Origin: a virus
DNA length: 33,590 bases
Reading direction: 5' to 3' (one strand)
Virus record (IMG/VR): IMGVR_UViG_3300037119_008521
Span: 1-33,590 of that record
Each line of letters opens with the position of its first letter. Positions within the stretch are counted from its first letter, which is position 1. Below are positions 1-33,590 of this stretch, piece by piece. The notes under the pieces are model-generated. The model worked only from the letters and a program-made list of their open reading frames with translations, was not told the DNA's origin and did not search any database. The translations under genes and the position numbers were made by a program.

Positions 1-14
1 AAGCAAGGCTCACT

Positions 15-314
15 GTGGATAGTGGCGGTGAGGTGAAGAAGCTTCGTCACTCGATCCTCCTCGACCACCCGAAGACTGCCGAATCCGCATCGGATGCTGT
101 ATCCTCTATCGTGCTTGGGGCTGTGAAGAATCCGCCGGATGAAATTGAGACTGCAGAAAAACTTGCGGCATACCTCAAAGGTCTGCCAGTATCTGTGAGT
201 GTGAAACAGCGCGGTCTTAACGATGCTGGCTACATGCAGTACAACGTGTTCTTTAATGAGTCTAAGAACAAGGTTGAAGTGGCAAAAGCCGTACAGCAAT
301 CGGTTGTTTATTAA
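15..314 (+). CDS. Unknown protein, possibly the C-terminal part of a longer gene
   Basis: The frame is open to the left edge of the window, so this may be the end of a larger protein. A GTG at 15 preceded by AAGG six bases upstream could also be a true start, giving 99 residues. The product is mixed alpha/beta in composition with no signal peptide or membrane segment. A stretch near the middle (PPDEIETAEKLAAYL) looks helical and the end contains a QYNVFF strand. I do not recognise a family. It precedes the helicase and is followed by a strong hairpin, so it probably closes an upstream + strand operon of DNA-metabolism genes. Confidence 0.6.
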   Translation: MDSGGEVKKLRHSILLDHPKTAESASDAVSSIVLGAVKNPPDEIETAEKLAAYLKGLPVSVSVKQRGLNDAGYMQYNVFFNESKNKVEVAKAVQQSVVY

Positions 315-321
315 CTAGTTT

Positions 322-366
322 GTATCACCTGCTGGATAGGTTTGGTTTCTATCTGGTGGGTGATGC
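322..366 (+). terminator. Long stem-loop after the first gene, terminator-like
   Basis: Bases 322-340 can pair with 348-366 over 19 positions when G-U pairs are allowed, around a 7-base loop (TTTGGTT). The base of the stem is ATCACC against GGTGAT, and the upper part is GATAG against CTATC. It starts 8 bases after the stop codon at 314 and is followed by GCTCTTTTA, a weak U tract. It may be a Rho-independent terminator or a processing/regulatory hairpin. The pairing is seen directly; the function is inferred. The rest of 367-506 holds only AT-rich leader sequence before the helicase, with no gene that I can support. Confidence 0.55.
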
Positions 367-506
367 TCTTTTAGGAATGGGCTCTATTAGATGGTGCTAT
401 TTACAATAATTAAAAAAGGTCTCCCCCTTTGGATTTTGTCTAAGATGCATTGTTACAAATCATCAGCGCTCTAGGTAATAGAGTCCATCCTTAAGAGATT
501 TTCATC

Positions 507-2312
507 ATGAGTAAACAGCTTCGAGATTATCAAAGGCGTGCAGTGGATGTGCTGCGCGAACGCCTGCGCACAGGCCATGAGCGGCTCCTCCTTGTGGCAT
601 CTACGGGGAGCGGCAAGACCCGTATCTTCACCACCCTCATAGCCGAGATCCTTGGATCAACTAGTCCACACATGCGGGTGCTACTCGTGGTGACTAAAGA
701 AGCTTTGGTGCCACAGATTGAAGCGGAGCTTAAGGCAAGAGGTGTTGTTGATGTTGGCGTATATTGTGCAACACATAAGCGCTACGAGATTGATCGCCAG
801 ATTGTCGTTGGCACTTTGCAAAGTCTTGCACGCACAGCGGTTGGCAAGTTTGATCTAGTGATCTTTGATGAAGCGCATCGCCTTAATGACAAAGAAGATG
901 GGCAGTTCATGCCCATGTGGAACAAGATTAAAGAGGCGTCCCCTACGTGTAGGATCATTGGCGCTACGGCAACGCCATTCACTGGCGGAAGGTATATCTA
1001 CAATCGGCGCGGTGATACGGGCAGGTTCTTTCCAGATGTGACGTTCTCGATTGGTATCAAGGAGCTTACGAGGGATGGATATCTAGTGCCAGCGCATCTT
1101 GCAAGTGGGGCAAAGTCTGAGGTGTTTAGCATCGAAAAGCTCCGCTATGAGCCAGGTAAAGGTGACTATAGTGAAGGCACGCTTAACGCCATGGTCTCAG
1201 TATACTGGGATAAGATCATGAGCCAGGTTAAGGATGCGCTGCTTAGACTTGATGGCCGAAAGAAAGTGGCATGGGCCTGTATCAACATCACACATGCTGA
1301 GCGTGTGCGTGATGTGCTACTTGGAATGAAAGAGATCGCAACGTGCGTGCATTCCAAGATGGTGCGCCGTGATGAGGTGGCAGCGCTTGAGATGTTCACA
1401 AAGCGTGACGCACGTCATATGGTGTTTGTTACTAAGTTGTCGGAGGGGTTTGATTATCCACCCACTGATGCTGTTGTGCTAATGCGTCCGATGCGATCAC
1501 CCACACTGATGATTCAAACTATTGGCCGTGCGCTAAGAACGCATCCAGGGAAATTATCGGCAACCGTTTTAGATTACGGCCAAACGATTCGCCATTGCGG
1601 CTCACTTGACCGCCCAGTAGTGCAAGAAGACCTGCTACAGATGGTTGATGGCAAACTGAAGCGCCAGGATGTTGAAGATGCGGTGAACTACCGCGTGGTG
1701 ACATGCGATGCTTGCGGTCTGTTTAACTTTCTGTATGAAGGTGACAAGCTGCTATGTAAGAACTGCGGCGCTGTGATCGAGCTTGGATTTAGCAGTGTAC
1801 TTAGCCTTTCCACCACCTCGTTTACTGGTGAGTCACTATACTCATCTGAAGAGTGCGCCATCGACAGCCACTGGATAGATAGTCATTGGGTGCCTGTGGA
1901 GAACTTTAGAGTCGAGGTGCGCCTTCCGCATATCAAGGTCGTCTTTGATACACATGATCCACTACTTGGAACAGTGGTGACAGTTGCCAGTAGCATATGG
2001 CTGCCAAGTACTAAGGCTAAGTGGGCGATGCGAAACGCGATGCAGGCACGTATTCGAAGGCTCTTTGCGCCGCTGATGTTCGGTAGCCATCACTGTACGT
2101 TTCAAATGGTGCGCGATGTGCTTGATGCTGCTGGCAAGGGGATATCAATCATCAAGGCGCCAAGCTGGGCTTACGTTTATAAGAATCAAGAGAAGAGGTT
2201 TATCATCCGGTCATTCTCGTTTGATAAGCCTGAGGATAAGACCGAGATAGAGGATATTGCGGTACACGCAGAGCAGGGGGTATTGTTTGGACTCGATGAA
2301 AAGAAGGCTTAG
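507..2312 (+). CDS. SF2 (DEAD/DEAH-type) helicase with a zinc ribbon
   Basis: The 601-residue protein has the ordered motifs of a superfamily 2 helicase: a Q-like LRDYQ at 5-9, Walker A ASTGSGKT at 31-38, DEAH at 121-124, motif III GATATPF at 152-158, and motif VI QTIGRALR at 337-344. After the second RecA-like domain comes a four-cysteine zinc ribbon (C400, C403, C417, C420). A C-terminal region of about 170 residues that I do not recognise follows. The family unwinds or remodels branched DNA using ATP, and in phages it commonly sits with recombination and replication genes, as here. The start has AAGAGA eight bases upstream. The next gene begins inside its last codons, indicating translational coupling. 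Confidence 0.93.
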   Translation: MSKQLRDYQRRAVDVLRERLRTGHERLLLVASTGSGKTRIFTTLIAEILGSTSPHMRVLLVVTKEALVPQIEAELKARGVVDVGVYCATHKRYEIDRQIVVGTLQSLARTAVGKFDLVIFDEAHRLNDKEDGQFMPMWNKIKEASPTCRIIGATATPFTGGRYIYNRRGDTGRFFPDVTFSIGIKELTRDGYLVPAHLASGAKSEVFSIEKLRYEPGKGDYSEGTLNAMVSVYWDKIMSQVKDALLRLDGRKKVAWACINITHAERVRDVLLGMKEIATCVHSKMVRRDEVAALEMFTKRDARHMVFVTKLSEGFDYPPTDAVVLMRPMRSPTLMIQTIGRALRTHPGKLSATVLDYGQTIRHCGSLDRPVVQEDLLQMVDGKLKRQDVEDAVNYRVVTCDACGLFNFLYEGDKLLCKNCGAVIELGFSSVLSLSTTSFTGESLYSSEECAIDSHWIDSHWVPVENFRVEVRLPHIKVVFDTHDPLLGTVVTVASSIWLPSTKAKWAMRNAMQARIRRLFAPLMFGSHHCTFQMVRDVLDAAGKGISIIKAPSWAYVYKNQEKRFIIRSFSFDKPEDKTEIEDIAVHAEQGVLFGLDEKKA

Positions 2313-2694
2313 ACGTGATGGGGTGGTTCCACTCGTGGAATACAAGGAGATCAAGACTGATCACCGCAAGGAATCAGCCATCGAAAGGGACATACTAAGG
2401 TATTTAAACGATGGGGGTCGTTGTTATGCTTGGAAGGTACATAGCGTTGGGATGTTTGATAGCACTAGTGGTAATTTTCGTAAGAGCAGTCCATTTGCTG
2501 TTAATGGGATTTCCGATGTGATGGCAATACGTGAAACGCTTGTGCTGTTCTTGGAGATCAAGCGTCCGGGCGGCAAACAGTCAGGGGATCAAATCAAATT
2601 CATGAAAGCCATTCGCTCCAAAGGCGGCATCTATGAAGTGCTTACGTCGGTTGATGATGCTGAGGAGCTTATTGAGAAGGTGTTTGGAGTATGA
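2296..2694 (+). CDS. VRR-NUC domain nuclease
   Basis: This is a PD-(D/E)XK-type nuclease of the VRR-NUC class. The visible core is an N-terminal ESAIERDIL helix (E26/E30), GISDV at 71-75 (D74), then FLEIKRPGGKQS with E87 and K89 as the catalytic E-x-K pair and a glutamine-containing helix behind. The family cuts structured or branched DNA and in phages usually travels with a helicase, as here. The frame is open from 2257, but the ATG at 2296 fits the domain start. A TTG at 2287 preceded by AGGGGG six bases upstream is an equally good start. The gene overlaps the helicase end and its stop overlaps the next ATG. Confidence 0.88.
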   Translation: MKRRLRRDGVVPLVEYKEIKTDHRKESAIERDILRYLNDGGRCYAWKVHSVGMFDSTSGNFRKSSPFAVNGISDVMAIRETLVLFLEIKRPGGKQSGDQIKFMKAIRSKGGIYEVLTSVDDAEELIEKVFGV

Positions 2695-3254
2695 GTAGAA
2701 CTCAAAAATACAAAATGCCTGAATATAAAACATGGGCTGCAATCAAGCAGAGGTGCAGAGATCCTAATGTTAGATGCTTTGAAAGATATGGCGGACGTGG
2801 AATAAAGCTGTGTGAGCGCTGGCTTGTTTTTGAAAACTTCTACGCTGACATGGGTCCTCGACCCGAAGGATTCACTATTGAAAGAATAGATTTCAATGGC
2901 GATTACGAGCCAACAAACTGTAAGTGGATACCAGCTTCTGAGCAAGGCGCCAACAGAAGCGACAATAGGGTATTTGTATACAAGGGTGAAAAAATATCAA
3001 CAGTGAGGCTTTTGGCGCAAAAGCTCAACATCCCTTTTACAACAGTGCGCGGCAGACTTGGGCAAGGCTTTACCGTTGAACAAATAGCTGCCTATGGTAG
3101 CCCAAGGCCATCTCAAGTTTTTGTTAATGGCATTCTATTCAAAAACAAAAAAGAATTATGCAAACACTTTGGCATAACTTATAGCAACCTTTGCTCTAGG
3201 CTTTACACCAAAAAGATGTCGCTGGAGCAGGCGCTGGGACTGACTGATGTTTAA
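2691..3254 (+). CDS. HNH/AP2-like protein with NUMOD-type tail, probable free-standing homing endonuclease
   Basis: The N-terminal 90 residues match a pattern common in phage HNH- or AP2-like proteins: a W-I-RC helix, YGGRGI at 33-38, a CERW helix, DMGPRP at 53-58, ERID at 64-67 and NCKW at 76-79, then an EQ-N motif. The C-terminal half (about 95-187) holds two short helix-turn-helix-like modules (TVRLLAQKLNI and NKKELCKHFGI). These resemble the modular DNA-binding repeats (NUMOD) that follow homing nuclease domains. No clear catalytic histidine pair is visible, so the nuclease may be degenerate. The gene is visibly richer in A+T than the helicase and VRR-NUC genes beside it, which suggests later insertion. 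Its ends overlap both neighbours. Confidence 0.72.
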   Translation: MSRTQKYKMPEYKTWAAIKQRCRDPNVRCFERYGGRGIKLCERWLVFENFYADMGPRPEGFTIERIDFNGDYEPTNCKWIPASEQGANRSDNRVFVYKGEKISTVRLLAQKLNIPFTTVRGRLGQGFTVEQIAAYGSPRPSQVFVNGILFKNKKELCKHFGITYSNLCSRLYTKKMSLEQALGLTDV

Positions 3255-4041
3255 AATAAAAGAAAAAAAAGCTGCCAACGAAACATGGACCGCCGAGCGC
3301 CGCAAAGGAATAGGTGGCTCAGACTTGGCCCCCCTTATGGGCATCTCCCCATACCGCACAGCGTATAGCCTATGGCTTGAGAAAACTGGTAGAGTCACAC
3401 CACCAGATATATCTGGCTTGCCCCACGTACAAAGAGGTATCACAAATGAGCCCATCGCAAGAGCATTGTTTGAACAGCAGACCGGGAAAAATTTCAAACC
3501 TAAAAGTTGGGTCGTGCCTAATTCCCCTTGGCGTTGCAATGATGACGGGTACAACCACGACTTTGAGGCCATTTTTGAATGTAAAGTTCAAAGTAGAGCA
3601 AAACATGAGGCAACACAACGCGGTGAAGTCCCTGATCACTACCGCCTTCAATGCGAGTACAACCTTGCGGTTTCTAAAGCGAAGCTTTGTTATTTTGCAA
3701 GCTTTTGGCCAGAGACAGAAGAGTTGGCCGTCGTTGAGATTAGAGTAGATCTTGAACGCAGAGAAAAATTATTAGCCATCGTTTTAGATTGGTGGAATGA
3801 ACATGTCGTCAAAGATATCCCGCCCGCATTAACACCCAAGGACCGAATCGATCTGACAGATGAGTATGCGATGGCTCTGTGCCGTGAGTACAAAAGAGTA
3901 AAGGCGTTAGATGACGTAGACGAAAGCCTTCGCTTGCGCCTACACGAGTTAACCTCAGTTGCAAGGCCAAGCGTGGTCTGTGATGGCGTGACGATTACGA
4001 TGAGTTTTGATGGACATTACCGGATTACTATAAAGGATTAG
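3247..4041 (+). CDS. YqaJ-type viral recombinase exonuclease
   Basis: The 264-residue protein has the signatures of the YqaJ / lambda-exonuclease fold. These are GIGGSDLAPLMGISPY at 21-36, RGITNEP with E68, D100 in CNDDGY, the catalytic E111-x-K113 in FECKV, and Q135 in RLQCEYN. Such enzymes degrade one strand of dsDNA 5' to 3' so that a single-strand annealing protein can recombine the ends. The annealing partner is not recognised in this window and may lie upstream of base 1. The start overlaps the previous gene by 8 bases, so it belongs to the same operon as the helicase. Length is in the usual range. Confidence 0.9.
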   Translation: MFKIKEKKAANETWTAERRKGIGGSDLAPLMGISPYRTAYSLWLEKTGRVTPPDISGLPHVQRGITNEPIARALFEQQTGKNFKPKSWVVPNSPWRCNDDGYNHDFEAIFECKVQSRAKHEATQRGEVPDHYRLQCEYNLAVSKAKLCYFASFWPETEELAVVEIRVDLERREKLLAIVLDWWNEHVVKDIPPALTPKDRIDLTDEYAMALCREYKRVKALDDVDESLRLRLHELTSVARPSVVCDGVTITMSFDGHYRITIKD

Positions 4042-4238
4042 AACGTGGATTCGCGCTCTTCTTCGGGCTTTTTCATGTCGTTAGCTTTCTTCTCTTCGGC
4101 AGTGGCCTTAGATCCAAGAGCGCCCTTCATTGCTTGCCAGATTTTAGTGGCGTACTCTGGGGCTTTAGTTGCGCCTTTGGCCGCAGCTTCAGCGTTCTTT
4201 TGATCGACACCAGTTCCCTTACCCCAACCGTTAGACAT
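4038..4238 (-). CDS. Small charged protein encoded against the early operon
   Basis: The gene encodes 66 residues rich in Ala, Lys and Glu, starting MSNGWGKGTG and ending PEEERESTF, with a probable helix in the middle (PEYATKIWQAMKGALG). The family is unknown. The frame extends upstream to an ATG at 4286, but that part is antisense to the lysine-rich start of the neighbouring gene and looks artificial. The ATG at 4238 has no Shine-Dalgarno site. Instead a consensus TATAAT lies exactly 6 bases upstream with TTTACA 18 bases further, so a leaderless mRNA is likely. It overlaps the end of the exonuclease gene by 4 bases tail to tail and may be an independently expressed small virion or regulatory protein. 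Confidence 0.6.
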   Translation of the reverse strand: MSNGWGKGTGVDQKNAEAAAKGATKAPEYATKIWQAMKGALGSKATAEEKKANDMKKPEEERESTF

Positions 4239-4244
4239 AAGGAG

Positions 4245-4274
4245 ATTATAAACTATGAAACCTAAGATTGTAAA
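4245..4274 (-). promoter_or_regulatory. Sigma70-like promoter for the 4038-4238 gene
   Basis: Reading the - strand, TTTACA (4274-4269) and TATAAT (4250-4245) are separated by 18 bases. The -10 box ends 6 bases before the ATG at 4238, so transcription should start at or next to the start codon. The promoter lies inside the start of the opposing gene at 4255. Confidence 0.6.
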
Positions 4275-4470
4275 GAAGACCACCATTGAAGCACCAAAAG
4301 ACGTAGAGCCTGTGAGTGACTACTTCATCCCGCCTGGTTACAGTAGCCATGTGACGGCTCACCGCAGACTTGATTATATAAAATGCAGTGACCACAGCTA
4401 CACGAAGCGCGCGGAGATCGCGGCGCTCATCAAGTGGCTTGAGGCTCAGATGCCAACTCTTGCCGAGTAG
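4255..4470 (+). CDS. Small protein of unknown function
   Basis: The gene encodes 71 residues beginning MKPKIVKKTTIEAP, with a basic, flexible N-terminus and a C-terminal helix (RAEIAALIKWLEAQM). No membrane segment or known motif is visible. AAGGAG lies 10 bases upstream of the ATG and supports the start. It sits between the exonuclease and an HNH nuclease in the early + cluster. Its first 20 codons overlap the promoter of the opposing small gene, so the two may interfere transcriptionally. Confidence 0.65.
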   Translation: MKPKIVKKTTIEAPKDVEPVSDYFIPPGYSSHVTAHRRLDYIKCSDHSYTKRAEIAALIKWLEAQMPTLAE

Positions 4471-4483
4471 TGTCAATACGTGG

Positions 4484-4524
4484 CCCCCTCTAACTGATAT
4501 ATTTATATATGGGGCGTGAGGGGG
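4484..4524 (+). repeat. Inverted repeat flanking an AT palindrome, upstream of the HNH gene
   Basis: CCCCCTC (4484-4490) is the exact inverse of GAGGGGG (4518-4524), with an AT-rich stretch (ATATATTTATATAT) in between. An extended -10-like TGATATATT sits in the loop. The right arm covers the first codons of the HNH frame. It could be a hairpin controlling initiation of that gene or the scar of its insertion. Confidence 0.45.
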
Positions 4525-4926
4525 TTATTTGGCTTGGGAGTGCCGAGGGCTGTTTATAATTCTCTGATATCAAAGATGAAGCACTGTGCTTGTAGGCGCG
4601 GTAAAGAGTGGCACCTTACGAATGAGGATGTCATTGACCTGATGAAAATGGACTGCATGTTCTGCAGCAAACCCCCCTCTAATAAATACACATATGAGGA
4701 TAGCTACGTGCTGTTTTACTCTGGCATAGACCGGGTGGATAGCGGTGAAGGTTATACGTTTGAAAACACTGTGCCGTGCTGCAAAGTTTGCAACATGGTC
4801 AAAGGCGATATGGGGATTGAGGTGTTATGGCTGCATTTACTGAAGATGGTGATAACAATGAGCGAGTTATTTATGAGCTCGCAGACAAGAAAACTCGTTC
4901 GTCTTTTCAAAAAGCATTTGGATTAA
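4516..4926 (+). CDS. HNH endonuclease
   Basis: The 136-residue protein has a helix (CACRRGKEWHLTNED) typical of phage HNH nucleases that read 'rg-e-f-LT-ed'. It is followed by a zinc-binding C47-x2-C50, IDRVDSGEGYT at 71-81, and NTVPCCKVCNMVKGD with C89 and C92. It is probably a metal-dependent DNA nuclease, either free-standing or in packaging or recombination. The start is uncertain: GTG 4516, TTG 4534 (GAGGGGG nine bases upstream) or GTG 4540 are possible. The last 100 bases overlap the next gene in another frame. Confidence 0.8.
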   Translation: MRGLFGLGVPRAVYNSLISKMKHCACRRGKEWHLTNEDVIDLMKMDCMFCSKPPSNKYTYEDSYVLFYSGIDRVDSGEGYTFENTVPCCKVCNMVKGDMGIEVLWLHLLKMVITMSELFMSSQTRKLVRLFKKHLD

Positions 4927-5219
4927 AGATCAGGATCTCTAGGTACGACTATAAGATTATCTATTGCAAGCGCTTGGTTGAAGGGGGTGAACATTGCAGC
5001 GGCCTTGCGGACATGCGTGAGAAGAAGATCTATTTACTGGTGGGTCATGGAGATGAGCTGATTACATTTCTTCATGAGATCGCACATGCGGAGCTATGTG
5101 AGTCGGCGCTCACTGCTCGCCCTAGCTGGTGCCTTGAACTAGAGGAGCAGATCGTAGAGCTATGGGGCAGATCTATGGCTTCTTTTTTGGAGCACTTGTC
5201 GGCTTTGGGCTCGAAGTGA
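4827..5219 (+). CDS. Zincin-like metallopeptidase domain protein
   Basis: The 130-residue protein carries HEIAH at 83-87 inside TFLHEIAHAELCES, the zinc-binding helix of metallopeptidases. A second acidic helix (CLELEEQIVELW) follows, as in small phage zincin-like proteins that read 'liHE-lHa ... eE-v--la--l'. Before it is a strand pair (KIRISRYDYKIIYCKR and KKIYLLVG). Substrate unknown. The ATG has GAGG close upstream. Although it overlaps the HNH gene by 100 bases, the product is coherent from its first residues, so the overlap seems real. It ends the rightward early cluster and faces the leftward virion cluster. I see no clear terminator in 5220-5260. Confidence 0.72.
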   Translation: MAAFTEDGDNNERVIYELADKKTRSSFQKAFGLKIRISRYDYKIIYCKRLVEGGEHCSGLADMREKKIYLLVGHGDELITFLHEIAHAELCESALTARPSWCLELEEQIVELWGRSMASFLEHLSALGSK

Positions 5220-5260
5220 CGCGCGGCTTTTTGATGGCCGTGTACACGTTGAGCATTTGG

Positions 5261-5479
5261 CTATGCGTCCTTGTCGTCAAGGTCTTGTCTCTTTTTCTTG
5301 ATGTCGGCAATTGAGCTGATGACTTTGGCTTTGCCTTTGAGTTCAGCTACTGCCTTTGAATACATCTCAGGTTTTTTGATCTTTGCGTATTCGACTTCTT
5401 CGATCTTGCGTGCAAGGCATTCGATCTCGAACTTGTCGTCTTCTGCTTCTGATTCTTCTTTAACTTCGTCTTTAATCAT
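5261..5479 (-). CDS. Small acidic helical protein, last gene of the virion cluster
   Basis: The gene encodes 72 residues, very rich in Lys, Glu and Asp, starting MIKDEVKEESEAEDDKFEIE and predicted to be almost wholly helical or coiled-coil. AGGAG lies 7 bases upstream of the ATG, and the start overlaps the previous gene by 8 bases, so it is translated with the virion genes. No family recognised. Confidence 0.65.
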   Translation of the reverse strand: MIKDEVKEESEAEDDKFEIECLARKIEEVEYAKIKKPEMYSKAVAELKGKAKVISSIADIKKKRQDLDDKDA

Positions 5480-7103
5480 TGTGTGCTCCTTGTGATTTTA
5501 AATATTGTAACAGGCCTGCGGTAGTTGCTGCTGCAGGTACGCCGCCCAGTAAGGGGGCAGCGGATTCTAGGGCTCTACCGCCGTAGGTAGCCCCGCCCAT
5601 AAGGTTTAGATACTTAGCGCCTTGTTTACCAAGGTAGGCAAATGGTGAGAGAAGACCTGCCATTGCATCAACTTCAGTTACTGCGTTTTTATTGATTTCC
5701 TTAGTGGCTTCTCCAACAGCTTTCTTACGGCTTGAGAGTAGTGCTTCCCATTGCTTGTTAATGTCGCGTGCTTCACGCGCTAGTTTTGGCTCAACGGCTC
5801 TGATACCAGCTTGTTCTGATAGTCTTGCGCGACTGCCCACGGCTTTAAATAGTTCTGGTAGATCCTCATAGCCTTCTTTACCACGTAAATTATTGATGGC
5901 ACGTTTTGTCTCAGTCATCTTCGATACTGGCATTGCGGCACGGCCTGGGATGATGGTTTCTGTTAGTTGCGGCGTGAGTTCACCTGGAAGGAAAATATCG
6001 AGCTGATCTTTCGGTAGCACGCCAGTTTGTACGATCTCTTCATAGACGTTTGGCTGCGGGATACCTGCGGTCTTGGTGGTGTTTTCAAATAGATTGATTT
6101 GCTGCTTTGGAGTTTTGTATTGCCCAGCGCCCTCAACAAGAAGACCCGGTTGATCACCAATGATTTGTGTTGGGATTAAGTCGTCAGCAGCCGCGATTGT
6201 TTTTGACTGAAGAATAGGCGTATCAACCGCAGATAGAAGACTACCTTGAACTGGAGCCTGTCTTATAACCCGCTCAGCAATTGGCTTAGTATTCTCAATA
6301 ATTGGCGAGATTTGATTGATTAGATTCTGCGCTTGTTGTTTTGCAGCAGGCGGCAGGTTTGGTGCGTTGATGATTTTGTAAGCATCTCTGATGATGGGGT
6401 CAAACGCTTTTGCAGTATCGGCAGTAGCGCCCATGGCATCAGCTTGTTTAAGGATTTTGTTGTACCTTGTTCCAAGATCGTTAATGAGCTGAGTCGCAGT
6501 TTCATCCCACGCTTCAGCACCACCTTTAAAGCCGATGTTTCTAGCAACATCGCTCACAGTCTGCTTACCCTTCCCGGCAAGTTCAGCCGCACGGTCGAGT
6601 GCCTTAAAGCCTTTGCGGTAAAGCGCTTCACCACCACGAGTGGCAAGCTTGGTGCCGCCTTTAAAAGCACCTTTAACAAGTTGCGCTCCGCCGAATGGGT
6701 CTGTAGCGATATCGCCTAGAAACCCAGCGGCAGATCTAAGTGGGCCAGCTTCAAACCCAGCGCGTCCTAGATATTCACTTGTAGATGGCGCGTTACCTTG
6801 AAGTGCGGACTCAAGATCCTCGATTGATACGATGGATGCATCAGGGCCAAGAAGGTTAGATGTGCCAGCAAGGCCAGTGCGAACAAGGCCGCCAGCATAG
6901 TCAAGTGCCTTGCCAGTTCCCTCAAGCGCAAGCTCTCCCATACCGCGCCCTTTGTTACCAGCGTAGATCATAGCTTCTTCTTCTGGGGAGTACTGAGGCT
7001 TTGGCGCAAAGTCCATCTCAGGTTCATCATCAACAGCCGCTGCAGCGGCCTTAGCCTTTAACTGAAGATAACGATACCGCTCACGCTCTTCTTGTTCAGT
7101 CAT
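5472..7103 (-). CDS. Internal virion / ejection-type protein
   Basis: The 543-residue protein has a charged helical N-terminus (MTEQEERERYRYLQLKAKA), Gly/Ala-rich stretches (about 50-150) and long helical segments. Near the C-terminus a small-residue hydrophobic stretch (PLLGGVPAAATTAGLL) could insert in a membrane. This composition and the position at the distal end of the virion operon suit a protein packaged in the head and ejected with the DNA, as in short-tailed phages. No catalytic motif is seen. The ATG at 7103 overlaps the preceding TGA and has GGAG 8 bases upstream. The GTG at 7106 is less likely. Confidence 0.7.
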   Translation of the reverse strand: MTEQEERERYRYLQLKAKAAAAAVDDEPEMDFAPKPQYSPEEEAMIYAGNKGRGMGELALEGTGKALDYAGGLVRTGLAGTSNLLGPDASIVSIEDLESALQGNAPSTSEYLGRAGFEAGPLRSAAGFLGDIATDPFGGAQLVKGAFKGGTKLATRGGEALYRKGFKALDRAAELAGKGKQTVSDVARNIGFKGGAEAWDETATQLINDLGTRYNKILKQADAMGATADTAKAFDPIIRDAYKIINAPNLPPAAKQQAQNLINQISPIIENTKPIAERVIRQAPVQGSLLSAVDTPILQSKTIAAADDLIPTQIIGDQPGLLVEGAGQYKTPKQQINLFENTTKTAGIPQPNVYEEIVQTGVLPKDQLDIFLPGELTPQLTETIIPGRAAMPVSKMTETKRAINNLRGKEGYEDLPELFKAVGSRARLSEQAGIRAVEPKLAREARDINKQWEALLSSRKKAVGEATKEINKNAVTEVDAMAGLLSPFAYLGKQGAKYLNLMGGATYGGRALESAAPLLGGVPAAATTAGLLQYLKSQGAHND

Positions 7104-8221
7104 CACTTGGCTCCATATTTTGCTTCAAATGCTTTTAACTCTTCAGCTTCAGATGCACTTAGCGCTGGCTTTTTACTACCAGCTCGTTTTGCAATCTCGG
7201 ACTTAGCCTCACCCTGTATGCGGTCTTTTGTGAGTTGGCCTTCTTCTTCGATGTTTTTGATCACGTCTTTGTTGTAACCACCAAAGTAACTCAGTGCAGG
7301 GCTATTGGCTGTGGCATCAAGTAGCGCATTGACGGTGGTATCCACTCCAAGTTGGCGTAACTCAGGCCGTGCTGCATACAAACCACGTTTAGTTGCGATT
7401 TGCTTTAATGCTTTGTCATGTAGTTTCTTTTTGGCAACATCAATAAGCTCAAGGAGTTTACGCTGTACTGTCGCATCTACCTTGATCTCGCCATTGCCGA
7501 ACTTGGTGAAGAACTTGGCAACACCAGTTTGCACTGATTCTGGAAATACAAGTTGGATGTCTTTATCGGTTAGTACGCCTTTTTGGCCAGCAACTGCGCG
7601 AGAGAAGTTCGACAAGTTGCTCATCACTGTTTGGTAGTCTCCACGAGCAAATCCAGACTCAACCCCTTGCATGCCCTCAAAGTCTTCGTTGAGTGGATTC
7701 GTGATGTTTTTTTCAATATCAGTTTGTAGGCTGTCTGCAACACCAAGGCCTTTATTCAGCACGTACCTATCATCGATGCCGCCTTGCTTATTTTTGTTCT
7801 GCATGTAGTTGATGAGTTTTTCTTCAGCGCTTCCCTTAGTGGAGCCTGAGGCAGCAAGTTTTAACTCAAGGTCGGCAAGGTCGGCTTCACGAGCCATTTG
7901 AGCTTTCTGCTCTGCTGCAAAAGCAGGTGAAATATTGGTACCAAAAGAGCTGTCAATAAGTTGAGCTGCGGGGGCCAGGTCTATGTTGCCTTTTGCTTCA
8001 CCCTGACGCTTTATAAGTTGTTCTTCAAGAGCCGCCTGTTGAGCAGCAGCCTCTTCATCCTGTTGTTGCAAGAGCTGTGCAAATAATGCATCAGGGCTTT
8101 GCGTAAGCATAGCGCCGTAGTCTTTTTGCATGGGAATAGATTGATCAAAACCGGCAGGCTGGCGCATTCCAGCTGGAGCACCAGTTATTTGAGTTAACTT
8201 CTTTTCTAAAAATCCTGCCAT
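7103..8221 (-). CDS. Internal virion protein, helical
   Basis: The 372-residue protein is dominated by predicted helix. A Gln/Ala/Glu-rich segment (about 50-90, QQQDEEAAAQQAALEEQL) suggests a coiled coil, and the C-terminus is rich in Lys and Ala. No membrane segment or enzyme motif. It has AGGGG 8 bases before the ATG and overlaps the next gene by one base. By position it is probably a head-internal or ejection protein that works with the products of 5472-7103 and 8234-8677. The family is not recognised with certainty. Confidence 0.65.
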   Translation of the reverse strand: MAGFLEKKLTQITGAPAGMRQPAGFDQSIPMQKDYGAMLTQSPDALFAQLLQQQDEEAAAQQAALEEQLIKRQGEAKGNIDLAPAAQLIDSSFGTNISPAFAAEQKAQMAREADLADLELKLAASGSTKGSAEEKLINYMQNKNKQGGIDDRYVLNKGLGVADSLQTDIEKNITNPLNEDFEGMQGVESGFARGDYQTVMSNLSNFSRAVAGQKGVLTDKDIQLVFPESVQTGVAKFFTKFGNGEIKVDATVQRKLLELIDVAKKKLHDKALKQIATKRGLYAARPELRQLGVDTTVNALLDATANSPALSYFGGYNKDVIKNIEEEGQLTKDRIQGEAKSEIAKRAGSKKPALSASEAEELKAFEAKYGAK

Positions 8222-8233
8222 GATGAATGCCCC

Positions 8234-8677
8234 TTAGTAGTTAGATGCGTACAAAGACTGCGATGCGTATGGGTTTTGATTAAGTGGCTGCATTGGATTC
8301 ACAGCGTACTTATTAGCATCAAACAGTGTAGGTTTTTTGCCAGTGTTGATGCCGCCAATGTCGGTCTTGATGTTGAGGGCATCGGTTACGTCTTGGTTGG
8401 CACTTCCGAAAAGATCTGCACCTTTAAGTTTTTGGCCTTGTTGAAAACCAGCTACTGCGCCAGATAGTGCGCCGCCAAGAAGCCCTGGGCCAGCATCGGT
8501 CTCTGCAAGCTTTTTAGATTGTCCTTGAACAAATGGAGAGAACCGCGTGTCACCTGCACCAAGGAGTGCGTTGATGTGCTCACGACGGGCAGCTTCTTTC
8601 GCCTTGCCCGCAGCTCCCATGCCGCCGATAAGTGACCCGACGCCAGATGATAGAAGGCCGATTGTAATAGGATCCAT
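8234..8677 (-). CDS. Small Gly/Ala-rich virion protein with hydrophobic N-terminus
   Basis: The gene encodes 147 residues. The start (MDPITIGLLSSGVGSLIGG) is a small-residue hydrophobic stretch that could insert in a membrane, followed by a charged helix and Gly/Ala- and Asn/Pro-rich sequence. Such short proteins often accompany internal or tail-tip proteins in short-tailed phages. AGGAA lies just upstream of the ATG. I infer a virion role from the context only. Confidence 0.6.
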   Translation of the reverse strand: MDPITIGLLSSGVGSLIGGMGAAGKAKEAARREHINALLGAGDTRFSPFVQGQSKKLAETDAGPGLLGGALSGAVAGFQQGQKLKGADLFGSANQDVTDALNIKTDIGGINTGKKPTLFDANKYAVNPMQPLNQNPYASQSLYASNY

Positions 8678-8679
8678 TT

Positions 8680-9018
8680 TTAATTCCTCTCCAATTTATA
8701 ATAACAGACAATATAACGGTTATCTTTGATCTCATGGATCTTGCAGCCGTACTTTAAGAGAGCGCCAAGGCTCATCTCTGGGGCTTTGTCTTTGGTATCA
8801 ACTTCGCAGAAAAGCCACTCCACTCCTGTGGGGAGTTTTTGCACCAAGTGCTCAGTCCACAGTTTTAAGAAGCCACTGCCACGTAGTGGTTTTTCAACAT
8901 ACACTTCGTGAACAAAAACAGAGACGTCGTTGATCTGTGACCAAACGTAAAAACCGCCCTCTAGGATCTCAAGAGTTTGACCCTTCTTTTCAGACAGGTA
9001 TTCAAGATACGCTTGCAT
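8680..9018 (-). CDS. GNAT-family acetyltransferase-like protein
   Basis: The gene encodes 112 residues from the ATG at 9018. A strand-loop-helix with VYVEKPLRGSGFLKLW (about 39-54) matches motif A of GNAT acetyltransferases, where the R-G-x-G loop binds the acetyl-CoA pyrophosphate. It is followed by a strand (GVEWLFCEV) and a C-terminal ALLKYGCKIHEIKDN similar to the usual GNAT end. Short GNAT proteins are frequent inside phage virion operons; substrates are mostly unknown. The frame is open to an ATG at 9060, but that lies deeper in the previous gene. From 9018 the overlap with the Hint protein is 17 bases. Confidence 0.72.
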   Translation of the reverse strand: MQAYLEYLSEKKGQTLEILEGGFYVWSQINDVSVFVHEVYVEKPLRGSGFLKLWTEHLVQKLPTGVEWLFCEVDTKDKAPEMSLGALLKYGCKIHEIKDNRYIVCYYKLERN

Positions 9019-10126
9019 AGTGAATCTCAGCTTGGTTTTTAAGTTTAAGTGAATCTTCATCGCTTAGCGATGCGCCCTCATTGGTCTCGTGCATATCAGA
9101 TACCATGACCTTATTCAGGCCGCACTCAATGCAGTGACTCTCGGTTCCAATGCTGTAGGTGAACCGCGATGCGGAGTCGCCCTTCACGGCACCGGTGGCG
9201 TCCTTAGCACGCTTCCAAACGCCGTCCTCAAGGACTGCATGGTTTGCGGTGAGAAGGATATTCTTAAACTTCATCCACTGGGACATGCTGGCAAGCGCCT
9301 GAGTCTTGGCATAAACAATGCCGCAGCTAGTTTCATCGCCAACTTCAATAAGTTTAATGGGCTTAAAGCATCCGTTAGCCATGGCGACCAAGGTGTTGGG
9401 ATGAAAGCACGATGGCGCGTTCTTCGCGGCAATCGCGCGCTCTTGTTCGGATTTAAGCTGGCTCATACGGAACTGATTGTTCTGATTATAAACATCAGTG
9501 TTGTACGCGTTCTGAGCGCCGGTCTCTTTCATCAGAGCGTCAGTCACGCCAGTCTGCTGAGTAGCACGAGTGCCCTCTTCTGCAATACCAATATCAGCAA
9601 GGTTCTTCATGCCCTGAGCGCGTAGGCCTTGTCTGCCCTTCATGGCACTTGCAATTGAGTCTGCGCCAATGCGCTCACGAGCGCCACCCGACAAACCGCC
9701 TGATTGTGCAAGCTGAGAGTACGCGTTCTGCTGAGCGCCAAGGCTTGATGCAGAAAGGTCATCAATGGCAAAACCTTGGTCAAGACCTGCTTTTGCACGC
9801 TGAGCTGCGTAGTATGGATTCTCAGCACCACCAAATGCCATCTCACGCATCTTTTGGAACTCGTCTGATGCCGTGGTGTCAATGCGGTCTGGGCGCTCTG
9901 CAATGGTGGCCTCAATAAGCTCGCGTTCTTTATTAAGCCCAGCAGCGCTTGAGATCTTTTTGTTAAGGCTAGCAATTTGTGCAGCGTATGGATTTTGCTG
10001 AACGCTATTCCCAATTGTTCCAACGCCCCCGCTCATCACCTGGGGTTTAAACGCCTTAGACTTCTTTTGAAGATCTGCAAGTTGCGCCTGATAAGCGTTA
10101 ATATCGGTTGATTCTAGTTTTGGCAT
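9002..10126 (-). CDS. Virion-associated protein with C-terminal Hint (intein-like) domain
   Basis: Residues 1-238 are a Gln/Ala/Ser-rich helical protein, including SQLAQSGGLSGGARERIG, of the kind found among internal head or tail proteins. From S239-C240 the sequence becomes a Hint domain. Block A is CFHPNTLVAMANGCFKPI, followed by LIEVGDE, and block B is LLTANHAVL with the T-x-x-H motif (T293, H296). A terminal VMVSDMHETNE strand corresponds to block F. The splicing C-terminus (His-Asn followed by Cys/Ser/Thr) is absent, so protein splicing is unlikely. A one-sided N-S acyl shift and cleavage before C240 is possible. AGGAG lies 9 bases upstream of the ATG. Confidence 0.8.
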   Translation of the reverse strand: MPKLESTDINAYQAQLADLQKKSKAFKPQVMSGGVGTIGNSVQQNPYAAQIASLNKKISSAAGLNKERELIEATIAERPDRIDTTASDEFQKMREMAFGGAENPYYAAQRAKAGLDQGFAIDDLSASSLGAQQNAYSQLAQSGGLSGGARERIGADSIASAMKGRQGLRAQGMKNLADIGIAEEGTRATQQTGVTDALMKETGAQNAYNTDVYNQNNQFRMSQLKSEQERAIAAKNAPSCFHPNTLVAMANGCFKPIKLIEVGDETSCGIVYAKTQALASMSQWMKFKNILLTANHAVLEDGVWKRAKDATGAVKGDSASRFTYSIGTESHCIECGLNKVMVSDMHETNEGASLSDEDSLKLKNQAEIHYASVS

Positions 10127-10127
10127 C

Positions 10128-11066
10128 TTAGTAAGCTCCTGCTCCTGAGTAGAAGTTGTCCATGTCGTCGTAGGCGGTTATGTCTTTCTCAATTTCATCT
10201 TCTTGATCCGGCACCTTGTCGGTGAGCGTTTCAATCATCTGCTGACGTAGTTCATCGAGCTTGATCTTTTCATCAGCAATACGAGGGTTACCAAGCTCTT
10301 TCTTAAGACACTCTACAATCACATGCTGAGTGATGAAGTTCCAAAACTCAGGGTAGTCGATGTAATCAGTTAAGACCGAGGGTACAAAAGCTCGGCGAAT
10401 ATAGTAGCAAAGCATGCGCGGCTCAGTTGCCGCAATGGCAATGGTAGTACCTGTGGCAGTAGCCGCTTGGCTCATGCGAAGCGTGCTGTTTACTGTATCA
10501 ACCGACTCAATCCACGTACCATCTGGTATGCCGGTTCCGGTTACAAAATAACGAGACGCAAGGCCAGCGGTGGAGCTAAGGACGCTAAGCGTCTTAGACC
10601 CAAGGGTCGTGGTAGCAGTAATGCCCGTCACCACCGCAGTGATGTCTTGCGATGCAGGGGAGATCTCAATCGTAGGGCCCACAAGCACCGAGTTGTTAAA
10701 GAGCTGATACGAGTAGTAAGAGCCAGTCGAATACTGCTGCACGAGCTTTTGCTCAGCATAGCGGTTCTTGCGGGTATTGCGGCGAACGTCATAGAATTTT
10801 GTATTGTCATTAAAAACAAGACGAAGGATCTTTTGAGCGTAGATATTCTCAGGCAGCGCATAGGTTGAAACGCCAGCCTCAAGCGCAATAGGGGCTACGG
10901 TTTCAAAATACATATCCTCAATATCGAGCTTATGAATCTCAGCCTCACAATACTTAATCGCTTCTTCGAAGTACTGAGTGAGCTCAGCGCTGGTAATGAA
11001 AATCTCATCTTGCAGATCAAGCTTATTTTCAACAAAGCTTAGTGCATCGCCATAGGTCTTAAACAT
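10128..11066 (-). CDS. Head-tail adaptor-like protein
   Basis: The 312-residue protein has a helical N-terminus (MFKTYGDALSFVENKL, then ITSAELTQYFEEAIKYCEAEI). A conserved-looking YALPENIYAQKILRLVF strand region and a C-terminal helical bundle that ends acidic follow. This layout resembles adaptor proteins that close the portal in short-tailed phages. A Thr/Ser/Gly-rich insert of about 70 residues (about 144-213) reads like the Ig-like module 'GSKTLSV--STAGL---FVTGTGIPDGT'. The ATG at 11066 has GGGGG 9 bases upstream. A TTG at 11084 is the longer alternative. The assignment as adaptor is an inference. Confidence 0.65.
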   Translation of the reverse strand: MFKTYGDALSFVENKLDLQDEIFITSAELTQYFEEAIKYCEAEIHKLDIEDMYFETVAPIALEAGVSTYALPENIYAQKILRLVFNDNTKFYDVRRNTRKNRYAEQKLVQQYSTGSYYSYQLFNNSVLVGPTIEISPASQDITAVVTGITATTTLGSKTLSVLSSTAGLASRYFVTGTGIPDGTWIESVDTVNSTLRMSQAATATGTTIAIAATEPRMLCYYIRRAFVPSVLTDYIDYPEFWNFITQHVIVECLKKELGNPRIADEKIKLDELRQQMIETLTDKVPDQEDEIEKDITAYDDMDNFYSGAGAY

Positions 11067-11412
11067 CTTGATATGCCCCCGCAAATAATCTTATCACGCA
11101 CGGTCCGGTGGTGCTAATCACCAGGTAATCTGGTGTGAAGAGATCATAGTGATAAGTACTAGTATAAGGCCCACTACCGTCTCCATCAAGGAGTGAGGTT
11201 TGGATGATGTCCTTTGGAACAAAACCCATCCGATGATACAGCCGCTGCTCAGTTACAAGCGCGTCGTATGTCACCGTGAAGAACTGAAAGTTTGATCTTA
11301 AGAACGGAGCGCTTAGACTTGCTTCATATAAATACTGCAGCGCTTCACGGGCAATCGGGTCTTCGATACCCTCAAAATTAGGCCGCCGTAGCGCTAGGTT
11401 AATCTGTGCCAT
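11059..11412 (-). CDS. Virion protein of unknown role, between adaptor and tail protein
   Basis: The 117-residue protein is mainly beta in composition (FQFFTVTYDALVTEQRLYHRMGF, YLVISTTGPCVIRLFAGAY). It starts MAQINLALRRPNFEG. It overlaps the adaptor start by 8 bases and follows the tail gene directly, so it is surely translated with them. Possibly a small tail or head-completion protein. I do not recognise the family. Confidence 0.6.
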   Translation of the reverse strand: MAQINLALRRPNFEGIEDPIAREALQYLYEASLSAPFLRSNFQFFTVTYDALVTEQRLYHRMGFVPKDIIQTSLLDGDGSGPYTSTYHYDLFTPDYLVISTTGPCVIRLFAGAYQDV

Positions 11413-14085
11413 CTATGTCCCCACATCGCCGCGATAGGGCTCTTGAGATGGGCCAATGGCTTCATAGAATACGCCGTATTCTACAAGGTAGAAGAACTGG
11501 TTATATGGGAATCCTTGAAGCCTGAAGTTAATGCCAGATCCGGCGGTGATCACTCCATGGCCATCAAGGATAACAATCTCGGTATCACTTGTTCTAGAGA
11601 TGATCGGGAATAGCTGCACATAATCATCCGCCTCAACGGTGATGAAGTTATTCTCAATATCGGTATTCCAGCTGTTGGTCACGTCATCAAGTGTGACAGT
11701 GCGACGACCATCGGCGCCCACGGCACCTACAGTGGCAGTGCCAAGACCATCGGAGTTGAACCGTATGATAGATGCGTTCGTGAAGTGGAACTGCTTATAT
11801 TCACACCTGAGGCTTGCCTTAGGGCAGCGCCTCTTGATGTCAAAGATCTGCTGCCTTCGGCGCCAAAGCCTTGGATCACCGTAGCTCACAAGCGGCGTAC
11901 CCCAAGGGTACATGTCGTAGTTCACCATCTGCTTCATTTCTTGCAGATAGTTGTTATCGTCGTTCTCACTGTAAGGAGTTGCGGCAAACACACTGGCCTG
12001 GTTTGGCCTTGGCCGAGCCTTTAGAACAAACCCATGAACCCACTTGCGATATGAAGTGGTGCCAAGGCTTGAAATAATGCCCGAATAGTAATGGTTAATA
12101 GCAATCTGTTTTCTAGTGATGGCAGATGCGCTGACAGCAGATTGAGCTTCCACGATCACATCACACACTGCCTCTTCGTCAAAAGTCAGTAGCGTGCCAG
12201 TTGGGTTAAAGAACACAACGTTTTTATCTCCGCTAATGGCGACGCATGTGATGAAGAAGTTCTTATAGTATCTGCCCTCAGGCGTGTTTTCAATTACCTC
12301 GTAGTCACCGTCCGCAACAAAGTCCAGAGTGATTTGAGTGGCTGAGTCCACCGTGACAACACGGCCACGGTAAGAGTTGCGCGCTGCCCACGACAAGTTT
12401 TTTGCGCCATAAACAAGACTGCCAGCCTCTATTCCAGCGGTTGATCCAAGGGTGACAACCTTGGAACCTGCCGCTGTCGTGAAGCTGATGGATGGGCCAA
12501 GGCCGTAGTATCCGGTGCTCCAAGTGGTGAACTTGCGAGTGTCCTTTTCCATACAAAAGACTTTATTGATCTCGTATCCAAGGACCACGAGATTTAGCGC
12601 ATCAGTAAACGGCATTTGTCCTGGTGCATCTGCATCACGAACGAACCACAGTACGCGGTTTTTATGTACATCGTGAGCACCACTCATATTCTCTTTATCG
12701 TAAAGAGTGGTGACAAGGTTTTGGTATGAATCTTGAAAGTCCATGTTTGACAGCGGATACACCTTGTATCCATCGGTGAAATAGAACCCATCATTACCGG
12801 CAAAATACAAACCATTCTCAGTCTGTACGATACAAGCATTGCCAATAGCGCCAATGCCATCCGAGATCTTGCGCTTGACCATCCCGCCGCGACCAAAGTC
12901 ATCAAACGTACCATCAAGGCGGTAAACTGAGTTCTCACCAAAGACAATCGGGATTGAGTTCACCGACGATAGCCCGGTGATGTCTTCATCAATATCCACA
13001 AAAAATGATCCGGGCACAGAATCCCCGTCACCACCCTTTGACTGCCAAACTCGGTTAGTCTTTAGCTCTCCATCTTCACCCGTCAAGGGGGACACTTCAT
13101 AACCATTGGCCCAAAAGACGTAGTTATCTGTGCCGTGAACGTACTTGGTTTTTGGAGCCCGATCGTTAGCAAGAACGCCACCATCGGTATAAAGAACCGC
13201 ATTATTGTCAGCCGTATCATCTGGAACGGTGTCAGCAAATGATACGGTGCCAGCGTCAACCTCTCCAATGTAGTACAGCGTCGTGCCGCCGTTGCGGGTT
13301 CTGTAGATCTCAACCTTCATTTCGTTTGCTGGATAACGATACTGACGAAACTCCAGGTATGTACCAAAGCTTGCCGTAATGTCTGGGATTGAGCCAACTG
13401 TAATGCCAGGTGATAGCGCAGGGTTAGCATTGCCGATACCTGTGAACTCTGCAAACGTAGGCCTAGATCTGTCTATGTATTCAACGCCGTTAACCGAATA
13501 CGTGTACTTGTTAACAAGTGCGTATATATAATTTGCGCCAGCTCCGCCAGTGGCGGTAAACCCACCACCAGTTGGTATGATCCCAGCCACACGCATCTTC
13601 ACCGTGCCCGCGCTGTCATTAAAGACCTTCATTGGAAGTGAGCGGCAGGTGGATAATCTGTTATGCGTAAAGAACGTGTGGTTGTTCCACTTGGCAAACG
13701 AGATCTTAGCATCTGACGCAAGAGACAAGTCAGGCAAGCAGCCAAACGGAGATGTATTAGTTATGTTTGAAAATAACAATGTCCATGAGCTGCTGTTAAA
13801 ATAACTGCATCCACCAGACCGTGAGACTAGAAATTCTGTAATGGCACGAGCGGTGGTGTGCTCTATATAAGTCAGCCCATTGGTTCTAGCCGCGCCAGAT
13901 GTTGCTGCGAGAGGCTGTGATGCGCGCTGTGAGTTTGGGTATCGGTAGTTGAGTCCAGGGCGCGATTCAGCCTTGCGGTATTCATTTGCAATAAAGTTAT
14001 CAGCATCTTGAAATTGGTTGTCATTGGCATCAATTGGATAATCGGTTTTACCACCGCTGAAGTCAGAGAATATTTTAACTGGCAT
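11413..14085 (-). CDS. Tail nozzle / stabilisation-like structural protein
   Basis: The 890-residue, beta-rich protein starts MPVKIFSDFSGGK. It has a central repeat-like region (IPIVFGENSVYRLDG, IGNACIVQTENGLYFAGNDGFYF) typical of beta-propeller tail proteins such as the P22 gp10 or T7 gp12 groups, which form the tail tube below the adaptor. A module at about residues 530-600 (AAGSKVVTLGSTAGIEAGSLV) resembles the Ig-like insert of the adaptor gene. Size fits these families. The position next to the adaptor-like gene supports the call. AGGAC precedes the ATG. Confidence 0.72.
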   Translation of the reverse strand: MPVKIFSDFSGGKTDYPIDANDNQFQDADNFIANEYRKAESRPGLNYRYPNSQRASQPLAATSGAARTNGLTYIEHTTARAITEFLVSRSGGCSYFNSSSWTLLFSNITNTSPFGCLPDLSLASDAKISFAKWNNHTFFTHNRLSTCRSLPMKVFNDSAGTVKMRVAGIIPTGGGFTATGGAGANYIYALVNKYTYSVNGVEYIDRSRPTFAEFTGIGNANPALSPGITVGSIPDITASFGTYLEFRQYRYPANEMKVEIYRTRNGGTTLYYIGEVDAGTVSFADTVPDDTADNNAVLYTDGGVLANDRAPKTKYVHGTDNYVFWANGYEVSPLTGEDGELKTNRVWQSKGGDGDSVPGSFFVDIDEDITGLSSVNSIPIVFGENSVYRLDGTFDDFGRGGMVKRKISDGIGAIGNACIVQTENGLYFAGNDGFYFTDGYKVYPLSNMDFQDSYQNLVTTLYDKENMSGAHDVHKNRVLWFVRDADAPGQMPFTDALNLVVLGYEINKVFCMEKDTRKFTTWSTGYYGLGPSISFTTAAGSKVVTLGSTAGIEAGSLVYGAKNLSWAARNSYRGRVVTVDSATQITLDFVADGDYEVIENTPEGRYYKNFFITCVAISGDKNVVFFNPTGTLLTFDEEAVCDVIVEAQSAVSASAITRKQIAINHYYSGIISSLGTTSYRKWVHGFVLKARPRPNQASVFAATPYSENDDNNYLQEMKQMVNYDMYPWGTPLVSYGDPRLWRRRQQIFDIKRRCPKASLRCEYKQFHFTNASIIRFNSDGLGTATVGAVGADGRRTVTLDDVTNSWNTDIENNFITVEADDYVQLFPIISRTSDTEIVILDGHGVITAGSGINFRLQGFPYNQFFYLVEYGVFYEAIGPSQEPYRGDVGT

Positions 14086-14328
14086 CTAATTGTCCTCGTA
14101 TTTAATCCCAAGCCTGCCTTCAAGGCGGGCTAAACTTTCTCTTACAGCTCCAAGTTGCTCGACAATTTTAGTGTCAAGCCCCTCGTGCTTTGTGCGAAGT
14201 ACATCTACGTCCTTTTGCGCTTCATTGGCAAGTCGCTCTGTGTGCGCAATCTTTCCCTCTAAACGCACGAGCCATACGATTAGCGTTATTGCGGCTACTA
14301 TGGCTTCGATGTACTCGGAGGGGTTCAT
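14086..14328 (-). CDS. Small membrane protein with coiled-coil, holin- or spanin-like
   Basis: The gene encodes 80 residues. After MNPSEYIEA comes one hydrophobic segment (IVAAITLIVWLV, about 9-21), then a long charged heptad-like helix to the end. A single N-terminal membrane helix with a coiled-coil behind it is seen in some phage holins, hemolysin-type proteins and inner-membrane spanins. AGGGA lies 5 bases before the ATG at 14328. The ATG at 14355 is less likely. It sits between the tail fibre and the tail nozzle gene, away from the lysis genes at the right end, so a virion or DNA-entry role is also possible. Confidence 0.65.
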   Translation of the reverse strand: MNPSEYIEAIVAAITLIVWLVRLEGKIAHTERLANEAQKDVDVLRTKHEGLDTKIVEQLGAVRESLARLEGRLGIKYEDN

Positions 14329-14338
14329 CTCATTCCCT

Positions 14339-17002
14339 CTAATTGACTTTCGCAATAGTTAAAAAGTTGTTCGTAGCCGTTGTGTCTAGCGACAAGGTGC
14401 CAGTCTCAGGACCGCCCTGGAATGTAATCGCATCGCCCGCCACGAGTTTAACAAGCGTGCCGCCATTCACCACAAGCAAGTCACTTGCCGCCGTGCCGTA
14501 TTGCCTAACTTGAACAACCGCCGTGCCGTTAACATTTATGAGAAGGCGCATGTAAACGCCTGCCGCTACGGAAGCAGCTTGGGTTATAAGTTGACCTTGA
14601 AGTTGGTAAAACCCAGGCTCCGGGCAAGTCCAAGTTGTCGAACCATTATAAGCGCCATGGGTATCAAAAACCGTGGTAAGTGGAACCGACGTGGTGCTTG
14701 TTGTTAGTGAAGTGCCAGCGCTATTTTGACCCCGAAACGCAACCACCTGACCGCCCGCAAGGGTTTGCGGAGTTTGTACTTTGTTGATGGTTAAATAGTT
14801 TTCGTTAGCGAAGGGGTCTAGCCCAACCGAAACTGAGCTATAACCAACAACTTTGATTGTGTCGCCCGCATTGAACCAGCGTGAGATTGACCCCGCCGCT
14901 GAGTACTGAGATGCCACGCCTACGCCGTTTGACCTAACGGTTGAGATTTGAGTCGCACCATTTAGGAATAGAGCCGCCGCCCATCTTTGAGCGGTGGTTA
15001 GTGTGACACTATTAGACGTGAGCAAATAGTTAACATTGTAAAAACCGGATTCTGGAAATGTATACGACGTTCCACCAAAAGAACCCGTAGTATCGGTGAC
15101 AGTGACGAACGGAACATCTGAGCCGCCGGTTCCAATGGTGGTCGCCGCTGCGTTTGTTCCATTGAAAGCAATCAGGCGATTTCCGTAGTCACTCGAAACC
15201 GCCACGTTAGAAGACCAACCAGAAATTGGCAAAAGAGCGGTAAAACGTATCCAATCGCCATTGGCAAGGGCGCTACCGTTTAAAACGGCGGTGCCGTTTG
15301 AATCAATCGCAAATGAAACGGTAGTTGTAGAGCGGTAAAGAACACCACCAGCCTTTTCGTTTGTACCGGTGTCGAACCACATTACGTTTCCAACGGTAGC
15401 CCCATCGGTAACTACAGAAGACATTTTAGTCGTGTCTATAGAAAGTCCACTAGGCAATGAATACACGACTGGACTAGCGGCACCGGCGCCCGTGTAGACG
15501 GTGTAGACTTGTAGCTCAATAGAGTCGCCAACCCTTCGGTAGCGGCCTGAATTTGTCGAAGTAGTACCACCGTTTGTTATTGTCGGCGTGTAGCTAATCC
15601 AATCGCTAACCGGTACTCCGCTCGCAACTACTGCGGGCCCAACCGAAACAGAATCAAAGTCCCAAGTCCAAGCGCTCGCGTTAGTTGTCGCAATGTGGAA
15701 AATAAGTCGGTAGCTAGTAGAATTCGAGTTAGTTTGAAACTGCGAAATCACCTTACCAGAGCCATCTAAAAATGACTGCGACGGGTAAATGATTTGCGCA
15801 TTCGTAACGTCGTATAAGTAAATGGCGACATCCGAGGGGCTTGCATAAGTCGCTTGGTTATAGGCAAATGCCGCTGAGCCAAGATAAGAAGACTGCACTG
15901 TTAAAACTTGGGCTTTGTCTTCGTTCGAAATCGTGAAATCGTAACTAACCCCTTGGCCTTGGCAATTGGACGCGCCCTTGGTGAGCGTAAACATGGCCGG
16001 TGCTTTTAGTGGGTTGGTCGTGTTGCGTGTGATTGTAACCGTTGGCGATCCACCAGTTCCATCGACGGGAATAGCCGCCGCTGCATCTAAATAAGTTGCC
16101 CATCCGGTTGTTGAGGCCTCAGCGCTTCCATTGGTGATGTAGTTAACGCCCGACGATGAGCCACCAAGTGAACCCCAAGCGCCGTTGATGTAACCTTCAA
16201 ATGAATTGGAATCAGAGTTGCCGCGAATCATGCCGTTTGCAGGCGATGAGCGTTGGGCGGTTGTGCCGTATGGAATCGTTACCGAGCCGGTGCCGGGGAT
16301 GATTGGGTCAGTCGTAATTGCGATTGTCGGGTTTCCAGATACACCGTCACCATTTGTAATAGAAACTTGGTTTGCGGTACCAGTGATAGTCCTAGCTGCT
16401 ACAGTGCCAGCGCCAGTACGGGCAACAAGGCCAGAGGTGGCAAGTGCTGCTAGTGCAGTGAGATCCGCATCAATGGGTTGTTTGCCGTCAATCTGTGTTT
16501 GAATTGCTGAGGTGACGCCATTCACGTATCCAAGCTCTGTCGCAGTTGTCGTGGCTGGAGCGATAAAACCAGATCCATCACTCACAAGAGCTCTACTTGC
16601 GGTAACAGCCGCAAGCTTGCTAACAGCTATTGCTGCGCTGGCATTGATGTCAGCGTTAACAATGGCGCCGACAAGGTTGAGTTTCGAATACGCAATCGCC
16701 GCTGAGGCTGAGATGTCAGCGTTAACAACGGACCCTGCAATCGATAGCTTTGCGTATGTGACGTTTGCATCAAGAATCTTGGCCGTTGTTACAGCGTCAG
16801 AAGCAAGCTTTGGCGCTGTGACCGCACCATTCGCAATAGTTGCTGTAGTAACCGCGTTGTTGGCAATGCCACCCGCTGCAATCGGAAGTCCCTTACCACT
16901 ACTGTGATCATGATCGTCGATAGCGTTAAAGGAGTTTGTGATCTTATCAACGTAATCAACATCGTTAATTGCCGGTGGGTTTACGCCGTTAATATTTGCC
17001 AT
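14339..17002 (-). CDS. Tail fibre with repeat stalk and tandem C1q-like heads
   Basis: The 887-residue protein has an N-terminal part with DDHDHSSGKG (29-38) and then degenerate repeats of the NAVTTAxI / ANGAVTAxKL type up to about 140. Such repeats form trimeric stalks. Next are an LGYVNGVTSAIQTQIDGK segment, a NYITNGSAEASTTGWATY module (about 285-450) seen in many fibre proteins, and a beta-rich SDWISYTPTITNG module. Two related C-terminal jelly-roll domains follow, each about 137 residues and each ending NYLTINKV or NFLTIAKV. These resemble C1q/TNF-like heads and probably bind host receptors. GGGGA precedes the ATG. Confidence 0.82.
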   Translation of the reverse strand: MANINGVNPPAINDVDYVDKITNSFNAIDDHDHSSGKGLPIAAGGIANNAVTTATIANGAVTAPKLASDAVTTAKILDANVTYAKLSIAGSVVNADISASAAIAYSKLNLVGAIVNADINASAAIAVSKLAAVTASRALVSDGSGFIAPATTTATELGYVNGVTSAIQTQIDGKQPIDADLTALAALATSGLVARTGAGTVAARTITGTANQVSITNGDGVSGNPTIAITTDPIIPGTGSVTIPYGTTAQRSSPANGMIRGNSDSNSFEGYINGAWGSLGGSSSGVNYITNGSAEASTTGWATYLDAAAAIPVDGTGGSPTVTITRNTTNPLKAPAMFTLTKGASNCQGQGVSYDFTISNEDKAQVLTVQSSYLGSAAFAYNQATYASPSDVAIYLYDVTNAQIIYPSQSFLDGSGKVISQFQTNSNSTSYRLIFHIATTNASAWTWDFDSVSVGPAVVASGVPVSDWISYTPTITNGGTTSTNSGRYRRVGDSIELQVYTVYTGAGAASPVVYSLPSGLSIDTTKMSSVVTDGATVGNVMWFDTGTNEKAGGVLYRSTTTVSFAIDSNGTAVLNGSALANGDWIRFTALLPISGWSSNVAVSSDYGNRLIAFNGTNAAATTIGTGGSDVPFVTVTDTTGSFGGTSYTFPESGFYNVNYLLTSNSVTLTTAQRWAAALFLNGATQISTVRSNGVGVASQYSAAGSISRWFNAGDTIKVVGYSSVSVGLDPFANENYLTINKVQTPQTLAGGQVVAFRGQNSAGTSLTTSTTSVPLTTVFDTHGAYNGSTTWTCPEPGFYQLQGQLITQAASVAAGVYMRLLINVNGTAVVQVRQYGTAASDLLVVNGGTLVKLVAGDAITFQGGPETGTLSLDTTATNNFLTIAKVN

Positions 17003-17299
17003 TTATTTTTTCCCCTGTTCGTAGGCTTTGCGAAGCTCGCGTATCCAGCCCTTAACTTTGGCCCAATCATTGTTGGACATCCAAACACCTTTATTTAAAT
17101 CCTCAACAGTCTCAGCGCGAAAGAACTTAGCTTTCGCGGAGGCTTTTATATTTCCATCATCATTATAATCAGCTGCTAGGTTGTAGCACTTCAGGTGACG
17201 CGCTGGCGCGTTTACGACACATAGGTTTGCATCTGGCTTTGCGATAGTGGCGCAGCCCGAAAGGCTAAACGCCAGAAAGAGTGTCGTCAGCGCTTTCAT
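17003..17299 (-). CDS. Predicted lipoprotein, possible outer-membrane spanin
   Basis: The 98-residue protein has a signal peptide MKALTTLFLAFSLSGC with lipobox LSGC, so the mature protein would begin at C16. The +2 residue is Ala, which favours outer-membrane sorting. The rest is short and soluble, with DYNDDGNIK and a C-terminal helix ending YEQGKK. AGGAG lies 5 bases upstream of the ATG. The start overlaps the end of the membrane protein at 17265-17474 by 35 bases. An overlapping membrane/lipoprotein pair is the usual arrangement of i-spanin and o-spanin genes, but neither sequence is proline-rich or clearly spanin-like. Confidence 0.75.
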   Translation of the reverse strand: MKALTTLFLAFSLSGCATIAKPDANLCVVNAPARHLKCYNLAADYNDDGNIKASAKAKFFRAETVEDLNKGVWMSNNDWAKVKGWIRELRKAYEQGKK

Positions 17300-17474
17300 C
17301 TATCTCCTCAGCCGTTTCACTTTGTTCCATTTTCTCACGAGCTTCATCGGCAGTCTTATCATCTTTTTTTTTGGATTTTTGCCGCTCAAGATAATCGTTA
17401 AAAAGATCCCAAAGCTTATCGATAAGCGGGAATATTAGAGCCTGAATCAACTTTGTTAATATCGAAGCCCACAT
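17265..17474 (-). CDS. Small membrane protein with charged tail, possible inner-membrane partner
   Basis: The gene encodes 69 residues. The N-terminus (WASILTKLIQALIFPLIDKLWDLF) is hydrophobic or amphipathic and could be a membrane helix. It is followed by a basic patch (RQKSKKKDDK) and a very acidic end. GGGCGGGGGT lies directly before the ATG. It overlaps the lipoprotein gene by 35 bases, which makes the two a candidate i-spanin/o-spanin pair or a membrane-anchored virion accessory. Unknown family. Confidence 0.6.
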   Translation of the reverse strand: MWASILTKLIQALIFPLIDKLWDLFNDYLERQKSKKKDDKTADEAREKMEQSETAEEIDESADDTLSGV

Positions 17475-17490
17475 ACCCCCGCCCTTCTTA

Positions 17491-17676
17491 TTAAAGTTCT
17501 TCGATTTCTTTTAAGATGAAATCAACAGCCGCGTCCCCAATGTCAGGCAATGCAACTTTGAGCTTCTCGGCGATAGGCTTTAGGACTTGCAGAGCTACGT
17601 CTTTTAACGGAGCTTCAATCACCAATTTGCCATCAACAATCTTCACGTCTACATACTTAGTATCTACTAATTCCAT
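17491..17676 (-). CDS. Small protein of unknown function in the capsid region
   Basis: The gene encodes 61 residues starting MELVDTKYVDVKIVDG, with two short strands then amphipathic helices (KDVALQVLKPIAEKLKVAL and IGDAAVDFILKEIEEL). AGAGGGGATC lies about 10 bases upstream. Its place after the capsid genes suggests a minor virion part. No family recognised. Confidence 0.6.
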   Translation of the reverse strand: MELVDTKYVDVKIVDGKLVIEAPLKDVALQVLKPIAEKLKVALPDIGDAAVDFILKEIEEL

Positions 17677-17713
17677 TTTTATGATCCCCTCTCCCTAAAG
17701 TACTTTATACCAA

Positions 17714-18016
17714 TTAAATGCCGACGCTATAAGCGACGCGAAGAGTTTGAGTTGATGCTGCTACGCAGGCATAAACTTTACTCAGGTCCCAGAGCTGAAG
17801 CACACGAGCGTTTGCAAGTGATGGGAGATCCCAGTCAGTTGCAGTGAGTAGTGCCTTAGCGTAGTTCGTCGTCGATACAGATGCGTCGCCAATATAGATC
17901 GTCACCCCAGAGGTGTTGATAAGACGTGCGCAAAGAGTCTCAAGCGCCACCGCAGATAGTGGTGTCGCAGTGGTTGCAATCGTCACAGAGGCTACGCCTA
18001 AACGTGATGCTGACAT
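17714..18016 (-). CDS. Small beta-rich protein, candidate capsid decoration protein
   Basis: The 100-residue protein is rich in Ala, Thr, Ser and Val and beta in character (LGVASVTIATTATPLSAVAL, GVTIYIGDASVSTTNYAKAL). These short beta proteins just downstream of a major capsid gene are often head decoration proteins or neck parts. AGGGGG precedes the ATG. The function is inferred from context and composition only. Confidence 0.6.
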   Translation of the reverse strand: MSASRLGVASVTIATTATPLSAVALETLCARLINTSGVTIYIGDASVSTTNYAKALLTATDWDLPSLANARVLQLWDLSKVYACVAASTQTLRVAYSVGI

Positions 18017-18026
18017 GAGGACCCCC

Positions 18027-18353
18027 TTAGCTAAGTGGAACTTTCAAAACGTGAACAATCACAACCGCGCCAGCGCCTGGGTCTGCTGACCATACACAAG
18101 TGAGCGCGTTCGCGGCCTGTGTGGTGTGCCCAAGTAGTGGCAAGTTGTTTGCGCCTTTAGTTTTTTGAGTAACTGACAAGATAACATCTGTTGCCGCAAG
18201 GCCGGTAAGAACCATAGCCTCAGTGGCTGCTCCACCAGCTCCTGCAGTTGAAGTGTAAACCTGGTGATTAAGTGCATCACCAAGGCCATTTTTTTGTGCC
18301 CAGCCAGCAACGCGGTTTAGAGCGTAGCGCTGTGCTTCAGTAAGTAGTGCCAT
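18027..18353 (-). CDS. Small capsid-region protein, candidate decoration or head accessory
   Basis: The 108-residue protein has a helical start (MALLTEAQRYALNRVAGWAQ) and a beta-rich body (AMVLTGLAATDVILSVTQK, GAGAVVIVHVLKVPLS). It is the first gene after the major capsid gene, separated by a terminator hairpin whose downstream side carries its own AGGAG. Such genes usually encode abundant head proteins. The family is not identified. Confidence 0.62.
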   Translation of the reverse strand: MALLTEAQRYALNRVAGWAQKNGLGDALNHQVYTSTAGAGGAATEAMVLTGLAATDVILSVTQKTKGANNLPLLGHTTQAANALTCVWSADPGAGAVVIVHVLKVPLS

Positions 18354-18366
18354 TTTGTAATCTCCT

Positions 18367-18398
18367 AAAAGATAGCGGGAGCCCCTAAAGGCCCCCGC
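18367..18398 (-). terminator. Intrinsic terminator after the major capsid gene
   Basis: On the - strand GCGGGGGCC (18398-18390) pairs with GGCTCCCGC (18383-18375) over nine positions, one of them G-U, around the loop TTTAGG. It is followed by TATCTTTT. It lies directly after the capsid stop codon. A leaky terminator here would let capsid mRNA exceed that of the downstream tail genes. Confidence 0.72.
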
Positions 18399-18406
18399 AG
18401 TTTAAA

Positions 18407-19651
18407 CTAGTAGCTAATTGCGTAGAGTACGCCGTTGCCAGATGGCTTGGTGACTTCGAGTTCACCGAACAAGAGCACGTCTACAAGGTAAACGTAGCCA
18501 GTGGTCGCGCGTGATTCGAAATATACTTTTCCGTCTGGAGCTTGACGCTTACGGAAGAACCCTTTTGAACGGAAGGTCATTGACTTCGGATCGATGAAGA
18601 AAATGATATCATCCGGCATCTCTTGAGTTGCAACAAAGTTCAACATCCCTTTAGTCGGGGTGCCGATCATAGTTTCCATGTACGCGTACTCAGAAGCTAC
18701 AGGGTTCTTACCAGGAACGACGTTAAACGCGCCCTTTTGAACTTCGATTTGCTTCATGACAGAACCCCAGTGCTTGAAGCTCATGAGAACTGTACGCGAA
18801 CCTTGGCCACGGGCTTTAGCTTGAACAATCACGAATGCGTCAAAGATCTTATCAAGGATGTTTGTTGCAGTGATAGTTGCGCCAGAGACGTTGATCGCCT
18901 GAAGGTACGGGTACAAGAGTTTCGAAACGCCGTGAAGGGTCGCGTCACCACCGTTAGCAGCAGACAAAAGCGCTCCGCGAAGTGAAGTGAACGAGCTAGC
19001 AGTTGCGCCCGGAAGCGATACAACCGCGCCTTGAGCAACAGCGTAAGCACTAATGTCAGCAGCCGCGCCACCGCGAGTTGCAGACAAAGTGATAACAGAA
19101 GTGTTCAAGTTAATTGCAATCACGTAGTAGCTAGCTGCAGCAGTACCGCTGTCAGTTAGAACTACCTTTTGGCCAAGCTCGAAACGGTCAACCTTGTCAA
19201 CAGCCAAGAGGCCGCCAGCAGTACCGTCAGCAGTTGCAGTTGCAAGAGTTGAACCGGTAAGTAAGTTGATCGAAGTGTGCATGTCCATAAGGTCCATGAA
19301 GTCTGGAAGCTCTTCTTCGATGATCTTGAGGAAAGTGTTCTCTGGAACTTTTCCTTCATGGTCGATAAGGTCGCGTTGGTTGAACTTCAGGGTGCCCCAG
19401 AGTTCTTTGTAGTCACTGATCGTGCCGCGAACAAAATCCGCTTCTGCAACGTCAGCAGAGTCAGTCAAAGCGCCAAAAGACAAAGAAGATGCGCGTGCGC
19501 CTTTGAAGGGAACAATAACTTGTCCACCTTTCCAGCTGTCATCGCGATCAATGTTCTTTAAGAGCCAGTTACGTTTAACAAGCTCTTCTTTCAAAAGCTT
19601 ATTGGGCAAATATTCGTTCAACATGTCATTGAAGGATCTAGTTGTAGCCAT
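18407..19651 (-). CDS. Major capsid protein
   Basis: The 414-residue protein has the look of an HK97-fold capsid subunit of the P22-like kind. It shows an N-arm (MATTRSFNDMLNEYLPNKLLKEELVKRNW), a long helix with E-loop-like basic and aromatic residues (VIVPFKGARASSLSFG, RGTISDYKELWGTLKF), and a C-terminal region (PDDIIFFIDPKSMTFRS, then a YVYLVDVLLFGEL strand). A beta module at about 150-200 (ELGQKVVLTDSGTAAASYYV) may be a surface insertion. It lies directly after the scaffold gene, has GGAG upstream, and is followed by a terminator. The order terminase, portal, scaffold, capsid is the strongest support. Confidence 0.88.
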   Translation of the reverse strand: MATTRSFNDMLNEYLPNKLLKEELVKRNWLLKNIDRDDSWKGGQVIVPFKGARASSLSFGALTDSADVAEADFVRGTISDYKELWGTLKFNQRDLIDHEGKVPENTFLKIIEEELPDFMDLMDMHTSINLLTGSTLATATADGTAGGLLAVDKVDRFELGQKVVLTDSGTAAASYYVIAINLNTSVITLSATRGGAAADISAYAVAQGAVVSLPGATASSFTSLRGALLSAANGGDATLHGVSKLLYPYLQAINVSGATITATNILDKIFDAFVIVQAKARGQGSRTVLMSFKHWGSVMKQIEVQKGAFNVVPGKNPVASEYAYMETMIGTPTKGMLNFVATQEMPDDIIFFIDPKSMTFRSKGFFRKRQAPDGKVYFESRATTGYVYLVDVLLFGELEVTKPSGNGVLYAISY

Positions 19652-19685
19652 TTTCTTAATAATCTCCAGTAGTTATGCTAAGTTG

Positions 19686-20681
19686 TTATTCAGCGTTCAT
19701 CTGTGCCCGAATACGCTTGATGTCAGCCAGTGAGGTGACACCTTGCTTTGCGGGACTCCCACTGGTGGAACTCACCGATGGAATGGACGCTTTTTTAGTT
19801 ACAATGTTTTGTGTATTGGTTTGCGAAGCATTCCCAATGCCCGCTGCGGGGACTGAAGGACTCGTAAATGCGCCGAAAATCTTCGTCACATGCGCCATCA
19901 CTTCACTTGGTGTTACGTACTTACCTGTGTCATTAACTAGGATCTCCCCCTGTTTTCTGACATACTCGGCAAATGCGCCTTCACCATTTGCGGCATCAAA
20001 CTTATCGGATAGTGCTTTAACCTCTGGCTTTGCGAACTCTTGACCCATCTGAGCCTTAGTAAGATCCACCAACTGGCTAAACATCTGACTGTAACCAGCT
20101 TCACGCTGTTGCAGCTCCGCTTGATACCTACGGTCTTTATCTACACTCTCCGCGTAGATTTTCTTCTTCTCATGATACACCTGCTTTTGCTCTTCGGGCA
20201 AGTTTTTGAACTGAAGACGTCTCCGTGCTTCGTTATACACCGCTTGATCATCCATCGACTCAAGTACGCGCTCAGGCGTAAAGCCCAGCGCTTGGAGCGC
20301 CTCTTGATCCCTGCCCTCAGCATACATACCCTTGATCTCTTCAAGCCGCTCAATCACTGGCGAATACTGCTGTTCCAAAGCCTTGTAATGCTCAACCTCT
20401 TGCGCAACCTCAGTGACTTTTGACTTATACATGTCCACGGCATCGGCACGCTGCAAGGTGTCGCGGATCTTTTTTTCTGACTCAGGATCTTTAACAAACC
20501 CCTTCCAGAACTCATCCATCTCACGCTTTTCGTCCTTAAAACGATATCCGTAATCTGGCGTATATGGCGCACTCTCACCCGATGGGGGCAGTGCCTCACC
20601 ACCGGCTTCGACCACCGGCGCTGTTTCCACCACCTCAGTTGACACCTGTTCTTGTTGTAAATCTTGTTGTATTTCGTCCAT
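19686..20681 (-). CDS. Scaffolding protein
   Basis: The 331-residue protein is acidic, Glu/Gln-rich and almost all helical, with extended coiled-coil stretches (AQEVEHYKALEQQYSPVIER, KQVYHEKKKIYAESVDKD). The C-terminus ends in a Lys/Arg-containing helix (SLADIKRIRAQMNAE), as needed to bind the capsid. Low-complexity Ser/Thr/Pro lies before it. The position between portal and capsid genes is diagnostic for scaffolds. The ATG at 20681 has AGGAG six bases upstream; an in-frame start at 20705 is less likely. Confidence 0.82.
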   Translation of the reverse strand: MDEIQQDLQQEQVSTEVVETAPVVEAGGEALPPSGESAPYTPDYGYRFKDEKREMDEFWKGFVKDPESEKKIRDTLQRADAVDMYKSKVTEVAQEVEHYKALEQQYSPVIERLEEIKGMYAEGRDQEALQALGFTPERVLESMDDQAVYNEARRRLQFKNLPEEQKQVYHEKKKIYAESVDKDRRYQAELQQREAGYSQMFSQLVDLTKAQMGQEFAKPEVKALSDKFDAANGEGAFAEYVRKQGEILVNDTGKYVTPSEVMAHVTKIFGAFTSPSVPAAGIGNASQTNTQNIVTKKASIPSVSSTSGSPAKQGVTSLADIKRIRAQMNAE

Positions 20682-20743
20682 GAAAACTCCTAGTGGGTGC
20701 GACAATTCCCCTTGTTCACACCAAGATAAAGGTATAACCGCCT

Positions 20744-20757
20744 AGGGCATTAGCCCT
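20744..20757 (-). other. Short hairpin at the portal stop codon
   Basis: AGGGC and GCCCT pair around the loop TAAT, and the portal stop codon lies in the loop. There is no U tract, so this is not a normal terminator. It may affect mRNA processing or translation of the scaffold gene. Confidence 0.3.
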
Positions 20758-22939
20758 GGGGCATCCCCTGGGGGCCAACTGATTCGAGCATCATCGCAAG
20801 CTCATCTTCACTACTCATCGGTAGTTCAGCTTGACCTTGCGTAGGAGCACCAGGCAATTCCCCTTGCCCAGCGCCATACATTTCAATCATATCTTTCTCG
20901 GAAACAGCATCATTCATTCGGCCCTTAAACGCGCCCTGATCAAGTAGCTTCTGATGCAGCCACTCAAGTGAAGCCGCAGGAAACTCCGCACGAGCAGTCT
21001 TAGCCTGACCCTCAGCTCCGGTGGTGGTGATGTAATAATCCGCGCGAACAAGTGCGCCGCCATCTGGGATAAAACCACTTGTTGCGCGCACTTCAGCTTC
21101 TTTTGCCTCATTCATAAGCCCCAAGAGCTGATCCTTATAAGCGACAAACAACTCCTGAATCTGAGGCTCAAGGAACCTAAAATCCGGCTGCTTCATACGC
21201 GAATTGACTTTCTTCACATAGTATTCATAGTTATCAATCGGCATCCCCGCCATCTCGCCGCGTTGTAGCATCAAGAGATCGTTAGTTGCTGACTCATAAT
21301 CAAGGGTGAAATCCGAGAATGACTCATCAAGGTTTGCATACGGCATATTCTTAATCAGCTTACCAATAGACTCTTCATTCATCTGTGGACCCACGTATTG
21401 GAGCACGTGGTTAATGGAGATCTGGCGACCAAGCTTAGTCTCAATATCATCCGCCTGGGCCTCAACTTTGATGTCCACCAGACTTGAATCATCATTCTTA
21501 AACTCTGAGATGTTAATGCGCTCATTCTGACCAATGGCCATGATCACGCTGTTCTCATCAAGATAGAACTTGGCCATCTTGAGGTAAGTGGTGCACTGAC
21601 GCTTTAAAAACCCCTCAAAGCGCTTAATATAACGTTTGAACTTCTTCTTCTGCGATGCAGCTCTATAGAGCAGTGTCGTCGGATCAAGCTGCGCGGACGC
21701 CGGATCATCTTCGTCAATCTCAGAGACCCGATACATCTCTTCAGTTTGAGAGACCATATACTCCATGTACTGCGACCCACTTCGACCCGGCAGGATTGTA
21801 GGCGCAGCACCCGTAACGTGCACCGCGCGAATACCCGGAACCTTAGCCCCTGCACTCATCTTCGCGCCGTTCTGAAGGATCAGCTTATCCGCGCCAAGCG
21901 TGACCTGATGCTCCGCCATGGCCGATGCGGTTCTGTTAATCTCAATCTGATAAGGACGCAGGCGCTCGGTGATCGAAAACCCTCTGGCACGCGTTTGAAG
22001 CGAATCAAAACGCTCACAGTTGATTGGGAAAATGCCGCCCGGCAGATCACCACTATCCATCACATGGCCTGAAGCCTGAATGTAAAACTTACCCTCTGGA
22101 TACTCCATGCATGGCTTGAAGTACCACTCCTTTAAGAGCGTCTCGCCAGTCTCAGATCCGCGATAACCCGTCGCAGCGTCAAACACCACGGTCGTATCAT
22201 CCTGAGAGTCGGCGATCTTATCGGCAAACTTCGGGAACCGCTTCTGCAATTCCTTAGTGTTGACCATCTTTTCTAAGCAGTACCATGGGCTCTTTTTAAC
22301 GTTCTTAACCGCTTGGTCCCTGATAACGTTAAATCCATAGAGGCCTTCAATCTTAACCGTGCCCTCGCGCACTGGCTTTGACTCATCCGGTACCTGCTCA
22401 CCCGTCCTCGGGTCCATAACAGGCTGGCCCATCTCATCTAGGCTAGGCTCGTATCCTAAGATCTTGCCCATCGAATCGTCGTACCAAGTCTTAGTCCACA
22501 CCTCGCCAATACCCGTGAAGTCATCAGCAAGCTCGGCAATCAGCTCATCAAATTCATTCTTATATTTGCCATCTTGCCACACCGCCTCATGAAGCTCCGC
22601 GCTCTTGCGCGAACGAATATCCCGCTCGTGTTTTGGCGCAATCGACACCCCTGGGGCTGCCGAAATCACGTGGTTTGAATATATATTTACAATGCGCCCA
22701 ATGTGGTTCTTCGTTAAACGAAGGCGCGTTTCTTGCGAGAACTGCTGGGTGGTGCGAATGCGATCCCATAAACGAGATGCCCCAGACTTATTATAATGCT
22801 CTCCGCCAATCAGCAGGAGTGAGCTGCGCATAAGCGAAAATTCACGCTTATCCGCGTCTTTACCCTTACGGTAAAGATCATCTAGCTTCTTAATCTCATC
22901 ATTCTTGGTTATCTCGCTCTGGTCGTCCGCGTACATCAT
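20750..22939 (-). CDS. Portal protein, P22-like
   Basis: The protein of about 729 residues has the length and layout of large P22-type portals. A helical N-terminal part (SLMRSSLLLIGGEHYN, TKNHIGRIVNIYSNHVISAAPGV) is followed by a wing region with YGFNVIRDQAVKN and FPINCERFD. A long C-terminal crown-like helical part (GFLKRQCTTYLKMAKFYLDE) ends in an acidic Pro/Gly/Gln-rich tail (PQGMPQG). Twelve copies would form the DNA channel. AGGTGA lies 8 bases before the ATG at 22939; GTG 22951 and ATG 22948 are alternatives. It overlaps the previous gene by 41 bases and lies one small gene from the terminase. Confidence 0.88.
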   Translation of the reverse strand: MMYADDQSEITKNDEIKKLDDLYRKGKDADKREFSLMRSSLLLIGGEHYNKSGASRLWDRIRTTQQFSQETRLRLTKNHIGRIVNIYSNHVISAAPGVSIAPKHERDIRSRKSAELHEAVWQDGKYKNEFDELIAELADDFTGIGEVWTKTWYDDSMGKILGYEPSLDEMGQPVMDPRTGEQVPDESKPVREGTVKIEGLYGFNVIRDQAVKNVKKSPWYCLEKMVNTKELQKRFPKFADKIADSQDDTTVVFDAATGYRGSETGETLLKEWYFKPCMEYPEGKFYIQASGHVMDSGDLPGGIFPINCERFDSLQTRARGFSITERLRPYQIEINRTASAMAEHQVTLGADKLILQNGAKMSAGAKVPGIRAVHVTGAAPTILPGRSGSQYMEYMVSQTEEMYRVSEIDEDDPASAQLDPTTLLYRAASQKKKFKRYIKRFEGFLKRQCTTYLKMAKFYLDENSVIMAIGQNERINISEFKNDDSSLVDIKVEAQADDIETKLGRQISINHVLQYVGPQMNEESIGKLIKNMPYANLDESFSDFTLDYESATNDLLMLQRGEMAGMPIDNYEYYVKKVNSRMKQPDFRFLEPQIQELFVAYKDQLLGLMNEAKEAEVRATSGFIPDGGALVRADYYITTTGAEGQAKTARAEFPAASLEWLHQKLLDQGAFKGRMNDAVSEKDMIEMYGAGQGELPGAPTQGQAELPMSSEDELAMMLESVGPQGMPQG

Positions 22940-23240
22940 AGTTGTCATCACCTAGTATTTGATCTTCATATAATGCCGGATCGGCAAGAAGAAGCTCATC
23001 TAATGTCTGTTGTTTAATGTCGGCTTCGTCATCGGCGCTCACTTCCCCAGTAGGCACACTGAAACCAGATTTACTCATGTTACCATAAGTTCCCGTACTT
23101 TTAATCTCATACCCCAAAACAGTCCCGTGATCGGCAAACAGGATCTCCATATCACCAAGTTTAAACCTCACAACCTTGGCCTTCGCACATGCCGCAATCA
23201 ATGCTGGTAGATCCTTTAAAGCTCCATCAATTCGTTCCAT
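22899..23240 (-). CDS. Small protein between terminase and portal genes
   Basis: The 113-residue protein is acidic. A helical start (MERIDGALKDLPALIAACAK) leads to two strands (VVRFKLGDMEILFADHG, VLGYEIKSTG) and an acidic helical end. It overlaps the large terminase by 25 bases and the portal by 41 bases. Its position suggests a packaging or head-assembly accessory. No family recognised. Confidence 0.65.
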   Translation of the reverse strand: MERIDGALKDLPALIAACAKAKVVRFKLGDMEILFADHGTVLGYEIKSTGTYGNMSKSGFSVPTGEVSADDEADIKQQTLDELLLADPALYEDQILGDDNYDVRGRPERDNQE

Positions 23241-24799
23241 TCATCAATCTCCTCTTCCATAGATAACTCAGCCACATCCTTGCCATCACCAAGGATGTAT
23301 TCCCTTCGAAGCTCCTGTTCACTTTTCACCCTGGCCGGCGCCTTCTTGCGCCTTGCGGCAAGAGAATCGTTCATCATCTCCCAGTTCCAACCAATCTTGG
23401 CGATCGCGTAACGGCAAGAGTCGATACTATCATCCTTGGCTTTGGTCTTATTGGTCTCAACCGCAAGCGATTCAAACTCATCTGCCATCTTGTACGTCTC
23501 AAGGTACTCACCGCTTGGAACATCCTTTTCATACTCTTCGTTTGGCATCATCAGTACGAAAGATCCCGACTTAAACAAGGTGTTAAGGGCGCCTTCACCA
23601 ATCGCATGACTCTTCTCTGCTGTTTCAAACGGGAGGCCAGCGTTCTGCGCATACGTTGCAAGATCCTTGGCTGAATAGTCGTAGTACCAAGTGCGAACCT
23701 CTAAACCACGGCTCATCTCAACGCATTTTAATACTACGTCCTCACTGGTGGTGATTAGGTTATCCCCTCTCCAGTGGCGCACCACACAGCCCTTCGTGAA
23801 GTCTGGGCTGATCGCCACAATAGTCACAGCACTTGGGTGGTTCTTGCCTCCAGAGCCGTAGTCCGCGCCGCCAATATATATCCAATCTGCTGGGGGCTTC
23901 ACGTACGGTACAAAGTGCCGCTCTCTGTCGAATGTCTGATATTTAAGACCTTCGTCTTTAACAAACTTCCCGAACACTCGGCGCTGGACTTCGGCGGGAC
24001 TCACGCAAGCGTCAATCGCCCTCTGTATCTTCTCTTTAGTCCACCGTGTTGGCGTACCATCTTCAAACTTCATGCAGTCGTATAGACTTATCTGCCAAAC
24101 CTTGGCGTGCGGCCACTGAGTGCGGCGTTCTACTACATCGCGCCAGAATGTTTGGCCCAGTGTCGCGGTAAACACAAAGTGGATAAACCCATCGGTGGCT
24201 GATACGCGTGTTTGAAGTTCGGGGAGTAGCGCCACCGGAACCTCTTCATCGCAAAACATCGCCCACACAGTACCGCCCTGGAGTGCCTGGACATCTTGTG
24301 CGTACACCTTAAAATGAAGGGAAATCCCCGATTTCCAGTCGATGCGCTCAATCTGCTGGTTACGCTTCCAAATCCTGTATCCGTATTCTGGATGGTCAGG
24401 ATCACCAGGTAGTAACGGTCTCCACTTATCCTCAAACTCCGCAGTTGCCAGCACCTTATCTGGATACAGGTACCAAAACATTGACGGCACTGCGCCCTCA
24501 CCCATCTGCACTGGCCAGAGCGATGGCCACAGCTCTTTATTCACACACCATTCAATGCATTTTTTGATATTGACCGTACTCTTACCAATTTGGTTAGCCG
24601 CTGTGCAGCACTGCACCTTATCTACAAGGTTGTCATAGTACTCACGACTCCAAGGGTAATGCTTCTGCGCATACCTATGCGGCAGCGCGATCTTAAGCCG
24701 CTCCTGATTCTCAAGCTGTTCAAGCTTTTGGAGTTTCAAGGCATAAAGCTCGCGCTCTACCTCATTCAAATTCGCCGGTATCTGTTTTAACTTGCTCAA
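23216..24799 (-). CDS. Terminase large subunit
   Basis: The 527-residue protein has the two parts of a large terminase. The ATPase has Walker A AANQIGKST (68-75 region) and Walker B MFCDEE (181-186). The C-terminal RNase H-like nuclease has acidic residues D313 in GGADYGSG, D374 in WYYDYSA and D456/D457 in KAKDDSIDSCRY. It cuts and pumps phage DNA into the procapsid through the portal. The only plausible start is a TTG at 24799 with AGGG 8 bases upstream, since no ATG is near. It overlaps the previous gene by 38 bases. Confidence 0.93.
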   Translation of the reverse strand: MSKLKQIPANLNEVERELYALKLQKLEQLENQERLKIALPHRYAQKHYPWSREYYDNLVDKVQCCTAANQIGKSTVNIKKCIEWCVNKELWPSLWPVQMGEGAVPSMFWYLYPDKVLATAEFEDKWRPLLPGDPDHPEYGYRIWKRNQQIERIDWKSGISLHFKVYAQDVQALQGGTVWAMFCDEEVPVALLPELQTRVSATDGFIHFVFTATLGQTFWRDVVERRTQWPHAKVWQISLYDCMKFEDGTPTRWTKEKIQRAIDACVSPAEVQRRVFGKFVKDEGLKYQTFDRERHFVPYVKPPADWIYIGGADYGSGGKNHPSAVTIVAISPDFTKGCVVRHWRGDNLITTSEDVVLKCVEMSRGLEVRTWYYDYSAKDLATYAQNAGLPFETAEKSHAIGEGALNTLFKSGSFVLMMPNEEYEKDVPSGEYLETYKMADEFESLAVETNKTKAKDDSIDSCRYAIAKIGWNWEMMNDSLAARRKKAPARVKSEQELRREYILGDGKDVAELSMEEEIDEWNELMEL

Positions 24800-25409
24800 C
24801 CCGCTTACCCTCTAGTGCCTTAATCTTAGCGTCAATATCATCAAGGGGGTTTGCGCTTAAGACCTGCCCCTCAATCTCTTTTATCGTTCGACTCTCTGCA
24901 GGCGCGCTAATCTCCTTATTAACCGTGCGCTGTACAGCCTTGCCATGTACACGGTCGTCTAGCATCTTGGCGATCTCGATCACCCTATCAACCTGCTCCA
25001 CGTCCATCGTGCCATCAGGGAGCGTGAGCTTAGAGGACACCACACCGCGCAGCTTTATCATCGAAACTTCGAGCGCCTCTGATACGCGCAGATTATATTC
25101 CAAGGGCGGGATCATAAGAAACGCAATGCACTCAGGCTTTGAGGTGATGAATGGATAGAAATACTCAAAGCCAATACCAAGCTTTCTGAGCACTTTAATA
25201 AAGTTAAACGCACGGTTTTCTTCGGACGCCTCTTTAGCCTCAGCCCAGAACTCTGTGCGGATCACGGTGAGGTGCGGCGGGATGTCGTAGTCACTGAGGA
25301 GCTTTGACTCACTTAGAGCTAGGTAACCGACTCTTTTGGCGTGCAAATATGCATCCCGCAGATCCTCTGGTAAAAACGGCAATAACGCTGACACACTGTT
25401 TGCACTCAT
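24762..25409 (-). CDS. Possible terminase small subunit
   Basis: The protein of 215 residues is mainly helical: SVSALLPFLPEDLRDAYLHAKRVGYL, then FWAEAKEASEENRAFNFIKVLRKLGIGF. The C-terminal third is charged and coiled-coil-like (DIDAKIKALEGKRVEQVK). It lies directly before the large terminase, where small terminase genes usually stand, and its basic helical start could bind packaging DNA. No diagnostic motif is visible, so this is a positional call. The ATG at 25409 overlaps the preceding TGA. Confidence 0.55.
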   Translation of the reverse strand: MSANSVSALLPFLPEDLRDAYLHAKRVGYLALSESKLLSDYDIPPHLTVIRTEFWAEAKEASEENRAFNFIKVLRKLGIGFEYFYPFITSKPECIAFLMIPPLEYNLRVSEALEVSMIKLRGVVSSKLTLPDGTMDVEQVDRVIEIAKMLDDRVHGKAVQRTVNKEISAPAESRTIKEIEGQVLSANPLDDIDAKIKALEGKRVEQVKTDTGEFE

Positions 25410-25951
25410 AGTCCACACACCTTCAACACTTGATCCACATACTCATCTAAACACATACTATTGGTATCAATCACCAAGTCCCACCTGTCATAATCATCAA
25501 GATCAACCTCGCTCTGATGGGTGGTGTCTGGCCGCCACTTCTTAGCCCGAAGCCTTCGAATGCCCTCATCCGCGTTAAGTCTTATCTTATATATCTCAGC
25601 TCCAAGGGGCAGGCACCCCTCAAGGTGCTCCGCTTCCGACCTAAACCTCAAGTCATCCACGATAAACACATCAGCCTTTGACGCCAGCATTCTACGTGCA
25701 AGTGCCCAAACCCAAACATCCTCGCCAAACCTTGCTCTGCCCCACTCGGTTCCAAGGTATTGAAGGAGCTGCCCATCAATCATGCTCTTATCCGTATCAA
25801 GAACATCCCTCATGATAGCCCACACAGCATTATGCATTTCATAGATAGGATCTGCGAACTTTAAAATGGGAGCGTTGGTGGATAGCCTTAAAGCGGCAGC
25901 AAGCGTCGTCTTACCGCTACCCTGCCGCCCAGATATCAATATAACCTTCAT
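25406..25951 (-). CDS. Deoxynucleoside monophosphate kinase
   Basis: The 181-residue P-loop kinase has Walker A GRQGSGKT at 8-15. Further motifs are LKFADPIYEMH at 30-40, LGTEWGRARFG at 66-76 and DVFIVDDLRFRSEA at 94-107, with a lid-like arginine cluster (RRLRAKKWRPD). These features match phage deoxynucleotide monophosphate kinases, which raise dNDP pools for replication. It is the first gene of the long virion operon, an unusual position. AGGTGG precedes the ATG. Length is within the family range. Confidence 0.85.
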   Translation of the reverse strand: MKVILISGRQGSGKTTLAAALRLSTNAPILKFADPIYEMHNAVWAIMRDVLDTDKSMIDGQLLQYLGTEWGRARFGEDVWVWALARRMLASKADVFIVDDLRFRSEAEHLEGCLPLGAEIYKIRLNADEGIRRLRAKKWRPDTTHQSEVDLDDYDRWDLVIDTNSMCLDEYVDQVLKVCGL

Positions 25952-26058
25952 ACCACCTCAAAAGACACATGGGGCAGCTCTGCCCATACGGATGAAAACT
26001 GGTTGATGGTGATTAACTGATGAACAACCCACCCCATGCAAATAAAAATCTACCAAGG

Positions 26059-26088
26059 CTTTTATTGTTCGGAAAGGGCTCGTAAACT
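26059..26088. promoter_or_regulatory. Candidate overlapping divergent promoters
   Basis: On the + strand TTTATT (26061-26066) and TAAACT (26083-26088) are 16 bases apart, and the -10 ends 7 bases before the ATG at 26096. On the - strand TTTACG (26086-26081) and TAAAAG (26064-26059) have similar spacing and could drive the kinase/virion operon. Each match is only moderate. The remaining intergenic sequence to 25952 also has a small hairpin (GGGCA-GCTC-TGCCC at 25972-25985) of unknown role. Confidence 0.35.
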
Positions 26089-26095
26089 TTAATTC

Positions 26096-26287
26096 ATGAC
26101 AAAGCCACTTCGCAGGTTCTACGAGTTCAAAGTAACCGTGCTTGATGAGGTGGACTGCTCGGATGAAGACCTACTAGAAGAAGTGGCCGACCTTATGGCA
26201 CAGATCTTTGAAGCTGAAGAAATCAGCATAGAGCTTGTAGATGCTAGTGACTATGTGTCAAATGAGCCTGAGATGGCTAAGGCTTAG
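26096..26287 (+). CDS. Small acidic protein of unknown function
   Basis: The 63-residue protein starts MTKPLRRFYEFKVTVLDEVD and is strongly acidic after the first ten residues, with a helix (EDLLEEVADLMAQIF) between strands. It is the only + gene between two - strand blocks. The ATG has no Shine-Dalgarno site and a TAAACT box 7 bases upstream, so it may be leaderless. An acidic, small, separately expressed phage protein could be a DNA mimic or regulator, but that is a guess. It overlaps the end of the opposing gene by 11 bases. Confidence 0.6.
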   Translation: MTKPLRRFYEFKVTVLDEVDCSDEDLLEEVADLMAQIFEAEEISIELVDASDYVSNEPEMAKA

Positions 26288-26789
26288 ACTTCCACTTAGC
26301 AAGTGCGCTGCGGGCTCTGTGGCCTTTGTCAGCCGTAACTTCTGGTCCAATTTCATATGGTGATTCAAATCGCTTTAAGTAGTGATCTTTGACCGCATAA
26401 AACTCCAAAGCCGCCACTAGCTCGGCTATATCTTCTGGTTGAATTATTTGCTCATGGTTGAAATTCTCGGACTTGGTTGAAAAGTCACCGCTAATTTCCG
26501 ACTCCCCCTTAGACCCTTGCTGCCATTGGCGAATTTCAATCAACGCAGCTGTGATCCAAATATCTGTTATTTTACTGTCAGGGCAGCCCTTGATGTCTTC
26601 AAGCATCTTGAGTGCCGACTCCGGCAGGCTGTTGCGTTCGGCGGCAAGGGCTTCGGCGAATTGCTCCACAAAAGTCTCCCAGCCTGCGGGATAAATAGTA
26701 GCCGTGGGTAGTGTCGTAGCATCGCAATCGAGTAACGCTTGAAAATGACTGCGCACTTTCTGTCTGTCTTTATCACTTGGCTTTGTCAT
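26277..26789 (-). CDS. Unknown phage accessory protein
   Basis: The 170-residue protein starts MTKPSDKDRQKVRSHFQALL and has a Trp/Gln-rich middle (IEIRQWQQGS). A motif ELVAALEFYAVKDHY near the C-terminus is followed by HRARSALAKWKSKP. A similar 'PALEFYGDD ... ARELLAKL' ending occurs in the gene at 27389-27853, so both may belong to one loosely conserved early-gene group. Its start overlaps the upstream stop (ATGA). Confidence 0.6.
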   Translation of the reverse strand: MTKPSDKDRQKVRSHFQALLDCDATTLPTATIYPAGWETFVEQFAEALAAERNSLPESALKMLEDIKGCPDSKITDIWITAALIEIRQWQQGSKGESEISGDFSTKSENFNHEQIIQPEDIAELVAALEFYAVKDHYLKRFESPYEIGPEVTADKGHRARSALAKWKSKP

Positions 26790-27031
26790 TCAAATGCGCT
26801 CCCAAGAGCCTTCTCGGCGACTTCGCCAAACGTTGTTCCCATGAAGGTTTCAGTGCCAGCTCTAATAACCCACCTAGTCTCGGTCTCAGATTTCTTCTCT
26901 TGAAACTTTAAATAAAAATCTCGGTAGATTTTCCCTTGGTTCTCAAGTGATTCACGCGGGACTAGCGTTCTAAGTATTTCTAGCTCTCTGTGTTTATATT
27001 TTTCACTTAATAAATGTATAATATTATCCAT
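26786..27031 (-). CDS. Small unknown protein downstream of the Xre regulator
   Basis: The 81-residue protein has a helical first half (ILRTLVPRESLENQGKIYRD) and a beta-like second half (TRWVIRAGTETFMGTTFGEV). It overlaps both neighbours by a few bases, showing tight co-translation with the HTH gene. No family recognised. Confidence 0.58.
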   Translation of the reverse strand: MDNIIHLLSEKYKHRELEILRTLVPRESLENQGKIYRDFYLKFQEKKSETETRWVIRAGTETFMGTTFGEVAEKALGSAFE

Positions 27032-27260
27032 CTACCCCATCCTTCTCGCCGCATTCGGCGCCCCAAATCTTTTCAAACTTAACAGGCAGAACTCTTAGAA
27101 TTTTTAAAATAGAACTAAGCGCGGGGTCACGATCACCATTGATAATATGACTTATGGCGGCTTGGGTTAAGCCAGTTCGTTTCGCCAGTTCATTTTGAGT
27201 CATGCCCATGAGGCTCAATAGTTCGGCTAACCTTGGCGCACCTTTCTTTTTGTTACTCAT
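27024..27260 (-). CDS. Xre/Cro-CI family HTH regulator
   Basis: The 78-residue protein has a clear helix-turn-helix: MTQNELAKRTGLTQAAISHIINGDRDP (about 20-46). This is a classic Xre pattern with the Q-N-E-L-A first helix and the Q-A-A-I-S recognition helix. A C-terminal helix (SSILKILRVLPV) probably helps dimerise. Such proteins repress or select early phage promoters. The tail ends AECGEKDGVDG, close to the AECGEG end of the gene before it. Its ATG overlaps the upstream stop by 8 bases. Confidence 0.85.
   Translation of the reverse strand: MSNKKKGAPRLAELLSLMGMTQNELAKRTGLTQAAISHIINGDRDPALSSILKILRVLPVKFEKIWGAECGEKDGVDG
27045..27060. repeat. First copy of a 16-base direct repeat containing a hairpin
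   Basis: CTCGCCGCATTCGGCG here is identical to 27268-27283. Inside it CGCCG and CGGCG are inverted around CATT. It encodes the A-E-C-G-E end of the HTH protein. Confidence 0.6.
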
Positions 27261-27396
27261 TTTTACCCTCGCCGCATTCGGCGGTTAGCTCGCTGGACTG
27301 CAAATACTCACGCAGTGTTTTTAAAACCTCAAAGTTAACGCCTTTAACGGCAAGCAACGCACCATATGCGAATTGCAGCATCTCTCGATCAGTCAT
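27253..27396 (-). CDS. Small protein of 47 residues filling the gap before the HTH gene
   Basis: The frame runs from ATG at 27396 to TAA at 27253 and encodes 47 residues (MTDREMLQFAYGALLAVKG, ending AECGEGKNE). It is mostly helical. GGAG lies 7 bases upstream of the ATG. It overlaps the upstream gene by 8 bases and the HTH gene by 8 bases, the same overlap that recurs along this operon. That fit is good evidence that it is real despite its length. It shares the AECGE tail and a 16-base repeat with the HTH gene. Confidence 0.6.
   Translation of the reverse strand: MTDREMLQFAYGALLAVKGVNFEVLKTLREYLQSSELTAECGEGKNE
27268..27283. repeat. Second copy of the 16-base direct repeat
   Basis: This copy is identical to 27045-27060 and lies near the end of the 47-residue gene, in the same reading phase (A-E-C-G-E). 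It may be the trace of a small duplication, or a repeated hairpin with a regulatory role. Confidence 0.6.
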
Positions 27397-27853
27397 CTTT
27401 CTTCTCCACCTCGGCATTCAGCTTGGCGAGTAGCTCGCGAGCTTGCTTGCCGCCATCTTGAATAAATCTATCAACTGGATCACTACAGTCGTCGCAATGT
27501 TTTAGCCAATAACCACTTCCCTCGCGCCAGGGTAAGGAATACGTGCCTTTATCATCACCGTAAAACTCCAACGCCGGCACCACTTCCGCAAGTAGCTCCG
27601 ATCGCCCTGCATCGTATCCGCATTTATACGCGATAGTTTCTTTGATTGCTGAGCCCACGGTGGCTTTCTTGTAGCCAGCTTCGTGGGCGTCTTGCAAAAT
27701 CGGAGCAATCAAATCGTTAACAGCATAGTAGTGCCAATTAAGATCGCCTTTGCCTGGATGCATTTGATGTAGGCTGATCGCATCCCACAATTTGTTTGCA
27801 AGCTGTATTTGCCTCGCCCGTTTCTCATGCTCCGCGCCTTTGTCGTTAGTCAT
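27389..27853 (-). CDS. Unknown phage accessory protein with PALEFY motif
   Basis: The 154-residue protein has a helical N-terminus (EKRARQIQLANKLWDAI) and a middle YKKATVGSAIKETIAYKCGYDAG. VVPALEFYGDDKGTYSLPW precedes a possible metal- or disulphide-forming HCDDC at about 117-121. The end QARELLAKLNAE is like that of the gene at 26277-26789. No enzyme motif is recognised. It overlaps both neighbours by 8 bases. Confidence 0.6.
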   Translation of the reverse strand: MTNDKGAEHEKRARQIQLANKLWDAISLHQMHPGKGDLNWHYYAVNDLIAPILQDAHEAGYKKATVGSAIKETIAYKCGYDAGRSELLAEVVPALEFYGDDKGTYSLPWREGSGYWLKHCDDCSDPVDRFIQDGGKQARELLAKLNAEVEKKDD

Positions 27854-28058
27854 TTGAGCCTTTCTTCATGATTGTGTCCGAAACCTTTTTAATTGTATAA
27901 GCTGGCACAACCACAGAAACATAAACAAGCGCCAAGGCAATCAATGAAAAGAAAGAAATAATCATTAAGCACTCAATGAAATCTGTGAAAAAGTAATAGG
28001 CCGCGCAAGCTAGGGCGACTAAACCGATGGAAATAATTATTGCTAATAATTCACTCAT
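27846..28058 (-). CDS. Small multi-span membrane protein
   Basis: The 70-residue protein has two or three hydrophobic segments: LLAIIISIGLVALACAAYYFF (about 4-24) and CLMIISFFSLIALALVYVSVVV (about 30-51), then a basic tail with KKVSDTIMKKG. It lies in the small-gene block and overlaps both neighbours. It may be a holin, an exclusion protein or another envelope-acting factor; the sequence does not decide. Confidence 0.62.
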   Translation of the reverse strand: MSELLAIIISIGLVALACAAYYFFTDFIECLMIISFFSLIALALVYVSVVVPAYTIKKVSDTIMKKGSND

Positions 28059-28378
28059 GCCGCCCCCAACTCCGCATCGAGTGCCTCTCGCGCTTTGTCA
28101 TAAGCTTTAACCTTGCTTGGCGTAAACCCAAGGTCGTCCATAAACTCCCTGCCTCGCTTTATCTCTTCAATCATCTTGGTTATTAGACTGGGGTTGAAGG
28201 CGGCAATGAATGCGGCGTTTGGCTCATGGTGAATAATGCCTACTGGGAAAACGCGCTGATTTTCATCCTCAACTTCTTCCCATGTAATCAGGTTTTCACC
28301 ATTAAAAATGTGTGTTGACATCCATTTTGTAGGAGTCGCCGCACTCACGATCTTTTGCAGGTCTTCAATTTTCTTCAT
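28055..28378 (-). CDS. Unknown protein with 'AAFIAAFNPSLITKMIEEIK' motif
   Basis: The 107-residue protein starts MKKIEDLQKIVSAATPTKW. A beta region (ITWEEVEDENQRVFPVGIIHHE) is followed by NAAFIAAFNPSLITKMIEEI, a short signature common to a group of early phage accessory proteins of the Ea22 or Lar-like kind. The ATG at 28378 with GGGG seven bases upstream is preferred over a longer open frame to 28444. No biochemical role can be assigned. Confidence 0.62.
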   Translation of the reverse strand: MKKIEDLQKIVSAATPTKWMSTHIFNGENLITWEEVEDENQRVFPVGIIHHEPNAAFIAAFNPSLITKMIEEIKRGREFMDDLGFTPSKVKAYDKAREALDAELGAA

Positions 28379-28565
28379 CGGTATACCCCAGCGCTGCAAG
28401 CAGCATGTCGGCCTTTGATACCGCAAGCGTAGCACGCGGGCCATACGCTCCTTCGGGATCGCTCTTTAGCTCTTCACAATAAAAGCTGTACGCCATGTTA
28501 ATGCGTATGCGCTCTAATTCGGATAGCTCTGATTCTTGATTTGCTGTAATTTTAAAATCATTCAT
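28365..28565 (-). CDS. Small acidic helical protein, unknown
   Basis: The 66-residue protein starts MNDFKITANQESELSELERIRINMAYSFYCEEL and is helical throughout. The ATG overlaps the preceding TGA by one base, and the end overlaps the next gene by 14 bases. No family recognised. Confidence 0.55.
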   Translation of the reverse strand: MNDFKITANQESELSELERIRINMAYSFYCEELKSDPEGAYGPRATLAVSKADMLLAALGYTDEEN

Positions 28566-28900
28566 CACTCATCTACCTCGATATCTGGAAGGCTGGGGTG
28601 ACGACGGCCCGGGACTATATCTGCATCAACTGAATAATACGCAATCTCAATCACGTCCGAAACTACACGCGAGATCAAATAAGGTATGTACTTCTTCTTA
28701 GCCTTGGGCTCGGTGTAGAGCTGCCAAGCCTCGTTCTCGCCAACCACCGCATCGGAATCGCCGGTGTTAAACCATCCGACCCAAGCGTCTTTTGGCGTCT
28801 TAGCTACAATGTTAAAATGGACTTCCTTATCCCACTTGTCATGCCTAACCCTAAACGGAAACACGCTACCCGCAGCTTCGAAGCATTCCTGTAGGGTCAT
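28565..28900 (-). CDS. Unknown protein with DWVGWF-like beta core
   Basis: The 111-residue protein has an N-terminal helix (MTLQECFEAAG) and beta-rich aromatic segments (KEVHFNIVAKTPKDAWVGWFNTG). A basic KPKAKKKYIPYLIS-like stretch and a Pro-rich acidic end follow. Start and stop overlap its neighbours by one to three bases. I do not recognise it. Confidence 0.55.
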   Translation of the reverse strand: MTLQECFEAAGSVFPFRVRHDKWDKEVHFNIVAKTPKDAWVGWFNTGDSDAVVGENEAWQLYTEPKAKKKYIPYLISRVVSDVIEIAYYSVDADIVPGRRHPSLPDIEVDE

Positions 28901-29139
28901 CACTCACACTCCTCTATACCAAGTGCCGTTAAACACTCTTGAATCGTGCCGGTGCAGTACTCAACAATAGGACCTTCGGTGCACCATCTGGGAAGTTGGG
29001 ATGGCCTTAGCGATAAATAGTTAAACGCATTATCAGTTACTCGAAACATCTTTGGTCCAACCCGCTCTATCCAATGTCCTTCACTTTTATGAAGCCGTCG
29101 GCGGCCTTTAACTTTCCCACAATTTTCACAGCCCCCCAT
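28900..29139 (-). CDS. Small Cys-containing protein, unknown
   Basis: The protein starts MGGCENCGKVKGRRRLHKSEGHW with a CxxC pair and basic residues, then a beta strand (WIERVGPKMFRVTDNAF) and a C-terminal CTGTIQECLTALGIEECE. A zinc knuckle or disulphide is possible. The start is uncertain: ATG 29139 has no clear ribosome site, while TTG 29154 has AAGG ten bases upstream. The gene overlaps the membrane-protein gene before it by about 70 bases. Confidence 0.5.
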   Translation of the reverse strand: MGGCENCGKVKGRRRLHKSEGHWIERVGPKMFRVTDNAFNYLSLRPSQLPRWCTEGPIVEYCTGTIQECLTALGIEECE

Positions 29140-29267
29140 ACAAGTATTACGCAAACAATCGGAGCCTTCAGAAAGCCAAGTACCATGTAAAGGATCGCGC
29201 CTGTTAGCGCATCCGAGCTTACGCCCTTTAATAGTTCCACGATTAGTTTTAATTCTTCAATATTCAT
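29067..29267 (-). CDS. Small membrane protein
   Basis: The 66-residue protein starts MNIEELKLIVELLKGVSS and has one or two hydrophobic segments (ALTGAILYMVLGFL, APIVCVILVWGAVKIV) before a short charged tail. AGGAG lies four bases before the ATG at 29267. It follows the lipoprotein protease gene by 8 bases, so the two are probably co-expressed at the envelope. Holin-like in size, but not provably so. Confidence 0.6.
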   Translation of the reverse strand: MNIEELKLIVELLKGVSSDALTGAILYMVLGFLKAPIVCVILVWGAVKIVGKLKAADGFIKVKDIG

Positions 29268-29275
29268 ATTGCTCC

Positions 29276-29800
29276 TTATTTTATATACACGCTTCGATAC
29301 CAGCGGTTTCCACCAGACTCCCAAGAGGCATCCATAACCTGACGCGTACCGTAGTACGGATTGTACGCAAGCACATACTGCTTACCGCTAACCTCATACG
29401 CCCAGTAAGCCACGACAGAGTGACCCGCTTGATTCCAATAGTGGTAGATCGCAACGGGCTTGCCGCTCTTCACAAGCGCGTACACCTCGGCAAATGTCGG
29501 CGTTGAATCGACCATGGCGCTATAGCCGTAGCTTGGCAGCACCTTCTCAACCGCGACTTCGCGCTGGCATGCGCCGCTACCATTCCAAGCACAGCAATCT
29601 GACTTGTAGTACTTGCCTGCGATCTCGCACTGGCTTGGCAGCTTTCCCTTTTGGCTAAGCAACATCCTAGCGCTCGCAGCTCCGCACCATAGCGGCGTTT
29701 CCTGCTTTTGCTCGGTGAGCCCCTTGATCGCGCCATCGGTTGAGGTTGGCATTGGGCCGCTTTGGCAGGCCACGATTAGCAGCAATAATAAATATCTCAC
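29276..29800 (-). CDS. Lipoprotein papain-like cysteine protease
   Basis: The protein of 174 residues starts at GTG 29800, with AAGGA four bases upstream. MRYLLLLLIVAC is a short lipoprotein signal with the lipid cysteine at C12. Next comes TEQKQETPLWCGAASARM with catalytic C39 and a preceding Gln as oxyanion residue. H127 in QAGHSVVAYW and N147 in AYNPYYG complete the Q-C-H-N order of papain-like (AvrRpt2/C39-like) proteases. Extra cysteines (SDCCAW, ACQRE) could form disulphides in the periplasm. It may cleave an envelope protein or act on superinfecting phage; the target is unknown. It overlaps the mini-ORF before it by 3 bases. Confidence 0.8.
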   Translation of the reverse strand: MRYLLLLLIVACQSGPMPTSTDGAIKGLTEQKQETPLWCGAASARMLLSQKGKLPSQCEIAGKYYKSDCCAWNGSGACQREVAVEKVLPSYGYSAMVDSTPTFAEVYALVKSGKPVAIYHYWNQAGHSVVAYWAYEVSGKQYVLAYNPYYGTRQVMDASWESGGNRWYRSVYIK

Positions 29801-29883
29801 AGAATCCTTCGCTCCACTAAAAACCAAATCACCACCGCCATTGCTGACGCATACCCTATTAAATACTCACCCAATGTAACCAT
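29797..29883 (-). CDS. 28-residue single-span membrane mini-protein
   Basis: The ATG at 29883 leads MVTLGEYLIGYASAMAVVIW and ends FLVERRIL at TGA 29797-29799. It has one membrane span with a positively charged C-terminus. Its stop overlaps the GTG start of the lipoprotein protease, a common sign of translational coupling. A TGGGAT stretch directly before the ATG may be a weak ribosome site. It is very short, so chance cannot be excluded. Confidence 0.45.
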   Translation of the reverse strand: MVTLGEYLIGYASAMAVVIWFLVERRIL

Positions 29884-29890
29884 ATCCCAC

Positions 29891-29922
29891 TTGACATAAG
29901 CTGCCGTGTAAAATTAAGTCAA
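29891..29922. promoter_or_regulatory. Symmetric divergent promoter/operator
   Basis: TTGACATAA (29891-29899) and TTAAGTCAA (29914-29922) are inverted copies with one mismatch. Each contains a -35-like TTGAC(A/T). With 17-base spacers, each -35 of one strand lies over the weak -10 of the other (TTAAGT on +, TTATGT on -), so the two promoters would exclude each other. It lies between the Cro-like gene and the protease operon, a natural operator site. Confidence 0.55.
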
Positions 29923-29929
29923 CGACCTA

Positions 29930-30139
29930 ATGAACACCACCGTCACAATTAATTCACTATTTAAGTGGATGAAGATAAACCGCTATAAACACTACAACCT
30001 AGCACAAACACTGCGCATCAAACCCGCCACAATATCCCAATGGAAACTCAGGGATAACATCCCCACCAAGTACCACCCCACTCTACGCCTTATTATGAAA
30101 GGTGAAAAAAAGTTGACACTGAGGCCGTTAAAGAAATAG
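29930..30139 (+). CDS. Cro-like HTH DNA-binding protein
   Basis: The 69-residue basic protein has a helix-turn-helix at about 20-45: YNLAQTLRIKPATISQWKLRDNIP. The A-x-x-L-x-I then A-T-I-S-Q-W pattern, followed by IP, is that of small Cro repressors of lambdoid phages. The tail is basic. It lies directly beside a symmetric operator and is transcribed away from the protease operon, as Cro is from CI-like units. The ATG has no ribosome site and is at most about ten bases from a -10-like box. Confidence 0.75.
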   Translation: MNTTVTINSLFKWMKINRYKHYNLAQTLRIKPATISQWKLRDNIPTKYHPTLRLIMKGEKKLTLRPLKK

Positions 30140-30148
30140 AGGAGCTAA

Positions 30149-30460
30149 ATGTCAACCAAAAGAGAAGATAAGAAAAACGCCAAATACCAACAAGTCCAGG
30201 CCTTGCGCGCAAGTGGTGTGTCCCTCACTGAAGCATGCCGCAAGGCGCATATGGGGCTCTCCACGTACTACAAACTAAACCGACCCGCGAAAACAGGCTT
30301 CAGCTCTCTTGCTGAACATGTTGTACCAACCGTCAACATCATCGACGCCGGTGGAACCAAAAGAGCTCCAATCAAACGCACAGTCACAACATCAAAAGTC
30401 TTCATCATCTGCACCACCACCGACAACCTCGCATCCGTACTACAAGGACTGCAATCATGA
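30149..30460 (+). CDS. HTH protein, resolvase/transposase-type helix-turn-helix
   Basis: The 103-residue protein has a basic start (MSTKREDKKNAKYQQVQALR) and a HTH in LRASGVSLTEACRKAHMGLSTYYKL (about 19-43), like those of resolvases and Hin-type proteins. The rest (VNIIDAGGTKRAPIKRTV, SKVFIICTTTDNLASVLQGL) may form a small beta-alpha dimer domain. GAGGAG precedes the ATG. It is the second gene of the Cro-like unit and probably a regulator. Confidence 0.65.
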   Translation: MSTKREDKKNAKYQQVQALRASGVSLTEACRKAHMGLSTYYKLNRPAKTGFSSLAEHVVPTVNIIDAGGTKRAPIKRTVTTSKVFIICTTTDNLASVLQGLQS

Positions 30461-30798
30461 AAGCCGTACACGTAATCCTAAACGCCGACATGCGCACCAT
30501 GCATAAAGGCATGGGAGCACTTCTAGATAAACAAGGTATCAAACGACTTGCCACCGATGAGGCCGTTATCTTCATCAACCGCGCTCGTGATCGCCTGAAG
30601 TCCTACAGCTATAATGGCGTGATTTCATACGTGCGGTTTACTGGAAGCGATAAACGCGCAATCGACCTATCCGCGATTGATGAAATCGCACGAGCGTTCA
30701 ACTCAGATGGCACACTTGATTACAATCGCGCACTTAAGAAACATCTTGAGAAACGCCTCAAGGTAAAGAGCGAGTCTAGTGAACTGGATGTTCTTTGA
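30457..30798 (+). CDS. Unknown protein in the Cro-like operon
   Basis: The 113-residue basic protein has IKRLATDEAVIFINRARDRLKSY, a YVRFTGSDKR strand and a C-terminal helix (NRALKKHLEKRLKVKSE). The ATGA overlap with the previous gene shows co-translation. No family recognised. The basic character fits a nucleic-acid-binding role. Confidence 0.65.
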   Translation: MKAVHVILNADMRTMHKGMGALLDKQGIKRLATDEAVIFINRARDRLKSYSYNGVISYVRFTGSDKRAIDLSAIDEIARAFNSDGTLDYNRALKKHLEKRLKVKSESSELDVL

Positions 30799-30962
30799 GC
30801 ACACAACCTGAAATAGCCGGAATAACCCTACTGCGTGCACTGTTCGGATTCACTACAGACATGTCTGACGCAGAATGCGTGCTTCAAATATATAGAGAAT
30901 ACGTCAGGCTAGAAGAAAGCCTTCTAGCCATGGCTAAGTACCAAGGGGTAGCTGCCCAGTAA
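30795..30962 (+). CDS. Small protein with TTG start
   Basis: The frame runs from TTG at 30795 to TAA at 30962 and gives 55 residues (MSTQPEIAGITLLRALFGF, ending MAKYQGVAAQ). It is helical with an acidic middle (TDMSDAECVLQIYREYVRLEESLL). The TTG overlaps the preceding TGA (TTGA), continuing the coupled arrangement of this unit. The sequence looks like a real protein, though short. Confidence 0.5.
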   Translation: MSTQPEIAGITLLRALFGFTTDMSDAECVLQIYREYVRLEESLLAMAKYQGVAAQ

Positions 30963-30982
30963 CTACCTGCGGCGCATCCCGC

Positions 30983-31159
30983 CTACCAAGGCAAATGACC
31001 ATTAAGGCCAAACGCACGTATCAAATAAAACACCACCGCAACAACCACCACCACGTTAAAGATATTCTTCATACGCGCATCCATCGGCACGATACTGTTC
31101 ACCGCCCATAATAGAACGCCTACGACAATAAGAAATACTAATATACCTATGATACTCAT
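30983..31159 (-). CDS. Small two-span membrane protein
   Basis: The 58-residue protein has two membrane spans: IIGILVFLIVVGVLLWAV (3-20) and NVVVVVAVVFYLIRAF (35-50). A loop with SIVPMDARMKNIF joins them and the end is GLNGHLPW. The pattern P-M-x-x-x-[IM]-K-N followed by a valine-rich span occurs in widely distributed small bacterial and phage membrane proteins. A TATACT box (31172-31167) lies exactly 6 bases before the ATG and there is no ribosome site, suggesting a leaderless mRNA. The longer open frame to 31300 would run into the structured RNA locus and is rejected. Confidence 0.72.
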   Translation of the reverse strand: MSIIGILVFLIVVGVLLWAVNSIVPMDARMKNIFNVVVVVAVVFYLIRAFGLNGHLPW

Positions 31160-31191
31160 CGAGGCAGTATAGCCTACTTGCAGCAATGTGC

Positions 31192-31221
31192 TTGTTAAGT
31201 TTAGTTCACTTGTGATATCTG
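31192..31221 (+). promoter_or_regulatory. Candidate promoter for the structured RNA
   Basis: TTGTTA (31192-31197) and TATCTG (31216-31221), preceded by TGA (an extended -10), are 18 bases apart. Transcription would begin near 31228, exactly where the first predicted helix begins. Confidence 0.4.
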
Positions 31222-31227
31222 TGGGGG

Positions 31228-31473
31228 GTGCAAGGTGCATGTGAAGCTGTGGTGAGCAAGTACCTTCGGGTAAGATTAGCGCCACTGGAAACATGCACAA
31301 GGTCGGGTCATGGCCGATACCTTGTCATCGCCGGAGTCGCGCCCCGCCTTGCACATTGTGGTAGTCCCGCAAGGGCCAAATGGCTTAAGCCGGGTGTGAA
31401 GCCATATTGGCGAAAGCCTCTGATCTCTCACCCGGTGCCACTCTATCCTCTGTCAAGTTCTTTTTACTGGCAC
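31228..31473 (+). ncRNA. Candidate structured non-coding RNA, unknown class
   Basis: There is no convincing gene here, but many exact complementary segments. P1 is GTGCAAGG (31228-31235) with CCTTGCAC (31347-31354). P2 is GTGCATGT (31235-31242) with ACATGCAC (31291-31298). P3 is GTGG/CCAC (31249-31252/31282-31285) around TACC-TTCG-GGTA (31261-31272). P4 is AAGGT/ACCTT plus CGG/CCG (31299-31323). CCC-GCAA-GGG is at 31366-31375. A 12-pair helix joins 31375-31386 to 31399-31411 with one bulge. CCGGGTG (31390-31396) pairs with CACCCGG (31429-31435), which forms a pseudoknot with the 12-pair helix. GTGCCA pairs with TGGCAC (31435-31440/31468-31473). Three stable tetraloops (UUCG, GCAA, GAAA) occur only on the + strand, which sets the orientation. 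Some helices compete, so the exact fold is open. No tmRNA, RNase P, group I or hammerhead core was recognised. Confidence 0.75.
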
Positions 31474-31496
31474 AATATAACGCTGCGTGGTATAGC
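31467..31496 (+). promoter_or_regulatory. Extended -10 promoter for the 31503 gene
   Basis: TGGTATAGC (31488-31496) is an extended -10 box. CTGGCA (31467-31472) lies 18 bases upstream. The box ends 6 bases before the ATG at 31503, so a leaderless transcript is expected. A second box, TATAAC (31476-31481), could serve as an alternative with a leader of about 15 bases. Confidence 0.5.
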
Positions 31497-31502
31497 CGCC
31501 AT

Positions 31503-31712
31503 ATGAACGAACTCGATATCCACCTTCGGGTAAAGAACTACCTCGCGTTCCTAGAGTTCCACCCCAACGGACACACCGTCGAACAACTCGTAGCCATCAT
31601 CAACAATGACCCCGCCACCACCAATGAAGAAAAACAACGCATCATAAAAGATATGATCGAAACACTAGAGCGCGGCGGCGGTAGGCGATACGCTATTCCA
31701 CTTCGGAAGTAA
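31503..31712 (+). CDS. Small helical protein, unknown
   Basis: The 69-residue protein starts MNELDIHLRVKNYLAFLEF and contains HTVEQLVAIINNDPATTNEEKQ followed by a helix and a basic C-terminus (GGGRRYAIPLRK). The layout is reminiscent of a small winged-helix fold, but no family is certain. A longer frame to 31407 overlaps the structured RNA and is rejected because the ATG at 31503 stands right behind a promoter. No ribosome site. Confidence 0.62.
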   Translation: MNELDIHLRVKNYLAFLEFHPNGHTVEQLVAIINNDPATTNEEKQRIIKDMIETLERGGGRRYAIPLRK

Positions 31713-31718
31713 GGCCCG

Positions 31719-31934
31719 ATGAACACTAAACCAAAATCCACCTGGATCATCTTCTACAGATTCCACCACGAGAAGACCTACAGACCCACACCCGCCATAT
31801 GCACCACCACCAAGGCCCTTGCGCAGTTCATGAATGATATGAAAAAAGACTGCACCTTTAAGATCACGCGGGCGCGCGTATCGTACACAGCGCTTAGTAA
31901 GTCAGATACATCCGCACTACTGGCTAGTATCTAG
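31719..31934 (+). CDS. Small basic protein, unknown
   Basis: The 71-residue protein starts MNTKPKSTWIIFYRFHHEK. It has a beta strand near the start and a helix (TTKALAQFMNDMKKD) and is basic overall. It follows the previous gene by 6 bases with AAGG just upstream of the ATG. Function unknown. It ends 4 bases before the convergent lysozyme gene. Confidence 0.58.
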   Translation: MNTKPKSTWIIFYRFHHEKTYRPTPAICTTTKALAQFMNDMKKDCTFKITRARVSYTALSKSDTSALLASI

Positions 31935-31938
31935 CCCC

Positions 31939-32607
31939 TTACAACCGCAACTCTATAGCCGCCACGCACGCACGCCTGAGATACGGATTAATCTCCTTGC
32001 GAAGTACTGGCCCATGATGATCTGTTCTGAAGCGTAGGAGCTTTGCTGTAAACTCCAAGGCAAACGTGTGGTTTGACTTCGTATCAGTAATAAACTGCCT
32101 GCAGGTGGTGATACCATGAGCTGCCATAATAGCCTTTAAACTATCCGATACGGGCTTAAGGCTGCGCGCATTACAGCTTGTCTGAAATATCCCACTCTCC
32201 ATCGTCTCATTACTAGTGTTCGATGCTGAGCGATCCCTACCCTCGTTCCAATCCCACGAACTCTCACGGGCTGCGAGTATGATAAGAGACTCTGCCATCA
32301 CTGCACGTCTATGCGTGATGGATGTATATGGACCAAGCTGAGGCAGCACGCTGTTATAAATATCCATCTTGGAGTCGTTTGGCTCAAAGTACTCTGGGGA
32401 TGCAGAATGCACCCATTTAACAATATCCTCAACCACCAATGGGGGAGGAGAGCCACGCTCTGGCACGTACTTCAAACACGCACTCATATCACCTTGCTTA
32501 AGGGCTGGTGGCGCTAAGGTCGCACAACTCTGCAGACCAAGCAGCAAGAACGTCACCACCACTATCAGTACCAAGATAAGCCAATCACGCACTTCTACAT
32601 TATTCAT
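31939..32607 (-). CDS. Lipoprotein lysozyme / transglycosylase-like protein
   Basis: The protein of 222 residues has a charged start (MNNVEVRDW), a hydrophobic segment (LILVLIVVVTFLLLG) and a lipobox LQSC with C28, followed by Ala, so an outer-membrane lipoprotein is likely. The catalytic-looking core is ESLIILAARESSWDWNEGRD with E115. It is followed by SNETMESGIFQTSCN at 132-146, a pattern like the E ... E-S-G-x-F-Q of lysozyme-fold transglycosylases. It probably cleaves the glycan strand of peptidoglycan. The ATG overlaps the stop of the amidase gene by one base. A SAR-type anchor is an alternative to lipidation. Confidence 0.72.
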   Translation of the reverse strand: MNNVEVRDWLILVLIVVVTFLLLGLQSCATLAPPALKQGDMSACLKYVPERGSPPPLVVEDIVKWVHSASPEYFEPNDSKMDIYNSVLPQLGPYTSITHRRAVMAESLIILAARESSWDWNEGRDRSASNTSNETMESGIFQTSCNARSLKPVSDSLKAIMAAHGITTCRQFITDTKSNHTFALEFTAKLLRFRTDHHGPVLRKEINPYLRRACVAAIELRL

Positions 32608-33230
32608 CACGCCTTCATCCCTATATACTCAATCGCAGCCTCAACTAAACACCGTGCATATTCTGCCCGCTTATCCTTTAACAGCCCTGCATCGGTGGTG
32701 TTATCTCCAAACAACGGCTCCACAAGGCAACTTGTCACCTTCACACTTGCCAGATTCGATCCACCACGACCTACCGTGCGATCCTTTAATCCGCGATCTG
32801 GACGCTTGAACAGCTCCACCATCCTCCGCTGGCAAATGCCGGCAAATAACTTATTATCCGCTTCCCGCGTGTCATACAGCGTCTCTGTGCCAGAGGCAGA
32901 TCCATTATACGCATTAAAATGCAGCTCGATCGCACAGCCCTTGTTGCCGTATTCCGCCACAATAGTATTCGCCGTTGTTCCAATCGCCGATGTGCTTGAT
33001 CCATGTTTATTTAATATCGTACAATTAAGGCCTCTTGTTTTTGCGTAGGCTGCCATATCATTTGCCACCATCGTGTTGTACGGATATTCGTACATCGATA
33101 ACGGAGCCACGCCATATGCGCCCTTATCCGTTCCAAGCCCATGGCCAATTATCACCACTAATACGCCACTTGGAGCTTTGGGTTTTCCAAGGGATGCTAG
33201 GAATTTATCAATTGCTGGACAGAATGACAT
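32607..33230 (-). CDS. N-acetylmuramoyl-L-alanine amidase (endolysin)
   Basis: The 207-residue protein has the Amidase_3 (AmiC-type) layout. The first zinc ligand is H30 in VVIIGHGLG, followed by E48 in SMYEYP. The third ligand is H104 in CAIELHFNAYNG, and the catalytic Glu is E171 in SCLVEPLFGDN. It lacks a signal peptide, so a holin or other export route is needed. It would cut the amide between MurNAc and L-Ala. Its gene joins directly to the lipoprotein lysozyme, and together they form the lysis cassette. The first ATG (33230) overlaps the preceding stop. Confidence 0.87.
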   Translation of the reverse strand: MSFCPAIDKFLASLGKPKAPSGVLVVIIGHGLGTDKGAYGVAPLSMYEYPYNTMVANDMAAYAKTRGLNCTILNKHGSSTSAIGTTANTIVAEYGNKGCAIELHFNAYNGSASGTETLYDTREADNKLFAGICQRRMVELFKRPDRGLKDRTVGRGGSNLASVKVTSCLVEPLFGDNTTDAGLLKDKRAEYARCLVEAAIEYIGMKA

Positions 33231-33520
33231 TAGTGACTCTCCTCTGTTCCAATGGGGGCGGGGGGCAGGGCCACGCCCGCTGGATCTGCATCACTTGCGA
33301 TCTGGGCTGACTCATCCATATCAAGCATATCACCTATCATCGCTAGAATGAGCGCGTGGGGTTCTTGTCGTTCACAGGCGGCAATCGTCTGGCGCAGGGT
33401 ATGCACTAGGATCACCTGTTTTTTTATGAGCTGGGTGGTCTCTGTTTTTAGAGCTGCATCGTCGTCACTGGTGATGTGCAGTTTTTGGGATTTTTGGGCT
33501 AGTCGGTTTTTGTAGGTCAT
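33230..33520 (-). CDS. Unknown protein upstream of the endolysin
   Basis: The 96-residue protein starts MTYKNRLAQKSQKLHITSDDDAALK and is helical (TTQLIKKQVILVHTLRQTIAACER). Its end is acidic and Pro/Ala-rich. There is no ribosome site before the ATG at 33520 and no membrane segment. It is the first gene of the lysis unit, so it may regulate lysis, but nothing in the sequence shows this. The remaining 33521-33590 is AT-rich, with a run of T on the + strand and a TATACT-like box, and no gene. Confidence 0.6.
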   Translation of the reverse strand: MTYKNRLAQKSQKLHITSDDDAALKTETTQLIKKQVILVHTLRQTIAACERQEPHALILAMIGDMLDMDESAQIASDADPAGVALPPAPIGTEESH

Positions 33521-33590
33521 ATGGGGTTTAATTTAGGTGGTGAAATTTTTTTTTGATAGTGGAATATACTAATAATTATTCTTAGTGGCG

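Follow-up and report, generated by a model that had tools for sequence, protein, structure and literature searches.

An RNA encoded at positions 31228 to 31354 on the + strand of virus record IMGVR_UViG_3300037119_008521 (IMG/VR) almost certainly belongs, judged from sequence comparison, to a new structured noncoding RNA family found in unrelated tailed phages. The stretch analyzed, here called the window, comprised 33,590 bases (positions 1 to 33,590 of the record) and carries genes for capsid, portal, terminase, and endolysin, the first two of which encode proteins unmatched in a set of 50,697 phage records. The family has three members so far, namely, the window copy and one homologue each in a 153-kb phage contig (L055) and a 101-kb phage contig (L041). 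The first-pass annotation had read this region as an undescribed structured RNA, and the homologues, their covariation, and the absence of the RNA from Rfam all bore this out. The extent that it had assigned, 31192 to 31473, was reduced to the 127 nucleotides given above, which are the only supported part.

Identification of homologues

Because paired letters drift while loop letters stay, the loop letters were the ones searched for. Viral contigs were scanned with the pattern GAGCAAG N12 AGATTAGC, which represents both sides of the P3/P3b internal loop (31254 to 31260 and 31273 to 31280) and leaves the hairpin free, so that identity at these 15 letters was imposed by the search. The scan returned 47 loci, about the chance expectation, which were scored with a covariance model derived from window positions 31228 to 31354 alone. 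With this window-only model, the homologues reached 55.8 bits (L055) and 51 bits over the whole length (L041), and none of the remaining 45 loci attained E = 10. Those 45 nonhomologous loci served as a built-in control, carrying as they do the identical 15 searched letters. In the unselected flanks, the two homologues were identical to the window at 32 and 30 of 44 letters versus at most 14 of 44 in the controls, and both adjoining stems were present in none of the control loci.

Blastn searches with the region gave no significant match among phages and plasmids, and those with all three sequences gave none among 50,697 named phages and 72,556 plasmids (phages only for the L041 core; a blastn search of this type would overlook members as distant from each other as L041 and the window). 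No match came from an exact 18-mer scan of viral contigs and no third homologue from a variable-gap scan, and the two matches of a 19-letter pattern in a genome scan were both due to chance. A model of all three sequences found no further member in 48 phage records, 398 and 386 bacterial genomes (two phyla), and 12 named phages.

Covariation and conserved fold

The three sequences aligned without gaps over 70 columns on the 5' side and 25 columns on the 3' side and had five helices in common, in which 93.5% of the base-pair cells were standard and 12 of 31 pairs were changed on both sides. When the partners were slid by 1 to 3 columns, only 31 to 46% of the cells remained paired, and the observed pairing was attained in 0 of 500 shuffles. 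Given the alignments only, RNAalifold returned the same helices on both of them; in one (A6) the cores had been joined by hand and the variable arm left out, and the other (A5), which agrees with it, was an untouched MAFFT alignment. Since P1, P2, P3b, and P5 lie outside the searched letters, the choice of pattern cannot account for their covariation. The covariation check that had been suggested for homologues thus found the pairings kept via compensating changes, and compensatory changes in support of one secondary structure are the criterion by which a conserved structured RNA is recognized.

The P1 arms of the three sequences (GTGCAAG/CTTGCAC, GGATAGG/CCTATCC, and GTAAAGG/CCTTTAC) differed by double changes at four of seven pairs with none broken, and pairs broke when arms were exchanged between sequences. 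P2 was doubly changed at two of six pairs, with two mismatches in L041. All 24 cells of the eight P3 pairs were paired, with G-C replaced by A-U and U-G by U-A in L041. In P3b, which reads UACC-UUUU-GGUA in L055 and UGGG-GAAA-CUCA in L041, three of four pairs were doubly changed and the tetraloop was swapped among the three sequences (UUCG, UUUU, and GAAA). P5 was the weakest helix: two of six pairs were doubly changed, 78% of the cells were paired, four cells were unpaired, and pairing was poor in two of the three sequences. The two exact 8-base helices of the first-pass annotation (31228 to 31235 with 31347 to 31354 and 31235 to 31242 with 31291 to 31298) recurred in the homologues with compensatory changes.

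These comparisons showed a predicted architecture in which the closing stem P1 surrounds, in order, a long P2-P3-P3b arm interrupted at two internal loops, then a variable arm, and finally a small hairpin (P5) on the 3' side (Table 1). About 40 letters were near invariant and clustered around the internal loops, among them GAAGCU, GAGCAAG(U), and AAGAUUAGCGCCA, while stems and terminal loops varied by compensation. The full variable region spanned 32 nt in the window, 106 nt in L055, and 59 nt in L041 (alignment A5).

Table 1. Positions of the conserved RNA, its parts, its homologues, and the adjacent gene
Feature	Position	Strand or contig	Remarks
Thivi_2564-family small membrane protein gene	30983-31159	-	NF041949, E 2.7e-16; start at 31159
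Whole conserved RNA	31228-31354	+	127 nt, closed by P1; homologues L055, L041
P1, 5' strand	31228-31234	+	7 pairs with 31348-31354; eighth pair 31235/31347 in window only
P2, 5' strand, TGCATG	31236-31241	+	Pairs with 31292-31297, CATGCA
P3, 5' strand, CTGTGGTG	31247-31254	+	Pairs with 31280-31288
Internal loop, 5' side, AGCAAG	31255-31260	+	Identical in all three
P3b hairpin, UACC-UUCG-GGUA	31261-31272	+	
Internal loop, 3' side, AGATTAG	31273-31279	+	Identical in all three
P3, 3' strand, CGCCACTGG	31280-31288	+	One bulged U
P2, 3' strand, CATGCA	31292-31297	+	
Variable arm, window-specific hairpin, CAAGGTCGG..CCGATACCTTG	31298-31324	+	Homologues differ in length and sequence
P5 region, GCCGGA-GTCGCG-CCCCGC	31330-31347	+	Conserved loop GUHGCG
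P1, 3' strand	31348-31354	+	
Homologue L055	4283-4483	153-kb phage contig	201 nt, P1-closed
Homologue L041	1361-1514	101-kb phage contig	154 nt, P1-closed

Strand, coding potential, and folding energy

U-G pairs occurred in P3 of all three sequences, and one G-U pair each occurred in P3b of L041 and in P2 of L055. Because such pairs would be A-C mismatches on the opposite strand, the RNA is assigned to the + strand, which speaks against a symmetrical DNA site. The three-sequence model scored the window at 129 bits on the + strand and 3.5 bits on the - strand, so that the strand asymmetry noted in the first reading is supported by G-U pairs and model scores alike.

The sole long frame across the region (92 aa, 31228 to 31506) had a codon usage of -0.14 bits per codon versus +0.08 to +0.40 for the large genes and scored lowest in codon fit, under every listed phage gene. 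It had no match in Pfam, in PHROG, or by tblastn, and a peptide-pattern search was likewise empty. This frame is closed in both homologues, and no reading frame is open across the window, L041, and L055. Since no frame is common to the three sequences, the region does not specify a protein, and the initial statement that it lacks a credible gene held. A coding reading of EA-VSK...RLAPLET, one frame in all three sequences, was rejected; the L055 frame is flanked by stops and has no start codon. Third codon positions of that frame were conserved like the other positions in all three.

Folding energy did not set the region apart. For 31192 to 31473 (282 bases), z was -0.57 and 58 of 200 shuffles were equally or more stable; both strands were alike in folding energy, and a 70-nt local-fold scan gave about 20 hairpins of comparable strength per strand in the window. 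The unusual stability previously attributed to this stretch was therefore not upheld. The minimum-energy fold of the isolated 127-nt window copy was a different one, favored by about 4 kcal/mol; L055 folded alone gave P1, P2, P3, and P3b (z = -3.1). At the level of sequence, it is the homologues, not the energy, on which the reality of the RNA rests.

Sequences 3' of the conserved RNA

Both homologues stop at P1, and positions 31358 to 31473 had no counterpart in either. A covariance model of this 3' part, with its 12-pair helix and GCAA and GAAA loops, found no match elsewhere. The 12-pair helix, which had been counted as part of the RNA, folds well alone and is absent from both homologues. 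Among the three tetraloop hairpins originally proposed, the UUCG hairpin (31261 to 31272) falls within the conserved RNA, and those with GCAA and GAAA loops are absent from the homologues. Two further proposals found no support: the H-type pseudoknot, since no extra pairing was conserved in all three sequences, and a promoter ending at the first helix, since no consensus site was found there. No promoter or terminator was recognizable at any of the three loci. Directly 3' of the RNA, the segment from 31358 to 31443 forms separate stable hairpins with the GCAA and GAAA loops (z = -3.5 for 31389 to 31436).

Genome setting and distribution

In the window, the RNA region is flanked by the Thivi_2564-family gene (-) and a 69-aa frame (+, start at 31503), so that the RNA copy, with the Thivi_2564-family gene encoded divergently beside it, sits between divergent genes; the next frame begins 149 nt downstream. 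The 12-mer ACCTTCGGGTAA occurs twice, at 31262 to 31273 (in P3b) and at 31522 to 31533 (start of the next frame), probably by chance. The L041 and L055 copies each take up all of the space that separates two genes of one strand, and P1 of L055 shares bases with the preceding gene's stop codon. The next gene, short and on the same strand, starts 30 nt (L041) or 40 nt (L055) from the end of the RNA. No alignment was obtained between the genes that follow the RNA in L041 and L055, and the following genes of all three phages matched no family. Other gene-free gaps lie near the homologues (4791 to 5050 in L055, z = -1.6; 814 to 965 in L041) and possibly hold other RNAs.

The L041 and L055 phages are distant relatives of each other, and both carry a T5 A1-like protein. 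The window phage has little in common with both beyond a generic helicase, and apart from this helicase no partner protein was common to all three. With L041 it also has in common a tail-fibre-like protein (window positions 14339 to 17002, - strand, versus 61819 to 63795 of the 101-kb phage, G020; 34% identical over 665 aa), which hints at related hosts. Relatives of the window phage were found via endolysin, the gene at 30457, and the capsid protein, and the RNA was not found in the recovered sequence of its close relatives. In the closest of these (L002/G001), the module from 30149 to 31934 is replaced by a single 268-aa frame, which marks a swap site for accessory genes. By its distribution among these sequences, the RNA behaves like an accessory gene.

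Comparison with known RNA families

None of the 4,227 models of Rfam 15, which include tmRNA, RNase P, 6S, group I and II introns, small ribozymes, and riboswitches, matched at gathering score, and at E values of up to 10 (window) or 5 (homologues) only isolated matches to unrelated families appeared, far below gathering score. The earlier failure to place the RNA in a known class thus withstood a covariance-model check that was negative for all three sequences. The words GGGAA...GGUG...CGCCACUG occur in the same order in the cobalamin riboswitch (RF00174), which we take to be a superficial likeness of words only; RF00174 itself gave no match at E values of up to 10 (window) or 5 (homologues). 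No description of the RNA was found in the literature within open-access scope, most subscription journals falling outside it.

We therefore treat the RNA as a new family within a known kind, phage RNAs that are structured but have no assigned function; GOLLD and ROOL are the named examples. Both occur in phages and prophages, and neither a function nor a protein partner is known for them (PMC12286853); the RNA described here resembles them in these respects. They differ from it in length, being multidomain RNAs of about 600 nt or more (659 nt for ROOL env-120 and over 800 nt for GOLLD; PMC12286853), whereas the P1-closed units measure 127, 201, and 154 nt. The setting differs as well: GOLLD and ROOL often lie near tRNA islands (PMC12286853), whereas the window and the 101-kb record are free of tRNA genes and the only one in the 153-kb record lies about 23 kb from the RNA. 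The manA and wcaG motifs of cyanophages, which tend to precede metabolic genes (PMC2864571), are likewise structured RNAs of large phages on the same strand as the next gene; here, in contrast, the next genes are unrelated small genes of unknown function, and Rfam gave no match. Like the c4 antisense RNA (RF01695; named in PMC2864571), this is a small structured phage RNA, but none of the three sequences had an Rfam match.

Possible function

Near-invariant loop letters on freely varying stems suggest that function resides in the loops, whether through binding or through catalysis. We propose that the product would act as a mature RNA, made together with or alongside the phage's small accessory genes, whose stems would form a scaffold in which only pairing matters. 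The putative binding surface is the asymmetric internal loop, AGCAAG/AGAUUAG, which is invariant; its partner may be a component encountered by all three phages, for example, a conserved protein of the host, a part of the ribosome, or an RNA. Taken as a whole, the statement that this is a new RNA family and a stand-alone, trans-acting, loop-binding RNA is somewhat more probable than not. The stand-alone, trans-acting mode taken by itself is a tentative assignment, somewhat short of an even chance; it ranks first among the modes considered because the next genes are unrelated, no expression platform is visible, and no partner gene is common to the three phages. The way in which the RNA occupies its gap in L041 and L055, as a separate gene would, also favors this mode.

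Next in the ranking, and on the unlikely side, stands a cis-acting leader (a riboswitch or protein-binding leader), in which the invariant loop would sense a metabolite or protein and control the small next gene. The position directly before a short same-strand gene in L041 and L055 fits such a leader, as does an architecture reminiscent of aptamers, in which the loops are invariant and the stems vary, and the P1 3' strand of L041 (CCUUU) could pair with the ribosome site AAAGG. That pairing, however, is missing in L055 and the window, no terminator follows P1 at the three loci, and in the window the next frame begins 149 nt downstream. Moreover, because the next gene differs from phage to phage, a role in controlling one specific downstream gene is less likely, although with three members only this reflects two unrelated next genes and a third that, like them, matched no family. 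Among the other roles put forward in the first-pass annotation (ribozyme, decoy, and packaging RNA), that of a packaging RNA is also less likely, because unrelated phages carry the RNA whereas the sequence recovered from the closest relatives does not contain it. Third in rank, and improbable, is a new RNA with self-cleaving or other catalytic activity that would process the phage transcript containing it: its small size, its near-invariant letters at internal loops, its interchangeable tetraloops and stems, and its arbitrary positions in unrelated phages would suit a ribozyme, but it matched no self-cleaving family in Rfam and no catalytic site can be named. Several small ribozymes need a pseudoknot, and none is conserved here.

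Two readings would do without an RNA altogether. A DNA element, such as an operator array, single-strand origin, or recombination site, might be expected between divergent genes, where the window copy lies and where CAAGG/CCTTG occurs five times within about 145 bases. These copies fall mostly in the P1 and variable-arm strands and are not conserved in the homologues, which themselves are not between divergent genes, and the conserved U-G pairs and compensatory changes favor one RNA strand; a DNA element is accordingly very improbable. An operator or iteron reading of the repeats was rejected, the word being common genome-wide (147 occurrences in the window versus 72 expected; ACAAGGT, 15 versus 3.9). 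Chance hairpins with no function would agree with the unremarkable z score, the abundance of similar hairpins in the window, and the close relatives that are without the RNA. Coincidence of this kind is the least probable reading of all, given the identity of the unselected flank letters in both homologues and the 12 doubly changed positions that are still paired.

Significance

Few well-defined phage RNA families exist, and on folding energy and Rfam alone the present one would have been dismissed. Loops that stay nearly invariant among phages with almost nothing else in common usually point to a conserved target or a conserved chemistry. It is conceivable, at a little under even odds, that the RNA represents a wholly new functional class, either catalytic or an aptamer-like RNA that would capture a conserved host component, which has spread among unrelated phages. 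The alignment and covariance model allow a direct search for the family in metagenomes and tests of it in the laboratory.
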